Below the pieces are notes generated by a model that was given only the letters and a program-made list of their open reading frames with translations, searched no databases and was not told the DNA's origin. Positions 1-64,000 of a DNA stretch of 64,000 bases are shown here, piece by piece. The position numbers were made by a program, and so were the translations under genes. The DNA comes from a virus. The number at the start of each line of letters is the position of its first letter. Within the stretch, counting starts at the first letter, position 1. The stretch covers positions 1 through 64,000 of IMG/VR virus record IMGVR_UViG_3300010354_005141, one strand, 5' to 3'.

Positions 1-1635
1 CATGTTACCAACAACAACAACGCCAGTGTTGATACCAATACCCATGCCAAAGGGTGGAACACCTTCTTCTCTAATACTTGCATTAAACGCATCTAAACTC
101 CCTAACATTTCTAATCCGGCTTTAACAGCATCTTTACAATGCTTAGTTTCATCTAAAGGTGCGTTCCAGAAAGCCATCTGTGCGTCACCGATGTATTTGT
201 CTAATGTTCCGCCTGTTTCTAAAATAGTTCTAGTCATGGCAGTCATGTAGCGATTCATGATACTGGTTAGACCTTGAACATTTTTACCGTAATGCTCACT
301 GATACTAGTAAAACCTCGCACGTCGGTAAACATGATACTTAGTTCTTTTTCTTCGCCTCCTAGTTTTAATAGGCTAGGATCTTTGATTAACTTGGCGACT
401 AGGTCAGGGCTGAGATAGCTTTGAAATTGTTTTCTTATCTGTTGCTTTTGTAAGAACTCTGAGACGAATTTGACCATGTAGGCGTGCAGAGCGACCAATC
501 CAACGCCAACTGCAAAGGCAGTTGAGTCGTATAATACCAAAAAGCCACTGTAAGCATACATACTAGCCCAGATACCGCCGCCAATAACAGCAACGGTCGC
601 AGCAATACCAACATAAGTCCACCTCATTAAAAATATTAAAATTAAACTTGCTACTAATATACCAAATAGTTCATAGTAATCAGCATCTCCTGGTCTTTGA
701 ATATTTGTATTAGTCATCATTGTGCCCATAACTGCTGCTTGTAGATAATGCGGCCATACTTCACCGCTAGCAGTTGCTACAGGATTAGCTAGTCCAGCTG
801 CACTAAGACCAACTATGACTATGCCATTATTAAATGTTTTAGGTAAATTAGCTAAACTATGTTGCTCAGGTTTTCCTGCCCAATCAATCCATATGCGACT
901 TAGATTGTCAGTATCAATGCGACCCACTTTAGGTATGCGAACAGCTTCTACACCAACATCACCTATTTTAACTTGTATCTTATCTTGAGCAGCAACTCTA
1001 ATAGTCTCTAATGATATAGCAGGATGTATAACTATCTGTTGTTGATCTAAAGGAAGTAAATGATTATCTGGAGCAGCAATTAACAATGGCATACGACGAA
1101 CAACACCATCTATTTCTGGAAACGTATTAACTATACCTACCCCAGCTGCTAATGATGATAAACTATCGATAGAATTAATCAATCCAGGATACTGTACAAC
1201 TTTACCTGAAGGATCTTGCCCTACTATCTGCACAGGGCTTCCATTACCTGTATTTTTACCACGTGTATGCCCTAATGCAGGTAAAACGACAGGATATTCT
1301 TTTAAAGTTTGTGCTAACACAGTATCTTTGCCAAAACGATCTTTTTCTGGCATTAAGACGTTGAATACAACTAACCCTGCTTCACGTTTATACAAATCTC
1401 GAATAATTTCAGCATACAAATCTCTAGGAAACGGCCACTGCCCGTATTTGTCTAAGGTAGCTTCATCTATATTAACTATATGTATAGGAACTTCTTTAGC
1501 AGGTTGACTAACAATCAACTGATCAAAATAACGCAATCTAACTGATTCTACAAAACTAGGGTCCCAAAATCTAATTAGTAATACAACAACAAGTGTAACT
1601 AAAGCGGTCCACGGATTAAGCAAGATTTTTTTCAT
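1..1635 (-). CDS. CHASE2-domain class III adenylate cyclase (3' end beyond window)
   Basis: The frame is open from an ATG at 1635 to the window edge (545 codons, no stop), so the C-terminus is missing. Seen: an N-terminal hydrophobic segment (about residues 8-22), a periplasmic CHASE2-type sensor region (about 25-310), three closely spaced membrane segments, then a class III nucleotide cyclase domain with a FTDVRGFT metal-binding motif and a LDKYIGDA motif whose Lys is typical of ATP rather than GTP specificity. The family makes cAMP in response to an extracytoplasmic signal. In bacteria CHASE2 cyclases often neighbour FecR-domain proteins, as here (FecR gene 2.1 kb away). It is divergent from speD. 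A complete sensor cyclase is unusual in a phage genome. Inference: it could raise cAMP in the infected cell or signal the state of the envelope. Confidence 0.9.
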   Translation of the reverse strand, partial: MKKILLNPWTALVTLVVVLLIRFWDPSFVESVRLRYFDQLIVSQPAKEVPIHIVNIDEATLDKYGQWPFPRDLYAEIIRDLYKREAGLVVFNVLMPEKDRFGKDTVLAQTLKEYPVVLPALGHTRGKNTGNGSPVQIVGQDPSGKVVQYPGLINSIDSLSSLAAGVGIVNTFPEIDGVVRRMPLLIAAPDNHLLPLDQQQIVIHPAISLETIRVAAQDKIQVKIGDVGVEAVRIPKVGRIDTDNLSRIWIDWAGKPEQHSLANLPKTFNNGIVIVGLSAAGLANPVATASGEVWPHYLQAAVMGTMMTNTNIQRPGDADYYELFGILVASLILIFLMRWTYVGIAATVAVIGGGIWASMYAYSGFLVLYDSTAFAVGVGLVALHAYMVKFVSEFLQKQQIRKQFQSYLSPDLVAKLIKDPSLLKLGGEEKELSIMFTDVRGFTSISEHYGKNVQGLTSIMNRYMTAMTRTILETGGTLDKYIGDAQMAFWNAPLDETKHCKDAVKAGLEMLGSLDAFNASIREEGVPPFGMGIGINTGVVVVGNM

Positions 1636-1679
1636 AGAACTATCCTATCAATATTAAAGCCTCTATTGTTATTTAACCT

Positions 1680-1685
1680 TAAATA
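1680..1685 (+). promoter_or_regulatory. TAAATA late-type promoter motif upstream of speD
   Basis: CCTTAAATAG lies 23 bases before the speD ATG, in the divergent intergenic region, followed by a good Shine-Dalgarno (AAGGAG). It resembles the T4 late -10 element (TATAAATA). The assignment is by motif only. Confidence 0.4.
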
Positions 1686-1708
1686 GTGCTGTAATACAAG
1701 GAGATACT

Positions 1709-2065
1709 ATGTTTTGGGGTTATCATTTAATGTTAGATTGCAGCGGTTGCGACATTGATAGTATTTCTAATAAAGAAGTTATCTATAAGTTTATAAAAGA
1801 TCTTGTAGAAAAAATTGATATGACTGCACACGGAGAACCAATTATAGAGCATTTGCTACCCGGTGATCCTAAACAAGGTTATAGCCTTATGCAACTAATT
1901 ACTACCAGTAATATATGTGCTCATTTTATGGAATTAGACGGTACTGCTTATTTTGATATTTTTAGTTGCAAAACGTTTGATGTTGAAGCAGCTAAAGCAG
2001 TTGTTGATCAGTATTTTAACCCTAAAAAAACTAGAGTGAATTTTATCACCAGACACGCAGATTAA
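1709..2065 (+). CDS. speD: S-adenosylmethionine decarboxylase-like protein (SpeD family)
   Basis: 118 aa, the length of a bacterial class 1b AdoMet decarboxylase proenzyme. Family members self-cleave to create a pyruvoyl group and make decarboxylated AdoMet for spermidine synthesis. Seen: an N-terminal GYHLMLD-GCD block, PGD-x2-QG, a putative cleavage Ser67, His72 five residues later, and Cys87 in DIFSC, matching the Ser63/His68/Cys83 pattern of the family. The usual Glu-Ser cleavage pair and the His after it are replaced (TTSN in place of ESH), so substrate or processing may differ. Some SpeD homologues have become ornithine or arginine decarboxylases. SD AAGGAG precedes the ATG. The stop abuts the convergent gene at 2066. 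speD-like genes are known in cyanophages. Confidence 0.82.
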   Translation: MFWGYHLMLDCSGCDIDSISNKEVIYKFIKDLVEKIDMTAHGEPIIEHLLPGDPKQGYSLMQLITTSNICAHFMELDGTAYFDIFSCKTFDVEAAKAVVDQYFNPKKTRVNFITRHAD

Positions 2066-3787
2066 TTATTGACCTTGTGTTACAGTTATTGCTGAACAAG
2101 TCATTGTAGCACAATTGTGTGTAATAGAATAAAACTGTTGTGTAGATCCAGTTTGTGTAGCATTTATTGTAGTAGTTCCGCCACTAAGATCAATCTTAGC
2201 CATGTGTCCTGCGTTTCCTGATTGTGTAAGATTTACTGTTTTATTACTTCCACTAACAGTAACTTCTGCATAATGATTACCGTTATTGTTTTGATTTATT
2301 GTCAGTGAATTATTATTATTATTTACTGTAGCTAGTATACCCTTATTTCCGCCAGTACTAGATTGTGTAAGATTTACAGTATTATAACTTCCAACAACAT
2401 CTAACTCAATATAATTCCTTGCACCAATAGATGTACTTGTTTGTGTTGTATTAGTAATATTGTTATTTCCAGTAACATTAATTTCACTATAACTATGTCT
2501 AGTTCCGCTTTGAGAAACTGTAGCTGAGTTATTGTTTCCAATTTGTGTTATGATTACATTAGTATCTTGATTTGGCCTTGAGGCAAAATTAGATACCCTA
2601 GTGTTAAAAGAAGCATTAGCATTAAAAGGTGTAGCTACAGCACCGCAGCACAAATTACTAGGATTAGCAACTGAACCTGAACCAGCATCAGTTGAAGTAG
2701 TAGTATTATTAGAATCATAATAAAAAGTAATTTCTGCTATTTGCATACTGTCATACGGTAATGCACATTGACCAGTACAACCTGCAGGAGCATTACCTGA
2801 TTTAGTAGTGGGAAAGAAAATATAGTAATATACATAAGCAGTTGAGTTATTGACTGCGATCATTGGACTAGTCCAAAATCTTGTGTCACTTAAATTTAAA
2901 GAACCTTCACTGACTAAAGTCCAAGTAGTTCCATTATTGCTTGCATAGAGTTTGTAACTTGTTGGATCTCTTGGAGAAAAGTCGTTAGCAGTAGTTAAAG
3001 TAAAACCAGTAACCACACGTCCTTGATTTAATTTAACAGTAACACCTGCATTAGCTTTATCGAAATTAAGATACTTGGTATTTGGATTATTATCAAACGC
3101 TTTGGCAGCATCTTCGCCAGGCGGACTGTTATTACTAGTAGGATAATGATTAGTTATCCAAACATTATTTGATATACCTTGATTGTAAATTGCTGTTGGT
3201 GCAGGACTTGGTGTGGCATTACTGGGAGTCTGTGTTGCAGTCTGCCCTGCGGTTAACGGTACTGTAGAATAAGATGCATTAGCATATGTATCAGCCTGTT
3301 GTATAGTTGGGTTAAGTGTACCAGTCCAAGATACGCCACTTGTATTACTCATGCCTGAACTACCACTGAATAATTGCCCTGTGTTATTGTCATTGCCCAC
3401 AAAGAAAAAATAATCAGGGCCCATGTTGACAATTTTACCTGTGCCAATAGTGCCAGCTAATGTTCCGTTGCTGTTATAGACTTTACCTTCATAAGGATAA
3501 CTAGCGTTGCCTGTTAAACTAAACTGAACATATTGTCCTGCTTGCCATGCCCACTGTCCGTTAGTCCAAGGTATTTTGTACATCGTACCAGGTTGCTTAC
3601 TGTAAATTTGACAGGTAGTTGTATTAAGACAGGCATTGACATTCCACTGACTGTCGGCAATTTGACTTTGACCAAATTTGATATCGGTAAGTGCTGCATG
3701 GCCTACTTTGCTAACCAGCAGCATAAACACAGCTACTATTAACCATGTCCAGTATTTGTATCTTGCTCCGTATTTTATCTGTTCCAT
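2066..3787 (-). CDS. Secreted discoidin-like protein with C-terminal curlin repeats
   Basis: 573 aa. An N-terminal signal or anchor segment (about residues 14-32, ending in GHAA) implies export. The middle (about 220-360) resembles an F5/8 type C (discoidin) carbohydrate-binding domain: an AAKAFDNN-type start, a SYKLYASNNGTTW stretch and a closing beta strand. The C-terminal 170 residues hold repeated curlin-type units of the Q-x-G-x2-N-x5-Q class (for example ITQIGNNNSATVSQSG). Such repeats stack into amyloid beta-helices in CsgA/CsgB. It is the last gene of the csgF-csgG operon and overlaps fecR by 13 bases. Inference: a minor, adhesive or tip subunit of a curli-like fibre. The function of the first 200 residues is unknown. 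Confidence 0.72.
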   Translation of the reverse strand: MEQIKYGARYKYWTWLIVAVFMLLVSKVGHAALTDIKFGQSQIADSQWNVNACLNTTTCQIYSKQPGTMYKIPWTNGQWAWQAGQYVQFSLTGNASYPYEGKVYNSNGTLAGTIGTGKIVNMGPDYFFFVGNDNNTGQLFSGSSGMSNTSGVSWTGTLNPTIQQADTYANASYSTVPLTAGQTATQTPSNATPSPAPTAIYNQGISNNVWITNHYPTSNNSPPGEDAAKAFDNNPNTKYLNFDKANAGVTVKLNQGRVVTGFTLTTANDFSPRDPTSYKLYASNNGTTWTLVSEGSLNLSDTRFWTSPMIAVNNSTAYVYYYIFFPTTKSGNAPAGCTGQCALPYDSMQIAEITFYYDSNNTTTSTDAGSGSVANPSNLCCGAVATPFNANASFNTRVSNFASRPNQDTNVIITQIGNNNSATVSQSGTRHSYSEINVTGNNNITNTTQTSTSIGARNYIELDVVGSYNTVNLTQSSTGGNKGILATVNNNNNSLTINQNNNGNHYAEVTVSGSNKTVNLTQSGNAGHMAKIDLSGGTTTINATQTGSTQQFYSITHNCATMTCSAITVTQGQ

Positions 3788-4869
3788 TGTCTCACCGTTA
3801 CAACATTACCGTTAGCGCCAGTTCCAACTTGTCGTTGACTGACATCTACATTGTTCACTGAAATATTATAATTTGTAACATCTGTCGTTTCTGATGTTCT
3901 TATATGAATAACATTGCCCCTCAAAGGATCGTCATGTTGATACCAATTGTAGCCTTTTTCATTTCCACAACTGGTAAAAGGCCAGCAAGGATTAGTAGCT
4001 AGTTGAGCAGCAGTAGCAGTTCTTGTTTCTCCTAATTCACCGCGTAGTGCTTTGTGAATAGTTTCGTCATCAGTAGCAGCTTTTTTCTTAGCGTCTTCTT
4101 TTTGTCCATCTTTGGCTACACGTTGTTCATCAGCATTGGCTTTACTCTTATCTTTCTCTGCTTCTTTCTTTTCTTGTCTTTCTGCTTTAGCAATGGCCAC
4201 TGCTTGTGGTTTGTTTAAACTACCTTCGCCGCTGGCATTTATAATTTGAGGATCTACCCTAACTGGCGGTAATGGAGATTCTTGACTTGTAGATACGTGA
4301 GTAGCAAAGAATGGGCTTTCCATACTAACTTTACCGGCATCTGTAATAACGTCAATAGCTCCGCAAGTACAATTACCAGGAAGTTCTACTCTAGTGGCTT
4401 GTTTATCATCTTTGCATGTAGGCAGTAGAACTACAGTGCTTTCTCCCAATTCACTTACAGTCATAGCAAAATCTGTACCTCTAACTGCTATAGCTGCTGT
4501 AGGAGTTTGAATATTAACATTTTTACTGTCTTGTTTGGCTATTCCGCCAGATGCCATCCGAACTGTTCCTAAGGTAACACGCATAGCACTTTTACTAGAC
4601 CCCTTAGGATCATAGACAAAGTCATCTATAACTAATTTACTGTTTTCTGAAATTTTTGCTGTAGAATTATCAGCAAACGTAATAGTTAATTTAGTGTTAG
4701 ATCCTACACTGACTGTATCGTTTGCTTCAATAACAAAGTCTTTGGTTGCTTTAAGATTTTTAGATCCTCTTTTAACTTCAACGGCTGTGCCCTGGAGCTC
4801 AGAAATTTTTCCAATGTTTGCCTGAGCTCCAGTTACTATCAATAAAGATAACAGCCATGCATATTTCAC
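3775..4869 (-). CDS. FecR-domain secreted protein
   Basis: 364 aa with a signal peptide (first about 17 residues, ending AQA). Residues about 18-150 form a FecR domain: IGKISELQG start, DNSTAKISENSKLVIDDF, LGTVRMASGG and the IQTPTAAIAVRGTDF signature. After it come CTCG and C-x4-C cysteines and a long Lys/Glu/Ala-rich, probably coiled or disordered, stretch (about 225-285). The last about 35 residues (INVSVNN/VTNYNISVNNVD) look like a short curlin-type end. In bacteria FecR domains are periplasmic sensors or structural proteins, often paired with CHASE2 cyclases and surface fibres. It sits one base from the curlin gene. No FecI sigma factor or TonB receptor is nearby, so classical iron signalling is unlikely. 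Confidence 0.85.
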   Translation of the reverse strand: MKYAWLLSLLIVTGAQANIGKISELQGTAVEVKRGSKNLKATKDFVIEANDTVSVGSNTKLTITFADNSTAKISENSKLVIDDFVYDPKGSSKSAMRVTLGTVRMASGGIAKQDSKNVNIQTPTAAIAVRGTDFAMTVSELGESTVVLLPTCKDDKQATRVELPGNCTCGAIDVITDAGKVSMESPFFATHVSTSQESPLPPVRVDPQIINASGEGSLNKPQAVAIAKAERQEKKEAEKDKSKANADEQRVAKDGQKEDAKKKAATDDETIHKALRGELGETRTATAAQLATNPCWPFTSCGNEKGYNWYQHDDPLRGNVIHIRTSETTDVTNYNISVNNVDVSQRQVGTGANGNVVTVRQWNR

Positions 4870-4870
4870 A

Positions 4871-5551
4871 TCAATTTCCAGTAGTTACAGTTACTGAATT
4901 TGAATTGCCTGTAGTTGTAATTGAAACATTTGTATTAATTGATCCTGTTTGTGTAACTGAGTGAGTATTACTAGTTCCAGTAACTGCTGCTACTAGATGA
5001 TGTCCTGTGCCACCGCTGGCGCCCGACATTACACTAGTAAATGTGTTGCTATCACCTGCAATTGTAATACTACTAGTACTATTACTTGTTGTGATAGTCT
5101 GTGTAACTGCATTGCTATCACCGGTAATACTTAGAGTATTTGTAATTGCAGAACCTTTAATGGTGCTAGTCACAGTGTTTAAATCGCCAAGTATTGTCAT
5201 TGTACTAGTTACATTAGTACAGGCGGTTGTACCGTCGCCACAAGTAAAAGTAATCTGATTAGTATCACCGGTTACAGTTTTAGAAATCGTATTACCACTA
5301 CCTACCACTATATAATCTACAATATTACTATCACCAGTTTGAGTAACTGATAAAGTATTATTTGATCCTGTAATTTTACTTTGATTATTAAGTCCAGTAT
5401 TACCTACTCGGTTAGTGCTACCAACCTGAGTTATGGTAACTGTATTGCTACTACCTGCCTGCTCAATATAGACTTTGTTATCAGCCCACGCTCCTGAACC
5501 GGCAAATAGAGCAGCAATAATCATTGCCATTCTATAACTATTCTTAATCAT
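4871..5551 (-). CDS. Curlin-like amyloid fibre subunit (CsgA/CsgB type)
   Basis: 226 aa with a signal peptide (about residues 1-23, ending AWA). The mature part is almost entirely Asn/Thr/Ser/Gly-rich repeats of the form SNTVTITQVGSTN / NTLSVTQTGDSN / NAVTQTITTSN, i.e. about ten curlin units of roughly 20 residues with spaced Gln/Asn. One unit carries two cysteines (C-x6-C). Curlin units form stacked beta-arcs exported through CsgG. The SD for its ATG is GGAG. It lies between the 51-aa gene and fecR in the same operon as csgF/csgG, which is the strongest support that it is cargo of that channel. Repeats are more diverged than in enterobacterial CsgA, so a secreted beta-solenoid with another role is possible. 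Confidence 0.78.
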   Translation of the reverse strand: MIKNSYRMAMIIAALFAGSGAWADNKVYIEQAGSSNTVTITQVGSTNRVGNTGLNNQSKITGSNNTLSVTQTGDSNIVDYIVVGSGNTISKTVTGDTNQITFTCGDGTTACTNVTSTMTILGDLNTVTSTIKGSAITNTLSITGDSNAVTQTITTSNSTSSITIAGDSNTFTSVMSGASGGTGHHLVAAVTGTSNTHSVTQTGSINTNVSITTTGNSNSVTVTTGN

Positions 5552-5571
5552 TTTTCGCTCCTTGAACTTTT

Positions 5572-5727
5572 TTAGTTCTTGTTGTTTTTTAAGTTCTTAT
5601 CTTCTTTCAGTTGAAGATTTACTTCTTCCTTTATTTCTTTTAAGATCTTATCAGTCATTGGACTTAGCCTATAGGGCTGTGTTTTTTGAGGTTCTCTCGC
5701 ATGTGGTTTTCTTTTAAACCAACTCAT
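5572..5727 (-). CDS. Small basic protein between csgG and the curlin gene
   Basis: 51 aa, starting MSWFKRKPHAREPQ, with many Lys/Arg and Glu. The ATG overlaps the csgG stop (ATGA), so it is translationally coupled. No signal peptide or membrane segment is visible, so it should stay in the cytoplasm. No family is recognised with certainty. The start resembles small proteins seen in other aquatic phages. Its place in the operon suggests it is made with the secretion channel. Confidence 0.6.
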   Translation of the reverse strand: MSWFKRKPHAREPQKTQPYRLSPMTDKILKEIKEEVNLQLKEDKNLKNNKN

Positions 5728-6530
5728 TTCTTCTCCTCAGACTTGAATGCCCAATGTCCTTTTCGCTCTCCCTCTTTTATCATTTCTATTACAGCAGCAT
5801 GAATTGCCAACTGTACTGCTCGGTTCATAGATTCATTAGTTGCTGAACCAGTTTCTAGCTCAAGACTTCTAGTTCCTGCATCCATGAATCTTAAAACGCC
5901 TGCTTTGTCCATAAAACTGTAAACAGTTTTACTGACATTAACACTGGCCAATACTTCACCAGTGGACACACTGACAGCTCTTAAACTTATAGTTACTTCA
6001 TCTTGACGGTATTCTGTAGATGCTCCAATTCCTAACAATCTTGCACCACTTCCTCCGCTAAGTGTATTACTGTCATAACCAATAATGCCGCCTTCTAGCA
6101 GCATACCGGCAAACAACATAGGAGGTAAAGGCTGAGCTTTATCTCCCTGATATAGTTCACGCATTTGACGTATCAATTGACGTTCTTTAATCAAATTATC
6201 TAAGCCGCCACGTTCAAGGACTTTGAACCATTGGCCGCTGCCTACTTCTTGTAAACTCTTAACAAGATAAGCATCAGCACCCTGTGTCACAGCTGAACTT
6301 AGGCTAGCTATAACTTGACTGGCTTTACGTTGTCCAGTCATATCTCTAAAATTATATACTGCTACTGTTATAGCGCCCGCTGCTGGAGCTCGTAATTTAT
6401 TTTCGTCTTTTAGTGTTGGTTTAGTAACAACAGGATCATCAAATTCGCGAATGGCGTTACTCAATGTTCCACAACCTGTTAATAGCACAGCAAGTGCTAT
6501 TGGTGCTATTTTAATTAAGGTGCTAGCCAT
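5724..6530 (-). CDS. csgG: CsgG, outer-membrane curli secretion channel
   Basis: 268 aa, the usual CsgG length. A lipoprotein signal peptide ends in the lipobox LTGC (Cys20). Conserved CsgG blocks follow: AVYNFRDMTGQRK, FKVLERGGLDNLIKERQLIRQ, LLEGGIIGYDSNTLSGG-GARLLGIG, YRQDEVTISLRAVSVSTGEVL and a C-terminal helix (MNRAVQLAIHAAVIEMI). The family forms nonameric lipidated beta-barrels that export curlins. It is coupled to csgF upstream (16-base overlap) and to the 51-aa gene downstream. It appears intact. Inference: it exports the curlin-like neighbours, or acts as a regulated outer-membrane pore during infection or lysis. Confidence 0.95.
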   Translation of the reverse strand: MASTLIKIAPIALAVLLTGCGTLSNAIREFDDPVVTKPTLKDENKLRAPAAGAITVAVYNFRDMTGQRKASQVIASLSSAVTQGADAYLVKSLQEVGSGQWFKVLERGGLDNLIKERQLIRQMRELYQGDKAQPLPPMLFAGMLLEGGIIGYDSNTLSGGSGARLLGIGASTEYRQDEVTISLRAVSVSTGEVLASVNVSKTVYSFMDKAGVLRFMDAGTRSLELETGSATNESMNRAVQLAIHAAVIEMIKEGERKGHWAFKSEEKK

Positions 6531-6973
6531 CCGAAGTCTCCTATTGGTACTGTTAGTGTTGTAAGATTTCCATCTGCATCTCTAATGGTTATTTCAATCA
6601 TATTACCATTTTTAGTGTAAGTGATTGTGCCGCCGTTAAATGCAAAAGTTCCTGTGGCCTGAGCGCCTTGGCCTTCGAATAGCTTTTCGGTAATTTGTCT
6701 AGCTAACTCATTATAGACTCTTGACTCAAGATTGGCTACGAATTTAGCCATTGTAGTATTTTTAGCATCTTGCTCTGCTTTTAAAGTTTCGGCTTTCTTT
6801 TCAGCAGCAAGAGCTAGCTTACGACTAAGTTCTTGTGAGTAAATTGTTAGTGTATGCGAGCTATAACCTATACCAGAAAAACTAGGGCTATTAAATTGAT
6901 GCACTAGTTCGGCAGATTGTGCTGTAGAAATAGCCGAAAGCAATACAGCTATTGTTAATAATTTCCTATTCAT
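6515..6973 (-). CDS. csgF: CsgF, curli assembly factor
   Basis: 152 aa with a signal peptide (cleavage after AQSA, about residue 20). The mature N-terminus carries the CsgF core (ELVHQFNSPSFSG, the segment that plugs into the CsgG barrel), then a coiled helix (about 50-95) and a short beta-rich tail. In bacteria CsgF couples the CsgG pore to the CsgB nucleator. First gene of the operon, with SD GGGAG and a TAAATA motif 25 bases upstream. No csgE or csgC homologue is seen nearby. Confidence 0.92.
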   Translation of the reverse strand: MNRKLLTIAVLLSAISTAQSAELVHQFNSPSFSGIGYSSHTLTIYSQELSRKLALAAEKKAETLKAEQDAKNTTMAKFVANLESRVYNELARQITEKLFEGQGAQATGTFAFNGGTITYTKNGNMIEITIRDADGNLTTLTVPIGDFGWLAP

Positions 6974-6996
6974 CCGATTCGCTCCCGGTTGTCTAG

Positions 6997-7002
6997 TATT
7001 TA
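6997..7002 (-). promoter_or_regulatory. TAAATA late-type promoter motif for the csgF-csgG operon
   Basis: On the minus strand GGTAAATACT lies about 24 bases before the csgF ATG, with an SD in between. This is the only intergenic space upstream of the curli operon, so it is the likely promoter. Confidence 0.45.
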
Positions 7003-7034
7003 CCGAGAGCTAATCTAAAGATTAAAGTGTGTTT

Positions 7035-7403
7035 TTATAACAATAGGTACCAGACGATAGCAATGTAAGTCAACTGATGTGCCAGTTGATCAAGACCAAA
7101 TTGATTCCAAAATAATGGTTTGGTGTTGTCTTTGCATCCATACTTGACTTTAACAAAATCTATCGTATAGTGCAAAATGCCTTCTATTACTGCTATTATT
7201 AAAATAGCCGGTGCAGAAAGATAGTGAAAAAAAGAAAAAACAAGCAGAGCAACTAGAGTAGTCCAAACGTGATCTAGACTATGACTTATACCAGTGGGGT
7301 GTAGCCAAACTCCTTTTTTAACAGTCTGCATGTAAGTCTGTATTTTGAAGTCAGCATACCAGTGCTTGATTTGTAATAAAAGTAAAAGTGCTAGTATTTC
7401 CAT
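7035..7403 (-). CDS. Small membrane protein, DUF3307-like
   Basis: 122 aa from the ATG at 7403 (a GTG two codons upstream is also in frame). About four hydrophobic segments, with KHWYADF near the N-terminus, HSLDHVWT, HYTIDFVKVKYG and a C-terminal FGLDQLAHQLTYI. It has a clear paralogue at 50642-51001, which shares KHWY-DF, H-x3-H, HYxIDxxKxKYG and GLDQLAH. This pattern resembles DUF3307-type integral membrane proteins of unknown function seen in phages. A TAAATA motif lies 7 bases before the ATG and no SD is visible. Confidence 0.7.
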   Translation of the reverse strand: MEILALLLLLQIKHWYADFKIQTYMQTVKKGVWLHPTGISHSLDHVWTTLVALLVFSFFHYLSAPAILIIAVIEGILHYTIDFVKVKYGCKDNTKPLFWNQFGLDQLAHQLTYIAIVWYLLL

Positions 7404-7435
7404 ACGCACTTATTTAGTATAGTATTTCACCTAGC

Positions 7436-8872
7436 TTAAGAATATTTCCAACGGGTATTGTTGTAAATTTGAATTGCTTCTGCGCTAGACAGTATTCTTC
7501 TGTAGAAAAAACATTCTCCAATATCTACTGCTGTAAAATTAGTGCCATCATAGGCAAGGTATGCGAATCCTGCTGGAGATGTAACCGGAGTTGAGAATCC
7601 GTTAGGAGATCCTGCTACGCCATTAATATACTGTATTACATTGCCACCACTGGAAACAGTAACAGTAACGTGATACCATGTGTTAGCAGGTATAACTCCG
7701 CCTGCTCCGCCATTTGAACTTTGACTGCCTAACGTGAATGCCCATTGATTCGAAGCGTTAGTTCTTATGGCCCAATCACCGGTATTTCCGGTTGTTGTTT
7801 TTCTGCCAAGTATCCATCTTTCTGCGTTGGGCAGTGTAGGAAATCTAAACCAAACACCTACACTAAAATTTCCGCCGGCTATGATGCCTAATTTATCTCC
7901 AAAAAATCCTTGCTGACTCCCGTTAAAGGAAATTCCAGGTCCGACTATATTAGCTCCACTGGCAAAATTGGCATTGTTACCATTACCGCTAAGGTCAAAA
8001 AAACTAGTGTTACCTGCAATTAAACTACTAGGATTAGAAGCGTCTAGGTGCATTTCTAGAGGATATGGTATACTATCACCGTAGTTGACTATTCTTCCAA
8101 CATTTGTACTTGGAAACTGTCTAGTAGTTCCTGGCCAAATAATTCTTACGGCACCTGTACCTCCATTAGACACAACACCGCCACTGCTACCACCGCCATA
8201 TTTTCCTCCAGGAAGACTCGGGCTGCCAAAACCACCACTGCCGCCACCTCCTCGATATAATGTTACCCCTGCAATTCCACCAGTACCGTTGCCGCCAAGG
8301 CCATAGACTCCAACACCTCCACCCCCACCAGCAGGCCCTCCACTGACGCCTGCGCCGCCACCACCTCCTCCGCCTGCGCCGGCTGTCCCGTTACCGCCTG
8401 GTGCTCCTCCAGTGCCGCCGGTTCCACTATATCCGCCAGCACCTCCGCCGCCACTACTATTGCTGCCGCTGCCACCGTTTCCGCCAGCACCACCTGTACC
8501 AGTTACAACCGATCCTCCGGCACCACCGGTATTGCCAGTAGCGGCCAGGCCACCACCTGCAAAGACAATTATTGTGTTCGGAGGATTAGCTAGTAAAACA
8601 AAGCTGTCTGCACCACTAGTTGCTACATCTATATTATAAACATCTCCGGGAGTAACTGAAAAATTATTAGCATATGCTAATGCGCCTCCGCCTCCGCCAC
8701 CGTTGATGACGGCACTGGTAGTGCTGCCGCCACCTCCGACAGCAACTGCACTAATCGATGTTACTCCTGGAGGAACTGTCCAAGAATATGTTCCGGGTGT
8801 ATCAAATAATACTTCCCCGTGCGGACAGCTAGTGATAGTTACATTATCAAATTGAACGCCATCTATCTTCAT
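7436..8872 (-). CDS. Glycine-rich tail fibre/adhesin with C-terminal LamG-like domain
   Basis: 478 aa. Residues about 20-60 form a beta start (PGTYSWTVPPGVTSISAVAVGGGG), followed by a long poly-glycine region (about 60-245) of the kind found in T4-type receptor-recognising adhesins and fibre tips. The last about 210 residues look like a LamG/concanavalin-type lectin domain (LEMHLDASNPSSL-DLSGNGNNA, FSVGVWFR, ANTWYHVTVTV). Its ATG overlaps the stop of the 527-aa gene. Likely role: receptor binding on the virion. The repeats make this locus prone to recombination. Confidence 0.8.
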   Translation of the reverse strand: MKIDGVQFDNVTITSCPHGEVLFDTPGTYSWTVPPGVTSISAVAVGGGGSTTSAVINGGGGGGALAYANNFSVTPGDVYNIDVATSGADSFVLLANPPNTIIVFAGGGLAATGNTGGAGGSVVTGTGGAGGNGGSGSNSSGGGGAGGYSGTGGTGGAPGGNGTAGAGGGGGGGAGVSGGPAGGGGGVGVYGLGGNGTGGIAGVTLYRGGGGSGGFGSPSLPGGKYGGGSSGGVVSNGGTGAVRIIWPGTTRQFPSTNVGRIVNYGDSIPYPLEMHLDASNPSSLIAGNTSFFDLSGNGNNANFASGANIVGPGISFNGSQQGFFGDKLGIIAGGNFSVGVWFRFPTLPNAERWILGRKTTTGNTGDWAIRTNASNQWAFTLGSQSSNGGAGGVIPANTWYHVTVTVSSGGNVIQYINGVAGSPNGFSTPVTSPAGFAYLAYDGTNFTAVDIGECFFYRRILSSAEAIQIYNNTRWKYS

Positions 8873-10452
8873 ACTCTAGATGTTGTTACCGAAGATGGTT
8901 CAACAGGTTCTTCTTGTTGATCTACAGGTGCCATTGTAGTACCCTGTAGTTTATTAACTTTGGGGCCTTTTAATATACTAGGCACCACCGGTGCTTCTGG
9001 TTCTTGAGTTTGCTGTTGTGGTTGCGGAGCTGGTGTTGCCTGTACTGTTGGTTTTTGTTTCACTGACATGGTAGTTAATTCGGCTAATAATGGCTCCATG
9101 GTAATCGCATTCCAAATCTTCTTGTTATCCCCAGTTGCATGATAACCTAACTTAATTAAACTCTTTCCTGAATTTTTATCAAAAATGTTTATTTCAGGTC
9201 TAGGTTCCCAATTATTACTAGTACCTTCTCTATAAGAAGCAGTAAGATCGATATTTTGTGCTATTAATTTTTGTTCCAAATTTCTAAAGCTATGGACAGT
9301 ACTAACACCTTTTCTTCCTAGTTGTACTAATCTAACATCCGGCTCACCTTTAGTAGCATGATGTAATATAACATTAGTAATCCTTGAAATTACTCCCGCT
9401 GCTGCTCTAGCACTTGTTCCTTTTAACTCTGATTTAAGATGTGCTGCTGCTTGTTTATAAGCTTTAACCCAAAATTCAACTTTGCTCTTAGGGGCTCTTT
9501 TTGGTTGATCTATAGGTACGCCAAACGGTCCAAAGAAGTTTACAGTGCTTTGCCATACACCTTTAGTACTAGTAACATCTGAAGTTAGCGACCCTGCTCC
9601 TTGTTGGCCAAATTGGCTACTACCAGCTTTTAGACTTAGCTTAAGATGTTTTAATGGTTCTACAGTTCCGTCGACCTTTTTAACAAATGCTTCGATGTCA
9701 GTTTTCTTTTCTTTCTGAGCACTCATGCCATCGCTTTTAATCCAAATCGTATCTACTTTTCCATTTTTATAAAAGTAATTGGCATATCTGTCAATTTGTC
9801 CGCTATTAGCATAGTGTACAGCACTTGGTAGCAAAGGTCCGTAAGTTTCCCAAAATTCAGGACTTTGCATGAATAATTTAGTAGGCTCTCTTACAGAAAT
9901 AGTAAACTTGATTTCGTCAGCTATAGTACTATTCTTATCAGAAACTGTAAAGGTATTTTCACCGTTAGCGATAGCAGAATTTAAACAATGAATAACATCT
10001 TCATTGGTTATGTCTTCAACATTGTCATGCCCGCGTTTGATTAGTTTAGCTACAACAGCAGCACTTAATACAGGTTCGGACAAATCTCCTACGTTCTTTT
10101 CAGTACTACCTTTTTGTCCTGGTGCGTGTACTAGTCCGCTTTGTATAGAATTATCTGTTCCTGCAATGGTAAGATAGGTATTATTAGGACGCTTAAAATG
10201 GCGTTGAGTAGTTCCGGTGCCAAATTGTACAACTGGGGTTCCCTTTGGGGGGATTACGCCGTTGGCATTAGACTCTGGTTTAATCCATTCAAGGTCTTCA
10301 GTTGGGTCAAATGCTGGAATTTGAGCTGAAATAGCTTGAAATAAAGCATTTCCTTTAGCAGAATTTACCCCTACTCTAACTTTATGCCCGTAGGTGTACT
10401 TGTCTTTTCTCGTGAAGATGCTAGCTTCTGAAATTACATCGATTATTCGCAT
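8869..10452 (-). CDS. Conserved phage protein, possible PD-(D/E)XK-type nuclease fold
   Basis: 527 aa, starting MRIIDVISEASIFTRK, a style of N-terminus shared with several virion-type proteins in this window. No signal peptide. Around residues 235-275 the sequence shows KTDIEAFVKK then HLKLSLKAGSSQFGQ, spaced like the D-x(n)-(D/E/S)-x-K core of restriction-type nucleases. This is suggestive only. The last about 60 residues are Pro/Gln-rich. It follows the bilin reductase gene by 3 bases and overlaps the tail fibre gene. A TAAATA motif 7 bases before the ATG lies inside the last codons of the bilin reductase. Function is not established. Confidence 0.55.
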   Translation of the reverse strand: MRIIDVISEASIFTRKDKYTYGHKVRVGVNSAKGNALFQAISAQIPAFDPTEDLEWIKPESNANGVIPPKGTPVVQFGTGTTQRHFKRPNNTYLTIAGTDNSIQSGLVHAPGQKGSTEKNVGDLSEPVLSAAVVAKLIKRGHDNVEDITNEDVIHCLNSAIANGENTFTVSDKNSTIADEIKFTISVREPTKLFMQSPEFWETYGPLLPSAVHYANSGQIDRYANYFYKNGKVDTIWIKSDGMSAQKEKKTDIEAFVKKVDGTVEPLKHLKLSLKAGSSQFGQQGAGSLTSDVTSTKGVWQSTVNFFGPFGVPIDQPKRAPKSKVEFWVKAYKQAAAHLKSELKGTSARAAAGVISRITNVILHHATKGEPDVRLVQLGRKGVSTVHSFRNLEQKLIAQNIDLTASYREGTSNNWEPRPEINIFDKNSGKSLIKLGYHATGDNKKIWNAITMEPLLAELTTMSVKQKPTVQATPAPQPQQQTQEPEAPVVPSILKGPKVNKLQGTTMAPVDQQEEPVEPSSVTTSRV

Positions 10453-10455
10453 AGT

Positions 10456-11154
10456 CTAATATTTAGTTATTTCGGGAAAGAGGCAATCTTGTATGAATAC
10501 CTTAACATCTTCCTCGTTTAACCCTAGACTAGTCATAACTCGTGGAGTGTGTGGATTTTGTTTTTGATTCTGTGCGTAATAATTCTGTGCATCAACTACA
10601 CTGCTAATTCTTTCAGCAGTTTTATTTGTAGATCCAACTTCATCTAAATAAAAATTTATGCCTTTTTTAGCTATAGATAAAATTTGTGCTAGTTCTTCTT
10701 CGTCTTGCACATTGCCAGCAGCTATCATAAACGGACTAAAAATACGTTCAGCCCAGTCTGGAAGTTTTCTAACTTTATTCCAGTCAAGATTTCTTGCTTG
10801 ATCTGCAAACCAATCTATCATAGGATGTTCGCTATCTACTGTAGGACTAAAATCATAGAAACATCCGGTAATTTTGTTCTTACCTGCTATAACATCAAAT
10901 CCAAATATAGGAGCAGGATTATGAGTATGTGGGAAAACACAGCAATGCATCATCCACAAGCCTCTAGTTTCTCTTGCATCGACTACATCGATATGTGCTC
11001 TACGATAAATGCTACTAGCCCATACTTTGTTGACCCAACCTGGCTGATTAAAACGATCCATTCCGGGTTCAAATATAATACTACCTGTCGCATAAAATTT
11101 ACTTTCAAAATATCTTTCTATATCGATTAGAGTGCTCCAAACATTACTCTCCAT
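10456..11154 (-). CDS. pcyX: Ferredoxin-dependent bilin reductase, PcyX-like
   Basis: 232 aa, the size of the HY2/PcyA/PebS family (Fe_bilin_red). These enzymes reduce biliverdin IXa with electrons from ferredoxin. Seen: IYRRAHIDVVDARETRG, the family core MMHCCVFPHTHNPAPIFGFD, KNKITGCFYDFSPT whose Asp101 aligns with the catalytic Asp105 of PcyA, and the C-terminal YYAQNQKQN-x2-TPRV-SLG plus CLFPE motif. The position of PcyA Glu76 (needed for phycocyanobilin formation) is not Glu, which fits a phycoerythrobilin-type product as reported for phage PcyX. It overlaps the heme oxygenase gene by 11 bases, so the two steps are co-translated. A cytosolic enzyme that needs host or phage ferredoxin. Confidence 0.88.
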   Translation of the reverse strand: MESNVWSTLIDIERYFESKFYATGSIIFEPGMDRFNQPGWVNKVWASSIYRRAHIDVVDARETRGLWMMHCCVFPHTHNPAPIFGFDVIAGKNKITGCFYDFSPTVDSEHPMIDWFADQARNLDWNKVRKLPDWAERIFSPFMIAAGNVQDEEELAQILSIAKKGINFYLDEVGSTNKTAERISSVVDAQNYYAQNQKQNPHTPRVMTSLGLNEEDVKVFIQDCLFPEITKY

Positions 11155-11677
11155 TGTATAGATCCTTCATCATTTTAATAGCCCAATCAAAAGCGATATT
11201 AGCCTCCTCTGCCATACTATCATCTAATTTAGCTCTAATGTTATTAATTAGTAATTTAGTATCAGCAAATTCTAAGTTCCTATGGGGCCCTGGAACAATT
11301 TTTTTAATCATTTGTCCACCAAACATATCACCCATATGCCATGTGTACAAATGTGCCATAACTTTATTTGGTTCTTTAGCAATACTTAGGATATAGTTGT
11401 GATAATCTATAGCAGACTGCCTGTGTTTGTGCGGCATTTTGCCATCAGTCATTTCTTGATAATCACAGTACAAATAGAATGCTCTGCGAATATCTGGCAA
11501 ATCACTTAATAATCCGCAAGATCCTGCTGCACCTTCAATACTATGATAAAATAACCATTTTTGATAAGTCCAGTCAGCCCATAAATCAAAAGGCAGTGTT
11601 TTTGCGAACACTGCCTTCATAAAAGGTGTTTCTTCAGCTTCCCTATGTTTAGCTGATGTTAGTTCTTTTAGACTCAT
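11144..11677 (-). CDS. ho1: Heme oxygenase (biliverdin-forming)
   Basis: 177 aa, shorter than the usual about 210-240 aa but typical of compact phage versions. Seen: proximal heme-ligand His11 in LTSAKHREAEETPFM and the distal-helix motif GDMFGGQMIKK (Asp117, Gly120/121), hallmarks of HO-1 type enzymes. The reaction is heme + O2 + electrons to biliverdin IXa, CO and Fe2+. It overlaps clpS (4 bases) upstream and the bilin reductase downstream. Inference: it provides substrate for that reductase. Iron recovery from heme is an alternative or added benefit. Confidence 0.9.
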   Translation of the reverse strand: MSLKELTSAKHREAEETPFMKAVFAKTLPFDLWADWTYQKWLFYHSIEGAAGSCGLLSDLPDIRRAFYLYCDYQEMTDGKMPHKHRQSAIDYHNYILSIAKEPNKVMAHLYTWHMGDMFGGQMIKKIVPGPHRNLEFADTKLLINNIRAKLDDSMAEEANIAFDWAIKMMKDLYNGE

Positions 11678-11973
11678 TCTTCCTCTAATTTAATCTGAAG
11701 TGGATATCCATTTGATCTGGCAAGATTAGTTGCCTCTACTGCTTTAGCTTCTGCAATTTCAAAACTATAAGTTCCTGCAATACCTGCACCTTGCTCGTGG
11801 ACTTGTACAGTTATATCTCTTGCAGTGTCATTACTATGTTTGAAAACTTCAATTAACAATGATATTACAAAATCAATCGGAGTAGTGTCATCGTTTAGTA
11901 AAATAACTTTCCAACGTTTAGGTTCAGTTACTTTAATTTTAATTTTTTCATCAATTTTAATGTCGGTTGCCAT
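11674..11973 (-). CDS. clpS: ClpS, ClpA-protease adaptor
   Basis: 99 aa with the ClpS core: RWKVILLNDDTTPIDFVISLL, HEQGAGIAGTYSFEIAEAKA and a C-terminal YPLQIKLEE. ClpS delivers N-degron substrates to ClpAP. No ClpA or ClpP is present in the window, so it must act on the host protease. It sits between hsp20 and heme oxygenase, suggesting a proteostasis group co-expressed with the bilin genes. Possible role: steering host ClpAP toward or away from particular proteins. Confidence 0.9.
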   Translation of the reverse strand: MATDIKIDEKIKIKVTEPKRWKVILLNDDTTPIDFVISLLIEVFKHSNDTARDITVQVHEQGAGIAGTYSFEIAEAKAVEATNLARSNGYPLQIKLEEE

Positions 11974-12023
11974 TAGATTCTCTTTAAGAGTGGGGGAGTT
12001 TCCTCCCCCTTGATTATTTACAC

Positions 12024-12461
12024 TTATTTAATCTCAATTTGTCGAGGCTTTAGTGCTTCTGGAATTAAACGTTTAATATCTATGTATAGCATTCCATTAT
12101 CGACTTTAGCTCCAACAACTTCCATGTACTCAGCTAGAGTAAATGTTTGTTCAAAATCTCTTGTGCCAATTCCCCTGTGTAAATATTCAACTTGGCCAGC
12201 GCTTTCGCCAGGACGATTTTTTACACCGCGGATTGTTAGTTGATCTTGGTCGACTTCAACTGTAATTTCTTCCTTCATAAAGCCTGCAACTGCAACTTCA
12301 ATACCATAGGTATCGTCGCTGTATTTGACAATATTATGTGGAGGATAGTTACCGTTTTGGTGACTGTTAAAGAAACGATCGTTGAAAATACGATCAAAAC
12401 CTACAAGTGCTCTGTTTAAATTGGCAAGAGCTGCCGCATCAATAGTTCTTAATTGTGTCAT
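12024..12461 (-). CDS. hsp20: Small heat-shock protein Hsp20 (IbpA-like)
   Basis: 145 aa. The alpha-crystallin domain spans about residues 35-135 with YGIEVAVAGFMKEEITVEVD, LTIRGVK, FEQTFTLAEYMEVVGAKVDNGMLYIDI and a C-terminal PRQIEI (I-x-I-type) anchor. ATP-independent holdase, common in T4-like aquatic phages. SD AAGGAG before the ATG. Downstream of dnaK by 88 bases. Confidence 0.93.
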   Translation of the reverse strand: MTQLRTIDAAALANLNRALVGFDRIFNDRFFNSHQNGNYPPHNIVKYSDDTYGIEVAVAGFMKEEITVEVDQDQLTIRGVKNRPGESAGQVEYLHRGIGTRDFEQTFTLAEYMEVVGAKVDNGMLYIDIKRLIPEALKPRQIEIK

Positions 12462-12549
12462 TTTATTTTCTCCTTAAATTAAGCAAGAACTTAGTAGGGC
12501 CCGACTATCGGCACCCTACGTTTTTATTATACTACTGTCTGTGTGTAAG

Positions 12550-14436
12550 TCAAACCTCTTTGAAATCAGCATTAACAACTGTTTCGCCGTTTTCAGATTG
12601 TTTAGCTTGTTTAGCTGTTTCTGCTGCCTGTTTCTTGGTCATAATAGCAGATGCGCTTTCGAACAACTTAGAGACTGCTTCTTGAATCTTTTCAATTTCT
12701 TCTCCTTTAACTGATTCGTCAAGGTTACTTCTTGCAGTTTCGTATGCTGTTTTTTCTTCTTCAGTTAATTGATCTTTAACTTCATCAAAATCTTTGTTTA
12801 GCGAATGCCTTGTGCTTTCTGCTTGATTACGTGCTTCAATAAGATCTTTAGCTTTCTTATCAGCTTCTGCATTTTCTTCAGCTTCTTTAACCATACGCTG
12901 TATTTCGGCTTCAGTTAAACCACTGTCACTCTTAATTGTGATATTGTTTTCTTTGCCAGTGTTCTTATCTTTAGCACTGATCTTCATGATACCGTTGGCA
13001 TCGATGTCAAAAGTAACTTCAATCTGCGGCATACCACGTGGGGCAGGAGCAATACCGTCTAGGTTAAATTCGCCAAGTGCTTTATTGTACTTGAACAAGT
13101 CTCGCTCGCCCTGTGCTACTTTAATTGTAACTGCTGGCTGGTTGTCTTCTGCTGTTGAGAATGTTTGGCTAGCCTTAGTAGGAATAGTTGTATTCTTAGC
13201 AATCAGTTTGGTCATAATACCGCCAACTGTTTCAATACCTAGGCTCAACGGAGTAACGTCTAGCAATAGAACGTCAGTCTTGTCGCCTGCTAGAACAGCG
13301 CCTTGAATGGCTGCACCGGCGGCAACTGCCTCGTCTGGGTTGACATCCTTGCGTGGAGTCTTGCCAAACAACTTTTCAACTGCTTCTTGTACCTTAGGCA
13401 TACGTGTTTGTCCACCAACGAGAATAACTTCGTCGATGTCAGCGGCTGTAACACCTGCGTCTTTCATAGCGATCTTGCATGGCTCGATACTGCGTTCAAT
13501 TAGTTGTTCTACCATTGCTTCAAACTTAGCACGAGTAATAGTTACATTCATGTGTTTAGGACCACTTGCATCAGCTGTAATGTATGGCAAGTTAACGCTT
13601 GTGCTTTGGGCGCTAGATAATTCGATCTTTGCTTTTTCAGCGCTTTCTTTTAGGCGCTGTAATGCCAGCATATCTTTTTTAAGATCAACGCCGTTGTCTT
13701 TCTTGAACTCATCAACAAGATAATCCATAATAGCTTGGTCAAAATCTTCACCACCTAAGAATGTATCTCCGTTAGTAGAAAGAACTTCAATTTGTTTATC
13801 GCCATCGATATTAGCAATTTCAATAATTGAAATATCAAATGTACCACCACCTAAGTCGTAAACTGCAACTTTACGATCTTTCTTATCTGCTTTATCAACT
13901 CCATAGGCTAGAGCAGCCGCAGTTGGCTCGTTGATAATGCGTAGTACTTCAAGTCCGGCAATCTTACCAGCATCTTTAGTTGCTTGACGCTGACTGTCAT
14001 TAAAATAAGCTGGAACTGTAATAACTGCTTTAGTAACTTCTTGACCAAGATAATCCTCAGCAGTCTTTTTCATCTTGCGAAGAACTTCTGCACTGATCTG
14101 CGGAGGTGCTAGTTTTTGTCCGTTGGCTTCAACCCAAGCATCACCGTTGTCTGCTTTGACAATTTTGTAAGGCATTAGGTCAATATCTTTTTGCACAGCT
14201 TGTTCTTCGAACTTACGTCCAATCAAACGTTTAGCTGCATAGATTGTGTTCTTGGGGTTTGTTACTGCTTGTCGCTTTGCTGTTGCACCTACTAGAATTT
14301 CTTTATCTGTATATGCAATAATTGACGGTGTTGTTCTTGCACCTTCGCTGTTTTCAATTACTTTAGCAATTCCGTTTTCTAAAATTGCTACACAGCTATT
14401 TGTCGTACCGAGATCGATACCAATAATTTTACTCAT
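12550..14436 (-). CDS. dnaK: DnaK, Hsp70 chaperone
   Basis: 628 aa, full length. Seen: [14 protein letters not shown], the [15 protein letters not shown] and [12 protein letters not shown] motifs, [28 protein letters not shown], the linker [19 protein letters not shown], and the lid domain to a C-terminal DFKEV. All ATPase signatures are intact. No dnaJ, grpE or hscB is in the window, so host co-chaperones would be needed. As phage IscU (19965-20357) keeps an LPPVK chaperone-binding motif, this Hsp70 might also serve cluster transfer (inference). SD AAGGAG. A TAAATA-type motif lies about 80 bases upstream. Confidence 0.97.
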
Positions 14437-14511
14437 AATATTCTCCTTGTAAAGCGAGTAATTTTGGGACGCTGCCCTTATACTAAACCCTTACGGCGTT
14501 TTAGTACATAC

Positions 14512-14519
14512 TTATTTAT
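14512..14519 (-). promoter_or_regulatory. ATAAATAA late-type promoter motif upstream of dnaK
   Basis: On the minus strand AGAAATAAATAAG lies about 76 bases before the dnaK ATG, in the 94-base gap to the exonuclease gene. A second AT-rich TAGTATAAG box lies closer to the gene. Confidence 0.35.
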
Positions 14520-14530
14520 TTCTAAAAAAA

Positions 14531-15115
14531 TTATTTTTCTTTTGAAAATGGTGTAATATACTGTCCAGAAGTGCTAGTGCAAGTCCTTAAAGTATTGTAT
14601 ACGTTTTGTATTCCTACAGCTTGATTCCAAGCATCTTGCAATGCATGGTGTGCTGTTACCGGAGGCCGATTAGGATTTATTCCTAAATCAAATGCAGTTC
14701 TAACATCTCGAACTTGCCAATAACTCCACGGGATAGATTTGTTTAATCTTTTAAATGCAGTTTCACAAATTGGAATATCAAAGGCTGCTCCGTTTGACCA
14801 TACACGTTTAGCACCCCAACAAAACTTATAAAGTTGATCCATAGCATCTTTAATATCAACTCTATCTTCTGTGCCAAACGCTTCTTCTTGTACCTCTTTG
14901 CCTTGTTGTGCCCACCAAGCAATAGTATCGTCAGATGCAACTAATCCAATTCTATCACAACTATCTATGTCTACTTTAACATAAAAGCTTTCCATAGCAG
15001 GCATTGAAACATCATTTCCAAAAGGATCGAATTTAACTGCCCCTATGGTTAAAATTACTGCATCGGTAGACGTAGCAAGTGTTTCTAAATCAATCATTAT
15101 ATCTGAATTTGGCAT
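14531..15115 (-). CDS. 3'-5' exonuclease, DexA/Rv2179c-like (DEDD superfamily)
   Basis: 194 aa. N-terminal IMIDLETLAT (first Asp/Glu pair), VWSNGAAFDIPI (second Asp) and THAHHALQDAWNQA-type region (HHALQDA, catalytic His and Asp) form the DEDD exonuclease set. T4 DexA and related proteins of this group degrade single-stranded DNA or RNA from the 3' end. A SD-like AAAGG precedes the ATG. Confidence 0.82.
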   Translation of the reverse strand: MPNSDIMIDLETLATSTDAVILTIGAVKFDPFGNDVSMPAMESFYVKVDIDSCDRIGLVASDDTIAWWAQQGKEVQEEAFGTEDRVDIKDAMDQLYKFCWGAKRVWSNGAAFDIPICETAFKRLNKSIPWSYWQVRDVRTAFDLGINPNRPPVTAHHALQDAWNQAVGIQNVYNTLRTCTSTSGQYITPFSKEK

Positions 15116-15169
15116 TCTAACCTTTCTGTATTTTACAACAGTTGATTATAACGCAAATTCAGATTAATG

Positions 15170-15400
15170 TCAATATAATTTCGGTGGTAAAGAGTCTTTT
15201 TCTTTCTGCTTGCGCCAACGTGCTTTGGCAGCGCCTGCTTTACGTTTGCGCTCAGATGTAGGCTTTTCATAGAATTCTTTTTCTCTTAATGTATTAAGAA
15301 CTCCAGATTCTTCTACTTTATTTTTAAATCTCTTAAGTGCTCTATTGATGTCCTCACCGTCTTTGACGTAGACTGTAGTGCCTTTAATTATGTGATTCAT
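15170..15400 (-). CDS. rpsU: Ribosomal protein bS21
   Basis: 76 aa from ATG 15400 (an ATG one codon upstream is equally possible, and in-frame codons extend to 15418). The sequence carries [33 protein letters not shown] and a basic C-terminus, all typical of bS21. It overlaps the end of the upstream gene, whose tail supplies a GAGG Shine-Dalgarno. Phage bS21 is widespread in large aquatic phages and is thought to enter host ribosomes and bias initiation. Confidence 0.93.
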
Positions 15401-15803
15401 CATTTTCCTCATCGTCATCTTCTTCTGTTTTTAGTTGTTCTACAATCCAATCAAGATTATAAATTCTGTTTTTTGAAATTAGATTATAGGGAGTTACTTC
15501 ATCTGTTGTAATATAGTGTGTATTATTTTGAATTAAAAGTAACATAGCGAATTGCCTAGTTAAAACATCGCAGTTATCAATATCTACAATAATGACATCT
15601 GCCTGTTGAGCTACATCTAAAAGCCATTCTATGTCACTTTCTTCTTCATCGTAAATGAACACATTAATATCATCAACACTTTTACTAAGAATTGTTTGAA
15701 ACTGTTGTTTAACATGTATTGATGGTTTTACTAATAGATAACCTAATGTTAAATTAAACAGTTTATCAGGAGGCGTTATTACTGTTATCTTTCCTAAGTT
15801 CAT
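15384..15803 (-). CDS. Conserved phage hypothetical protein with acidic tail
   Basis: 139 aa from the ATG at 15803 ([14 protein letters not shown]). An upstream in-frame start at 15818 would add 5 residues. The core shows alternating strands and helices ([30 protein letters not shown]) resembling a small Rossmann or receiver-like fold, and it ends with a strongly acidic EEDDDEEND tail. Overlaps both neighbours. No family is recognised. Confidence 0.6.
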
Positions 15804-16041
15804 ATACCCTTCTTGCAAAGTATGTTAATTTATCTTTACTATAATTATTAAATCTCGGACTGTCATTTTTAACCAACTCGACAAATTCATAAAGCTCAGG
15901 TTCAAGATCTTTATCGACTTCTAATGTATCAAACCATCCTTTAGAATAAGCTACATACAATTCGTCAATTGGTTTAGCTTCTAGTCTTTTATATATAGAT
16001 GACCAAATAGAAGAAGGTGATTGCTGTTCAGCATTTTGCAC
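15766..16041 (-). CDS. Conserved phage hypothetical protein
   Basis: 91 aa, hydrophilic, helix-rich ([38 protein letters not shown]). No signal peptide or known motif. It overlaps the start of the downstream gene by about 38 bases. Coupled expression with the bS21 group. Confidence 0.55.
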   Translation of the reverse strand: MQNAEQQSPSSIWSSIYKRLEAKPIDELYVAYSKGWFDTLEVDKDLEPELYEFVELVKNDSPRFNNYSKDKLTYFARRVYELRKDNSNNAS

Positions 16042-16046
16042 ATATT

Positions 16047-17231
16047 CTACAATCGGTTCTTGATCTGTAACTTCCCTTCTTGATCTTTGGTCATGTAGCT
16101 CTTTTTTTTTGAGTCGTCTTGTTCTGTTGGTGGTAAAGCTTCTACCTCCTTTGGTTGCTCTGCTGCTGTTTGGTCACCTCCTTGGTCAGCTGGCAGTGTT
16201 TGTTCGACGACGGTCTCTGTGTGCTTGTATGTATCTGTATTTGGTTCATCTGGTTTAGAATCTTGAATTTCTTCGGTCTTGGCCACTAGCGGTTTTGTAA
16301 ATTCCCAGTCTTTGGGATAAACAAATCCTTTTCTAAGATACGGATGTGTGTCAGGATGATGAGGCGCTGGCTCTTTCTTTTCGTCTGGGTATAAATCTTT
16401 TTCTTCTGCTAAAAATTTAAAACCGTCGTCGGGAACTTCTTGTTCTATTGGTGTTTCTTTTTGTTTTTTTCGTTGTTCAAAAATCCAACCAAATGTCATT
16501 TGTGCAGCTAATAACATAATAACTGCTAACGGGTCAAACACAGCTACAATAAGAATAATAACCCACGTGACTGCTTTTTCTAGTAAATTTTGATCCGGGT
16601 TATCGCCGTAAATTAACTTGGCAATGTATTTGATTGGGCCAACTTCTGCTTCGACTTTACGGATTTCGGCAGCAATAGGAGCTCGTTCGGATTGTAATTG
16701 AGCAATATTACTCTGTGAGTTTGTAATATCACGTTGTAATCTTGTTCTTTCTGTTTGTTGCTGCCTACGGATTTGAACTGCTCGTTCGGCACCTTGTTCA
16801 GTATTACCTCTGGAAAGTCTTTGGTCAACTTGTGCATCCAATTGGGCCAAAGATTTTCTAGCAGATTCAATATTTTCTCTTTCAGTTTTAATTTTTTCAT
16901 CATATACTGAAATCCTTGCTAGAACATCGCCGCTTACTAGGTTTTGATCTGTGTGTGCTTTACTTAAGAATCCAAAAATGCCCATGCTAGTTATAAACAT
17001 TAACACAAAGACCGCAGTGGTCATGTATGTTTTCATTAATAACGGAGCACGTTCCCAGTTAGCTTTTAACCAACTGGCACAGACTAACTTAGCAACTTCT
17101 AAACTGCCTCCCATAATATAAATGGGAATAACTGCCGCGGAGAAAATAGCCGCCAACCCCACTACTGAGTAGTAGATTGCAACGGCTGATATGATTAACC
17201 CTGTTAAGAGTAATAACCAAGCCAAAATCAT
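16047..17231 (-). CDS. Membrane protein with coiled coil and long Pro/Glu-rich tail
   Basis: 394 aa. Two hydrophobic segments near the N-terminus (about 3-45), another at about 68-90, then a charged coiled coil (about 105-200), a further hydrophobic stretch (about 222-250) and a disordered acidic/Pro/Gln tail (about 260-394). The layout is like a protein conserved in T4-like marine and freshwater phages. Its function is unknown. It could be an inner-membrane protein acting in entry, superinfection exclusion or lysis. Confidence 0.65.
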   Translation of the reverse strand: MILAWLLLLTGLIISAVAIYYSVVGLAAIFSAAVIPIYIMGGSLEVAKLVCASWLKANWERAPLLMKTYMTTAVFVLMFITSMGIFGFLSKAHTDQNLVSGDVLARISVYDEKIKTERENIESARKSLAQLDAQVDQRLSRGNTEQGAERAVQIRRQQQTERTRLQRDITNSQSNIAQLQSERAPIAAEIRKVEAEVGPIKYIAKLIYGDNPDQNLLEKAVTWVIILIVAVFDPLAVIMLLAAQMTFGWIFEQRKKQKETPIEQEVPDDGFKFLAEEKDLYPDEKKEPAPHHPDTHPYLRKGFVYPKDWEFTKPLVAKTEEIQDSKPDEPNTDTYKHTETVVEQTLPADQGGDQTAAEQPKEVEALPPTEQDDSKKKSYMTKDQEGKLQIKNRL

Positions 17232-17237
17232 AAGTGA

Positions 17238-17837
17238 TTAATCAAGTAGTGTTGATTCGTCGATTAATGTAACAGTAACATCATCATAAATGTCTGCTAA
17301 CGTATCTGGGGCCGCTACTGTAATTGTAGTCTGTGTATCTACAATATTAACTGGGTCATACACTCTCATTGAAGCTGTTGTAGCGTCTGCAATTCCATTT
17401 GCAACTGCAAAACGAAGTGCTTTGGCATTCGAGTCAATAGTCACTGCGCCGCCTGTTGTAGGTGTAAATGTAGTTGCTCCGCAGGCAGCAATTAACCCTG
17501 CATCTCTTTCGTACTTAACAGTAAAAGATAAACTTGTTGCTTGGGCATCTGCATTAGCTTCTGTTATAGTAATATCATGTATCTGGCAGTCTGCTAATCC
17601 TGTCAATCGATTGACAATATTACGGAAACGCATATTTCCTCTAGCACGAGCTTTTGCTTTGACTAAAGTAGTTGGCAAATTAGCAGTGCTAAAACTGTCC
17701 GAACTGTTTGGTGTTACACCGCCGTTATTATTTCCATCGGCAGTTGGCCACGTTGCTGTGCCGCCGCCCATTGTTACAACTACTCTGTACATTACAGGCT
17801 GTAATTGATTTAAATCTTGCTGAAATCCTGATGGCAT
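17238..17837 (-). CDS. Probable virion structural protein
   Basis: 199 aa, starting MPSGFQQDLNQLQPVMYRVVV, a start I associate with tail or virion proteins of T4-like aquatic phages. Mostly beta-strand, Thr/Ala/Asp-rich, with no enzymatic motif. The 5' leader has an SD (AGGAG) and a TAAATA motif. Confidence 0.6.
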   Translation of the reverse strand: MPSGFQQDLNQLQPVMYRVVVTMGGGTATWPTADGNNNGGVTPNSSDSFSTANLPTTLVKAKARARGNMRFRNIVNRLTGLADCQIHDITITEANADAQATSLSFTVKYERDAGLIAACGATTFTPTTGGAVTIDSNAKALRFAVANGIADATTASMRVYDPVNIVDTQTTITVAAPDTLADIYDDVTVTLIDESTLLD

Positions 17838-17868
17838 TTTATGCTCCTAAGTTATCTAATATTTAGTG

Positions 17869-18204
17869 TTATTTGAACACAATTAGAGCTAGCACAGCCG
17901 CTTGAACAAAGAAGCCTAAACCGATTGTAACAATATTAAGCAAATCTTTTTGAATTGTAGCTTTTAAGAAAAAGCAAAACAATCCAACCCAGCTAAACAA
18001 CACTAGATCGACCGGCGGCATCTTTTCTGTTAGTCCCGTAAGGACAGCAAACATTGTAGGGATAGTAGCTAAGTGTAGTAGAATTACTGCAATCCAGCCT
18101 ATTGTCTCTGCACTTAATCTAGGAGCATGAGTTTTTACACTCTCAATCCAAAGATTGATATCAAAAAATTGTTTGAATCCCGGTTTAGTTTCTTCTGTGC
18201 TCAT
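17869..18204 (-). CDS. Small membrane protein
   Basis: 111 aa from ATG 18204, preceded by a GGAG Shine-Dalgarno. Three membrane segments (about residues 35-57, 63-85, 88-108) after a soluble N-terminus. It lies 11 bases after the SleB-type lysin, so a holin-like role is possible but unproven. Confidence 0.6.
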   Translation of the reverse strand: MSTEETKPGFKQFFDINLWIESVKTHAPRLSAETIGWIAVILLHLATIPTMFAVLTGLTEKMPPVDLVLFSWVGLFCFFLKATIQKDLLNIVTIGLGFFVQAAVLALIVFK

Positions 18205-18215
18205 GTTAACTCCAA

Positions 18216-18746
18216 TCAATTATAAAAAATATGTCGGCCAATCTTGGCAACTGGTTTCTTGTTCCATTTAGGATTAACGTAATCCGCATGAAAATATAGT
18301 GCATCCTTTAGAGCAGGTAATCTAAAGTTCTCTAAAAGAACTTTTTTAGCAACTTCCATAGACTCTGTGTAGATAGGCCCATTCATAGGCTTTTTAACAC
18401 TGGCCTGTTGGCAGTACCAACTAAATTGGCAAAGTACTTTTTCATAGACAATGTTCTTTTGATAAACTACTTGACAAATATCACTAGGGAATTGTCCGCT
18501 TTCAGTTCTATTAATTGTTACTTGTGCCACAGCAACTTTGCCTTCAAAAGGCTCTCCGCCGGCTTCAAAGTAAATATTTCTAGCAAGACAATCTAATTGT
18601 CGTTGCCTCATTTGTGCTGTCACTGGACTAGCTTGTGTGCGAATTTCCTGCAACTTTTCAAACTTATAGTCTACAGCTTTGACAGCAACTGTCCACCCGG
18701 CAAATAGCACTAGGGCAAACAGAACAGCTTGGATTATGCGTATCAT
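18216..18746 (-). CDS. SleB-type cell wall hydrolase (Hydrolase_2)
   Basis: 176 aa from ATG 18746, chosen because AAAGGAGG sits just upstream. In-frame codons continue to 18839 but lack an SD. An N-terminal hydrophobic signal or anchor (MIRIIQAVLFALVLFAGW) is followed by the Hydrolase_2 core: CLARNIYFEAGGEPFEGKVA with the catalytic Glu, VAQVTINR, CQFSWYC and a DALYFHADYVNPKW end. It probably cleaves peptidoglycan at lysis or entry. The small membrane gene downstream may form a lysis pair with it. Confidence 0.88.
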   Translation of the reverse strand: MIRIIQAVLFALVLFAGWTVAVKAVDYKFEKLQEIRTQASPVTAQMRQRQLDCLARNIYFEAGGEPFEGKVAVAQVTINRTESGQFPSDICQVVYQKNIVYEKVLCQFSWYCQQASVKKPMNGPIYTESMEVAKKVLLENFRLPALKDALYFHADYVNPKWNKKPVAKIGRHIFYN

Positions 18747-18881
18747 TTTTAGTCCTCCTTTACGCTGGGGTGAGCTTGAAAGCTCAAGTTTTAACATTTT
18801 AGTATGTGTCATAGTCTCCATTTTTTTGAGTACAAACAAGTAGTTATCCTTATGATTAACAGGATAAAAACTATTTTTAAG

Positions 18882-19268
18882 TTATCTACGCATTTTTGCA
18901 ATATCTTGCGCTTCTTCGTCACTAAAAATAGGTACTGCATTGCTTTTATGCATGGTACCAATACCTTTGATTTTAGTGCCTGTATAAACTGGTCTCGGTT
19001 TGAGTACAGCTGGACTCATATCAGTTCCGCCATTAAGGCTAGGAATACGGGGGCCAGTATCTCTTATATAAGTCTTAGCAGATAGCATAACTGGAGCAGA
19101 AAGAGCCTGTATCCGTTTACGTTCCGATTGTTCAACATTATGCTTTTTGAGCAACCGTTCCCAAGATTCGGCTAATTCTCGAGATTTACGGGCTTCTTCT
19201 GCATTTCGAAATTTTTGCTTGCCTTTACGCTTGCCAGTAGTGCTTAGCCAAGGACCTTCAAGATGCAT
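18882..19268 (-). CDS. Conserved phage hypothetical protein
   Basis: 128 aa from ATG 19268. Highly basic N-terminal half (GKRKGKQKFRNAEEARKSRELAESWERLL) and a conserved-looking C-terminus (YTGTKIKGIGTMHKSNAVP, FSDEEAQDIAKMRR) that I associate with T4-like aquatic phages. Function unknown. The 135 bases between it and the lysin gene show no further gene. Confidence 0.6.
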   Translation of the reverse strand: MHLEGPWLSTTGKRKGKQKFRNAEEARKSRELAESWERLLKKHNVEQSERKRIQALSAPVMLSAKTYIRDTGPRIPSLNGGTDMSPAVLKPRPVYTGTKIKGIGTMHKSNAVPIFSDEEAQDIAKMRR

Positions 19269-19334
19269 ACTCAAAATAGTCTCCAAAAGTTAAAATAACA
19301 GTATAATTGTACTTTAACTTTTGAATTTTGTCAA

Positions 19335-19664
19335 TTAAAATTTGTCCAGCACAGCCCAGAGTAGAGGTTCTAAATCCCAACCTTGATATTTTTCTCCTAG
19401 TTCAAAAGGTTCATCTGGAGCTTTATACCAATCTTCTATTCCCAAAATTTCATATGCTTCTCTTTTTGAGATAGGTTCGTTACGCATATTGCTGACCCAA
19501 ACTACTGTCATCATCATACAGGCAAATACCTGTTGATCTAAATAGATGTCATTTATTTCACACCATTTTACAGTTTCATTAAGGTAATAATCTATATCTT
19601 CTATTCGATGTTCTAATTGGTTAATCCAATGTTGTGTATCTTCTCTAGACCAATATGCTGTCAT
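19335..19664 (-). CDS. Hypothetical protein coupled to iscA
   Basis: 109 aa, acidic and Trp-rich (6 Trp), helix-rich, with no cysteine pair. Its ATG overlaps the iscA stop (4 bases), so it is expressed with iscU-iscA. No J domain or ferredoxin signature is visible, so it is not HscB or Fdx. Function unknown. Confidence 0.55.
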
Positions 19665-19981
19665 ACTCTAAAACTTTCACCGCAGCCGCAACGATCTCGT
19701 TCATTTGGGTTTCGAAACTCAAAACCTTCGTTTAATCCATTTCGTACCCAGTCCATTTCAATGCCAGTTAAGTAGGCTATACTTTTTGCATCAACATAAA
19801 CATAAACACCGTTTGATTCAAAAATATGATCACCGTCATAAACGTTGTCTACAAACTCAAGAACATAAGCAAGTCCAGAACAACCTGTAGTTTTAACACC
19901 TATCCTGATACCTAACCCTTTGCCTCGTTTTTTTAATTGTAACTTAATTTTTTTAGAGGCCGCTTCAGTTAGCGTTATCAT
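19661..19981 (-). CDS. iscA: IscA-type iron-sulfur carrier (HesB family)
   Basis: 106 aa with the A-type carrier pattern: [10 protein letters not shown] start, [10 protein letters not shown] (Cys34), IDAKS-like [11 protein letters not shown], and the C-terminal CGCGESF (Cys98, Cys100). The three cysteines bind iron or a [2Fe-2S] cluster for transfer to client proteins. Overlaps iscU by 17 bases. Confidence 0.94.
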
Positions 19982-20357
19982 GCTTCTTTCTATAATCTTC
20001 TATTGCGGCTTTAATAGCGTCCTCGGCTAATATGCTACAATGTATTTTGACCGGAGGAAGGGCAAGTTCTGTTGCAATCTCACTATTCTTAATGCTTCCT
20101 GCTTGGTCAAGTGTTTTACCTTTGACCCATTCTGTAACAAGAGAACTGCTTGCAATTGCCGAACCACATCCATACGTTTTAAATCTCGCATCTGTAATTA
20201 TGCCAGTAACATCATCTACTTTTATCTGTAACTTCATTACGTCGCCGCAAGCAGGTGCGCCAACCATACCAGTACCAACGTTAGTATCGGACTTGTCAAA
20301 ACTACCAACGTTACGGGGATTTTCATAATGATCAATCACCTTTGTTGAATAGGCCAT
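19965..20357 (-). CDS. iscU: IscU, iron-sulfur cluster scaffold
   Basis: 130 aa, near full length for IscU. Ligands Cys37, Asp39, Cys64 and Cys107 are present, and so is the LPPVK chaperone motif at 100-104, read by HscA-type Hsp70 in bacteria. No iscS desulfurase, fdx, hscA or hscB is visible, so sulfur must come from the host, and either host HscA or the phage DnaK would act in transfer. Clusters could supply host ferredoxin used by the bilin reductase, or other clients. The stop/start arrangement links it to two tiny basic ORFs upstream. Confidence 0.95.
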
Positions 20358-20438
20358 TTACTTCTTTTTCCTCCTAGAGTCACGAGCCCTAGAAGCTGCC
20401 TTAACTTTTGCACCTCGTTTACGAACAAGGCGTCCCAT
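20358..20438 (-). CDS. Tiny arginine/lysine-rich peptide
   Basis: 26 aa, starting MGRLVRKRGAK and ending in lysines. About half of the residues are Arg or Lys. The ATG overlaps the stop of the upstream 35-aa ORF (TAATG) and its stop directly abuts the iscU start. Too short for homology. The position between coupled genes argues that it is translated. May bind nucleic acid. Confidence 0.5.
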   Translation of the reverse strand: MGRLVRKRGAKVKAASRARDSRRKKK

Positions 20439-20545
20439 TATTTTTTCTTCCTTGTACTAGCACGTTTAGCCATAGCATTTACTGTTTTTGGCTTAGGTGG
20501 TTTTTTACCTTTAAGAATTTGACTCACTCTTCTAGGACTAGGCAT
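20438..20545 (-). CDS. Small basic peptide
   Basis: 35 aa, starting MPSPRRVSQILKGKK and ending STRKKK. Lys, Arg and Pro rich. A clear SD (AAGGAAA) and a GATAAATATCC late-type motif precede it, so it probably leads the iscU-iscA operon. Likely a nucleic-acid-binding peptide (inference). Confidence 0.55.
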   Translation of the reverse strand: MPSPRRVSQILKGKKPPKPKTVNAMAKRASTRKKK

Positions 20546-20569
20546 GATAGTTTTCCTTGGTTATATGGA

Positions 20570-20579
20570 TATTTATCTA
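20570..20579 (-). promoter_or_regulatory. GATAAATATC late-type promoter motif
   Basis: Minus-strand GATAAATATCC about 25 bases before the 35-aa ORF start. The same decamer recurs before 27497. Confidence 0.4.
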
Positions 20580-20582
20580 AGA

Positions 20583-20777
20583 TTATTTTGATTCTTTACG
20601 AGCATTTTTAACTGCCGTAACATCGTTTCTAACGTCTTTGCAGAGTTTAGCAAGTTCTTGTAAGTGTTTACGAACTCTAGTTCCGGCGGCGCCAACTTCT
20701 TTATCGTAAAACTTTTCAAAGTCGCCTTCCATTGCCTCTACAATTGCTGTAAATTCTGAATATCTGTTTTGTGCCAT
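20583..20777 (-). CDS. Histone H1-like (Hc1-type) DNA-binding protein
   Basis: 64 aa. DFEKFYDKEVGAAGTRVRKHLQELAKLCKDVRNDV matches in style the Hc1/H1-like proteins of Bacteroidetes and chlamydiae, whose core reads FEKFYDK-x-AAGTRVRK. Small, basic at the C-terminus, with no other domain. Role may be genome compaction in the virion or nucleoid remodelling. Own SD (AAGGAG). Confidence 0.75.
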   Translation of the reverse strand: MAQNRYSEFTAIVEAMEGDFEKFYDKEVGAAGTRVRKHLQELAKLCKDVRNDVTAVKNARKESK

Positions 20778-20840
20778 AATAATTCTCCTTGTCTAATAAT
20801 TATGTAGACTTAGATAGTGTAGTTGTATTCGTGATATATG

Positions 20841-21143
20841 TCAAGAACCATTGGCGAAAACAGTTGGGGATCCATTTGTTATAGAACCCCCGTCGGTGCT
20901 GTCTCCTACACGAGCAATTGATTTATTATTCACATATACATTGCCAGAACCTACATTTATAACTGCTGCATGTGGAATACAGTTATTACCAGAGTTAATA
21001 GTATGAGATGATGTAGGATCACCTTTTCTTTCAACACCAATATTATTGGCAAAAACATTAGCAGACGGTCCAGTCACGGTCGTTGTTGTATCACAACCGT
21101 GACCTGTAGTTGTAGGATCGCCGTCTCTAGCTACTTTAGGCAT
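20841..21143 (-). CDS. PAAR-motif tail spike tip protein
   Basis: 100 aa. Gly/Asn/Thr-rich with repeated short beta turns: VARDGDPTTTGHGCD, VFANNIGVERKGDPTSSH, VYVNNKSIARVGDST, VFANGS, the pattern of PAAR proteins that cap VgrG/gp5-type spikes and bind a metal through His and Cys. Present in contractile-tail phages. Shares one base with the next gene upstream. Confidence 0.85.
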   Translation of the reverse strand: MPKVARDGDPTTTGHGCDTTTTVTGPSANVFANNIGVERKGDPTSSHTINSGNNCIPHAAVINVGSGNVYVNNKSIARVGDSTDGGSITNGSPTVFANGS

Positions 21144-21433
21144 TATACTAGTTTGATTCCTGTTGTTTGTTCAACAAACTGATCGGCAAATTGTTTATCA
21201 GTAGCTTCAGCAACAGTTACAGTTCCTTTGGCAATTTTAATATCTTTGTCAGGATGTACTGTAAACAGATAAGGCATAAGACCAGGACCTTTTGGACCCA
21301 TTCCTATGACCATAGGACGACTTAATTTATAATAAACAGGACCGTCTTCTACTAGTTTTGCAACAATTTCTTCACCGCTTGTAAGTTTTAGTGTAATAAC
21401 TTCGCCTTCTGTTACGCCTTTATCAATTAACAT
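21143..21433 (-). CDS. Conserved phage hypothetical protein, Sm-like beta barrel
   Basis: 96 aa. EGEVITLKLTSGEEIVAKLVEDGP-YKLSRPMVIGM resembles a small Sm/SH3-like barrel, common beside PAAR genes in T4-like phages. No catalytic motif. Function unknown. Confidence 0.6.
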   Translation of the reverse strand: MLIDKGVTEGEVITLKLTSGEEIVAKLVEDGPVYYKLSRPMVIGMGPKGPGLMPYLFTVHPDKDIKIAKGTVTVAEATDKQFADQFVEQTTGIKLV

Positions 21434-21442
21434 ATTATTCCT

Positions 21443-21694
21443 TTAAAATGTACTTTGTGGTTCCATTGATTCCATGATATACTTTTGCAATTCTGTATAA
21501 CCGCCGATCAATTTACCATCAATAAAAATTTGAGGTACTGTTCGAGCGGTTGGTACAGCTTCTAATAATTCTTCTTTAGTATATCCGTCGCCAATTTTAC
21601 GTTCTTCGAACTCAATCCCTTTAGATTTTAATAATGCTTTTGCTAGATCGCAATAAGGGCAATGATATTTACTCCATATAACAGCTTTGTTCAT
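21443..21694 (-). CDS. Glutaredoxin
   Basis: 83 aa from ATG 21694 with SD AGGAAA. Active site CPYC (Cys12, Cys15), TVPQIFIDGKLIGGYTEL with the cis-Pro loop and GG. Reduces the C-terminal cysteines of the adjacent ribonucleotide reductase, the role of T4 NrdC. Just downstream of nrdB. Confidence 0.93.
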   Translation of the reverse strand: MNKAVIWSKYHCPYCDLAKALLKSKGIEFEERKIGDGYTKEELLEAVPTARTVPQIFIDGKLIGGYTELQKYIMESMEPQSTF

Positions 21695-21705
21695 TATTTT
21701 TCCTT

Positions 21706-22806
21706 TCAAATTGCTGGTAATTTATCATAGTCAATGGCGTCACTCATAACACCAATAACATAGTTAGTTGATTCGTTTTCTTGTAGTGCAGTTTGTTTCT
21801 TACTAGTATCACTATGTTTGTTAAACCAAGGAATTGGTGTACTCTTTGGAGCAGGATTCCAATATTTGATATTGATGTCTTTTAATGCACCAACTGCTGT
21901 GTAATCAACAAAATCTTTTAGGATGTTAGCATTAAGGCCAATAACAGGGCCCTTCTTAAACAGATAATCGGCCCAAGCTTTTTCTTCAGCAATAACATCA
22001 CGATAAATTTGTAAAACTTCTTCTTGGCATTCGTGTGCTACTTTAGCGAAACGAGGATCTTCCTTGACAACTTGATTGATCATCCAAGCAGTCCAACCTT
22101 TATGTAGAAGCTCATCTTGTAAGATAAGGCTGATGATGTTGCCGTTACCAATAAAGATTTTGTTTTCTACCATTGCTAGGCTTGTAGCAAAGCTAACCAT
22201 AAAGCGGAATGCTTCTAAAGCATAGCTTGCATGTAGTGCTAGATAAATTGCCTTAATGTGATCTTCTTCTGCAACATATCCATCTAGTTCTTTGGCGCAA
22301 TTAATTTGATGTAACTTTTCATAATAGTTACCAACACTAGATGCCATATTTACAATTTCTTCAGTATCATGGATAGTGTTGAATACTTCTTTAGGCACGT
22401 TGTAGATGTTACGAATGATGTGACTATAACTGCGGCTATGAATATTAGTTTCAAAGAATGTCCAATTATAGACAAGACTTTCTAGTTCTGGAAGACTTAC
22501 TACTGGAGTAAAGATTTGACTTGGGCCACGTCCTTGAAGACTGTCCAAAGCAGTCTGACGTAACAGGTTACTAGTAAAGATATGCTTGACTGCATCCGAT
22601 GCATCCTTAAAATCATTTGCATCTTTGGCAAGACTAATTTCTTCTGGTACCCAAAAGAAACCACGTGCTGTTTTTTCGAAGTCTGCGATCTTATTGTATT
22701 TGACTTCTTCAAATCTCTGTATGGTTACTGGACCTGCTGGATCGAGGAACATCTTACGATTTGTGTAGTCTGTCTTTGTGTTTAAATTATACTGTTGCTT
22801 GCTCAT
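21706..22806 (-). CDS. nrdB: Ribonucleotide reductase class Ia, beta subunit
   Basis: 366 aa. Iron ligands are visible in ALDSLQGRG (Asp), FFETNIHSRSYSH (Glu, His and the radical Tyr), and later EEDH and DELLH helices (Glu, Glu/His). C-terminus ends LPAI, shorter than E. coli's. Provides the diiron-tyrosyl radical to NrdA. ATG overlaps the stop of a 67-aa ORF that lies between nrdA and nrdB. Confidence 0.97.
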   Translation of the reverse strand: MSKQQYNLNTKTDYTNRKMFLDPAGPVTIQRFEEVKYNKIADFEKTARGFFWVPEEISLAKDANDFKDASDAVKHIFTSNLLRQTALDSLQGRGPSQIFTPVVSLPELESLVYNWTFFETNIHSRSYSHIIRNIYNVPKEVFNTIHDTEEIVNMASSVGNYYEKLHQINCAKELDGYVAEEDHIKAIYLALHASYALEAFRFMVSFATSLAMVENKIFIGNGNIISLILQDELLHKGWTAWMINQVVKEDPRFAKVAHECQEEVLQIYRDVIAEEKAWADYLFKKGPVIGLNANILKDFVDYTAVGALKDINIKYWNPAPKSTPIPWFNKHSDTSKKQTALQENESTNYVIGVMSDAIDYDKLPAI

Positions 22807-23006
22807 TTTGTATTACCTGAATAATGGATTACTAATCCGCCTTCGTTGTCTATAAAAACTTCTTCAATATCGGACTGTTGAAGAGCATTGTATATCATTT
22901 CTTCTGCTTCATTATCTATCAAGATTTTTTCTTTAACTCCGTACGATTCTAATATTTGATAAATTCGCTTTCTTCTGTTTGTTTCAATGTGTACTATTTC
23001 GCTCAT
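22803..23006 (-). CDS. Small protein coupled between nrdA and nrdB
   Basis: 67 aa from ATG 23006, with ATGA overlaps at both ends. Mixed alpha/beta (YQILESYGVKEKILIDNEAEEMIYNALQQ). No family recognised. The strict coupling suggests a role linked to the reductase, for example regulation or assembly. Confidence 0.6.
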   Translation of the reverse strand: MSEIVHIETNRRKRIYQILESYGVKEKILIDNEAEEMIYNALQQSDIEEVFIDNEGGLVIHYSGNTK

Positions 23007-25354
23007 AGCTTGCAGGCCTCGCAATCGTCATCGGTCAACTCTACATGTACCTCATGACCGTTTAATCCGGCAACATGGAAACCGTTTACTTCAGCAGGTA
23101 CTTCGTTAGATATCTTTGCACCTTGTTTATTAATAAGACTGTAATAAAACGTTTTGATACCCCAGATATGTGCTTGCATTAAATTTTTAGCAATTAATGT
23201 AGTTGGCACTTTTCTTTCAGCAAAATGTGCAGGGTTATAAAAAGTGTTAGTACTAATAGATTGATCAACATAGGCAGCTAATACTGCTGCTGTTTTTATA
23301 TAGCCAACACAATCTTGCTGTTCCCACATTAATTGATATTTAGATTTTAACTTATTATATTCGGGAACAACCTGTGTGAAGCTTCCTGCTTTGCTTTCTT
23401 TTGTTGATATGAGAGACATAGGCATTTCAATGCCATTAGTACTATTAATGACCACAGAACTAGATTCAACAGGAGCAATGGCCATAAGCGTTGCATTTCT
23501 AACACCATGTTGTTTCATCTCCTTACGTAACGTTTCCCAATCAAGTTCGGGAGAAAACTCAGTTAATTCATTTACTCCCTGGGCACGTCTTTCCCACGGG
23601 AATACTCCACGTCCATACCAAGTTTTATCAGAGTCTTTACACTTTCCTCTTTCCTTGGCCAGTTCAACTGTGGCTTCGGTGAGGTAAAATGCCTGATGTT
23701 CCATCCAGCTCTTAACTTCTCCAAGAGCGTCTTTCTCTCCATACTTTAATCCTCTTTTAGCATGCCAATAGGCTAGATTAGTTACACCAATTCCTAAAGG
23801 TTGTATTTCATCATTTGATAGTTTACTTTGAATGCTTAAGAAATCTTGGTAATCAAGTATATTACAGAGACTACGCTGTAATATCCTACAAGCACGGCGC
23901 ATATCCTCTGGGTTCCTGAAAGCTCCCCAATTGATACTCCCAAGAGTACACAAAGCGATCCTGCCATCAGCATCATCGAGGCGCTTAAAAGGTTTAGTAG
24001 GTAAAAGTATTTCACAGCATAAGTTTGACTGATAGATAGTATGATAATCGGTATCAAATGGCCCTTGATTAATTACATTATCAATAAACACCAAATAGAT
24101 ACGACCTGTATCAGTTCGCTCCTTTAATATGCCGCTTTTAAATACTTCTTCGGCACTCATAGTTTTTTTGCGTAAATCTTTACGCTTTTCATATTTTACA
24201 TATAGTTCTTCAAACAAACTACTGTTTTTGTAAAAAGCTTCATACAAATCTGGCACTTCGTTTGGATCAAAAAATGTTATATTTTCTTTGTTTCGGAATC
24301 GTCTCCAGAAGAAACTCGACAACACAACCCCATAATCCATATGACGGACTCGGGTTTCTTCTGTTCCTTGATTGTTTTTAAGTACAATAAGATCATCAAA
24401 CTGATGATGCCAAATAGGGTAAAATACTGTAGCACTTGCATTACGAATGCCTCCTTGTGAGCAACTACGTAAATCTCCAAACCACTTCTTTAGAAAAGGA
24501 ATCATACCAGTATGCATGATTTCGCCACCGCGAATTGGGGAGCCCAGTGGGCGTAGTCGACCGATCTCCAATCCGATCCCCGCACGTTTACTGGCATACT
24601 TGGCCATCATCTCGCCCGAAGCAAAGATACTGTCGAGATCATCATCACTGCGAATGAGAACGCAGGATGAAAATTGCTTTGTAGGAGTACCCAACCCTGC
24701 AAGCACAGGAGTAGCGAGAGTAAACAATCCGTCAGAAGCTGCATTATAATATTCCTTTATGTAGCGCATACGAGCTGAATTAGGCTCTTCTTTATGAAAC
24801 ACTGTTGCCGCAGCGATTACATAACGTACCTGTGGTGTTTCGTAAATTTCTTTAGTAGCGCGATTACGAACTAGATATTTTTCAATTAACTGTTCAATGG
24901 CTGCATACGAGTACAATTCGTCTTTTTCGTGATCTATGATCTCGTCCATCTTGTTCCAGTCATCTTCTGAATACCAAGTAAGTAGTTCTGGAGTATACAA
25001 TCCTACTTCAATATTTCGTTTTACGATTTCATATAGGCGAGGAGGATCATAACTGCCATAAACATCTTTACGCAACATGCTCAATCGTTGCTTTCCAGCT
25101 ACATGTTGATAATTTACATGTCCTACATCTGGATTTTGTTCAACATCAATTAGATCAACAATCGCTCTAAGTGTAATTTCATCAATTTCTCTAGTAGTAA
25201 TGCCATCATAAAAATGAGGCTGGCTTTTGATTTCAATCATTGATTGACTAACATCAGCAATACCGCTACAGACTTTAGCTATCTGTGTTTGCCACTTTTC
25301 AATTGTCAGTGGCTCTCTGTTTCCATTTCTTTTTATTACAGTTATTTTGTTCAT
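23003..25354 (-). CDS. nrdA: Ribonucleotide reductase class Ia, alpha subunit
   Basis: 783 aa. N-terminal ATP-cone (VIKRNGNREPLTIEKW), the active-site cysteine set in SSCVLI, SNLCCEILLPT and ALCTLGSIN, the radical-transfer tyrosine pair in KTFYYSL, and the C-terminal CEACKL cysteines reduced by glutaredoxin. Converts NDPs to dNDPs for phage DNA synthesis. Appears intact and heads nrdA-67aa-nrdB-grx. Confidence 0.97.
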   Translation of the reverse strand: MNKITVIKRNGNREPLTIEKWQTQIAKVCSGIADVSQSMIEIKSQPHFYDGITTREIDEITLRAIVDLIDVEQNPDVGHVNYQHVAGKQRLSMLRKDVYGSYDPPRLYEIVKRNIEVGLYTPELLTWYSEDDWNKMDEIIDHEKDELYSYAAIEQLIEKYLVRNRATKEIYETPQVRYVIAAATVFHKEEPNSARMRYIKEYYNAASDGLFTLATPVLAGLGTPTKQFSSCVLIRSDDDLDSIFASGEMMAKYASKRAGIGLEIGRLRPLGSPIRGGEIMHTGMIPFLKKWFGDLRSCSQGGIRNASATVFYPIWHHQFDDLIVLKNNQGTEETRVRHMDYGVVLSSFFWRRFRNKENITFFDPNEVPDLYEAFYKNSSLFEELYVKYEKRKDLRKKTMSAEEVFKSGILKERTDTGRIYLVFIDNVINQGPFDTDYHTIYQSNLCCEILLPTKPFKRLDDADGRIALCTLGSINWGAFRNPEDMRRACRILQRSLCNILDYQDFLSIQSKLSNDEIQPLGIGVTNLAYWHAKRGLKYGEKDALGEVKSWMEHQAFYLTEATVELAKERGKCKDSDKTWYGRGVFPWERRAQGVNELTEFSPELDWETLRKEMKQHGVRNATLMAIAPVESSSVVINSTNGIEMPMSLISTKESKAGSFTQVVPEYNKLKSKYQLMWEQQDCVGYIKTAAVLAAYVDQSISTNTFYNPAHFAERKVPTTLIAKNLMQAHIWGIKTFYYSLINKQGAKISNEVPAEVNGFHVAGLNGHEVHVELTDDDCEACKL

Positions 25355-25433
25355 TTTTATTCTTAAGTTAAGGAAGTAATTTGAAAGTATTTATTGCTCA
25401 TTACAACCTTAAGTGATCTTATTTGTAATAAGG

Positions 25434-25470
25434 AAAATACCGTCAAATCATTAAGATTAAACGGTATTTT
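25434..25470 (-). terminator. Hairpin terminator downstream of the 650-aa tail protein
   Basis: Perfect 10-bp inverted repeat AAAATACCGT / ACGGTATTTT around a 17-base loop, with AT-rich flanks. Lies in the 190-base gene-free space between nrdA and the tail protein, in position to end minus-strand transcription of the latter. Confidence 0.75.
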
Positions 25471-25478
25471 GTTATCTG

Positions 25479-25505
25479 TTAATTCTTATCTCAATTAAGA
25501 ATTAA
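25479..25505 (-). terminator. Second hairpin in the nrdA upstream gap
   Basis: Perfect 10-bp inverted repeat TTAATTCTTA / TAAGAATTAA with a 7-base loop, directly beside the first hairpin. A tandem terminator or a processing site. AT-only base pairs make it weaker. Confidence 0.55.
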
Positions 25506-25544
25506 ATTATACACGTAGTTTTTATTATAGTCTAGGGCTTTGGT

Positions 25545-27497
25545 TTAGAAGACTGCGGTGTAGGTGTAATAAAAAGTTCCAGAATCACTAGCTAACGAAT
25601 TGGTGTAGAAGACTCCAATCGAGCCCGGCACTTGGCCACCGGCACCTGTGTAAAGTGTTCCGGTAGTTGTTCGTAACTTTCCAGTAAATGTTATTGCTGT
25701 TGAAGTTGTAGTAGTTCCTGTAATTACACTGTCTGTACCGGCAAACACATAATCGTCAGCAGTTTGAATGCCAACCGGTAAAAGTCCTGGAGAATTAAGT
25801 ATCGATGTGATATCAGCAGTAATGGTTATCTTACCTGATCTTGTAAAACTATACTGTGTACTTCGGTACATATATTCAATTTCATAAGATATACTGTTAA
25901 TCGGTGTGCCAAACGCTGTTGTAGGAACTGGCAGAATAAAAGCTAGTCCGTCGTTGGCACTGGCTAGCATAACTAATTTAGTTCCATAAAGCTTGTATGT
26001 TCCTCTACCAGTTACTTCAGGAAGGTAAGGAACGTTAACAGCACCACCAGTAGCACTAGATAAAACATCAGTTCTATCTGAAATAATGTTCATTGCTTGG
26101 TTAGTAGGGTTGTCAAAATAAATTTGTGGATATACTGGATTAGCTGGTCCGGCGCCATCATTGCCTACATTAGTTAACTTACAATCTACAATGGTATTTC
26201 CAGTTCCTTTTGAAACTAGCAAAGCATGACGTTTGATATTAGAAAATTTGAATCCAGAAATAAATGTTTCTCTAGATCCTAGATCTTCTCCAGGTACACC
26301 TGCTGCATCTTTTCCTAGAGCGAACCCGTAGATAGCATTTGATATTTGACCGTCAATAAAACTGTTGTTTAGTATATCACGCTTTGAATAAGCACCGTAT
26401 GTAAATTGATCAACATTTACATTTTTAAATAAATTTCTTTCTGAATAATATGTGCTAAAAGAATTTATTTCTAATCCTCTACTAGATTCATTTAGAGTGT
26501 TTGCCCATTCACCTTTAACTAAAATGTTTTCAAATACGCTGTCTCTGACAGCATCTAACACCATGCCTACTTGATCTGCTGTATTTGTGTAAACTGTAAG
26601 ATCACTTAAATCTATAAAACGAGGTTGATTAGTTGCAGTTGTGTTAATTGATCCGCTGCCTGATAACAAATACGCTGACGGAGCATTATAAGTAGATGTA
26701 TCATTGACAAACCTTACAGCAGGACCTGCACAGACAAAACTAATATTAGATTGTGTTGAAGTAGCTGGAAGACTCAACGTGACACTTGTTCCCGGAACAA
26801 TACTAACTATTTTTGTATTAGCTTGAATGCCAGCACCAGTAATAGTGTTACCAACTAGCCCTACAAATGCTGCTGTTGTTGTGAGTACAGTGCTTGTATT
26901 AGTAGTCGAACCTGTTATTGTTTTAGGACTATATGAAATAATTGTTTTATTGCGGCCAGCACCTTTAATTGTAGCATAACTAGGAATAAAAATAGTTCCA
27001 GTAGTAGGATATATCCCAGCAGTAGCTAATAACGCTATTCGTTTAGCTGCACCAGCAGCAGAATCTAAGCTAGCTTTACCATTACTGTTTAAAAATAGTT
27101 GATTGACAGCACGTTGTATCGCAACAGTATAATCATTGTTAGCTATATCAGTTGCCGTAATAAATCCGTTCAATGTAACAATATCATCTAATCTTTCTTG
27201 TATGGGTCTAGAAACAGGATTAGATGAACTAGGTCCAGTTATTATTGTAGAATCATTGACCTTATAAATGTACTTTAACTGCTGTAGTAGATTTCCTGTT
27301 GCAGACAAGTCGTTTTGTGTAAGGATTTTAGTATTACCTACAGCAGGAGCGCCTTCACTAACACTACCGTTACCAATATACAACTCTTGACTATCAACTG
27401 CCCAACCTAGCTCGCCTGAAGCTAGTTGTGGAAATCCTGTTCCAGTATTTGCTTTACCGCGACGATGCTGAATTCGTGAAATTTGCACAACTGCCAT
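25545..27497 (-). CDS. Tail fibre/spike protein with beta-helix domain
   Basis: 650 aa. The N-terminus (IQHRRGKANTG-PQLASGELGWAVDSQELYIGNG) matches the N-terminal domain of major-tropism-determinant and T4-type fibre proteins. Residues about 140-460 resemble a right-handed beta-helix of the pectate-lyase type (IFIPSYATIKGAGRNKTIISY, repeated N-x-FxNV). The C-terminus is a Ser/Thr/Gly-rich beta domain. Probable host-surface binding or depolymerising spike. SD and GATAAATATCC motif upstream. Followed by two hairpins. Confidence 0.8.
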   Translation of the reverse strand: MAVVQISRIQHRRGKANTGTGFPQLASGELGWAVDSQELYIGNGSVSEGAPAVGNTKILTQNDLSATGNLLQQLKYIYKVNDSTIITGPSSSNPVSRPIQERLDDIVTLNGFITATDIANNDYTVAIQRAVNQLFLNSNGKASLDSAAGAAKRIALLATAGIYPTTGTIFIPSYATIKGAGRNKTIISYSPKTITGSTTNTSTVLTTTAAFVGLVGNTITGAGIQANTKIVSIVPGTSVTLSLPATSTQSNISFVCAGPAVRFVNDTSTYNAPSAYLLSGSGSINTTATNQPRFIDLSDLTVYTNTADQVGMVLDAVRDSVFENILVKGEWANTLNESSRGLEINSFSTYYSERNLFKNVNVDQFTYGAYSKRDILNNSFIDGQISNAIYGFALGKDAAGVPGEDLGSRETFISGFKFSNIKRHALLVSKGTGNTIVDCKLTNVGNDGAGPANPVYPQIYFDNPTNQAMNIISDRTDVLSSATGGAVNVPYLPEVTGRGTYKLYGTKLVMLASANDGLAFILPVPTTAFGTPINSISYEIEYMYRSTQYSFTRSGKITITADITSILNSPGLLPVGIQTADDYVFAGTDSVITGTTTTSTAITFTGKLRTTTGTLYTGAGGQVPGSIGVFYTNSLASDSGTFYYTYTAVF

Positions 27498-27515
27498 AAT
27501 AATATCCTTTATATA

Positions 27516-27528
27516 GGATATTTATCAG
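27516..27528 (-). promoter_or_regulatory. GATAAATATCC late-type promoter motif
   Basis: Minus-strand CTGATAAATATCC about 20 bases before the ATG at 27497, with SD AAGGATAT between. Same decamer as near 20570. Confidence 0.45.
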
Positions 27529-28244
27529 TTATTTCGGTAGTATTCCTCTACCCTATCCCACCAACGCCGTTCCCAATAATCAAAATCTTTAGGCTCTAAA
27601 ATAAATTCTTGGTACTTAGGTTCTTCAGTCATAATTAACTGCTCGTTTAATTTAGGACTAACACACATTAAAACAACACCTTTACGTATATTAGTACCGT
27701 GTACTTCATTATGTGCTAGAGCATATGCAGTTAATTGTAAGTAGTAATCTTCAATCCACTCTTGTTTTTTAGGTTTGTTAGTTTGTTTATAATCAAGAAT
27801 ACTTTCGTCGCCTAAGTGAATTCCGCACCCATCAGTAGTTCCCGCATATAGACCTGGGAAGTATAAAGGAACTTCTACTCCCCAAACTTCGTTAACATTC
27901 TTTAATCCTTCTTGTATTACATGTCTAGCCATTGCGTGACTTTGTTTACTATAAGGATTTGAACCAGGTTCATTTAATGTACCGTTGGTTATATAATCTT
28001 CTAGAAACTTGTGCATTCTAGTTCCGCGGCCGGCAGCTTCAGTTACGATAGCTTGCGCTTTGTCTTCGCCTACTCGTTTCTTCCAAGCTAGTAGTGCTTC
28101 GATTTTTTCTTTAGGCTTTGTTTTATCAAGTATTGTTGTTACAGAAGGAACTTTAGATCCGTCAGGAGTAGCGTAAAGTCTTTTACCCTCTACGCTTTCT
28201 CTGTTGATTGGTGTATAGTTATATTTTTGAGTTAAGAGGGTCAT
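27525..28244 (-). CDS. PD-(D/E)XK nuclease, RecB/Cas4-like
   Basis: 239 aa. Seen: a PSVTTIL-type start, GRGTRMHKFLEDY, YAGTTDGCG (Asp), ESILDYKQTNKPK (Asp-x-Lys), and DYYLQLTAYALAH, the RecB-family order of catalytic and QxxxY-like motifs. Such nucleases act in phage recombination and DNA processing. No Cys cluster, so not a Cas4-type Fe-S enzyme. Confidence 0.83.
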   Translation of the reverse strand: MTLLTQKYNYTPINRESVEGKRLYATPDGSKVPSVTTILDKTKPKEKIEALLAWKKRVGEDKAQAIVTEAAGRGTRMHKFLEDYITNGTLNEPGSNPYSKQSHAMARHVIQEGLKNVNEVWGVEVPLYFPGLYAGTTDGCGIHLGDESILDYKQTNKPKKQEWIEDYYLQLTAYALAHNEVHGTNIRKGVVLMCVSPKLNEQLIMTEEPKYQEFILEPKDFDYWERRWWDRVEEYYRNN

Positions 28245-28275
28245 AGGACAAGTATATAGCTACTTGTTCTAAATG

Positions 28276-28581
28276 TCAATCGAATTTACGGTTTTTACGA
28301 GCAGCACGTTTTGCCATTCTAGAGATTTCTTTTTCTCTGTTGGGCCCTTTGGGAAGTTCTTCTCCGTTGCCTGTTTTGATAACTAATCCGTTGCCATCAA
28401 ATCTATCAACAAACTGCTTTAATAATGGTCCTTCATTAGGATCATCCCAACGAGCTGCGAATCTTTCATAGTCAATGTCAGGAGCATCCATTCCCGCATT
28501 AGTTGCATTAATGGCTTTCCATGTCATTGGAGCAGATGTTCCCTGCCTGCGGGCAGAACTTTGTAGAGCCCTTAATGTCAT
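28276..28581 (-). CDS. Conserved phage hypothetical protein
   Basis: 101 aa, basic at both ends (RALQSSARRQ; SRMAKRAARKNRKFD), acidic in the middle. No known motif. Belongs to the minus-strand virion/DNA group. Confidence 0.55.
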   Translation of the reverse strand: MTLRALQSSARRQGTSAPMTWKAINATNAGMDAPDIDYERFAARWDDPNEGPLLKQFVDRFDGNGLVIKTGNGEELPKGPNREKEISRMAKRAARKNRKFD

Positions 28582-28604
28582 TATTAAGGGATCTAGGCCT
28601 TCAA

Positions 28605-29579
28605 TTACTTTTTTTTTGAATTAAGAAGCATCGATAGTCTACGACTGTAGTCGACGCTTTCACGTTTTTCTCTGCCTGGTTCAACAGCTGGAGGACCTTC
28701 GCTTGGTAATGCGCCACCCATTTCTGCACCGGCCGCGCTCAATTCGGCTCCTAGGCCACCGGCTTCAGGAGCGCCTGCAGGTGCTCCCATCATAGGTGCT
28801 TCGCCGCCCGACACTGTTGCTAGTGCTGTTGACAATCCCTGACGACTAGTTTCTAAGGCTGCGTATATTGCCTCAAGTGCAGGTTTTACTGCATCGGTAT
28901 AAGTTTGTGCTGTAGCACTGCCCATTGTTTCTCTTATAGAGTCTTGTAATTCTAAAAGCTGTTCTGCTTTCATAGCAGCTACGTCTTCTAGCCAACCTGT
29001 AATACGATCGACCATATCTTTAGTTGCCATAATGATTTCAGCTTTATCTTCTTCGCCTTCTGCTAGATATACAATGTGATTAGCTACATCTTCATTCAAG
29101 TCATAACGTAATTGTAATTCTGCAGATAATTCTTCTTGGTCGCTTTCGCCTAAGTTAATTCTTTCTAAAGCGCTTTGAACCCATGCGTCTGGAACAGAGT
29201 GCTGCTTGGCTTTTCTTGCTAGAATTTCTGGATATAGTTTGCTTTCGTTTTTCATTTTATCATCATGGCCTTCGTCTTCATCATCACACTCACAAGGATC
29301 GCAATGACAATCTGGGCATTTGCCTTCTTCTCTTTCCATAATTTCTTGATTGATCACATCAAGAAACATTCGAGTTTTTTGATATTCTTGATTTTCTAGC
29401 ATAGAGTCAAAGCTCTCATTTACCTCAAATTGACTTATTTTTGTACGTAGTTTATTACGTGCATCTTCAAGTTGAACATCGGTAAATTGTTCTAGGTTAA
29501 GTTTGTAACCAAATTGTTGAGCTAGGCCTTCGTTAAGCTTCTGGCTGGTAATTGGTTTTGAAAATTCTCTGATTTGCAT
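28605..29579 (-). CDS. Probable virion or prohead-core protein with Cys cluster
   Basis: 324 aa. N-terminus MQIREFSKPITSQKLNEG, a helical region, then a cysteine cluster CPDCHCDPCEC (about residues 92-102) followed by acidic residues, a helical middle and a Gly/Ala/Pro-rich region (about 255-300). The style fits scaffold or head-internal proteins of T4-like aquatic phages. The dense Cys-x-x-Cys-x-Cys cluster could bind a metal. A full TATAAATA late promoter lies upstream. Confidence 0.6.
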   Translation of the reverse strand: MQIREFSKPITSQKLNEGLAQQFGYKLNLEQFTDVQLEDARNKLRTKISQFEVNESFDSMLENQEYQKTRMFLDVINQEIMEREEGKCPDCHCDPCECDDEDEGHDDKMKNESKLYPEILARKAKQHSVPDAWVQSALERINLGESDQEELSAELQLRYDLNEDVANHIVYLAEGEEDKAEIIMATKDMVDRITGWLEDVAAMKAEQLLELQDSIRETMGSATAQTYTDAVKPALEAIYAALETSRQGLSTALATVSGGEAPMMGAPAGAPEAGGLGAELSAAGAEMGGALPSEGPPAVEPGREKRESVDYSRRLSMLLNSKKK

Positions 29580-29606
29580 GGTTAATTCCTAAGCAGTATT
29601 ATTTTA

Positions 29607-29614
29607 TATTTATA
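29607..29614 (-). promoter_or_regulatory. TATAAATA, exact T4 late promoter consensus
   Basis: Minus-strand TATAAATA about 28 bases upstream of the ATG at 29579, with an SD-like AGGAA between. It is the best match to the T4 late element noticed in the window. Confidence 0.6.
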
Positions 29615-30050
29615 CAAAAGACCAACTAAACATTCTTGATATCTTGTCTTTGTAGTAGTCTCTTAGTGTAGTACTGCGTTCTAGTTTTGTTAGTAAAATA
29701 AGGTATCTGTCTATATCTTTAGCTTTTTTAATATTATGCTTAAAAATCATGCTATCGCTGTGATTAGCCCAATACTTTGTGTCTAATTGCTTTACTTCGT
29801 TAAATCTAACTATATTTACTTTATCATGTGCCTTAGCTGCCATTAGAGCACAACTTTTTAAAAAAAACTGTCCTATGAATTGTTTTGAATCTTTTTCGTA
29901 TACTGCCCAATTTTTGTTTTTTATTTCTTTAACAATGTAATTTTTATAAGCTACTGACCCGTTAGGCAAAACAGTTAGTTGAAGTTTGTTGTCAAACTCA
30001 TTAGCTAATTGTGTTGCTATATCTTTAATTTTCTGTGATTTTGATTTCAT
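29610..30050 (-). CDS. Conserved phage hypothetical protein
   Basis: 146 aa, strongly basic (many Lys), with MKSKSQKIKDIATQLANEFDNK at the start and YKNYIVKEIKNKNWAVYEKDSKQFIGQFFLKSCALMAA in the middle. Start overlaps the previous gene's end. Likely nucleic-acid or virion associated. Function unknown. Confidence 0.55.
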   Translation of the reverse strand: MKSKSQKIKDIATQLANEFDNKLQLTVLPNGSVAYKNYIVKEIKNKNWAVYEKDSKQFIGQFFLKSCALMAAKAHDKVNIVRFNEVKQLDTKYWANHSDSMIFKHNIKKAKDIDRYLILLTKLERSTTLRDYYKDKISRMFSWSFV

Positions 30051-30285
30051 TGGCCACTACCGTAGGATCTGTCATTCCTATCTTAGTTACCAAACTTTTG
30101 CGGATGAGGCCTTGAACTTTGAATTGATCTTGTTCGCTAAGGCTAGATAACTTAATAGGACTTTTCAATTTTTCTAATAGTGCTACTTCTTCATTAGACA
30201 TCCATACCTGAAATTTTTCCAAAATATTATACTTTGTACTATTAGGCACTTCTTCTTTTATATCTATAATTTCAGCTACTTTCAT
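30025..30285 (-). CDS. Conserved phage hypothetical protein
   Basis: 86 aa (MKVAEIIDIKEEVPNSTKY), soluble, helix-rich, with VWMSNEEVALLEKLKSP and FKVQGLIRKSLVTKIG resembling a small winged-helix. ATGA overlap with the next gene. Function unknown. Confidence 0.55.
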   Translation of the reverse strand: MKVAEIIDIKEEVPNSTKYNILEKFQVWMSNEEVALLEKLKSPIKLSSLSEQDQFKVQGLIRKSLVTKIGMTDPTVVANEIKITEN

Positions 30286-30788
30286 CTTAGGCCTGCAATA
30301 CGTAACATTGCATCTAGTTCTCTAGCATGTGGTTCACCCCTGGCACTTCTTTCAAAATCGTGGTCAACAACATCGTCAATAAAATCGTCAGTAGGGTCCC
30401 CGCCAATTGGACCTAAATCGTCTTGTTCTTCATCTGTTTTAATTACAACTTCCTGTCCTGGCTGCGGACCTGTAGCGCCTGGTGCAGCTAATTGAGCTCC
30501 AGCAGGTTGAGGAGTTGGATCAAACTGTAAACCGCCTTTTTCATCTGGCGTTAGAGCAGCAGCCATTTCTGGTTTGCTTAGGTCAATATCGTAGGTAATG
30601 CCTTTTTCAGGATCTTTAATCTGTGCGCTGATGCCTGGTTTAATCTGTTGAAGCACTGCCTCGTCAACACCGGCTTCTTTATTAGGTTCAACGGCTTTTC
30701 TTGGTTCTGGACCAGTTTTAGGTTTACGAGCGTAAATCTTTGCTCGCATACCTTTCTTATGTTCACCTACAATTTGATTGACTTTCAT
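30282..30788 (-). CDS. Probable virion-associated protein
   Basis: 168 aa (MKVNQIVGEHKKGMRAKIYARK). Low-complexity Pro/Gly/Gln centre and acidic C-terminus, of the type seen in structural genes of T4-like aquatic phages. ATGA overlaps on both sides. Confidence 0.55.
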   Translation of the reverse strand: MKVNQIVGEHKKGMRAKIYARKPKTGPEPRKAVEPNKEAGVDEAVLQQIKPGISAQIKDPEKGITYDIDLSKPEMAAALTPDEKGGLQFDPTPQPAGAQLAAPGATGPQPGQEVVIKTDEEQDDLGPIGGDPTDDFIDDVVDHDFERSARGEPHARELDAMLRIAGLR

Positions 30789-31483
30789 GGTTGTTCCTTT
30801 AGGCTTAATTCAGCACTTTGCAATTTGTTAATATGCTTTCTTAAACGATCTATCTGTCCTCTAGCTCTTAATAGTTTAAAAGCTAAATTTTCTACACTAG
30901 ACTCGCCGCCGCTTTCTAAGCCTGCTTGTCTTAATCTACGTAAACTAGTCATAGTATCCTTAGCAGTATTTAAGTCATTTGACTGTAAGGCCAAGTTAAC
31001 CTTATGAGCATAGCTACGAGCTTTGTTTTTAATTTCTTTTGGATTAGGATAGTCTAAATGTCTAGGCTCATTGATCCACTTGTCTTGTAATACACTGTAG
31101 ATACCAGAACTTACATGTTTTTGTTTAGAATCTTGTACGTATAACTCAACATTTATACCACGAATGTTAATATCATAAGTGAAATTATATTGATTCTTTT
31201 TAGCATCATAAAGTTCTGCTTGTTCCTCGTCTTCTACATCAGCAATTAGATGTAGATCTATGTCGCTGCTGTCATTGTAATTGTAACCAGCATTACTACC
31301 GCTCAATGTTATGTCTCTTAAATTAAGCTCTTTGACTTTAAGAAACTCCGCAAAATTTTTAGCTATTTTTAATAACTGTAGTCTAATTTCAGGTATTAAT
31401 TTATGATTTTGCCACAGTGCAGGATTTAACTCTTTACTGACAGTAATAGGCTCTGGTGCTTCTGTGAAATCTTTTATAAACAT
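30785..31483 (-). CDS. Nucleotidyltransferase-fold protein
   Basis: 232 aa. LSGSNAGYNYNDSSDIDLHLIAD is the hG-S-x9-D-x-D pattern of the polymerase-beta-type nucleotidyltransferase superfamily, with a third acidic strand in GINVELYVQD. Members transfer nucleotides to RNA, proteins or antibiotics. Substrate unknown. Encoded among virion genes. Confidence 0.75.
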   Translation of the reverse strand: MFIKDFTEAPEPITVSKELNPALWQNHKLIPEIRLQLLKIAKNFAEFLKVKELNLRDITLSGSNAGYNYNDSSDIDLHLIADVEDEEQAELYDAKKNQYNFTYDINIRGINVELYVQDSKQKHVSSGIYSVLQDKWINEPRHLDYPNPKEIKNKARSYAHKVNLALQSNDLNTAKDTMTSLRRLRQAGLESGGESSVENLAFKLLRARGQIDRLRKHINKLQSAELSLKEQP

Positions 31484-31492
31484 ACATTGGCC

Positions 31493-31906
31493 TTACAAAC
31501 CTAAAAACTTTAACAGTTTAGCAACGTCCATCTTATCAAACCAACCTGCGCCTGCTGCAAATGCTAACAGTATTAGTGCATACATGGTAAATTGTTTTTT
31601 AGCCTGTTCTAACTGATTAATTTTTCCTGCTAGCTCGTTATGTTGTGCAGTCTGTTCGTGATGAATTCTTTCTGATTGTTCGTAGAACTTATCTCTGTTA
31701 GTTCTATATTCAACTAACATGTCATTTAATTTTTCCGTAACTTCATCTCTAGTACGATCTAAGCAGTCATGCATTTCTTTGACGTCGTCTTTTAGATCAC
31801 CTAACTTACTGTCAATGTTGTCAACTTTTGTTTCTAAGACACTGACACGTTCGGGCAAAGTTGCCATTTGAGGTAATGCGTCAGATCGTACTGCTGTTCT
31901 CGCCAT
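31493..31906 (-). CDS. Coiled-coil protein with C-terminal membrane segment
   Basis: 137 aa. Long coiled coil (about 18-100) and one hydrophobic segment (about 106-124, MYALILLAFAAGAGWF). Resembles phage spanin or holin-like accessory proteins in layout only. Clear SD (AAGGAG). Confidence 0.6.
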   Translation of the reverse strand: MARTAVRSDALPQMATLPERVSVLETKVDNIDSKLGDLKDDVKEMHDCLDRTRDEVTEKLNDMLVEYRTNRDKFYEQSERIHHEQTAQHNELAGKINQLEQAKKQFTMYALILLAFAAGAGWFDKMDVAKLLKFLGL

Positions 31907-31989
31907 CGTGGCGTTCTCCTTAAATTAAGTCAGGGTCCTTGTTTGGACATGTGCCTAATGTGAGATGCCTATGATTTTGAGCCTTTGCT

Positions 31990-32400
31990 TTATTTATTTG
32001 ACTTTTGGTAGAAAACAATGTTTCTACTAGGACCTCTAGTAACAAACACATCATAGTTTTGTGTCATAGATTCGTCTAGGCCACTGATATATGGAACTAA
32101 TTCAAAGTCGTCGAGTAAGTACCCTACAGGATTGTTTTCGAATTCAAAAAGATTTTCTCGTTCTGTTTCAAAGTCAAAGCGCCATACATTAACCAGTTGA
32201 TCTACTTCTAAACCTACTTTTTTACCACCTACAGTTATAGCAATTGGTTTTTCATTAAAGTATATGTTTGCTCTAATACCTAGTGTTTGTAAAACTGTTT
32301 GGAAGTTTTGTTCTTTCCATCTTAGGTGTTCTTTGCCTGGCTCTGTTCTGTATTGGCCAGTATTAGTAATATCAACAGTAGTGTACAGTTTATAACGCAT
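31990..32400 (-). CDS. Conserved T4-like phage hypothetical protein
   Basis: 136 aa starting MRYKLYTTVDITNTGQYR. Mixed alpha/beta, with no catalytic motif noticed. This N-terminus is familiar from T4-like marine and freshwater phages. TTAAATA lies 4 bases before the ATG and no SD is visible. Confidence 0.65.
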   Translation of the reverse strand: MRYKLYTTVDITNTGQYRTEPGKEHLRWKEQNFQTVLQTLGIRANIYFNEKPIAITVGGKKVGLEVDQLVNVWRFDFETERENLFEFENNPVGYLLDDFELVPYISGLDESMTQNYDVFVTRGPSRNIVFYQKSNK

Positions 32401-32422
32401 TGCATATTTAACAGCCGTAAAA

Positions 32423-32447
32423 AAGCCTCGGATTGAATCCGAGGCTT
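32423..32447 (-). terminator. Strong terminator after the 136-aa structural gene
   Basis: Near-perfect hairpin AAGCCTCGGATT / AATCCGAGGCTT, followed on the minus strand by a run of T. Ends transcription of 32470-32880, which suggests that gene is expressed strongly and alone. Confidence 0.88.
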
Positions 32448-32469
32448 AGTTTCCCATCCCGAGTGGAAA

Positions 32470-32880
32470 TTAAGAAATGCTAGCTGCTGCTACTGTGAAT
32501 GTGTCAGCTCCAGAAACGTTATCGTTTAGAGCTGCTTCTAATACACCGTAACCACCGCTTTGTACATTGCTGTTTGCATCAGCGCTGTTGATTGTGTCAG
32601 CTGCAACTAAGAAAGCAATAACTGTATCGCTAACACGTTGTACGTAGAACACCTCAGCAACTACTTGTAGAGCACGAATTGCCATTGCATAATCGCTACC
32701 TGCATCTGCTGCTGTAGCTGTTGCGAATGGTGTGCCGCCGCTGGCTGTAGCTTTTAACAATACTAATTCACGTGTGCCAAACTGGCTGTATGGTGTAGCT
32801 GCTGCTACTGATGTACCTGGGTGATAAATTACAGCACGGTTATAATTTGCTGCAACTGTGGTTCCGACTAAACTTGGCAT
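32470..32880 (-). CDS. Small Ala/Thr-rich protein, probable virion (head decoration-like)
   Basis: 136 aa, very rich in Ala, Thr, Val and Gly, few charges. N-terminus MPSLVGTTVAANYN, centre ALQVVAEVFYVQRV. It has its own SD (GAGGAG), an upstream CTAAATA motif and a strong terminator, i.e. a single-gene unit. The features fit an abundant virion protein. No homologue can be named with certainty. Confidence 0.6.
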   Translation of the reverse strand: MPSLVGTTVAANYNRAVIYHPGTSVAAATPYSQFGTRELVLLKATASGGTPFATATAADAGSDYAMAIRALQVVAEVFYVQRVSDTVIAFLVAADTINSADANSNVQSGGYGVLEAALNDNVSGADTFTVAAASIS

Positions 32881-32960
32881 AATATTTCTCCTCTATATGC
32901 TTTAAGCCACTACTCTGTGGCCTTTGTATAATTATTTAGTCAAACAGCAAAAAAACGGGC

Positions 32961-33809
32961 TTATATAGCTATTTTTGATCGAATAGATTTAAACCAATCA
33001 GCTGTGCCTTCTTTGACATTACGCTCTGGGTATTTTTTAGCCATATCGTCACGGAACTGTGCTAGTCTAGGGCTGTTAATACCGCCAACGGCAGCAATCA
33101 TACTTTCTACATTACCTAGCATTTCTGCTGTTGCACCTTTGCCTAACACAATTTCTGCTACTTTATCGATATCGCGAGTAATAACTTCGCCTGTAGCACG
33201 ATTTTGTAAAGCACCCCCAAAGCCGTTATATTGATAGGTTCTAGGCGGAGCACCTGGAATTGTATTAACTAGACTGCTCATAGCATACTGCTGATCTTGT
33301 CCAGTATAAGGAGTGTCCTTAATTGAATAATCATGCTCGTGATGTTTGCCAATATCATGAGCATATTGCATGGTCATTAGGTCGACTTGGAAGTAAGTAG
33401 GTAATCCCTCAACTTCTCCACCTGTAGGAAAACCTATGTGTACATTTTTACCTATTTGAATAGTAGGAAAAGTCTGAGACATGTGTGCTGCTAGAGCTTT
33501 TCTTACAGCACCATCATCGGCTTTTTCATCTAAATTAAGAGCATCTTTGAGATTGTCTGTGTCTAAAAAAACGTCAACATCACCACTGTCAATTTTAGTA
33601 GTGCCTTTTTTAGCATAACGGTGTTCAGGATCAAAGGAACCGGCACCGCCTGCACGCCAAAAACCAGGATCGCCAAGTTCTGCCAACATTGGCTGTAATT
33701 GTTTTTTAATTTCTAAGTACTGTTTAGGACTTAATCTAACTAATACACCTTTAGTAGGATTGTTAGCCAGTACATCTATACCTAGTTTTTTAAGTGCTGA
33801 TCCGCTCAT
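32961..33809 (-). CDS. Nucleotidyltransferase-like protein
   Basis: 282 aa. KIDSGDVDVFLD and a later TYFQVDLMTM carry the spaced acidic residues of a nucleotidyltransferase fold. Earlier GGAGSFDPEHRY could be a divergent nucleotide loop. Weaker match than the protein at 30785. Its start overlaps the stop of the 88-aa gene. Confidence 0.55.
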   Translation of the reverse strand: MSGSALKKLGIDVLANNPTKGVLVRLSPKQYLEIKKQLQPMLAELGDPGFWRAGGAGSFDPEHRYAKKGTTKIDSGDVDVFLDTDNLKDALNLDEKADDGAVRKALAAHMSQTFPTIQIGKNVHIGFPTGGEVEGLPTYFQVDLMTMQYAHDIGKHHEHDYSIKDTPYTGQDQQYAMSSLVNTIPGAPPRTYQYNGFGGALQNRATGEVITRDIDKVAEIVLGKGATAEMLGNVESMIAAVGGINSPRLAQFRDDMAKKYPERNVKEGTADWFKSIRSKIAI

Positions 33810-34072
33810 TCTTTATTCTCTTGTATTCGTTTGATACCTCTTTTAAATTTATCAATATCGCCGCTTTTAATGCTATTGATAAATCTACGCTCTAATTCTG
33901 CTGCTGTTTCGATGTCATATTGTTCTTTGATAGTTTCTAACAAATTGATAGCACTTTGAATTATATTAGAGGCGCGACTCTCTATGACCAAATCGGGATT
34001 ACGATTAATCCCAAGGTCGTTTAGTTCTTGCAAAATACTTCTAGTACTTTTACGCATTTGGTCATTTTCCAT
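33806..34072 (-). CDS. Small helical phage protein
   Basis: 88 aa, helix-rich, charged (RASNIIQSAINLLETIKEQYDIETAAELERRF). CTAAATA lies 3 bases before the ATG with no SD. Divergent from the plus-strand operon at 34195. Function unknown. Confidence 0.55.
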   Translation of the reverse strand: MENDQMRKSTRSILQELNDLGINRNPDLVIESRASNIIQSAINLLETIKEQYDIETAAELERRFINSIKSGDIDKFKRGIKRIQENKE

Positions 34073-34150
34073 AATTATTTAGCGCATTGTAAAACATAAC
34101 AAACAATAAATCAAGTGATTGTGTTTTGTGCAATGCAATAGTGTCTAGAC

Positions 34151-34156
34151 TAAATA
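34151..34156 (+). promoter_or_regulatory. TAAATA motif upstream of the 34.2-35.1 kb operon
   Basis: GACTAAATACTC lies about 39 bases before the first ATG of the plus-strand operon, followed by SD AAGGAAAT. Confidence 0.4.
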
Positions 34157-34194
34157 CTCAGTAGAAACCATTACACACATACAAGGAAATAAAA

Positions 34195-34365
34195 ATGATT
34201 GATTTCAACCAAATGGTCGTAGCCCTACGACAACTGTTCAAAATTAGAACATACTCATCTGATTTAGAACAATATGTAGAATCACGTCGCCCACAAAGCG
34301 CTGCTGATATCGAAAGATACACAAGAGAGTATCATCAAAAAATCTCACAAGGAGGATGGATATGA
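34195..34365 (+). CDS. Small protein (DUF3563-like hint)
   Basis: 56 aa, starting MIDFNQMVVALRQLF. SSDLEQYVESRRPQSAADIE followed by RYTREY resembles small bacterial and phage proteins of the DUF3563 kind, but it is too short to be sure. First of a plus-strand group with SD AAGGAAAT. Its TGA overlaps the next ATG. Confidence 0.6.
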   Translation: MIDFNQMVVALRQLFKIRTYSSDLEQYVESRRPQSAADIERYTREYHQKISQGGWI

Positions 34366-34487
34366 AAAAGTTTTTTGATTGCCTAACCGAGTTCTTCAGT
34401 TCTATGGCAAGAGCTAGAGCTGCATCTAGTCTTGCAAGAATGCACAAGTACGAAGAGGCTAGAAATGTTATGTTAGATAAGTCATAA
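34362..34487 (+). CDS. Small helical protein
   Basis: 41 aa, starting MKKFFDCLTEFFSSMARARAA. An amphipathic helix with Ala/Arg. ATGA overlap with the previous gene and a GGAGG Shine-Dalgarno within it, so it is very likely translated. Function unknown. Confidence 0.6.
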   Translation: MKKFFDCLTEFFSSMARARAASSLARMHKYEEARNVMLDKS

Positions 34488-34545
34488 TAGTTGCTTTCTA
34501 ACTAAAAAAGATATATAATACACATATACACACAGGAGAAGTATT

Positions 34546-34824
34546 ATGTTTACACCTAGTTTTTTTATTGATACCGTACAAGATTCTAAACGTATGGTAA
34601 CCAACTACATTTTTAAAGACCCTACGCTGAATAAAGCTGCTAATGATTATATCACAGCCCAAACAGCATTTGCTAAAATGCTAGTGAATAACACTATTGA
34701 TCTTAGCAAATACAGCGTAGATTCTATCAGTAAAGTTTTATTTCCGCAGGGTGCGGAGGTAACTAAAGCAGCTAGGGCTAAGGCTGCTAACAAGCCCGCA
34801 GACACAAACACACAAGGAGAATAA
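34546..34824 (+). CDS. Phasin-like small protein
   Basis: 92 aa. Helical N-terminus (MFTPSFFIDTVQDSKRMVTNYI), SYQTA-type middle and a Lys/Ala-rich tail. The layout recalls phasins and other amphipathic helical proteins. Strong SD (AGGAG). Confidence 0.55.
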   Translation: MFTPSFFIDTVQDSKRMVTNYIFKDPTLNKAANDYITAQTAFAKMLVNNTIDLSKYSVDSISKVLFPQGAEVTKAARAKAANKPADTNTQGE

Positions 34825-34825
34825 C

Positions 34826-35095
34826 ATGTCTGATTTTAATACACCAAAACTACCAGAAGTTAAATTTAACAAGAACGGATATGAAATCCGTACTGATATC
34901 CTAGCTATGGCCAAGGATCTTGTTACACACGATTTTCAAATTAAATTCCAAGGTTGGGAAATGACTGCTCAACGTGATGAGAAGACTGGACAAATTGTCA
35001 CACAAGTAGGTATGCCTCAGTTTCCTGGACTAGATAAAGTTCTTGAAACAGCTGAAAAAATGTACGGTTTTGTTAATAGTGGAATTAAAAAGTAA
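34826..35095 (+). CDS. Conserved phage hypothetical protein
   Basis: 89 aa, starting MSDFNTPKLPEVKFNKNGYEIR. FQGWEMTAQRDEKTGQIVT suggests a beta-hairpin core. Coupled to the preceding gene (1-base gap, SD AAGGAG). Function unknown. A bidirectional terminator follows. Confidence 0.6.
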   Translation: MSDFNTPKLPEVKFNKNGYEIRTDILAMAKDLVTHDFQIKFQGWEMTAQRDEKTGQIVTQVGMPQFPGLDKVLETAEKMYGFVNSGIKK

Positions 35096-35143
35096 TTATT
35101 AATCGGCTAAATGCCATTATTCACGCATAGCGATATGTAATAT

Positions 35144-35166
35144 AAACGGGCTCTTAGAGCCCGTTT
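35144..35166. terminator. Bidirectional terminator between convergent operons
   Basis: Perfect 11-bp inverted repeat AAACGGGCTCT / AGAGCCCGTTT with T-rich ends on both strands, placed between the plus-strand operon (ending 35095) and the minus-strand gene ending at 35170. Confidence 0.9.
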
Positions 35167-35169
35167 TCT

Positions 35170-35574
35170 TTATAATATTGATTCTAAATCAAACAGCTTA
35201 GGATGCAGTTTGCCCCAGTTACGCATTATAACCGCAGCTTCGGCATTAGCTTCATTTTCTTGTGGACTACCAGTAGCACCAGCATCGGGACTATCTAATT
35301 GATTATCTAAGTCTTGTTTGAAATGTACTAGTTCGTGTGCTAGTGTTCTACAAACGTCCATTATATGCCTGTTGACGACTGTTATAGTAATGTGCTGATC
35401 TCCATATCCACCAAAACTATGATGTTCAACGCTTCTAGAAGTGTCAAATTTAAAATCAAACTTTGGTAACTGCTTGAGTTCTAAGTGATCTGCGGCAAAC
35501 CGTATAAATTCAAGAAGAATATTAAACGTATCCTTCTTGCTTATTCCTTCCATTAATAATTCAGTAACTTTCAT
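35170..35574 (-). CDS. Zincin-type (HExxH) small protein
   Basis: 134 aa from ATG 35574 (MKVTELLMEG). A GTG at 35598 would overlap the upstream gene. The motif LAHELVHFKQD is the HExxH zinc site of metallopeptidases, with a downstream ENEANAEAA possibly supplying the third ligand. Similar minimal zincins appear in phages. May act on a virion protein or the host wall. Confidence 0.7.
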   Translation of the reverse strand: MKVTELLMEGISKKDTFNILLEFIRFAADHLELKQLPKFDFKFDTSRSVEHHSFGGYGDQHITITVVNRHIMDVCRTLAHELVHFKQDLDNQLDSPDAGATGSPQENEANAEAAVIMRNWGKLHPKLFDLESIL

Positions 35575-35587
35575 AATAGTACTTATC

Positions 35588-37207
35588 TTAATCTTCACTC
35601 CATACTAGAGCACAGGACACTCTGCTTATCCCGGCGGTACTTTGTATTGCCGCGCTGACAAAACTACCTGGCGGCACAGTGATACGATAAGCACTGAGGT
35701 CTACGTTGATCGTACCGTTGATACCAACCAATGCTTCATAAACAGGGGTATCAATAGTAAGGTCGAATGTTCCAGTGGCTTCACTACGAAGTTCGTTACA
35801 ACGAGGTATGTTTTGATATAACTGTGTTGATGAAAAACTGCTGGGTTCGAAGAACAAGTATATTCTCGAAGGATCGTTGCCTTGGATACTGACGCTTAGA
35901 CTTTTGATAATCGCTTCTTTAGTATTCAACACATAGTTGCCATTGTTAGCACCTGCCAAACCATTAGTGATCACAGAGTTTCTGATAGTTAATAAGTGAT
36001 GTAATTGATTCTGTGCTAGGTTACTCTTTGAATTTCCGTAGGCACGAGTCAGTTCGTTCTGGAATATAGTGCCTTCCACAGCGCCATACATACTACCACC
36101 AGTGACCGTTACATTGGTAGTGCCTGTGGTATTATAGGCCGCATAGGTAATCTTGAAACTGGGATTCAACGTGTGTACAGTGGTGTGTTGGTTGACATAG
36201 TGTTCTCTATGAACATAGACCAGCGCACCGCTGGCTTGATCCTCTAGAGCATAACTGATGACACCTGCTCCTAGCCAACGCATAGCTATCTGGTAGACAT
36301 TTAGCTTGGTATGATCTAAAGTCATACCGCTGGGATTTAGTTCGTTACCGCTACCGTCCATACGATCGACGTTCCAATCTTCCTGATAGGTCCAGTAGTT
36401 TGACTGTGCTATGCCTACCTGTTTGGTCTCAAATGTTGCCTGTGCGTTACCTGTGCTGGTGAAACTGAATGTTCCGTTAAGTGGTCCCAGTGTAGGGCTT
36501 AGCCATAGACTAGCACCGTCTGTTTGTTCTGCTGTCCATCCTCCATATCCACCTACACGATTGACTATGTCCTGCATGGCTACGTCTGCTGAAGTATTGC
36601 CCAGTGTAACTGTGTAAGGTACACCGTTTAAGGTAATGGTAGCAGTCTGCGTGGCATTAGGGGCCACGGTTATTGTCAATAAGGTGATGTGTGCTTTACC
36701 ACCTGTTGAACGATTGACACCAAATCGATCACCATTCCAACCAAATACCACACGGTTCTCTTGATTAGTTAGTCCTGCGAACTGTAGACTATTGGCCACA
36801 CCCTGTGTAAAGGCTGCGGTGAATCTACAGACAATGCCCTGCCCTGGACGATAACGCATGAATCGTTTTGAACGCAGTACACCATACCCGCCTTGGCTAG
36901 TTCCTGATTGTACACGAAACAGTTGTGTGTCTGAACCGGCCGTAGCTCCTGTGCCACTGGTGTAAGTTTGGATGACATCTGTAGTCGTACCGTAGATGGC
37001 ATCTAACTGTATGACTGCTGTGGGGCTTATGGCCAAGGGTTCGCCAAAGGCTGTTACCTGTCCTGCGATGCTAGGACCTGACAGTTTAGCTGCTACTCGA
37101 ATCTGAGGTTTTCCACCAAGGTCATACTCCATGGCCTTGTGAAGATTTAAGAGATTAGGTTCATCTCTGTGTTCGTAGTCTGTTGAGTTTTGATGTCTAA
37201 CGGCCAT
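35588..37207 (-). CDS. Virion structural (tail/baseplate) protein
   Basis: 539 aa, beta-rich, Thr/Gly/Asn-heavy, starting MAVRHQNSTDYEHRDEPN. FRYRPGQGIVCRFTAAF-like and FGWNGDRFGVNR segments resemble tail structural proteins conserved in T4-like aquatic phages. No enzymatic motif. GC content is higher than in its neighbours. Confidence 0.65.
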   Translation of the reverse strand: MAVRHQNSTDYEHRDEPNLLNLHKAMEYDLGGKPQIRVAAKLSGPSIAGQVTAFGEPLAISPTAVIQLDAIYGTTTDVIQTYTSGTGATAGSDTQLFRVQSGTSQGGYGVLRSKRFMRYRPGQGIVCRFTAAFTQGVANSLQFAGLTNQENRVVFGWNGDRFGVNRSTGGKAHITLLTITVAPNATQTATITLNGVPYTVTLGNTSADVAMQDIVNRVGGYGGWTAEQTDGASLWLSPTLGPLNGTFSFTSTGNAQATFETKQVGIAQSNYWTYQEDWNVDRMDGSGNELNPSGMTLDHTKLNVYQIAMRWLGAGVISYALEDQASGALVYVHREHYVNQHTTVHTLNPSFKITYAAYNTTGTTNVTVTGGSMYGAVEGTIFQNELTRAYGNSKSNLAQNQLHHLLTIRNSVITNGLAGANNGNYVLNTKEAIIKSLSVSIQGNDPSRIYLFFEPSSFSSTQLYQNIPRCNELRSEATGTFDLTIDTPVYEALVGINGTINVDLSAYRITVPPGSFVSAAIQSTAGISRVSCALVWSED

Positions 37208-37213
37208 AATATT

Positions 37214-37480
37214 TTAAGGTTGTGGGTCCCAAGGTCTTCCAGTTTGTAATCCACCTACATTGGCGTTATCTGAAAGAGCATTACCAACATATACTGTAGG
37301 CAGTTCCGTTAAATCTAATTTGTTGTTTACTCTATAATAAGGTTTAGTGTTATCTAAACTACCTGTTATGGTTCCATCACGGGCAACAGTTTTACCTTGA
37401 CGTTTTGCTTCTGCTATTGCTAACTTAGCTTCTTGTTTAGCCTGCTTAGTTGCTAATGTACTAATTCCGTTTGCTGACAT
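37214..37480 (-). CDS. Small probable virion protein
   Basis: 88 aa, N-terminal helix rich in Ala/Lys (TLATKQAKQEAKLAIAEAKRQ), then a loop-rich tail (TGRPWDPQP). 1-base overlap with the gene upstream. Function unknown. Confidence 0.55.
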   Translation of the reverse strand: MSANGISTLATKQAKQEAKLAIAEAKRQGKTVARDGTITGSLDNTKPYYRVNNKLDLTELPTVYVGNALSDNANVGGLQTGRPWDPQP

Positions 37481-37833
37481 TATTGTACTCCGTGTTGGTG
37501 AGCTGGAAATAAACTAGGGTGCTCGCCTCTTAAATCACTAGGATTCTTAGGACCATTCATTCCACCGCCTGCATTTATAGTTACGGCATCAATATCTGCA
37601 TACTTTTCATTAGGTGCGTTTCCTATAGGCCCGCATGGTTTATCTGCTAGATCTACAATTTGTTTAAATCTATTGATATCACCTGTATTAGTAAAAGGGC
37701 TAGCATCTGTTGGTGGTTCAACAACTGCCATAGGATGGGCTACAATAACTTCAATATCTTTTTGTATTGGGTGTTGGCTTTGCATTTGATCTACAATATC
37801 AATCATATGCCTGATGATTTCTTGGACTCTCAT
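37480..37833 (-). CDS. Small probable virion protein
   Basis: 117 aa, starting [18 protein letters not shown]. Pro/Gly/Asn-rich C-terminus ([19 protein letters not shown]). Divergent from hemA. A GATAAATATT motif and SD-like AGGGAAA lie upstream. Confidence 0.55.
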
Positions 37834-37860
37834 AATAATTTCCCTAGTTCAATATTTATC

Positions 37861-37868
37861 GTTAAATA
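37861..37868 (+). promoter_or_regulatory. GTTAAATA motif 5 bases before the hemA ATG
   Basis: GTTAAATATCTTT precedes the ATG at 37874 with no SD. A late-type -10 here would give a leaderless or near-leaderless transcript. The mirror motif GATAAATATT for the divergent gene is next to it. Confidence 0.4.
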
Positions 37869-37873
37869 TCTTT

Positions 37874-39073
37874 ATGATTGATAAACGTCCTTTTGAAAAG
37901 CTCATAGCTGAATTTAAAGAAAACGGCAAATATCGTGTGTTTAACGATATTGTTCGCGAAGCTGGTAAATTTCCTAGAGCTATTTGGTATGGTCCTTATA
38001 GTATTAAAACTATAGTTAATTGGTGTTCAAACGATTATCTAGGTATGGGACAAAATAAGATAGTGTTAGATGCTATGCGTACTGCATTAGACCACACAGG
38101 TAGTGGATCAGGCGGAACAAGAAACATAGGCGGCACTAGTCACTATCATGTAGCATTAGAACACGAACTTGCTACATTACATGGTAAAGAACGAGCGCTA
38201 TTATTCAGTTCTGCTTATGTAGCTAATGAATGGACACTAATTGCTCTAGCTAAGATAATTCCAAATATTGAATTTATTAGCGATAGTAATAATCATAATA
38301 GTATCATCGTGGGCATCCAGCATAGCAAAGCCAAAAAAGTTGTCTTTAAACATAACGACTTAGATGATCTAGAACAAAAACTTAAAATTAGTTTTGCACA
38401 AGAACATACCCCCTGTATTGTGTTTGAAAGTGTATATTCTATGGACGGTGATGTAAGTCCTATTGCAGAAATATGTAGATTGGCTAAAAAGTATAAAGCT
38501 ATAACCTATATTGACGAAGTACATGCTGTTGGACTTTATGGTCAGCGTGGCGGGGGCGTGGTAGAAGAACTTGGACTTTCAGACAGCATCGATATAATCA
38601 ATGGAACGCTTGGGAAAGCCTTCGGAGTTCAAGGTGGCTATATAGCAGCTGACTCAGTAGTAATAGATGCTATACGATCAGTAGCAGCAGGATTTATATT
38701 TACAACAAGTATGAGTCCTGTTGCTTGTGCGGGTGCTATGGCTGCGGTTAAGTATTTGAAAGAACACAACGAGCTTAGGCAGCTTCATCAACAGCGAGCA
38801 GCCAAACTTAAATTAGAATTAACTAACGCTGGTATACCTGTTATGGAGTGTGCAACTACACACATTGTACCTGTACTAGTGGGAGAAGCTAAACGTTGTA
38901 AAGCAATGAGTGATTATCTTTTAAGTGAGCACAATATATATGTTCAACCGATTAATTATCCTACTGTTGCCGTTGGTACTGAGCGGCTGCGCTTTGCTCC
39001 TACTCCATTCCATGACGACGGGATGATAGAGGACTTGGTCGCAGCCTTAAAGGATGCATTTAGCAAATGTTAA
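37874..39073 (+). CDS. hemA: 5-aminolevulinate synthase (ALAS, HemA)
   Basis: 399 aa, the usual ALAS length. Makes 5-aminolevulinate from glycine and succinyl-CoA, with PLP as cofactor (Shemin route). Seen: [45 protein letters not shown], the cofactor Asp214 in YIDEVHAVG and the PLP-lysine 248 in [13 protein letters not shown]. These blocks separate it from AONS/BioF and KBL relatives. The start at 37874 fits ALAS N-termini. In-frame codons run back to 37814 but would overlap the divergent gene. A lone plus-strand gene among minus-strand virion genes. Inference: increases heme supply for the phage heme oxygenase/bilin reductase pair. Confidence 0.93.
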
Positions 39074-39303
39074 ACAAATCTTAAAATTTGAGTAACACCA
39101 AATACTAGCATCTGTCTTGCTTCTGCATTAGTAGCTTCTTCATTTAACTTGTCAGTATTAATTAAATCTTCAAGTAATGCACGAGCTTCGTCTTTGCTAA
39201 TTTGCCCTGCTTGGAGAGCTTCTCCAATTTGTAATGCCATTTGGGCACGTTGTTCTGCCCAAGGTAATCCACATCCAGATAAATGTAATAGTTCGTTTTG
39301 CAT
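39070..39303 (-). CDS. Small conserved phage protein
   Basis: 77 aa, helical, with [31 protein letters not shown]. Similar short genes lie beside small lipoproteins in aquatic phages. Converges on hemA with a 4-base overlap. Function unknown. A spanin-type role is only a guess. Confidence 0.55.
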
Positions 39304-39690
39304 TTAGAACAATCTCCCTTGAACAGTATGTGATATCATATCAGACTGTTGTATAATAATTTTCTTTTTAAGTTCGCAGTATGTTGGGCTAACTGGACCT
39401 TTACTGGATCTATCAACTAGTTCTTTAACTGTGTCTCGCATTTTTTCTGCAGGAACAATTACGTCTCTAGTCGGTTTGTTTTTACTGTAAATTTCAAACC
39501 ATTCTATATGAGAAGCTAGAACCTTAGACTGTGCTGCAACATCACCTTTACAATCAAAGTTTCTTGTAGTCTGTTGAATAGTTGTAATTGAATGACTTTG
39601 ATTGCTGTCCCACTTAACTGGTATCCAATCTTTAATTGATGCACATCCTGTTAAACTTAAAAATGCTACTACTAATAGAAGTTTTTTCAT
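39304..39690 (-). CDS. Small lipoprotein
   Basis: 128 aa with a lipoprotein signal (MKKLLLVVAFLSLTGCAS, lipobox LTGC). Mature part has two further cysteines and a helical C-terminus. With the neighbour at 39070 it could be part of a lysis pair. Own SD is weak (AAGGTATG). Confidence 0.65.
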   Translation of the reverse strand: MKKLLLVVAFLSLTGCASIKDWIPVKWDSNQSHSITTIQQTTRNFDCKGDVAAQSKVLASHIEWFEIYSKNKPTRDVIVPAEKMRDTVKELVDRSSKGPVSPTYCELKKKIIIQQSDMISHTVQGRLF

Positions 39691-39701
39691 ACCTTATATC
39701 C

Positions 39702-40337
39702 TTATTCGTAAGTTACATTATTACTATCACCTAACGCCCATTTAGGGTTTGTTTCTACTACATACTTCTTAGTGCATACTTTAAAATCGGGAAACAGCAT
39801 TTCTTTTGGATTACTTGCTGCATCTAAAAATATACATCTGTTGTTAGGTTGAGCTGCATATTGACCATTATCTAACTCAAGAAAGTTAAAACTTTTATGG
39901 TCTTCAGGCCATTCGCTGTAACTAGTATCAATAATATTAAGATTGGGACTGGCATTATCTACAGTAAACATATAGTTACCTTGATACAGTTGTTTATCTT
40001 TAGCATAAAACTTGCAGCTAAGATTACGCAAAAAAGCTTTTTGAATAATTGCTATGTCGTAACTAAAACAATCCCAAATTTGTAGTGTATCGAGTGATAG
40101 GAACTTGTCTGGCTCTAAGTCAGTGTTCCTACTCACATAAGCATGTAAAGGCAACTTGTCATATAACGCACCGTATCTAGGAAGATAAGCTTCTATACGA
40201 AACGCTTGGCTACGTAGACTTTTGATGCTGACCCATATACACGGTTCATATTCTCCATGACCTTGTTCAAAATCATACAAAAACTCTTTGCGTACAAAGC
40301 AATGCACTGGCGGTAGGTTAGCTACCAAAAAACTCAT
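39702..40337 (-). CDS. Conserved phage hypothetical protein
   Basis: 211 aa. HGEYEPCIWVSIKSLRSQAFR, YLPRYGALYDKLPLHAY and LDTLQIWDCFSYDIAI form blocks I associate with a conserved gene of T4-like aquatic phages. No signal peptide. Function unknown. Confidence 0.65.
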   Translation of the reverse strand: MSFLVANLPPVHCFVRKEFLYDFEQGHGEYEPCIWVSIKSLRSQAFRIEAYLPRYGALYDKLPLHAYVSRNTDLEPDKFLSLDTLQIWDCFSYDIAIIQKAFLRNLSCKFYAKDKQLYQGNYMFTVDNASPNLNIIDTSYSEWPEDHKSFNFLELDNGQYAAQPNNRCIFLDAASNPKEMLFPDFKVCTKKYVVETNPKWALGDSNNVTYE

Positions 40338-41494
40338 TTCTTTTTGGCCTTTCCAGCTTTCATGTTAGCCATCCAATGTGCTAACTGTCCTTTACGGCCG
40401 CCTTGCTTGGCTACTTTTCTAAGTGTACTTACCGATGCTTTAGTAGGTACACCATGCCGTTTACTGTCGCCTTTGTCCTGAGGATTGCGACCATCAGCAA
40501 AGTTTTCATCTACATTAAAAGTTGGGTCAACTTTTTGACGTTTTATACTCTTAGGCTGATTAGGATCAACTGGATCAATATCAGTAGTTGTAAGGCCTAA
40601 CTTTTGTAAATTTTTAATATACTTGTGTTCTGTATCTTCATCACCAAAACTAACAATAGTGCTTGGAGGCCCTTTACCAAAGTCTGAAGATTTTGCACGA
40701 TCTAAATTAGGAATATTTTTGCCTAATTTATACCAATCATAAACATCACTTACATCAACTCTTACTGTACCTTTAGGCATTGTTGGTTTTGTTTCAGGCC
40801 CCGAAGGAACATCATTAGGGTGATAGTCTTCATTTTTTTTACGACCTTGGCAGTGAGCACGTTGGCTAAAGCCTTTGGGGCTGGCACAGTTGATTGATCG
40901 TTTGTACTTTTCACTCCAGCCTTCTGTTGAAATTTTATTTGATGTTTGATTATGTTCTTTATTCCACAATCTATCTGTAATACCTTTAGCTACACTATAG
41001 TCCCCTCTAGTAGGATTACTATAATCACCAGATTTTACATGAACTAATTCGCCCTTGCGATAAAACTCTATACCGGTCGATGTAAATTTAACATAAAATT
41101 TATTCGAAACAAATTCTTTAGAAGGTGCTGGATCTGTTCTTTTGTCACCAATTCCTTCTGCTGCGCCGCCGTCGCCTGCTGCGCCGCCGTCTCCACTATA
41201 ACCAGTATTGTATCCGTATAATCCAAACGGTCCTGGACCGTAAATCGCACGTTTAACTTTCTTAGTCTTACGTTTGCGGCCTTCATCTACTTTAGGTTTT
41301 TTATCTTTAATCCAATCATCAGGAATTTTGCCGTGTTTATCTACAAATAAATCGTGTAGTTTTTTAGGCGTAATGTTGTGTCTTTTAGCTATAGTAGTCA
41401 TCATATGGTCTATAGCATCATAACTGTAAGGGTGTTTAAGATCCTTTTCAAGATCTTTTACAGCATCTTCACTGATGATTTCTGTGATTTTCAT
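40334..41494 (-). CDS. Multi-segment virion-type protein with Cys motif
   Basis: 386 aa, starting MKITEIISEDAVKDLEK. Several short segments: a Gly-rich tract with two GDGGAA repeats (about 100-113), SINCASPKGFSQRAHCQGRKK (a C-x10-C motif also typical of phage virion proteins), and a basic C-terminus (HWMANMKAGKAKKK). Probably packaged or structural. Function unknown. Confidence 0.55.
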   Translation of the reverse strand: MKITEIISEDAVKDLEKDLKHPYSYDAIDHMMTTIAKRHNITPKKLHDLFVDKHGKIPDDWIKDKKPKVDEGRKRKTKKVKRAIYGPGPFGLYGYNTGYSGDGGAAGDGGAAEGIGDKRTDPAPSKEFVSNKFYVKFTSTGIEFYRKGELVHVKSGDYSNPTRGDYSVAKGITDRLWNKEHNQTSNKISTEGWSEKYKRSINCASPKGFSQRAHCQGRKKNEDYHPNDVPSGPETKPTMPKGTVRVDVSDVYDWYKLGKNIPNLDRAKSSDFGKGPPSTIVSFGDEDTEHKYIKNLQKLGLTTTDIDPVDPNQPKSIKRQKVDPTFNVDENFADGRNPQDKGDSKRHGVPTKASVSTLRKVAKQGGRKGQLAHWMANMKAGKAKKK

Positions 41495-41496
41495 TT

Positions 41497-41931
41497 TTAG
41501 TTACACCAGCTTTGTTTAGCTTCGCCGAAATATTCTCTAGCAAATCCATTACGGATTAATTCTGCACGTAGGCTAACGCCGTTTAAAATGATATCACCAA
41601 GTACACGACCACCGAATTTATCCCATCCATATAAGGTAACTTGGTGTTTCTGTGTAGTTGCAACCGCATTCTTAGTAAAGGCGGTGGCAGCTTGTCCTCG
41701 CTGATCCTCAGAAGGGCATTGCGCTCTAAATCCTTTTTCTGGAGTGTCGACTCCGTAGATTCTAACCGAAAGTTCTGGCTTAAGGGGTGCTGGTAAAAAC
41801 GGTGCTGCTATAACTACTGTATCACCGTCGTTTACACGGATGATCTTAGCGTCATAGGTTACCCCCTGTGGTGTTTTTTGTGCTAATACTAGTGTAGGAA
41901 CTGCTAATAATAAAAACAATAACTTTTTCAT
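41497..41931 (-). CDS. Secreted staphylococcal-type nuclease (SNase)
   Basis: 144 aa with signal peptide (MKKLLFLLLAVPTLVLA). The thermonuclease core is present: VNDGDTVVI, VRIYGVDTPEKG, GRVLGDI with catalytic Arg, and an ending in LIRNGFAREY. Exported, Ca-dependent nuclease type. Could degrade DNA in the periplasm (blocking other phages or feeding nucleotides). Confidence 0.87.
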   Translation of the reverse strand: MKKLLFLLLAVPTLVLAQKTPQGVTYDAKIIRVNDGDTVVIAAPFLPAPLKPELSVRIYGVDTPEKGFRAQCPSEDQRGQAATAFTKNAVATTQKHQVTLYGWDKFGGRVLGDIILNGVSLRAELIRNGFAREYFGEAKQSWCN

Positions 41932-41961
41932 TCTGTAAAAACTCCATTTAGAGTATTTACC

Positions 41962-42399
41962 TTAAAAGCTATTGTTAAACCATCCAATTTTACGACCTTC
42001 TGCAATTCGGCTATCGTGCTCTTCGACACTACCTGGATAGCGCCATGCCCAGATAGCAACTAACAACATAAAGACTGCTGTGCTAACAATGCCGATAGGC
42101 TTAACACCAGTGAAATACATTATGACTAAACTAGAAGTCATCATGACCAACATAAAGTATTTCATCTTAGTAGGGAAAACACGCTTCTGTCCCCAGTTAG
42201 TTAGGAACGGCCCAAACAGTTTGTGATTGTAAAGCCAGGCATGCATCTTAGGCGAGCCTTTGGCAAAACAATATGCAGCAAAAACCACAAAAGGACTGTA
42301 GGGGATGCCAGGCGTGACAACCCCTACATAAGCCATACCAAGGCTACAAAACCCTAGTATTTTCCATAACCACTGTTTTAATGTATGAATTCCAACCAT
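41962..42399 (-). CDS. DUF454 (YbaN-like) inner-membrane protein
   Basis: 145 aa. VVTPGIPYSPFVVFAAYCFAKGSPKMHAWL-NHKLFGPFL matches the DUF454/YbaN signature (PGLPTTPF-LAAFCFARSS). Three or four membrane segments. Function of the family is unknown. Start overlaps the HNH gene. Confidence 0.8.
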   Translation of the reverse strand: MVGIHTLKQWLWKILGFCSLGMAYVGVVTPGIPYSPFVVFAAYCFAKGSPKMHAWLYNHKLFGPFLTNWGQKRVFPTKMKYFMLVMMTSSLVIMYFTGVKPIGIVSTAVFMLLVAIWAWRYPGSVEEHDSRIAEGRKIGWFNNSF

Positions 42400-42890
42400 T
42401 CTTTAAACCTTAATTGAAAGCCTTCTTTCTTCTTTTTATTTACTAAATCGAAGTAGCTTGGCTTATAAGGTTTGATTTTAGGAATGATCTTTTTATTAGC
42501 ACCTTTGTTTGCATTACAAGGACCGCAAGAAGTTACTGTATTTTCGAACGTAGTTTTGCCACCGTGGCTAGTAGGCAAAACGTGATCAAGTGTACAGTGC
42601 TTTCTTTCAAGCCTAGTGTTGCAATACTGACAGTGATAACCGTCTCGTAGGAAAACATTACCTCTTGAGAATCTAACAGTAGTTTTAGGCTTCATGTAAT
42701 CTTTCAACATGATAACACTAGGAACTGGTGTTTCCCATCGGGCACTGCGTACAATCCAATTTTCGTGCCAAAGCAATACATCGGCCTTTTCAGAGACCAT
42801 GTAGCTTATGGCTTTTTGCCAATTAATTGTGCTTAACGGTAATACACTTACAGGCATACCGTCCGCATTTAGGACTAATGTATCTGCCAT
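42378..42890 (-). CDS. HNH endonuclease
   Basis: 170 aa. Zn-type HNH domain: LRDGYHCQYCNTRLERKHCTLDHVLPTSHGGKTTFENTVTSCGPCN is readable in pieces as CQYC, LDHVLP, SHGG, N and CGPCN-x3-G. Free-standing phage HNH nucleases can be homing enzymes or part of DNA packaging and repair. Upstream space 42891-42956 shows no gene. Confidence 0.88.
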   Translation of the reverse strand: MADTLVLNADGMPVSVLPLSTINWQKAISYMVSEKADVLLWHENWIVRSARWETPVPSVIMLKDYMKPKTTVRFSRGNVFLRDGYHCQYCNTRLERKHCTLDHVLPTSHGGKTTFENTVTSCGPCNANKGANKKIIPKIKPYKPSYFDLVNKKKKEGFQLRFKEWLEFIH

Positions 42891-42956
42891 TTCTAAACCT
42901 CTTAATTGTATTACAGACCCGTTGTTGAGAAGTATTAATTATACACTCAAATATAC

Positions 42957-43505
42957 TTATGCCAAAATATTTTGAGCGAACTCCAAACCGCTTCGATCTA
43001 GTGCTGAATGCCACTGATCTTTATTATCGTTGCCAAAAACTAAATCTATATCGCTTTTGGCTAAACACCAACTTGTGGATTCTTGCCATGGAGGTATTCC
43101 CTTTATTTCACCTAACAATTGTCCTGGGCTCCAACCACATATACCTAATAGTACTCTAAAATACTCTGGACGGTCGCCCATAGCTAATCTAGTCAAAACA
43201 GTTTCATCGCTGCTAACACTAATGTCATCATTAATTCTAAGAGTATTTTTACTAGACCATTCGCTAGTGTGGAGCACACTAAGATTTTTAACGTTTACAG
43301 GACCGCCTACATAGACAAATCCTGGCATGTCTAGGTTAAAACCTATTTGTTTTCCAAATTCAGGTAAACTTAATTGACTGCGCTTGTTGAGCACAAGTCC
43401 GACACTACCTTGATTGCTGTGCTCGGTTACGAGTATTACAGTTTTATACCAGAAATTGCCTTTAAGGGCAGGGGGTGCTATTAATAAACTACCAGTTAAA
43501 TCCAT
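42957..43505 (-). CDS. yqgE: YqgE/AlgH family protein
   Basis: 182 aa, full length for the family. Seen: GSLLIAPPALKGNFWYKTVILVTEH, GSVGLVLNKRS, YVGGPV, LRVLLG-GWSPGQLLGEI. AlgH/YqgE proteins are conserved in Gram-negative bacteria and linked to alginate or stress control, with no defined biochemistry. Very unusual in a phage. AATAAATA lies 5 bases before the ATG with no SD. Confidence 0.88.
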   Translation of the reverse strand: MDLTGSLLIAPPALKGNFWYKTVILVTEHSNQGSVGLVLNKRSQLSLPEFGKQIGFNLDMPGFVYVGGPVNVKNLSVLHTSEWSSKNTLRINDDISVSSDETVLTRLAMGDRPEYFRVLLGICGWSPGQLLGEIKGIPPWQESTSWCLAKSDIDLVFGNDNKDQWHSALDRSGLEFAQNILA

Positions 43506-43516
43506 ATGGATATTTA

Positions 43517-44806
43517 TTATGCATACTGAGAAGCGTGTTTAGCTCTGGTATTTGCGGCTACAACCATATTAGCTGGTCTTTCAAAATTAATTGTAAACCA
43601 TCTAGTGGCTTCTTCAGGTGTCCTAAATGACATATTAGAATATCTTTGTCCTGCTGGCTCGCTTAGTGCAAAGTCAATCTGTCCCTTCCAGTTAGTTCTC
43701 CAATCAGGCACACGTTGTTCTAAGTTATTTGCGCGGCTTGCATGATGTTGAAACAGACCGATGCTTCGTCCTTTGCCATTGTCATTTGGATTGTATGCTG
43801 CTGAATTAAAGGATGATTCAGCACGTATATTTGCTAACATACCGGCAGCATGATTTTTACTTAGGCCTTTAGATAAAATATATGATTTAATATCTTCTGG
43901 CGATACTGTATTCCTTGTTACTCGAGATGTATTTGCGGCAGGAGTTCTTGCCTGTCCACTATCCGAAGATTGCCCTGCTCGTCTAGCATCAACTGCTCTT
44001 TGCATTAATCCGGCACCTGTGTCAGATCGTGTGCTATTATTAGCGGCACCAATTCCTAATGCGCCTAATCCAGCCGCCGGTAACACTGGCGTCTTTCCAC
44101 CGCTGAGCCAATTTTTTACCATACCTTGTAACAAATCACTTAATTCAAACTCTTTTTGTGCTGTATTACCTTGTGTAGCATTTTGTTGTGCTGGTTTATT
44201 ATCTTGTTGTGCTGACTTATTATCTTGTTGTGCTGGTCTATTGTTCTGCCTTGTTGACGACCCAGCCATACTCCTAACTTGATTAGCTACTTCTTTATAA
44301 GTTGAAGATCCGGCGTGGATACCGTCATACAAAGGTTTTCCATTAATATCAATTATAGGAACACTTATTGCACTTTTAATTGCGTTTCTAACTTCTTCTT
44401 GATAGTCGCCGCCGTACCATTCAGCACCGCTACCTTTTGGGCCGCGACCTGGGCCATTAGGAAACAACATAAAAATAACATTAGCTCCTTGAGCCTGCAC
44501 TTTGCTAACTACGTTGGCTACATTAGCTGCAATAATTTTAGGATCTTTTGGGGGTTTCTTATTTTTAAATGCACTTAACATAGCGTTAGCTGTATCATTG
44601 GCTCCCTGGCTAACTAACACTGTAGCACCTTTAGGTATTTTGTCGATGTTGGCTAACATTCCGGTGTCGGTACTAGATTTACCGCCAATTGCTAAATTAG
44701 TCCAATCTCTTCCCCCCATTTTAGCAACCATCACTGCGTGACTGTCACCTATGGTATAAAATTTTGTACTTTCTTCTAAAAGAACCCTAAATTCTGTAAG
44801 TCGCAT
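43517..44806 (-). CDS. SGNH hydrolase fused to phage tail lysozyme
   Basis: 429 aa from ATG 44806 (MRLTEFRVLL), preceded by a GGAG Shine-Dalgarno. In-frame codons upstream are not needed. N-terminal SGNH hydrolase (GDSH, LAIGG, QGANDT, DGIHAG give the Ser-Gly-Asn-His set), a linker with Gln/Asn repeats (QQDNK), then a phage tail lysozyme (ILSKGLSKNHAAGMLANIRAESSF, SIGLFQHHASRA). A virion enzyme that could remove O-acetyl groups from polysaccharide and then cut peptidoglycan. Confidence 0.85.
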   Translation of the reverse strand: MRLTEFRVLLEESTKFYTIGDSHAVMVAKMGGRDWTNLAIGGKSSTDTGMLANIDKIPKGATVLVSQGANDTANAMLSAFKNKKPPKDPKIIAANVANVVSKVQAQGANVIFMLFPNGPGRGPKGSGAEWYGGDYQEEVRNAIKSAISVPIIDINGKPLYDGIHAGSSTYKEVANQVRSMAGSSTRQNNRPAQQDNKSAQQDNKPAQQNATQGNTAQKEFELSDLLQGMVKNWLSGGKTPVLPAAGLGALGIGAANNSTRSDTGAGLMQRAVDARRAGQSSDSGQARTPAANTSRVTRNTVSPEDIKSYILSKGLSKNHAAGMLANIRAESSFNSAAYNPNDNGKGRSIGLFQHHASRANNLEQRVPDWRTNWKGQIDFALSEPAGQRYSNMSFRTPEEATRWFTINFERPANMVVAANTRAKHASQYA

Positions 44807-44807
44807 A

Positions 44808-46019
44808 TTAGCTCCAATCAGGCAAAGGACCACCGTATTTGTGTCCTTTGATTTTATGTCCGCCTACTTTAATACGACTTTTAGGACTCTTACCTAATTT
44901 GTGACTTTTGTTTCCATCACGAGAACGTAGTCCTTGACTCTTGCAACTAGCTAACTGGCTTGCTCCCAGTTCATCATCAGGTTTACTGCTAGTGCATAGT
45001 TTTCTACTGGCTTTGCCTTCTTCACTAAGGGCTAGCAGTTGTGCTTCTAGGTCAGCTAACTGTTCTTCCATTTTAACACAATTGTCTACAGTTCGGCCGC
45101 CTTTCTTTTTAGTGCCCATGCGCTTGTAACCGTCCCAACAGACTTTACCGTCTACACCTTTTTGTTTGCCTTCCTCTACACCTTGCTTAGCCAGCAGTTT
45201 CTTACCAGGTTCCGCTAACTTGTCTTTGGCCATTTGTTGTTTTTGCTTTTCGGCTGCTGCTCTGTATTCAGCACTGTTTATATCTCTGTAAGGAGTCTTT
45301 TGTTTTTCTTTAGGGCCTGAACCTTCCGCCACACTTTCTTTAGGCACACAGTTAGGCACAGTTTTTCCGTTTTTCTTTTTTGTACCTACAGGTTTATATC
45401 CCTTCCAGCAGGGATTGTCTTTAGGATCTTTCAACCCTTCATCTATGTCTCGTTTATTAGCCATTTCTAAACCACGCTTGCGTCTGTCTAACATTCGTTT
45501 AGCTATGTCTTTATACTCACCCTTTTTGGCATGTGGTTCTAGTTCTTTAACTTGTTTTTCTGCTTTTTCTTTATAAGATTTAATAGTTTCGTCACTGAGT
45601 TCATCTAGCTTATATCTCGGAACAGGCTCATGACCTCTGTCAGGTCTTGTTCCTATTCTTGGTTCTCTTTTAGGGCTAGTTCCTAGTGCTACTTCTTGAA
45701 GAGCCTGTTCTAACTGCTGAATATCTTCTTCACAGTTCCAACGGCGTCGTGCTTTACAAATAGCTTTGTCAGGAGTTTTTGCACAACTAATGTTGTGCAT
45801 ATTCATTTGCCCTTTAGATCTAGAACAATAGCTCGATCTACGTTTAGCAGCTTTACCACCTTTTTTTAACTTGCTAGGCTTGGTAGTTACAGCGGTTTTT
45901 AGTTTTGAGCCAGGATTTTCTCTGCGATAGGCATTTACTGCCTTTTGACTCATACCGTCTGTTTTATCTTTTTTGTTAACTTTTTGCCAGTCTTCTGTAA
46001 TAAATTGTTTTGCTCTCAT
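44808..46019 (-). CDS. Cys-repeat virion-type protein
   Basis: 403 aa, strongly basic, starting MRAKQFITEDWQK. Two copies of CW-x-GYK-x2-GTKKK-x-G-x-(T)V-x-NCV (about residues 215-240 and 300-325), and two more Cys regions (YCSRSKGQMNMHNISCAKT near 65; LCTSSKP..LASC near 340). The repeats suggest small metal or disulfide knots. Likely virion or DNA-associated. Function unknown. Confidence 0.6.
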   Translation of the reverse strand: MRAKQFITEDWQKVNKKDKTDGMSQKAVNAYRRENPGSKLKTAVTTKPSKLKKGGKAAKRRSSYCSRSKGQMNMHNISCAKTPDKAICKARRRWNCEEDIQQLEQALQEVALGTSPKREPRIGTRPDRGHEPVPRYKLDELSDETIKSYKEKAEKQVKELEPHAKKGEYKDIAKRMLDRRKRGLEMANKRDIDEGLKDPKDNPCWKGYKPVGTKKKNGKTVPNCVPKESVAEGSGPKEKQKTPYRDINSAEYRAAAEKQKQQMAKDKLAEPGKKLLAKQGVEEGKQKGVDGKVCWDGYKRMGTKKKGGRTVDNCVKMEEQLADLEAQLLALSEEGKASRKLCTSSKPDDELGASQLASCKSQGLRSRDGNKSHKLGKSPKSRIKVGGHKIKGHKYGGPLPDWS

Positions 46020-46054
46020 GGTTTCAGCCCAATATTGTACTGTATTTATTACAG

Positions 46055-46873
46055 TTATTGGGTTAGAAACTCAAATACATTTAACCACTGGCGTTTGCCT
46101 ATTGTAGCTTTTAAGTTGGTAAGATCAGCTTTAGTTGCATGCCTAAAGCGGGATAATTCTTCTTGAGGAACTGGTACAAACTCTAAAGGGACACCTTCTT
46201 GCTCTGCTATTTCTTCTGCAATATCTAAGAAACTATGTGCAAGTCCGCTACCAACATTCCAAATTCCAGACCCATTAACTTGTTTAATGAAGTCAATGTG
46301 TAAACGGCATACATCACCGACCCAAGTCCAATCACGACGAACGTGCTCTGCATTCTCCCATACTGTTATTTTCCCTTCTTTACGAGCCTGTTGACGCCAT
46401 TTCCAAATAGCATTTGCTCTTGATCCACGCAGGTGCATCCACTTTCCGTAGACATTAAAGTATCTGAATCCTTGCACCATTACGTGCTGTTCTTGTTGAA
46501 AGACCCAACGATCAAATAGATACTTTGACCAAGCATAGGGTGTTTGTGGATGGCATGGTGCATGTTCACTAAAGTCTTTTGTATCTCCGTAAACTGAGCT
46601 AGAACTAGCGTATTGGAAATGTACGCCGTGTTTATTACAGTCTTTGAACAATAGTTGACTAAATTCGTAGTTTTGTTTCATCACTAGGTCAACATCGGTT
46701 TCTCGCATGTCAGCAATAGCACCAAGATGTATGACCCAATCATAGATTGCTATATTGGGGAAATCGTTGGGATCCCATTCCCAACCATCAACTGTCCATC
46801 CTTCTTCTTGATGTAGCCAGGATGTCATATTTCGGCCAATAAATCCTTCATGGCCGGTTACTAGGATTTTCAT
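46055..46873 (-). CDS. NAD-dependent sugar epimerase/dehydratase (HldD-like)
   Basis: 272 aa, SDR extended. ILVTGHEGFIGRN Gly motif, SSSVYGDT, catalytic YAWSK (Tyr-x3-Lys), FRYFNVYGKWMHLRGSRA. The latter resembles ADP-L-glycero-D-manno-heptose epimerase. Acts on nucleotide-activated sugars, perhaps altering host lipopolysaccharide or phage glycans. TTAAATA lies 5 bases before the ATG with no SD. Confidence 0.85.
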   Translation of the reverse strand: MKILVTGHEGFIGRNMTSWLHQEEGWTVDGWEWDPNDFPNIAIYDWVIHLGAIADMRETDVDLVMKQNYEFSQLLFKDCNKHGVHFQYASSSSVYGDTKDFSEHAPCHPQTPYAWSKYLFDRWVFQQEQHVMVQGFRYFNVYGKWMHLRGSRANAIWKWRQQARKEGKITVWENAEHVRRDWTWVGDVCRLHIDFIKQVNGSGIWNVGSGLAHSFLDIAEEIAEQEGVPLEFVPVPQEELSRFRHATKADLTNLKATIGKRQWLNVFEFLTQ

Positions 46874-46881
46874 AGAATTAT

Positions 46882-47367
46882 TTAATCTACAAGACTTACA
46901 CCGTAACTCTTTGCGGTAATAAGCAATGCTTCTTTTAAAGTTTGATCGTCAAAGTTTTGCCTAATAATGTTAGCTACTTTAGGTCTAATAATACAGTTAT
47001 CAAATGTCCAAGTACCACCGTAGCTCTTAGGCAAAATATGATCTGCATTTACAGTATGGAAATAGTCGTACTCATAAACTACTTCAGGATCTAAATCCCT
47101 AAATTGACTAGTAATCTTGTTAGCACCTCGTCCGTAGTCTAGTAAGTGTCCTTCAAACTCTAATGGCATTTTTAATACCCACTGATCAACAGTGCCGCCG
47201 TCCCATTTTTTCATTATAGAGTAGGCATAGTCGTATCTTAGGTCATTAGTTTCGGCAACTTTTCTATAACTAGCTGCACACCAATAGGTCTTGCGATCAA
47301 AAACAGCGCCAGTCTGTAACTGACGCTGTTTGATAAGACTATTGATAAGTTCTGTATGTTTAAGCAT
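46882..47367 (-). CDS. HNH-like nuclease without Cys zinc pairs
   Basis: 161 aa from ATG 47367. HTVNADHILPKSYGGTWTFDNC is an HNH core (His, Asn/His, Gly-Gly). No Cys-x2-Cys. It overlaps the ParB-like gene by 8 bases, so the two are co-translated. Possibly a two-part nuclease of the ParB/DUF262 + HNH kind. Confidence 0.7.
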   Translation of the reverse strand: MLKHTELINSLIKQRQLQTGAVFDRKTYWCAASYRKVAETNDLRYDYAYSIMKKWDGGTVDQWVLKMPLEFEGHLLDYGRGANKITSQFRDLDPEVVYEYDYFHTVNADHILPKSYGGTWTFDNCIIRPKVANIIRQNFDDQTLKEALLITAKSYGVSLVD

Positions 47368-48733
47368 TTTTAACAACAGGAATTGTCAAAGGGAATACCA
47401 TCTTAGTTTCAACAGTTGTAGGCTGAACTAACTTCTTGGCATACTCTTTAGCTAAACGTTGTGACAAAACAGAATAGAATCCGGATGCAATCCACATATG
47501 TTTAGCAATTCGGGTTGAATCAACAGAATAATACTTAACATTCTTTTCTTTGTCTTCTTTGGTCTTATAGGGAAACTGCTCTTGCATTTCGTCTTGAATC
47601 TGACGCCATGCTGGTGTTGAACCTTTACCGCTAGTCTTGTTAGGCCATTGCTCACGCAAAGAATTCATTAGTTTTACTTGGAACAAGTCTTTGTCAAACC
47701 CTTTTTCGAAAATCCATTCTTTGTTATAAAGAATAGTTTCAAGAAGACCAATTAGGTCAGCAGTTTCTAAACGCTTCAAAGGCCAAATGTATTCGTACCA
47801 ATCAAGTGCTAGACTTAAAATTTCATCAGTATAGTCTGCTGTTTCAAAAATAGCTTTCAGCTGGCTGATGTTAGAACAGGAACCTTTAAGGTTCTTTTCT
47901 TCTTTGTTTTCGTCGTTGACTAATCTAAAGTTTCTCTTTAGGCTTAGTTCATTAAAGATTTTAAAATTAATAAACTCGTCATCACTTTTGCTAAGATTCA
48001 TTTGTTTACAAACTTCAGCATAACTGATTTCAGTAATATCAATTTTCTTTTTAATACAATAATCTTCAAGACTCTTCTTAATAACCAGGGCGTCACTAAG
48101 AGTAAGTTCAACTTCTGTTGCACGAAGTTTACCTTGGTTCTCGCGTTTGAACATACGAAGATCATCAATATCATCAGTACTAGGAAGAACTTCGTAGGCA
48201 AATTCAGTACGTCCTACAATGCTACCAGCAATGCTTCGTTGTTGCCCCTCGTTAACAAAAATACGATCGTTTGTAGGATCGCGGCGAGCGTTGCCGCAGG
48301 TAAGGCCATCTGGGTTCCACCGACGTAACATTTGCAGAATGTGACGCGGTTTAGGATTACGTTGGCCGCCTTGACCATCTTCACCGTAATTGAGCCAAAC
48401 ATCACGAACAGACCATTTTTGAACTCCCTCAAGCCGAGACTTGCGTTCTTCAAAAGGTAGCAAGATTCCGTCAAGTACACCTGTTGATTTATAGTGCGTA
48501 AGTACTTCTTCTACGACTCGTTGCAGGCTTTCGTTAGCTTTGTTGATAGGAAGTTCAGCAAGGACTTTGTGTTTGTCCATATGAGCTTCAAGTTCTGCTT
48601 CGCTAAATGAAGTAAGACGACGTTTAATAGTAGACTTGTCTGTAGGAATAACTTTAGTTACGTCTGACAGCCAAGTACCGAAACTACGAAAATGATGTTC
48701 TTTTTCAACGGGATTAAAAATTGTAGGTGCCAT
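47360..48733 (-). CDS. ParB/DUF262-like protein
   Basis: 457 aa. RIFVNEGQQRSIAGSIVGR resembles the DGQQR loop of ParB/Srx or DUF262-type domains (as in GmrS and DndB). The C-terminal half is helical and charged. Neighbour of an HNH-like gene. No second known domain. May be the regulatory or nucleotide-hydrolysing half of a nuclease pair. Confidence 0.6.
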   Translation of the reverse strand: MAPTIFNPVEKEHHFRSFGTWLSDVTKVIPTDKSTIKRRLTSFSEAELEAHMDKHKVLAELPINKANESLQRVVEEVLTHYKSTGVLDGILLPFEERKSRLEGVQKWSVRDVWLNYGEDGQGGQRNPKPRHILQMLRRWNPDGLTCGNARRDPTNDRIFVNEGQQRSIAGSIVGRTEFAYEVLPSTDDIDDLRMFKRENQGKLRATEVELTLSDALVIKKSLEDYCIKKKIDITEISYAEVCKQMNLSKSDDEFINFKIFNELSLKRNFRLVNDENKEEKNLKGSCSNISQLKAIFETADYTDEILSLALDWYEYIWPLKRLETADLIGLLETILYNKEWIFEKGFDKDLFQVKLMNSLREQWPNKTSGKGSTPAWRQIQDEMQEQFPYKTKEDKEKNVKYYSVDSTRIAKHMWIASGFYSVLSQRLAKEYAKKLVQPTTVETKMVFPLTIPVVKNA

Positions 48734-48788
48734 TTGGAGCCTTTAAAAAGTTAAGATAAGGTAAGTGTATTGCCATTATCAATTTTTG

Positions 48789-49838
48789 TCAAGCGCCAAA
48801 ATCAAATAGTATTTCAAATTGATTGTCTTCTTGCTCCATAGCACCGTAATCGGTTGCCAGATGTACTTCTCTAGGAACAAACAGTCTATCCATATATTTG
48901 GCTATTTGTCTATGTTGCATACCAATGTCTTTGCCAAAAAATAAACCTGATTGATCTTTGTTAGCTGGTTTTCGGACAGCACTAACACATACATAATCTC
49001 TTTGAGCAAAGAAATCATAGAGTCTTTGGGGATCATAACCGTATTGATTACATTGTTTTGGAACAATTTCTACCTGTACACTAGGACGCCATTTGTCTAT
49101 CGTCTGTTGTGCTCCATGTATAACAAATAACTCAGATCCTTCAACGTCAATTTTGATTGCATCAACATCTTCAAATCCAAAACTATCTATAGTTCTACAA
49201 GGTACATCAACCACATACTGTGACTTCTTAACTTGTTTTTGATTGTAGATAGCAAAGTTGTGACCTCCATGGTCTGGATGATCCTGTATGCCAATCGTGC
49301 CTGTGTTTCTATCAGTAATAGCAACTTCGTGTACTGTAATATTTCCTACCACATTCATAGATTGTGGCTTGCCCTTCCATTTAAACCAACCTGCTTCAGC
49401 TGTTGGGTCTCTGTGTATGCTGCCTTCTACGTCTGTACCTTGCCAATAGATTCCCAATAGCTGGCTGCGTCTAGCTATTTCGATATTAGCTTTGAGCATA
49501 GTCAGCGTAGTAGGTGTAGGTTCAAATGACTCTACATGTTGTGCCCACTCACTATAGGCAATAGTGTTGTTACCTACATTGGCACCCACATCAATAATAC
49601 GGCGGGCGTTAGGATAGATAGTCCTAATTAACCTTGCATTATTGCCTTGATAGTAGACGTTGTTTCCGCTAAATCTAGGGCCTTGCAAATTGTCTATGCT
49701 TAGTAGCCAATAGCATCTCCCAAACTTGTTGATAACTAAACGGAATTGTTGATTTTGGTAAAGACCACTAGGTTCGTCAAAACCAAAAAGGTCTTTAAAT
49801 TCTTGAGATGAAATGGTTGCTGTTAATAACTGCGGCAT
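48789..49838 (-). CDS. FkbM-type methyltransferase
   Basis: 349 aa from ATG 49838 (MPQLLTAT), with SD AGAAGGAG. SAM-binding IIDVGANVGNNTI, then IKIDVEGSELFVIHG and a VQVEIVP end, as in FkbM methyltransferases. Acts on polysaccharide or natural-product hydroxyls. With the epimerase, suggests surface-glycan modification. Confidence 0.88.
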   Translation of the reverse strand: MPQLLTATISSQEFKDLFGFDEPSGLYQNQQFRLVINKFGRCYWLLSIDNLQGPRFSGNNVYYQGNNARLIRTIYPNARRIIDVGANVGNNTIAYSEWAQHVESFEPTPTTLTMLKANIEIARRSQLLGIYWQGTDVEGSIHRDPTAEAGWFKWKGKPQSMNVVGNITVHEVAITDRNTGTIGIQDHPDHGGHNFAIYNQKQVKKSQYVVDVPCRTIDSFGFEDVDAIKIDVEGSELFVIHGAQQTIDKWRPSVQVEIVPKQCNQYGYDPQRLYDFFAQRDYVCVSAVRKPANKDQSGLFFGKDIGMQHRQIAKYMDRLFVPREVHLATDYGAMEQEDNQFEILFDFGA

Positions 49839-49984
49839 ATTAGTTCTCCTTCTAATCAATGTTCGCTGTAAACATTATATATCTGCTGTAAAAAAATATA
49901 GAAAATTAAGTTCAAACAGGTTGCAAAGTTATTCAATCGACATTATTATTACTGTGTAAATCTATATTTTCTCTTAGGACTCAA

Positions 49985-50494
49985 ATGAACATTTTTATCG
50001 ACATGGACGATGTTGTAGCCGATTGGCATGGTCGCGCACAAGAAGTACTAAAACGACGATGGAATAAAAATGGTGACAGAATTCCTCAGGCTGAATGGGA
50101 TAAAATTAAAAGTGATATTAGATTCTATAGGTACTTGCCTTTGATGCCAGGCGCAAACGAATTAGTTAATATGTGCAAAGATTATATTAAACGTAATCCT
50201 CAATATTGTTTGCGATTCCTTACTGCTTTGCCGCATGACTACAGTATGCCGCTGGCTGCACAAGATAAAGTTTGGTGGGCACATGATTACTTTCCTGGCA
50301 TCGATGTTACATTTGGACCATTTAGTCATGACAAATGGAGACATTGTCAACAGCCGGGAGATATACTAATCGACGATAGGCATAGCAACTGTAGAGAATG
50401 GATTAATGCAGGCGGCATTGCACACGTCTATACTACATGGGATAACTGTAAACCTTGGCTTAGGAGTGTATTAAATGACTCAGACGTTTCGTAA
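49985..50494 (+). CDS. HAD-family 5'-nucleotidase (deoxyribonucleotidase-like)
   Basis: 169 aa. N-terminal FIDMDDVVADW (Asp-x-Asp of HAD, Asp6/Asp8), RFLTALP (second motif), and DILIDDRHSNCREW (third). Resembles 5'(3')-deoxyribonucleotidases found in phages, which trim nucleotide pools. First of the plus-strand block. Divergent from fkbM. Confidence 0.85.
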   Translation: MNIFIDMDDVVADWHGRAQEVLKRRWNKNGDRIPQAEWDKIKSDIRFYRYLPLMPGANELVNMCKDYIKRNPQYCLRFLTALPHDYSMPLAAQDKVWWAHDYFPGIDVTFGPFSHDKWRHCQQPGDILIDDRHSNCREWINAGGIAHVYTTWDNCKPWLRSVLNDSDVS

Positions 50495-50642
50495 CTGGTG
50501 TGTAGAAAAATGGTATGAACACTGCGATGAAGTTCTTGCATGGACAGGTCATAGTCCGGAATACCGAAGTCGAGAATATTTTTTAAAGTATCGCTGGTGG
50601 CTGCGAAGGGAATATCAAAGCCAAATGAAGAAAATTAAATAA
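50475..50642 (+). CDS. Small Trp-rich phage protein
   Basis: 55 aa, starting MTQTFRNWCVEKWYEHCDEV, with 6 Trp. Overlaps the nucleotidase (20 bases) and shares its stop with the next ATG (TAATG). Function unknown. Confidence 0.6.
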   Translation: MTQTFRNWCVEKWYEHCDEVLAWTGHSPEYRSREYFLKYRWWLRREYQSQMKKIK

Positions 50643-51001
50643 TGGAACTTAGCATATTTGGGTTACTAGCCCTATTGTTCATTAAACACTGGTACATTGA
50701 CTTTGCCCATCAATCTCGTGAAGAAATTATGGGTAAGGTTAATTACGGAGACATATCTGGCATCATACACAGTTTCAAACACGGCATAGGTACTGTAATA
50801 GTAATGCTAATGTCAGCAGTTAACTGGCCCAGTGCAGTTATTTTGGGAATATTAGACTTTGTTACACACTACCATATTGATTGGTTAAAAATGAAATACG
50901 GTGCTATTGTAACCAAAGATGATAATTTTTGGAATCATCTAGGACTTGACCAGCTGGCGCATTATCTAGTATATTTGTTTATTGTCTGGACTCTTGTATG
51001 A
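50642..51001 (+). CDS. Small membrane protein, DUF3307-like (paralogue of 7035-7403)
   Basis: 119 aa. Same pattern as the gene at 7035: LLFIKHWYIDFAHQ, HSFKHGIGT, HYHIDWLKMKYGA, HLGLDQLAHYLVYL. About four membrane segments. The two copies are far apart and on opposite strands. Function unknown. Confidence 0.72.
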   Translation: MELSIFGLLALLFIKHWYIDFAHQSREEIMGKVNYGDISGIIHSFKHGIGTVIVMLMSAVNWPSAVILGILDFVTHYHIDWLKMKYGAIVTKDDNFWNHLGLDQLAHYLVYLFIVWTLV

Positions 51002-51276
51002 TATACTTTAATTTCAATTTACGAAATCCCTGGGGTGTTGATAGATTTGCTAATATCAAATGTTGGCATGGATCTACTCCTATCAAACACAAATACTGGG
51101 AAGTGCAAATTATTAAATGTTATAACTTAATCAGATTTGAATTTGGATTTACTATTAGACAAGATCATGCAGGGTTAAACCTAGAACTAGGATTGTTTGG
51201 GTACGAAATACATTTTACAATTTACGATAACCGTCACTGGGATTACGAAGCGGGTCGATGGGTAATTCACCAATAA
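50998..51276 (+). CDS. Conserved small phage protein
   Basis: 92 aa, starting MIYFNFNLRNPWGVDRFANI. KYWEVQIIKCYNLIRFEFGFTIRQDHAGLNLELGLFG alternates beta strands. Ends RHWDYEAGRW. A start and pattern familiar from T4-like aquatic phages. ATGA overlap. Function unknown. Confidence 0.65.
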   Translation: MIYFNFNLRNPWGVDRFANIKCWHGSTPIKHKYWEVQIIKCYNLIRFEFGFTIRQDHAGLNLELGLFGYEIHFTIYDNRHWDYEAGRWVIHQ

Positions 51277-51290
51277 CAAGGAGAAGGAAA

Positions 51291-51467
51291 ATGGAATACG
51301 CTTTAGTTGCATGGGTCACTGTATCATCAACTTTCTGCGGTATGTTTCATAAAGATTGGAGACAGATAGCAACATTCAAAACTCAGGGCAAAGAACTAGC
51401 TCTAGATAAATGCGAAGCGGCTGCTAAAGAAATGGACCTATCTAAGTATAAATGCATTAAGATTTAA
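51291..51467 (+). CDS. Small protein with hydrophobic N-terminus
   Basis: 58 aa from ATG 51291, chosen by the AAGGAGAAGG SD. Short N-terminal hydrophobic stretch (MEYALVAWVTVSSTFCGMF) and a charged C-terminus. Possibly membrane-associated. Confidence 0.6.
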   Translation: MEYALVAWVTVSSTFCGMFHKDWRQIATFKTQGKELALDKCEAAAKEMDLSKYKCIKI

Positions 51468-51468
51468 T

Positions 51469-51747
51469 ATGAAAAAAGTTCAAGTTGGAATGTTCAAACT
51501 ACCAGGTCTATCATTTGATAAAGGTGAAATCACCCCTGAGTTAAATGAAGAAATGATTGCCTGGGCCAAAGCAGAAGGTGTCGGTATGAACATGACTGAA
51601 AGTCTTTGGTCATTTAAAAAAGAAGCGCACAGAGAATGGTTTATCCTGCGTTGGATTGATCATATTCCTAAGCCGGAAAAATTAGAATTAAACAGTGACT
51701 TTGATCAGGGAATTAAATCTTTGTTTGGATCATTAAACATCAAATGA
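51469..51747 (+). CDS. Small phage protein with WF-x-LRW signature
   Basis: 92 aa. Carries EAHREWFILRWID at about 54-66 followed by a charged tail. Member of the family described in the findings (end motif aromatic-Phe-x-hydrophobic-Arg/Lys-aromatic). ATGA overlap with the next gene. Confidence 0.65.
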   Translation: MKKVQVGMFKLPGLSFDKGEITPELNEEMIAWAKAEGVGMNMTESLWSFKKEAHREWFILRWIDHIPKPEKLELNSDFDQGIKSLFGSLNIK

Positions 51748-51962
51748 CATCTGAAGTAGTCATTTACGATTTAGATTCTAATGAAATTAGCACAGTTGTA
51801 AAGGAACTTAAAGATAAAGGTTATAGGGTAGGTGTTGATTTTGACTTTGCATACTCGACTGGTAAGTTCGATTGGACTACACATGAGACTATACCTAGAC
51901 AAACAACGTTTACTATCTATAATTCAAAGTTAGCAACTTGGTTTATTTTAAAGTGGAGTTAA
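51744..51962 (+). CDS. Small phage protein, WF-x-LKW family
   Basis: 72 aa. An alpha-beta start (EVVIYDLDSNEISTVVKELKDKGYRV) and C-terminal NSKLATWFILKWS. Same family signature. Function unknown. Confidence 0.65.
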   Translation: MTSEVVIYDLDSNEISTVVKELKDKGYRVGVDFDFAYSTGKFDWTTHETIPRQTTFTIYNSKLATWFILKWS

Positions 51963-51964
51963 CT

Positions 51965-52258
51965 ATGAAAAAGAAAAGACTGCTAACTGATAGAACAAAT
52001 GGCTTAGAAGATGAGCTAATGACCAAGATGTCACTGCAAATGCAACAAGAAATAGACGCTGAAGTTTTACGCTCGATGTTTAAAAAGTTAGGCTGGTATG
52101 AAATTGTTCTAGCACCGATGACAGCAGAAACTGGTGCTGCTATTGATGATTGGGTAAAAGAAAATATCAAAGGTAGAAGTCACTGGGCACACGGCCTTGT
52201 TTGGATGTTTGAAGATGTCAAAGATGCTAATTGGTTTAAGTTAAGGTGGTTAGCGTGA
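51965..52258 (+). CDS. Small phage protein, WF-x-LRW family
   Basis: 97 aa from ATG 51965. Charged helical N-terminus, then FKKLGWYEIVLAPM, IDDWVKENIKGRSHWAHG and C-terminal VKDANWFKLRWLA. Best example of the family motif. A GGAG Shine-Dalgarno precedes it. Confidence 0.65.
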   Translation: MKKKRLLTDRTNGLEDELMTKMSLQMQQEIDAEVLRSMFKKLGWYEIVLAPMTAETGAAIDDWVKENIKGRSHWAHGLVWMFEDVKDANWFKLRWLA

Positions 52259-52437
52259 TTAAAACTCTAATACCAGAACATACCTACGACGTCATTGAAG
52301 TAGAAGGTGACATAAAATCTGCCATCGATTGGTGTAATAAAACATTCGGACCTCCTGGCGAACGTTGGTTTTTGTCTAACTATAGATTTTATTTTGCCAG
52401 AGAAAAAGACGCTATGTGGTTTGAAATGAGGTTCTAA
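52255..52437 (+). CDS. Small phage protein, WF-x-(L/M)RF family
   Basis: 60 aa from GTG 52255, which overlaps the previous stop (GTGA) with SD AAGGTGG. An ATG 9 bases upstream is an alternative. AIDWCNKTFGPPGERWF and C-terminal EKDAMWFEMRF. Confidence 0.6.
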   Translation: MIKTLIPEHTYDVIEVEGDIKSAIDWCNKTFGPPGERWFLSNYRFYFAREKDAMWFEMRF

Positions 52438-52689
52438 ATGGAAGATTTCGATCAAGAAGAGTTTTTCAAAAAACGCAATCAATACTGGAGAGCCATTCAT
52501 GCTATGCGTCCAGAATATATGGAAGAAGTTAAAGGAGATTATAGTATGAATCGTCCCAGTGTACATTACTGGGCGGAGCAAAAGTATGGATTTCAAATGG
52601 AGGCCGATAGCACTGGTAACTATACTGAAAACTATACAGTGACCGACCCTAAGAAATTTATGTTGTTTCAAATAAAGTATTGGCGGTGA
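52438..52689 (+). CDS. Small phage protein, family variant (LF-x-IKYW)
   Basis: 83 aa. Acidic N-terminus (MEDFDQEEFFKKRNQYW) and C-terminal DPKKFMLFQIKYWR, a variant of the family end motif. Directly follows the previous stop. Confidence 0.6.
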   Translation: MEDFDQEEFFKKRNQYWRAIHAMRPEYMEEVKGDYSMNRPSVHYWAEQKYGFQMEADSTGNYTENYTVTDPKKFMLFQIKYWR

Positions 52690-52690
52690 T

Positions 52691-52930
52691 ATGGCAAGTC
52701 TAGCAGAATATTTTGAAAAAAACAGATACAAACCAAAATACTTTTTAGGTGATAGAGTATTTGGATACTGGAATAAGATTCCATTTATTGGTACAGTGGG
52801 TAACGACACAGTAATCAGCGAGATTGAGGGACCTAGGATTAGTGTGTTTTTAGATTTGCCTATCAAGTATAAAGATAAAGTACATACTATTATAATCGTA
52901 AAACACAAAGATGTTAAGCCAAGGAAATAA
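52691..52930 (+). CDS. Small SH3/KOW-like phage protein
   Basis: 79 aa. KYFLGDRVFGYWNKIPFIGTVGNDT and PRISVFLDLPIK-KVHTIIIVKHKDVK look like a small beta barrel of SH3/KOW type. May bind RNA or protein. Function unknown. Confidence 0.55.
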   Translation: MASLAEYFEKNRYKPKYFLGDRVFGYWNKIPFIGTVGNDTVISEIEGPRISVFLDLPIKYKDKVHTIIIVKHKDVKPRK

Positions 52931-52932
52931 AA

Positions 52933-53307
52933 ATGTATGATGATGAACTTCGAGACTTCTGCAGAAAGTTTGAAGCAGACGTAAGGCGTAGCGACAAACG
53001 GTTTAGGCGAGTGCGGCGCATGGGACCTTTTTCTTATCATGACCTTGATTCAAAACTGTCAGAGATTGCATTCTTACCTTACGACGAAGAACCGTTAGTT
53101 GAAATATCCTTGCCGCAGGACAGGTTTAGACACTTGATTGAAATGGAACGTTGGTTGAGTAAAATCGAAAGAGAGTATCAGGGCGCAAAAAAATTTATAG
53201 ATGACGAACAACGTGCAAAATGGATTAGATCAAAGGACGCTAGGGTAGCAAAGGCCTATGAAAAATATATTATTTTATTAAGAATGGTGGAGAACGATTA
53301 TGATTAA
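52933..53307 (+). CDS. Small charged phage protein with AYEKY end motif
   Basis: 124 aa, starting MYDDELRDFCRKFEAD. Ends with DARVAKAYEKYIILLRMVEND, which matches the C-termini at 53300 and 54331 (Asn/Asp-Pro-x-x-x-Lys-Ala-Tyr-Glu). Helical. Function unknown. Confidence 0.6.
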   Translation: MYDDELRDFCRKFEADVRRSDKRFRRVRRMGPFSYHDLDSKLSEIAFLPYDEEPLVEISLPQDRFRHLIEMERWLSKIEREYQGAKKFIDDEQRAKWIRSKDARVAKAYEKYIILLRMVENDYD

Positions 53308-53689
53308 AGGTATTACAGGGGGAAAGTACATAATGGTGCAGGGAGGATCCTCTAGTGATCCTTATATCTCACCGGGCGCAGCAGGTGCAGGAATGATGCG
53401 TTGGAATCCCAATATGAACTGTGTGGAAGTTAACGACGGCAGCATGTGGAAACAAATGGGTACGTCCTATGCAACTATTACGTTAGACACAGAAGCAGAA
53501 AGTATTCTAAATTGGGCGCGACTAGAACGTGAAAAGCAGCGTCTTAGAGAAAAACGTATCCAAGAAAACCCAGCACTAAAGAAAGCCTATGAAGCTATTC
53601 TACGTGCAGAAGAAAATTATGACATATTGGATCGAATTGTAGGCGATAATGTCAGCAGTGAATCCGAACGGGTACAGGCAAGTCCTTAA
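53300..53689 (+). CDS. Conserved phage protein, Gly-rich start and helical tail
   Basis: 129 aa, starting MIKGITGGKYIMVQGGSSSD. The first about 60 residues (AGMMRWNPNMNCVEVNDG-SMWKQM) look like a phage fibre or virion cap motif. The rest is a helix ending NPALKKAYEAILRAEENYD. The start could be at the ATG 32 bases downstream. Probably a structural or chaperone-like protein. Confidence 0.6.
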   Translation: MIKGITGGKYIMVQGGSSSDPYISPGAAGAGMMRWNPNMNCVEVNDGSMWKQMGTSYATITLDTEAESILNWARLEREKQRLREKRIQENPALKKAYEAILRAEENYDILDRIVGDNVSSESERVQASP

Positions 53690-54033
53690 TGGCCATTAAC
53701 GCTATCAAATCCGACTCGGGATATCTAGGAGAAACTCCTAGTAATCCTACGTATGAAGTAATGGTTATCGATGGTCAAGCTCGTCGAATACACAAAGTAG
53801 TAGTACATAGATTTAGAGTAGGCGACAGTGAAGATCCTGAAATATATGCAGCCCAACCTTTGATAGAATGGGAGCGTAGCGAAGAAGGACAGTGGATCAT
53901 GAGTCATGCTATTGAGCCTCCAATGTGGCATAGACATTTAGATTACAACACATACGGACATCAGTTTGCCATTACAGCCAAACTAATAGATCGCGACTTT
54001 ACCTTTTGGACTCTTAAATGGAACAGTCGTTAG
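53689..54033 (+). CDS. Small phage protein, family variant (FW-x-LKW)
   Basis: 114 aa. SGYLGETPSNPTYEVMVIDGQARRIHKVVVHRF and C-terminal DRDFTFWTLKWNSR. Same end signature. ATGG start overlaps the previous stop. Confidence 0.65.
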   Translation: MAINAIKSDSGYLGETPSNPTYEVMVIDGQARRIHKVVVHRFRVGDSEDPEIYAAQPLIEWERSEEGQWIMSHAIEPPMWHRHLDYNTYGHQFAITAKLIDRDFTFWTLKWNSR

Positions 54034-54287
54034 ATATAGAAAAATTAGTCAAAGAATACATGCGTAACTTTTGCAAGCACTATAGATTACCCTATGGTTT
54101 TGCAGAAGAATATGACCTATTAGTTTGGTGTAATCAAATTGGCAAGAGATATAAAGATTGGACTTATTACAAAGGACATTATAAAGATCCGTTTGTCACT
54201 TTAAGTATTAGAGACCCCAAATGGGCTACACTTTTTGAGCTTCGCTGGGGACATTTAATCAAAGAAACTGTTGACCGATTTAACTAG
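54018..54287 (+). CDS. Small phage protein, family variant (LF-x-LRW)
   Basis: 89 aa, starting MEQSLDIEKLVKEYMRNF. RDPKWATLFELRWGHLIKE near the C-terminus. Overlaps the previous gene by 16 bases. Function unknown. Confidence 0.65.
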   Translation: MEQSLDIEKLVKEYMRNFCKHYRLPYGFAEEYDLLVWCNQIGKRYKDWTYYKGHYKDPFVTLSIRDPKWATLFELRWGHLIKETVDRFN

Positions 54288-54299
54288 ATACTGTATACT
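54271..54299 (+). promoter_or_regulatory. Sigma70-like promoter before 54331
   Basis: TTGACC, 17-base spacer, TATACT. Lies at the end of the previous gene. Transcription would start about 25-30 bases before the GTG start of 54331. Confidence 0.7.
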
Positions 54300-54330
54300 C
54301 TAACTGTCATTAACTCCCGTAGGTTTTGCA

Positions 54331-54801
54331 GTGAAAAAAGTTTTCTATGAAAAGGTAGGCAGGCGATATGTGCCTGTACGAGAGTACGACAGTGACTTCC
54401 TAGATGCGTTTCCTAAAGGAACTCATATTATCATGAGTTATCCTGGCGGGAAGTCTACTCGCTATAACATTGATCCTGCTTACGGTCCTATGATTGCCGC
54501 AGGGCGTGTTGCTGAAGACGTTATGTGTCGTGCTATGGTCAAGGCCAGCGAACTAAAACCCAGCAAGCAACCCATTACCGAAGAGCAACGCACTGCCTGG
54601 GAAAACCTAGCTCGTGCATTTGGACAAGAAATGTACACACTAAATGGCACTAGTGTTAGTGACATTGTACAAGCAGGTGTAGAAGCGATGCAGAAAGAAG
54701 CAGACAAACTGTTGTCTAATCCTGTAGTTCGTAAAAGTTACGAACGATTTTTAATGATAGCAGCACTGACTGCTAACGAACAATCAACAGAAAAGGAATA
54801 A
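54331..54801 (+). CDS. Conserved phage protein with AYE-type end motif
   Basis: 156 aa from a GTG start. KKVFYEKVGRRYVPVREYDSDFLDAFPKGTH and YNIDPAYGPMIAAGRVAEDVM are familiar conserved blocks of T4-like aquatic phages. Ends NPVVRKSYERFLMIAAL. Function unknown. Confidence 0.7.
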   Translation: MKKVFYEKVGRRYVPVREYDSDFLDAFPKGTHIIMSYPGGKSTRYNIDPAYGPMIAAGRVAEDVMCRAMVKASELKPSKQPITEEQRTAWENLARAFGQEMYTLNGTSVSDIVQAGVEAMQKEADKLLSNPVVRKSYERFLMIAALTANEQSTEKE

Positions 54802-54803
54802 AA

Positions 54804-55379
54804 ATGATTACCCTAAAAGAATTTATGGAAGTGGTAGACTATCGTATTACTGAAGGTAGCGATTTTACTTGGCCTTGCTTTGGACCCGAATCAAAGCCCT
54901 ACAGCCTGTCTAGCTGGAACGGCAACCACGACGGTTGGAGTTTTAATATTACGTTTGACACAGGCACCCAAGATGTCTATATGGTAGAAGTCTGTGACTA
55001 TCTACATCAACGTGCATACCGAATTATCAATCCTCTATGGCAACAAGCATACAATGATTACGCTGATGAGCACAACCCTGAATATAAAAACCAAGCCTGG
55101 GACAATGTCAATTATGTTGATCTAGAAAGCGACGACGACTGGATTCAAAAGGCTCTGTCAATTAAAGCAGGCGAAGACTATGATACTCGTGTAAGCATTC
55201 CTTTGGAAATTCCTGAGGACGAACTTATGGTTCTATTCAAGGCAGCACACGACCGTGATATTACCTTCAATCAATTAGTTGAAGAAGCACTTAAGGCTGC
55301 TATTGCGGATGCAGAACGCGACCCGGAAGGATTCAAACAAAAACACAGTAAATGGAGTAAACGCAATGAAATGGTTTGA
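54804..55379 (+). CDS. Conserved phage protein with C-terminal RHH-like segment
   Basis: 191 aa. N-terminal about 95 residues of mixed beta with several Trp, then VSIPLEIPEDELMVLFKAAHDRDITFNQLVEEALKAAI, a strand-helix-helix that resembles a ribbon-helix-helix domain. Possibly a DNA-binding regulator. Confidence 0.6.
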   Translation: MITLKEFMEVVDYRITEGSDFTWPCFGPESKPYSLSSWNGNHDGWSFNITFDTGTQDVYMVEVCDYLHQRAYRIINPLWQQAYNDYADEHNPEYKNQAWDNVNYVDLESDDDWIQKALSIKAGEDYDTRVSIPLEIPEDELMVLFKAAHDRDITFNQLVEEALKAAIADAERDPEGFKQKHSKWSKRNEMV

Positions 55380-55701
55380 CCGTTGGTTTTATCGTCAGGC
55401 TAAAAAAGCCTGGGAAAATAAAAATCGTTATGAAGAAGATCTAGCAGTACAAATGAAAGAAAGGGCAAGTAAAACTATGTCAGGACTACAAATAGGAACA
55501 GCAATGGTAGAACGTGGGCATCCGGAAGGGCAAGATCGTATCAGTTTTGAACTAACTGCCGCAGTTGGCGGCCGTATCCTAAATGTACGTCGTTACGACG
55601 AACGTAAGGATCGCCAGGAAATGCAGACCTATGTTATTCCCTCAGGCGAAGACGTAGGCACTAGGGTGGCTAAGATCATCAACTTGGAATTGATTAAATA
55701 A
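55366..55701 (+). CDS. Conserved small phage protein
   Basis: 111 aa from ATG 55366 (MKWFDRWFYRQAKKAWENKN), chosen by TGGAG upstream and the 14-base overlap with the previous gene. RISFELTAAVGGRILNVRRYDERKD is beta-rich. Function unknown. Confidence 0.65.
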   Translation: MKWFDRWFYRQAKKAWENKNRYEEDLAVQMKERASKTMSGLQIGTAMVERGHPEGQDRISFELTAAVGGRILNVRRYDERKDRQEMQTYVIPSGEDVGTRVAKIINLELIK

Positions 55702-55705
55702 TATC

Positions 55706-56089
55706 ATGGAAGATAACATTTTTGGCCTACTGTTTGTGGGGTTTGTCTTTTGGTTAGGCATTGTCATTGGGCGTATGCAGGCAATTCAGAGGCTTGTCAA
55801 GAATTTCATGCAGGATCCCGACAGTATTCAACGCCTATTTAAAGATCTAGAACGTGTGGCCAAACAAGCAGAAGAAGCAAAACCCAAAGACCAACCTGAA
55901 GAACTTCGAGTAGAACGAGCTGGCAATCAAATTTATCTTTATCACAAAGAAACAAACGAATTCCTAGCGCAGGGTCCAGATCTACAGTCAGCACTTGACG
56001 TAGTAGAACAACGATTCCCCCATCGTGTATTTCAAGGCCGTTTGAGCAAAGATCAAGCAGATGCTTTGGGCATTACTATTACAAAATAA
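55706..56089 (+). CDS. Membrane-anchored small protein
   Basis: 127 aa. N-terminal membrane segment (IFGLLFVGFVFWLGIVIG), Lys/Glu-rich linker (EEAKPKDQPEE), then a beta-alpha domain (NQIYLYHKETNEFLAQGPDLQSALDVVEQRFPHRVF). Function unknown. Confidence 0.6.
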   Translation: MEDNIFGLLFVGFVFWLGIVIGRMQAIQRLVKNFMQDPDSIQRLFKDLERVAKQAEEAKPKDQPEELRVERAGNQIYLYHKETNEFLAQGPDLQSALDVVEQRFPHRVFQGRLSKDQADALGITITK

Positions 56090-56102
56090 TCAACCAAACT
56101 AC

Positions 56103-56131
56103 TTGCACTGTCATAGTCTATATAGTATTAT
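56103..56131 (+). promoter_or_regulatory. Sigma70-like promoter for the HTH gene
   Basis: TTGCAC, 17-base spacer, TATTAT. Followed by SD AGAGGAAA and the ATG at 56175. The gene also has its own terminator, so it is a single-gene unit. Confidence 0.7.
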
Positions 56132-56174
56132 AGATACAGCTGTCACAGACAGCATAATCTAAAAGAGGAAATTT

Positions 56175-56447
56175 ATGATTAAGCATTTTAATCCCGAGAC
56201 CAAGACGTTCAAGTTGTTCAATGCACTTTATAACGGCGAAGCAGTTACTCCTGCACAAGCTCAAAAGCGCTTTGGCATCAAGAACATGTCAGCAGAAGTC
56301 AGCCGTATCCGTCAAAACGGCTACGCTGTTTATGCCAATAGCCGCAAGGCCAATAACGGTGTTACCGTTACTGAGTATGTTATTGGTCAACCCAGTCGCA
56401 AGCTAGTTGCCGCTGGTTATCGTGCCATGGCACTAGGCCTAGTCTAA
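56175..56447 (+). CDS. Winged-helix/HTH-like DNA-binding protein
   Basis: 90 aa. NGEAVTPAQAQKRFGIKNMSAEVSRIRQNGYAVYANSR looks like a winged helix-turn-helix. A conserved small gene of T4-like aquatic phages. Own promoter and strong terminator suggest high expression. May coat DNA or regulate transcription. Confidence 0.78.
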   Translation: MIKHFNPETKTFKLFNALYNGEAVTPAQAQKRFGIKNMSAEVSRIRQNGYAVYANSRKANNGVTVTEYVIGQPSRKLVAAGYRAMALGLV

Positions 56448-56470
56448 TTAATTTTAGACACATGCTCACT

Positions 56471-56494
56471 AAGCCCGCTCTGCGGGCTTTTTTT
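56471..56494 (+). terminator. Rho-independent terminator after the HTH gene
   Basis: 8-bp stem AAGCCCGC / GCGGGCTT with a 3-base loop and seven T. Confidence 0.92.
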
Positions 56495-56498
56495 ACGA

Positions 56499-56523
56499 TA
56501 AATATTCCATCACGGAATATTAT
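56499..56523 (+). promoter_or_regulatory. Late-type TAAATA motif and hairpin before the fibre genes
   Basis: GATAAATATTCC is followed by an inverted repeat AATATTCC / GGAATATT with a 5-base loop, ending about 4 bases before the ATG at 56524. The hairpin would cover the start region of the mRNA and could limit translation. Confidence 0.5.
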
Positions 56524-57840
56524 ATGGGTATAATTTTAAGTAATCTAACTGTCAGCAATGTTATAAATCCCAGCGAAGGCATATTTTTTGTTACCAGTGC
56601 AGAATACCCTCTGGATAACGTCAGCAGTGGTGCTGGAATTGCTGTAACTATTCCTACGGCAGCAGCACCTGGCGATTTGGCTATAGTTGTAGCAGGAACT
56701 GCACCGGGCGGTAATACGTGGTCTGTGACAGGGTGGAATGAACTGACTGACAGCGGTAGTGTGCCAAATCATTTTGTAGCTTGGAGAAATGTCGTTTCTG
56801 GGGACCCTGGAACTTCCTGGACCTTTTTTCCTTCAACTGGTAGCTCTGGCGATATGGCCATTTATATTTTTAGGAACGCTTTATACGAAGGTATAGTATC
56901 AGGGCCTTCTACGGCTACTGATGGCAGCGTTTCGCATACTTTTAGTTATCAAACACTAACTGCTGGAGCAACAGTATTAAATATTGCTGTGGCTAGAGGA
57001 TGGGTTACTGGCGGTGTTTTAAGAGAAGGCTCTGCAAATTCTAGATGGTATAATTTACCTCAGTACGATCATACTGGATCAGGAGCTGCCAATCACATAG
57101 CTATTAATCTTGCCACTGCTGTGATTGCTGGCACTGGGCAAGTATTAAATCAAGCAATACAATGGACTGCTGTTACGGCCCAGGCCAGTAATATTAGTAT
57201 TGCTCTACGAGAACGTCAGCCAATTAGAATTATTGCTACACAAAGCACTACTAACATCAATAACACAATTACGCCAACTTTGGGTGCCACACCGCAGGTT
57301 GGCGATTTGGTTTTAGTATTTCTCAGTACTCAGGCTACCGGTGCACAGACTTGGACAGCACCTTCAGGGTGGACTGAAGTAGCAGATGCTGGTGCTGCGC
57401 CGGGTAGCAGTATTGCTTACAGAATATGGGCCACAGGCGACACTGCTGTTGGGCAGTTTCTCTGCTCAACCGCTGATACATTATTTGCACATACTGTGAT
57501 TGTACGAGATGCTGCTTATGCCAGTGCTACAGCTTATACAACTAGCGGATCTGGCACTAGCATCACTGTTGCAGATACTATAGCACCTACAGCCAATTGT
57601 CTAGGGTTTATACATTATGTCACGCACAACGACGGAGGTGCAGCATTGACTGTGCCCAGTGATCTTGTTCAGGTAACTAGCCTAGTTTCAGGAACTTATA
57701 GACAGACAATTTTTAGACAATATCGATCAACAGCAGGTGCTGGTACTGGCTCAAGAACCATAACAAGAGCAACCAGTAGTGGAGCCAGCGGTGGTGCATT
57801 GGTATTAGTTCGGCCAGCTATAACTGGCAACGGTATATAA
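56524..57840 (+). CDS. Fibre protein A, two tandem beta domains
   Basis: 438 aa. Starts MGIILSNLTVSNVINPS, a tag shared with the next two genes. Then two copies (about 30-220 and 235-435) of a beta domain with GDLxxV, TWT-x-P-x-GWTEV-D-G-x3-P and YR/WR strands. Probably tail fibre or virion surface protein. No signal peptide, so not exported. GC close to average. Confidence 0.75.
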   Translation: MGIILSNLTVSNVINPSEGIFFVTSAEYPLDNVSSGAGIAVTIPTAAAPGDLAIVVAGTAPGGNTWSVTGWNELTDSGSVPNHFVAWRNVVSGDPGTSWTFFPSTGSSGDMAIYIFRNALYEGIVSGPSTATDGSVSHTFSYQTLTAGATVLNIAVARGWVTGGVLREGSANSRWYNLPQYDHTGSGAANHIAINLATAVIAGTGQVLNQAIQWTAVTAQASNISIALRERQPIRIIATQSTTNINNTITPTLGATPQVGDLVLVFLSTQATGAQTWTAPSGWTEVADAGAAPGSSIAYRIWATGDTAVGQFLCSTADTLFAHTVIVRDAAYASATAYTTSGSGTSITVADTIAPTANCLGFIHYVTHNDGGAALTVPSDLVQVTSLVSGTYRQTIFRQYRSTAGAGTGSRTITRATSSGASGGALVLVRPAITGNGI

Positions 57841-57856
57841 TAAGGACATAATTTAA

Positions 57857-58549
57857 ATGGGTGTAATAATCAACAATCTCGTAACTAACAATTTGGTCAT
57901 GCATGCCAATCCTATCTATTTGGTAGGCAGTAGTGTGGCCTCTAACAACAGCGGCAGCGGCAATATAACTGTGACTCAAAGCACTGCTATTCGTGCAGGT
58001 GATCTACTGGTCACTGTGGGCTCAGGCAATGCTTCGGGTGGCAATCAACTTTGGTCAGCCAGCACAGGCGCATCAGGTACCACTTGGACCGAAGCTGCGG
58101 ATCAAGGCACCGCGCCTAACCTCTATGTGGCCTATAAAACGGCTGTGGCAGCTGATGCAGGGTTTGTTCAGACCTATAATTGGGTGTTGAGTCAGAGCGT
58201 GGCCGTACACACCTTGATCTTTAGATACGCACAGTGGGATGCCATTGGCAGCATAGCAACGGGCACGGGCACAGGTTCGCTGACTGTGCCCGCTGTGACC
58301 ACCACTGCTGACAATGCACATATAATCCTGTTCTTTGCCGGTACAGATATGACTTCGCAGTCAGTGCCTGTGCCACCGTTTAACACTGTCAGCGGGCCGA
58401 CAACCACAGGCGGCACACCCGTGGGTTCTAACACTGTGTTGACCAGACTACAGGCCACTGCTGGGTCATCAGGCACTACCAATGTGGCTGCTACAAACGG
58501 TACTGGAGCCAGAGCTGCGGTACAACTAGCTGTAAAACCTGCAATCTAA
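57857..58549 (+). CDS. Fibre protein B, one beta domain
   Basis: 230 aa. Tag MGVIINNLVTNNLVM, one copy of the beta domain (SGTTWTEAADQGTAPNLYVAYKTA). Clearly higher GC than its two neighbours, which suggests recent exchange or selection. Same operon. Confidence 0.75.
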   Translation: MGVIINNLVTNNLVMHANPIYLVGSSVASNNSGSGNITVTQSTAIRAGDLLVTVGSGNASGGNQLWSASTGASGTTWTEAADQGTAPNLYVAYKTAVAADAGFVQTYNWVLSQSVAVHTLIFRYAQWDAIGSIATGTGTGSLTVPAVTTTADNAHIILFFAGTDMTSQSVPVPPFNTVSGPTTTGGTPVGSNTVLTRLQATAGSSGTTNVAATNGTGARAAVQLAVKPAI

Positions 58550-58557
58550 GGATCAGT

Positions 58558-59874
58558 ATGGGATTAATAGCCAATAATTTGATTATAAACAACAGTCAAT
58601 TTACTGAAGAAATACAGTTTATAGATTCTGTTTCTGCAAGTCATACAGAAACTACCAGTGGTTCTATTACTCAAAGTAGCCTAATACAAGCAGGTGATCT
58701 TTTGATAGTCTACATATCTGGTAACAATAGTGTTGGTAGGTCCTATTCGGCCGGTGCTGCTGCTGGCGGAACTACCTGGATCGAAGTCATGGATGCTTCG
58801 TTCTCACCCAGTCTATTCGTAGCTTATAAACGAGCTGTGGCAGCTGACAGTTCTTATGTACAAAACTGGACTTGGTCTGGGACTCAAAGTGCAGGTATTA
58901 ATCTATTGGTTTATAGACATGCTCAATGGGGGTTTTTTGGCCAATACAACAGTTCTACAGGCACTAATCAAATTACTGTGCCCAGTGTCAGAGTAGACAA
59001 GGTCAACAGCAGGGCCATTACAATTTTTGCTCAAAGTCAGGGCAATCAAGCAACTTTTGGTCTGCCCAGTCCTGGAGTGCAACTAGCGGCTCTTAGTTTT
59101 GGCAGTAGTCCCGTAGCTGCAAATTTCAGTGCATGGAGAACAATACCTGCTGGCACCAGTACGGGCGTAGTGGGCATAGGTGGTGGTGGAGCAGCATCAG
59201 GCAATTCAGCAGCAATACAGGTAGTGATCAAACCCATTGATAATATACGTATTTTGTCTATTGATGGTGGAACCACTTCAGGCAGTGGCACTCCAGCACT
59301 GATCAGTCATGACTATCAACAGGCCGAGCCGGGTGATCTCAGCATTTTAATAATAGCACATACCCAAGCTACGGGAAATGTCACTTGGACAGCACCTGCA
59401 GGTTGGACTGAAGTTAATGATCAAGGCACACCCCCAGGACTGTTTATCATGTACAAAGAACTGGCCTCCACTGACATTGGACAGTTTAACTATGTATTTC
59501 CCACACCTTCAGGTTCATTTACTGCCCTTGCTAGATATATTCATTTACGCAACGCCAATTGGGGTTCAATTGGCGCGACCATTACCAGCACGGCCGATCA
59601 AGTGACCTCGGTACCCAGTGTTACTACTACCAGCAGCAACTCATTTATAATATTAATTGCTGCGGGCACAGCAGCTTCAGGACCTGTCACAGCTGGCTCA
59701 GAATTTAACCTTACCAGCAATTCGGCTTCGGGCGTGGATTCTCTAAGAGTTGATATTCGATCTAGAATACAGAATCAAATAGGTGCAACTGGTACAGCCA
59801 CTATATCTTGGCCAGCACCCAGCACAGGCAGCAACAACCTAGCAGTACAGATAGCGTTAAATCGTAAATGGTAA
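58558..59874 (+). CDS. Fibre protein C, two tandem beta domains
   Basis: 438 aa. Tag MGLIANNLIINNSQF, two beta-domain copies (GDLLIVYISGN and later TWTAPAGWTEVNDQGTPPGLFIMYK). Stop overlaps the DUF3445 gene. Same architecture and length as protein A. Confidence 0.75.
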   Translation: MGLIANNLIINNSQFTEEIQFIDSVSASHTETTSGSITQSSLIQAGDLLIVYISGNNSVGRSYSAGAAAGGTTWIEVMDASFSPSLFVAYKRAVAADSSYVQNWTWSGTQSAGINLLVYRHAQWGFFGQYNSSTGTNQITVPSVRVDKVNSRAITIFAQSQGNQATFGLPSPGVQLAALSFGSSPVAANFSAWRTIPAGTSTGVVGIGGGGAASGNSAAIQVVIKPIDNIRILSIDGGTTSGSGTPALISHDYQQAEPGDLSILIIAHTQATGNVTWTAPAGWTEVNDQGTPPGLFIMYKELASTDIGQFNYVFPTPSGSFTALARYIHLRNANWGSIGATITSTADQVTSVPSVTTTSSNSFIILIAAGTAASGPVTAGSEFNLTSNSASGVDSLRVDIRSRIQNQIGATGTATISWPAPSTGSNNLAVQIALNRKW

Positions 59875-60605
59875 CAGCAGAAGATATTGTCAAAATACCC
59901 TATACCACACACCCTGGAATGCGCCGTCGTACAGGGCCATTATACACGGCCAATCCAGACCCTAGAGTACTGGCCAGCAAACAACAGGAAGATCTTTTAT
60001 GGGGCCATGACCTATGGGGTCAAATCAAGGGCAGCGAACCCTTGGTATGGCTAGCTGCCAGCAGGCTGGGTCACTGCACAGACGCAATACAAGAGTTGGC
60101 CATGACTCGGGAAGAAGATCTAGCCATAGTAGAAGGGGGTCGATTAGTGGCCATAGCCTTCTATCACCCTTCGGGTTTTGTACCCCAAAAGTACCTGGGC
60201 TGGCCACTAGAAGACATACATCGCAAGGTAGCTGACAGTGATCTATTAGTACGAGCCACACCCAAAATAGCACAGGCCCTAACAGAGCAGGCCTGGCAGC
60301 GCACAGTTTGGACTGTGACCCAAGACCCAAGGTTAAGCAACCACCCCAATAGAACTAAACCGACAGCAGCCCAAAGTCTAGACGATCTCTATGTGCGTTG
60401 GGAGCTACAGACCACAGAACCCTTGAATCACAACTCAGCACTGTTCCTAGTTAGAGTTCGAGTAGAGCCCTTAAAGAATTGGCCCTTAGATCTAATTACA
60501 GCCAGCATAAACTCAATGTCAGAAGCAGTATTAGACTATAAGAACTTGCGGGCTATCAAAAGTTTAATAAACCGCGAAGCGGCAGCGGTCAGCCAAATGA
60601 TTTGA
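59868..60605 (+). CDS. DUF3445 protein (heme-dependent oxidative N-demethylase type)
   Basis: 245 aa. EEDLAIVEGGRLVAIAFYHPSGFVPQKYLGWPLEDIHRKV matches the DUF3445 pattern (VQEDL-L, PS-W-P-KLG-PL-IH-PVP), and YVRWELQTTEPLNHNSALFLVRVRVEPL matches the conserved end (R-E-QTL). In bacteria this family binds heme and oxidatively removes methyl groups from amines. Shorter than bacterial homologues (about 300 aa). ATG overlaps the stop of fibre protein C. Joins HemA, heme oxygenase and PcyX as a fourth heme-related gene. Heme ligand not identified. Confidence 0.68.
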   Translation: MVTAEDIVKIPYTTHPGMRRRTGPLYTANPDPRVLASKQQEDLLWGHDLWGQIKGSEPLVWLAASRLGHCTDAIQELAMTREEDLAIVEGGRLVAIAFYHPSGFVPQKYLGWPLEDIHRKVADSDLLVRATPKIAQALTEQAWQRTVWTVTQDPRLSNHPNRTKPTAAQSLDDLYVRWELQTTEPLNHNSALFLVRVRVEPLKNWPLDLITASINSMSEAVLDYKNLRAIKSLINREAAAVSQMI

Positions 60606-60638
60606 TCAAACAGCCTAGATCTGTTAATATACACATAT

Positions 60639-60863
60639 ATGAAACTTGTAGCTGTCATAATCCTAGCACTAACGCAGACGGCGTGTGCAGTGATCTCAGC
60701 AGCTAACATAACATCATATTGGGCAACAGAACAAACCCTAACAGATCATGCGATGACTCTAGCAGTACCCAATAGTACATGCAGTAGTCTACAGTTGATT
60801 AGGGGTCAGTACTATTGCGAAATCAGGGATGTGAGCAAGACTTATAACCGCAATCCCTTGTAA
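60639..60863 (+). CDS. Small lipoprotein-like protein
   Basis: 74 aa. Signal MKLVAVIILALTQTACA with a TACA lipobox-like end. CSSLQLIRGQYYCEIRDVSKTYN has two cysteines. A start and end familiar from aquatic phages, where the gene is unassigned. A spanin-type role is possible. Confidence 0.65.
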   Translation: MKLVAVIILALTQTACAVISAANITSYWATEQTLTDHAMTLAVPNSTCSSLQLIRGQYYCEIRDVSKTYNRNPL

Positions 60864-60870
60864 ATACTAG

Positions 60871-61101
60871 ATGGAGCGACAACAACTAATTCTAGAAATA
60901 TTACACGTCAGCTATAAGATACATCCTGAATATAGTAAAAACCAACATTGGGCTTGGACAGCGGGTATACTAGCAGATACTGTATTGGCTAAGAATCACA
61001 TGGATTCAGTAGTATATGCTAGACTCAATCATAGACTCAACCAACTGCTGGATCAACCCAAGTATAGAACTGACGGAGCTAAAGGCCCCGCTGTGCGCTA
61101 A
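60871..61101 (+). CDS. Small helical phage protein
   Basis: 76 aa. WTAGILADTVLAKNHMDS, helical, basic. TAAATA lies 4 bases before the ATG with no SD. Function unknown. Confidence 0.6.
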   Translation: MERQQLILEILHVSYKIHPEYSKNQHWAWTAGILADTVLAKNHMDSVVYARLNHRLNQLLDQPKYRTDGAKGPAVR

Positions 61102-61125
61102 TAGCACTAATAGCACTAATAGCAC
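61099..61125. repeat. Three tandem copies of TAATAGCAC
   Basis: A perfect 9-base repeat, three copies, between the convergent genes ending at 61101 and 61125. Short enough to arise by slippage. Confidence 0.9.
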
Positions 61126-61328
61126 TAGTAGACAACTAAGTGCTGATTCCAACGTATAAGCAGATAGTCTAGATACTTGCTGGGTTTGGCATCTATGCGC
61201 CATATATAGTAGTGATCATTGACTATGATATAACGACCCAAATAGATGTCAATACCATATCTATGACAGTAGTCCCAGATGTCCTGCATGATAGGATTGT
61301 CAGACTCTATAGTAATAGCTATACGCAT
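61125..61328 (-). CDS. Small phage protein, family variant (LL-x-RW)
   Basis: 67 aa. MRIAITIESDNPIMQDIWDYC, alternating strands, and SKYLDYLLIRWNQH at the end, a looser version of the family signature from 51-54 kb. It is the only minus-strand gene past 50 kb, so it may be a diverged copy. Confidence 0.6.
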   Translation of the reverse strand: MRIAITIESDNPIMQDIWDYCHRYGIDIYLGRYIIVNDHYYIWRIDAKPSKYLDYLLIRWNQHLVVY

Positions 61329-61329
61329 G

Positions 61330-61801
61330 TATATATTTAATTGTGTTTGAGCAATTGGCCCCGCTGCGGGCTTCTAGCTGTATAGGCTAATATAGAAAAG
61401 GCCCCGCTGCGGTCTGATGGGGCCTAGGTACAACGCAGCAGATTGGCTAAGAATCTAGTGTATTCAAGAGAGATTAAAGCAGATTAGTAGGCAAATGTGG
61501 GAGAATGGCGAGTATTCATTAAAACTATGCCCCTCTAGACCACGGTTCCGAATTTTTTTTGACCTTAGGCCGCTGGGCCAGGACCTTGATCTAGACTCTA
61601 GACCTAGAATCGGCCACACAAATCTGCACTTTTTCACACTTTTTCGCACTTTTCCAGACCTGTGCCTTGTGCATAGACGCCGATACGCAAGGGCTGGGAA
61701 TCTAGATTGCACTTTTATACATATAGTATATAATAGCTAATATACTGTTACGGATCGGACTGTGTTAAATACTTGTATGCAGTCACAACCGGGGAATCAA
61801 T
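61330..61801. other. Gene-free regulatory region
   Basis: Contains two copies of GGCCCCGCTGCGG (near 61356 and 61409), the second within a GGCCCC...GGGGCC hairpin; CTAGA-rich stretches (TCTAGACTCTAGACCTAGA); two or three near-repeats of CACTTTTTC (near 61626-61655); and a promoter-like TTGCAC-16-TATAAT. Short ORFs here look random in composition, so I call none. Could be a regulatory or replication-related site. Confidence 0.6.
61707..61734 (+). promoter_or_regulatory. Sigma70-like promoter before 61802
   Basis: TTGCAC, 16-base spacer, TATAAT. A TAAATA motif at 61766-61771 is closer to the gene, so both early- and late-type elements precede it. Confidence 0.6.
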
Positions 61802-62014
61802 ATGGAAGAAAGAATCTGTCTAATAGAATATCCTACTCATGCTACACGTATACATCAAGTAGGCACCAGTGTTGTATGCTTTAAGCACAATAATAACTGT
61901 TGTGACTTCGAAACATTTACTGTTGATAATACAGAAGCAATTGCGGACTATATAGTCAAACCATTACCAACCAGTTACTGGCGGGTTGCTGTAGGCGAGG
62001 ATTGCGAGGAATAA
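61802..62014 (+). CDS. Small Cys-containing phage protein
   Basis: 70 aa, starting MEERICLIEYPTHATRIHQ. Contains VVCFKHNNNCCDFET (three Cys) and an acidic end. Function unknown. Confidence 0.6.
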   Translation: MEERICLIEYPTHATRIHQVGTSVVCFKHNNNCCDFETFTVDNTEAIADYIVKPLPTSYWRVAVGEDCEE

Positions 62015-62270
62015 TTGGAAAAAACCCTATAACCCTAGTGTCAAGTCGGGTATTTTCTCTGTGGCTTTTTTGCAACAACACGGTGGCGGTCGACGTCCAC
62101 CCCCACTATGTTCGAACGTGCTAGTATTATAGCACTTTTGGATAGTCCAGTCAACTGTAGGGTCTTTGCGTTGTGGCTTTAGCGCAACGGACGAGTGCGG
62201 CCTAGAAACCCTAAGGTTGACTCAAGTACTGTTTGGCGCTATAATAATGGAATAGTAAGGAGCACAGGCA
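62015..62270. other. Gene-free space with early promoter
   Basis: No ORF of note. Holds a region of mixed sequence, CGAGTGCGG near 62192 (also seen near 63438) and the promoter at 62217-62245. Confidence 0.6.
62217..62245 (+). promoter_or_regulatory. Early promoter P1
   Basis: TTGACT, 17-base spacer ending GC, TATAAT. Preceded by CCCTAAGG. Close to consensus. Drives the GIY-YIG gene. Confidence 0.82.
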
Positions 62271-62591
62271 ATGCGACGCACACCCCGTAAAGACTGCAAC
62301 TACATCATCTACGAGATGGTGGACTCACGCGGTGAGAACTACATTGGTCTTACCCGCAAAGCCCAACCCAATGTGGACAAGGTGGTTGCAGAGCGCTGGC
62401 GCAAGCACAAGAGCCGTGCTCGTAACGAGAACCGCTTGTGGGCTCTGTATGTCTACTTGAAGACTGGCGGACTGGAACTTACGTGGACTCATCGTGTGCT
62501 GGCTATTGTGCGCGGTCGTGCAGAAGCTTATGCCTACGAGCGTGAACTGGTTAAGGAACTGAAGCCTACACTCAACGATCAATATCTATAA
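62271..62591 (+). CDS. GIY-YIG endonuclease
   Basis: 106 aa. YIIYEMVDSRGENYIGLT gives the GIY-YIG pair (Tyr11/Tyr14 and Tyr24-Ile-Gly), then RWRKHKSRARNE with the catalytic Arg region and a YERELVKELKPTLN end (catalytic Glu, Asn). Stand-alone GIY-YIG nucleases are common in T4-like phages. May attack host DNA or home. Confidence 0.85.
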   Translation: MRRTPRKDCNYIIYEMVDSRGENYIGLTRKAQPNVDKVVAERWRKHKSRARNENRLWALYVYLKTGGLELTWTHRVLAIVRGRAEAYAYERELVKELKPTLNDQYL

Positions 62592-62600
62592 GGAGCTGAT

Positions 62601-62855
62601 ATGTATACTGTAGAAGTCTACAAGCAGGATCGTAGGACTAAGAGCGGAGAGCGTCTGGTGCTCAAGCAGGACTACGACACTGACAATCTGTCAATGTTGG
62701 AGCACACTGTCAAGCATACATGGCGTGGGCATCGCTATGTGATACGGGAAACTTGGGTAACCCGTAAGAACCTGATGAGCGGGCAGGAGTTCAAAGAGCG
62801 TTACGATACGCCCTATTTCTGCTCGCCCTCATCAGAAGCCTACTGGAGCATGTAA
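62601..62855 (+). CDS. Small early-region protein
   Basis: 84 aa. Basic N-terminus (QDRRTKSGERLVLKQDYDTDN), VKHTWRGHRYVIRETW. SD AAGGAG. Function unknown. Confidence 0.65.
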   Translation: MYTVEVYKQDRRTKSGERLVLKQDYDTDNLSMLEHTVKHTWRGHRYVIRETWVTRKNLMSGQEFKERYDTPYFCSPSSEAYWSM

Positions 62856-62895
62856 AGACCCTACGGTTGACTAGGGCTTTGATTGGTGCTATACT
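62854..62895 (+). promoter_or_regulatory. Early promoter P2 in a hairpin
   Basis: AAAGACCCTA / TAGGGCTTT inverted repeat with TTGACT in or next to the loop, 17-base spacer ending GC, TATACT. It could stop transcription from upstream and start the next transcript. Confidence 0.78.
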
Positions 62896-62925
62896 GTTGA
62901 AACTGTAGCAAACGAAGGAGCTGAC

Positions 62926-63141
62926 ATGCAATATCCAGAGTACTTTACCGCAGAGGACATTATGGAATTTGAGTACGAGTACAATCGCTATTTGGATAGG
63001 CAGGACCCTAACAGCCTTGTTGCTGTCAACGAGGAACTGCAAGTGATTGCACACGACGAGCTGGAGCGTGATTGGGACGAGCGTTATGAACCCGACTGCG
63101 ACAGCTGGTACGATGAACAGTATGAACTTGACTACATCTAA
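62926..63141 (+). CDS. Small acidic early-region protein
   Basis: 71 aa, very acidic (EDIMEFEYEYNRYLDRQD; YEPDCDSWYDEQYELDYI). Charge suggests a DNA mimic or inhibitor, but nothing more is known. SD AAGGAG. Confidence 0.65.
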   Translation: MQYPEYFTAEDIMEFEYEYNRYLDRQDPNSLVAVNEELQVIAHDELERDWDERYEPDCDSWYDEQYELDYI

Positions 63142-63152
63142 AGGAGCAACAC

Positions 63153-63425
63153 ATGGACATCAAACAGGTCAACTCAGCTATTATGTTTGGCACTTGGACG
63201 GACACTGAACTGTCTAGCATGATTGACGCTATCAAGTTCGCTAGGGCTAATCTGCAGAAGCAGGTCAAGCGAGGGCTGGCTATTGGCACAGTTGTACAGT
63301 TTCACAGCACCAAACGTGGCATCACTGTGCAGGGCACTGTGTCAAAGATTGCTCAGAAGTACGTTACAGTCAACACCCAGCAAGGTCTGTGGAAAGTGCC
63401 TGCTAACATGCTGACCGTGGCGTAA
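63153..63425 (+). CDS. Small KOW/SH3-like early-region protein
   Basis: 90 aa. Helical start (MDIKQVNSAIMFGTW), then GTVVQFHSTKRGITVQGTVSKIAQKYVTVNTQQGLWKVPANML, a barrel of KOW/Tudor type. A conserved small gene of T4-like phages by memory. Possibly RNA or transcription related. Confidence 0.65.
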   Translation: MDIKQVNSAIMFGTWTDTELSSMIDAIKFARANLQKQVKRGLAIGTVVQFHSTKRGITVQGTVSKIAQKYVTVNTQQGLWKVPANMLTVA

Positions 63426-63443
63426 TAGCCACAAGGCGAGTGC

Positions 63444-63476
63444 GGGGTTGACGGAACCCCCACTCGGTGCTATACT
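63444..63476 (+). promoter_or_regulatory. Early promoter P3 in a hairpin
   Basis: GGGGTT / AACCCC inverted repeat around GACGG, which contains most of TTGACG, then a 17-base spacer ending GC and TATACT. Confidence 0.8.
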
Positions 63477-63508
63477 AGAGACTAAGTTAAACAACAGGAG
63501 CGAAACTG

Positions 63509-63778
63509 ATGAGCAACTACCCGAACATGAGCTATTGCATGTGCAACAACACCCTGCTGGCCCTGCGGCAAGTGATGGAAGCAATGGAGAGCGAGGGCCC
63601 TATGTTCCTTAAGGAACTGAACAGGGACGAACTGCGCTCCTACAAGGAACTGTTTAATGCTTGCGAGAGCTTCCTTACACTTGCAGAGGAACTTGAGGAC
63701 GAAGCAGAGCGCGAAAGCGAGTGGGACGGACAGCCCGACGAAGCACAAGAATGGGCAGACTTTGACCCGGACTGCTGA
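63509..63778 (+). CDS. Small acidic early-region protein
   Basis: 89 aa, starting MSNYPNMSYCMCNNTLLALR. Highly acidic second half (LTLAEELEDEAERESEWDGQPDEAQEWADFD). SD AGGAG. Function unknown. Acidic early proteins in phages often act as inhibitors. Confidence 0.65.
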   Translation: MSNYPNMSYCMCNNTLLALRQVMEAMESEGPMFLKELNRDELRSYKELFNACESFLTLAEELEDEAERESEWDGQPDEAQEWADFDPDC

Positions 63779-63857
63779 TTAGACAAAGGGGGAGCGGCGA
63801 GTGCCTACGGGATGCGCCTGCTCTTAAACGACCATGTGAGGCGCCCCCAAGCAAAAG

Positions 63858-63894
63858 CCCTTAGGTTGACAAGGGTATTATTTAGTGCTATACT
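63858..63894 (+). promoter_or_regulatory. Early promoter P4 in a hairpin
   Basis: CCCTT / AAGGG inverted repeat around AGGTTGAC, TTGACA, 17-base spacer ending GC, TATACT. Followed by SD AAGGAG and ATG at 63925. Confidence 0.82.
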
Positions 63895-63924
63895 AGAGGC
63901 TAAGTTAAACACAAGGAGCGACAC

Positions 63925-64000
63925 ATGTTTAGATTTGATCACCGTCAAAGCCGTCCAGTGACCAGCGAGCTGTTGGACATGGCAGAGCAGGGCATGATCG
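63925..64000 (+). CDS. Start of an early-region gene (cut by window end)
   Basis: 25 codons visible, starting MFRFDHRQSRPVTSELLDMA. Preceded by AAGGAG and promoter P4. Product unknown. Confidence 0.65.
   Translation, partial: MFRFDHRQSRPVTSELLDMAEQGMI

Follow-up and report, generated by a model that had tools for sequence, protein, structure and literature searches.

A phage-borne curli-type export module with N-terminal domains exchanged on a conserved curlin stem

Gene content of the module

A curli-type (type VIII) secretion module was identified at positions 1–6973 of the window, that is, the 64,000 nucleotides analysed of the 65142-base viral record IMGVR_UViG_3300010354_005141. From its anatomy we infer, with somewhat better than even confidence, that this phage operon equips an infected Gram-negative cell with surface fibres that bear an adhesive domain. 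This reading is favoured because the second curlin protein joins a curlin fold to a CBM32-like discoidin domain and because, among close relatives, N-terminal domains have been exchanged on its conserved stem. The sensor proposed to accompany the fibre is favoured because a FecR-domain protein, which has a curlin-like tail, and a cyclase are found at most viral csgG loci. The features of the region were as follows:

1–1635, minus strand: 545-aa protein with CHASE2 and class III nucleotide cyclase domains, 3′ end lost at the record edge (Pfam CHASE2 1e-37, Guanylate_cyc 8e-11; phrog_35576 1.7e-192)
1709–2065, plus strand: S-adenosylmethionine (AdoMet) decarboxylase, between curlin 2 and the cyclase (Pfam AdoMet_dc 2.7e-20)
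2066–3787, minus strand: second curlin protein (curlin 2) with discoidin domain, 573 aa (Pfam F5/8C, family profile, AlphaFold2, BLAST with relatives)
2075–2563, minus strand: curlin stem of curlin 2, residues 409–571 (AlphaFold2 model, profile match, 23-residue period)
2693–3172, minus strand: discoidin/CBM32-like domain of curlin 2, residues 206–365 (Pfam F5_F8_type_C 9.7e-11)
3293–3703, minus strand: N1 domain of curlin 2, residues 29–165, common to some relatives (BLAST between second curlin proteins)
3775–4869, minus strand: 364-aa protein with a FecR domain at residues 51–147 (Pfam FecR 6.8e-12) and a signal-peptide-like start
3787–3972, minus strand: curlin-like, beta-rich C-terminal tail of the FecR protein, residues 300–361 (conservation, predicted strands, tail profile)
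4871–5551, minus strand: curlin-repeat protein 1 (curlin 1), 226 aa, signal-peptide-like start (Pfam Curlin_rpt 2.9e-8)
5724–6530, minus strand: csgG, outer-membrane channel, 268 aa (Pfam CsgG 2.1e-52)
6515–6973, minus strand: csgF, 152 aa (Pfam CsgF 4.2e-18, nearly full profile length; phrog_35372 2e-37)

All of the module genes lie on the minus strand and the profiles named in the initial annotation (CsgG, CsgF, curlin repeat, FecR and CHASE2) were all matched in the window above the curated Pfam cut-offs. The grouping of csgF, csgG, curlin 1, FecR and curlin 2 claimed there was confirmed, with a Pfam match for each, and these five genes are contiguous. The CHASE2-cyclase, described as next to the operon, is present; however, it is set apart from the other five genes by the plus-strand AdoMet decarboxylase gene, which probably does not belong to the module. 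Just upstream, a protein with a lectin domain, possibly a fibre, is encoded.

A promoter and terminator scan gave no clear excess over shuffled sequences. An Rfam search of the window gave no match, hence no glutamine riboswitch, as reported for phage Melnitz, is present in this fragment, and no tRNA was found in the window when sought for host prediction. The T4 gp23 and gp20 families were detected in only two of 23 module-bearing records, most of them partial and the present record not among the two, and the large terminase (phrog_2) in one of 17. Inspection by eye of the large ORFs of a 138-kb relative revealed no obvious lineage.

Export channel and curlin proteins

Over residues 13–265 the CsgG protein matched the structures of E. 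coli CsgG (2e-48), differing in the constriction loop residues, and a lipobox (LTGC) was identified by eye. CsgF, searched alone against the PDB, gave no meaningful match. Of the parts of type VIII secretion, homologues of CsgG and CsgF and a curlin-repeat fibre subunit of the CsgA/CsgB type were found. The description of the module as near-complete holds for the channel and fibre proteins but not for CsgE (PF10627), for which no match was found in this record or in 18 relatives, several of which are fragments; this counts against an adhesive fibre. CsgE is a periplasmic gate with an accessory role, and many lineages are without it.

Both curlin proteins have export-type (signal-peptide-like) starts. 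Curlin 1 contains three curlin-type motifs (2000 shuffles gave at most one); the 226-aa protein alone had no match in the PDB. In the 573-aa protein, Pfam by itself detects the repeats weakly (E 0.002, short of the cut-off), and a stricter curlin motif is not enriched in its stem, being reached by 40 of 2000 shuffles. The case for this stem therefore rests on the family profile, the 23-residue period and the AlphaFold2 model, which together uphold the curlin assignment. The profile matches the solved curlin-repeat protein 8c50 (E 3e-21) and CsgA 8enq (E 0.006), and the model shows seven strand-turn-strand rungs with block pLDDT mostly 78–91, lower at the very end. Matches to the model of the discoidin domain were galactose oxidase and CBM32 modules that bind galactose.

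Nearly all complete modules contain curlin genes. Among close relatives (CsgG 82–85% identical), BLAST showed the stem of curlin 2 to be conserved and its N-terminal domains to be swapped, these being discoidin/CBM32-like, PA14-like and others. This looks like selection on the binding target of the fibre. In some relatives curlin 2 lacks an N-terminal domain or is itself absent, which is a point against the adhesive fibre.

FecR protein and CHASE2-cyclase

Matches to the FecR model (E 3e-5 to 2e-4) were the cell-surface signalling domain of PupR and a putative anti-sigma factor. Of the parts of a sigma regulator, the periplasmic FecR domain was found, whereas a cytoplasmic anti-sigma part and an inner-membrane anchor were not, and no Pfam domain beyond FecR scored above cut-off. 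The end of the protein is conserved in 30 relatives, with six strands predicted at modest confidence. A profile of this tail retrieves curlin proteins with an E of 5e-5, compared with 0.098 for the best shuffled sequence, a statistically weak kinship, and the tails of Caulobacteraceae FecR proteins score insignificantly; both points weigh against a link between FecR and the fibre. The curlin-like tail is found on curli-linked phage FecR proteins and is missing from curli-free bacterial ones. The protein is probably exported, and with its curlin-like tail it is therefore likelier to be a fibre part or a sensor than an iron regulator.

The record start truncates the cyclase gene. The metal-binding Asp and substrate Lys motifs are present, while the Asn/Arg transition-state part falls past the record end; two relatives (L005 and L006) retain VNLASR. 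FecR occurs in all 55 viral csgG loci that extend far enough downstream to show it; for the cyclase the count is 47 of 52. Of 73 curli-free bacterial loci, 19 have FecR near a cyclase that matches the phage CHASE2-cyclase profile. This co-occurrence is consistent with a sensor pair, and signalling through cAMP could plausibly add a layer of control.

Proposed function and alternative explanations

Surface fibres on infected cells fit the anatomy best of the three ideas offered in the initial annotation. In the proposed mechanism, Sec would carry the curlins into the periplasm and CsgG/CsgF would pass them out of the cell, where the short curlin would polymerise and the long one would join the fibre via its stem, displaying the discoidin domain. 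The fibre may then bind polysaccharide of kin cells or particles, so that cells or the products of lysis stay close to new hosts; alternatively, it may mask the cell from rival phages. Through periplasmic FecR, the CHASE2 domain would sense export or assembly and set cAMP; this step is proposed because the FecR model fits periplasmic signalling domains and because of the pairing with cyclases in curli-free loci. Against adhesion, Melnitz cultures showed no clumping (PMC9004378). A more specific version is put forward tentatively: an evolvable adhesive host-surface fibre, in which stem and channel are conserved, carbohydrate-binding domains are swapped like tail-fibre tips, and FecR with its curlin-like tail and the CHASE2-cyclase report assembly as cAMP.

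Surface masking or superinfection exclusion, in which the fibres coat the cell to block rival phages and adhesion is incidental, has been discussed (PMC9599517) and is considered unlikely. The fibre anatomy would be identical and rapid domain exchange also fits an arms race; however, adhesion is equally compatible with the sequence and a passive coat needs no carbohydrate-binding domains.

A little less likely again is a regulated outer-membrane pore timing lysis, in which CsgG/CsgF would serve as a pinholin or as a gated pore of secretin type and the other genes would be regulators or remnants. It was proposed in PMC9004378 from synteny and the supposed absence of fibre genes; constriction residues unlike those of E. 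coli and the failure to find a CsgE gate would suit it. The initial annotation also offered this idea, which leaves the conserved curlin genes, annotated in the Melnitz record itself, unexplained and does not call for carbohydrate-binding domains exchangeable on a curlin stem.

It is improbable that the curlin/discoidin protein is a virion fibre component, with CsgG/CsgF exporting something else from the host cell. The domain shuffling does resemble tail-fibre evolution and the lectin-domain protein lies nearby, but starts that resemble signal peptides and the link to a secretion channel of the outer membrane argue otherwise. Slightly more improbable is an uptake channel, suggested in PMC7029224 and PMC9599517, in which CsgG would let in materials for phage replication (cofactors, iron compounds or larger nutrients) and FecR would be a regulator linked to iron. 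The name FecR favours this; against it, the protein lacks a sigma-regulator part, starts like an exported protein and ends in a curlin-like tail, and the curlin genes would be unexplained. Bacterial DNA fused by misassembly, named at the outset as a possible refutation, was rejected as far as sequence allows and is highly improbable, since, although one record end falls inside the cyclase gene, phage genes fill the window, the module with a same-strand phage DnaK gene approximately 4–6 kb upstream recurs in independent viral records, and the isolates HTVC008M and Melnitz carry the module.

Adhesive fibres on infected cells, if displayed, would mean that phages alter how hosts stick to one another and to particles. 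This bears on the retention by pelagic phages of an operon reportedly absent from their isolated hosts. Domain swapping predicts that selection changes the ligand of curlin 2 and not the channel. The findings also question the reading of PMC9004378 that fibre genes are absent from Melnitz-type phages, and that of PMC9599517 that bacterial curli operons do not contain FecR and the cyclase.

Comparison with known systems

In the literature consulted on phage curli modules, no description was found of the domain exchange on the curlin 2 stem, the FecR export and curlin-like tail, the FecR and cyclase pairing in curli-free bacterial loci, the scarcity of T4 capsid/portal genes in module-bearing records, or the Caulobacteraceae operon described below.

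Bacterial FecR and CHASE2-cyclase loci resemble the window in placing a FecR-domain protein near a cyclase, but have no csgF/csgG nearby and no curlin-like FecR tail. E. coli curli shares CsgG and CsgF homologues and curlin-repeat proteins with the window, which differs in its added FecR and cyclase, its adhesive domain on a curlin and the lack of a detected CsgE. A chromosomal operon in Caulobacteraceae MAGs (L211 and L212; two of 299 family genomes) places the families of the window among bacterial genes in the order csgF-csgG-curlin-curlin-FecR-cyclase, with both curlins before FecR, unlike the window. Its cyclase forms one clade with the phage cyclases (support 100/100). Contigs binned as Rhodobacteraceae, Flavobacteriaceae and Pirellulales (L086–L088, L091) and the long 'Sphingobacteriales' contigs L209 and L210 were not counted as bacterial because they are phage-like or their cyclases group with phage cyclases.

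The initial annotation held that channel, cargo and FecR/CHASE2 partners together go beyond known phages; this did not stand. CsgF, CsgG, CsgA/B, FecR and cyclase were described in myo- and podo-pelagiphages in 2022 (PMC9599517), and the same set was seen in the GenBank records of HTVC008M (KC465899) and the Methylophilales phage Melnitz (MZ577097). Modules of this type belong to myo- or podophages of SAR11 or OM43. The window has the gene order of this pelagiphage module (PMC9599517, PMC7029224), namely csgF, csgG, curlin, FecR, curlin 2 and CHASE2-cyclase (the second curlin not being constant in this type), and its CsgG is 48% identical to that of each isolate. It differs in the opposite-strand AdoMet decarboxylase gene before the cyclase and in that T4 gp23/gp20 were not detected in its partial record. 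The Melnitz operon (PMC9004378) has the gene order of the window, and in its cyclase Ser replaces the catalytic Asn. The second curlin carries a discoidin domain in the window, a PA14-like domain in HTVC008M and no added N-terminal domain in Melnitz.

Gene Layout and Phage Context of the Module

The parent record is linear, viral and 65142 bases long, with the window covering 1-64000, and the following genes of the module region were assigned using Pfam:

6973-6515, minus strand, csgF
6530-5724, minus strand, csgG
5551-4871, minus strand, curlin 1 (226 aa)
4869-3775, minus strand, FecR protein
3787-2066, minus strand, curlin 2 (573 aa)
1709-2065, plus strand, S-adenosylmethionine decarboxylase, between the five-gene run and the cyclase
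1635-1, minus strand, CHASE2-cyclase, incomplete, running off the record end

The five minus-strand genes csgF, csgG, curlin 1, FecR and curlin 2 follow one another with 16- and 13-base overlaps and 172- and 1-base gaps, as would be expected of one transcription unit. Just upstream, 7436-8872 (minus strand) encodes a glycine-rich protein, possibly a virion fibre, that contains a lectin domain of the laminin-G/concanavalin type.

The presence of a CsgG-type curli module in a phage was confirmed, and viral contigs yielded 340 stretches with confirmed CsgG relatives. Chimeric joining to bacterial DNA is not a credible explanation, given the phage families within the window (tail, virion, ribonucleotide reductase, exonuclease and endolysin) and a DnaK gene, carried by the phage on the strand of csgF, with csgF about 4-6 kb downstream of it, an arrangement repeated in the closest viral contigs. 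This DnaK/Hsp70 chaperone gene is full-length (12550-14436, minus strand; Pfam HSP70, 1e-259), and of 18 related viral records that bear the module, 7 have such a gene on the same side of it. The T4 gp23/gp20 families were not detected in the large relatives' records of 138, 164 and 229 kb and occurred in only two of 23 module-bearing records, most of the 23 being fragments. L209 and L210, contigs 142 and 121 kb long that were assigned to a Sphingobacteriales MAG, have phage-type genes next to the phage module and appear to be phage genomes placed in the wrong bin.

The window also encodes a ferredoxin-dependent bilin reductase (10456-11154, minus strand; Pfam, 1e-20), nearest among phages to that of Pelagibacter phage Mosig (54%), and a match to a ferredoxin-annotated phage family (39702-40337). 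Nucleotide-sugar epimerase-like and FkbM methyltransferase genes (46055-49859, minus strand) suggest surface glycan modification.

Curlin Proteins and Domain Exchange

A curlin fold, the absence of which would have counted against the initial annotation, is supported for the 573-aa protein, whose repeats score weakly in Pfam: its family profile matched solved curlin structures (8c50, E 3e-21; 8enq, E 0.006), a 23-residue period is present, and an AlphaFold2 model shows seven strand-turn-strand rungs at residues 409-571. For the 226-aa protein it is backed by a Pfam match and motif statistics. The modelled discoidin domain of curlin 2 resembles galactose-binding CBM32 modules.

Across relatives, in a comparison set where most records are fragments, the second curlin keeps its curlin C-terminus and varies in its N-terminal domains (N1 being residues 29-165 of curlin 2).

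N-terminal types of the second curlin in module-bearing loci
N1 + discoidin: window, L009, L014
N1 + different domain: L005, L006
Domain of L005/L006 + discoidin: L013
Another domain + discoidin: L011, L012
PA14-like alone: HTVC008M (pelagiphage isolate), L018
N1 relative, then PA14-like: L028, L031, L033
Further N-terminal type: L047, L060, L065, L074
No N-terminal domain: Melnitz (Methylophilales phage isolate) and others

L005 and the window share 85% identity in CsgG, 74% in FecR and 61% in the curlin stem, with the middle domain replaced. Among 35 representatives, Pfam detected discoidin in nine, PA14 in two and GLEYA in one.

CsgG, FecR and CHASE2-Cyclase

The window CsgG aligns full-length with E. 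coli CsgG, differing in the constriction loop. It bears no SH3 domain; a C-terminal bacterial SH3 domain (SH3_3) was found on 5 of 19 scanned members, following a Pro/Lys-rich linker in L008, L013, L014 and L015, and may act as a cell-wall tether.

The FecR protein begins with a signal-peptide-like segment (signal peptides, and the CsgG lipobox, were judged by eye), lacks an anti-sigma part and closes with a conserved, beta-rich tail whose last portion resembles half a curlin repeat. A profile of this tail picks up two curlin proteins at E 5e-5, where the best shuffled sequence gave 0.098; it matches no curli-free bacterial FecR and reaches Caulobacteraceae FecRs at E 0.3-0.6 only. Such similarity is suggestive of kinship with curlin.

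Of 73 curli-free bacterial loci, 19 have FecR with a cyclase nearby that fits the phage CHASE2-cyclase profile, and the two therefore look like a portable sensor pair. In many curli-linked phage cyclases (L003, L009, L011-L014, L030, L059, L065, L073 and L077) VSTAAR replaces VNLASR, a catalytic Asn to Ser change which may alter activity or specificity.

The order csgF-csgG-curlin-curlin-FecR-cyclase also occurs amid bacterial genes in two Caulobacteraceae MAGs, out of 299 genomes from that family. In the cyclase tree the curli-linked sequences fall into a single clade (100/100) with 17 curli-free bacterial cyclases outside it, and the Caulobacteraceae pair groups with the HTVC008M branch (95/83). 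These bacteria may descend from the module's donor or have acquired it from phages, the midpoint rooting of this tree not settling the direction of transfer.

Proposed Function

In curli systems the outer-membrane channel is made of CsgG, CsgF at its opening helps nucleation, and curlin subunits exit unfolded and then stack. On this pattern, both curlins of the window would leave the cell and assemble together, the discoidin domain lying outside it, and FecR and the CHASE2-cyclase would report export or assembly; we infer every step past gene identity. It is precisely the N-terminal binding-type domain that varies, which argues that the second curlin serves to bind something outside the cell. 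A domain displayed in this way might help attachment to new hosts or particles, or might keep rivals out, two roles that sequence cannot tell apart. The CsgG pore has instead been proposed to serve lysis (PMC9004378), which leaves the curlin genes unexplained; its proponents took these as missing, but the Melnitz record annotates two.

Comparison with Known Phage Modules

Five features were not found described in PMC7029224, PMC9004378 or PMC9599517: the second-curlin domain exchange, SH3-bearing CsgG, the FecR export-type start with curlin-like tail, FecR-cyclase pairing in curli-free bacteria and the Caulobacteraceae chromosomal operon. The words discoidin, PA14 and lectin are absent from the main text of PMC7029224 and PMC9599517. 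The module itself is mostly not new, and the initial annotation's view that it goes beyond known phage CsgG/CsgF largely fails. csgF/csgG and an operon were reported in pelagimyophages (PMC7029224), Melnitz was described in PMC9004378, and a module that includes FecR, the cyclase and curlin proteins was described as widespread and expressed in podo- and myo-pelagiphages (PMC9599517). Both HTVC008M and Melnitz share the gene order of the window's module and, judging by a CsgG identity of 48% to each isolate, the window module is a divergent member of the known phage curli modules.
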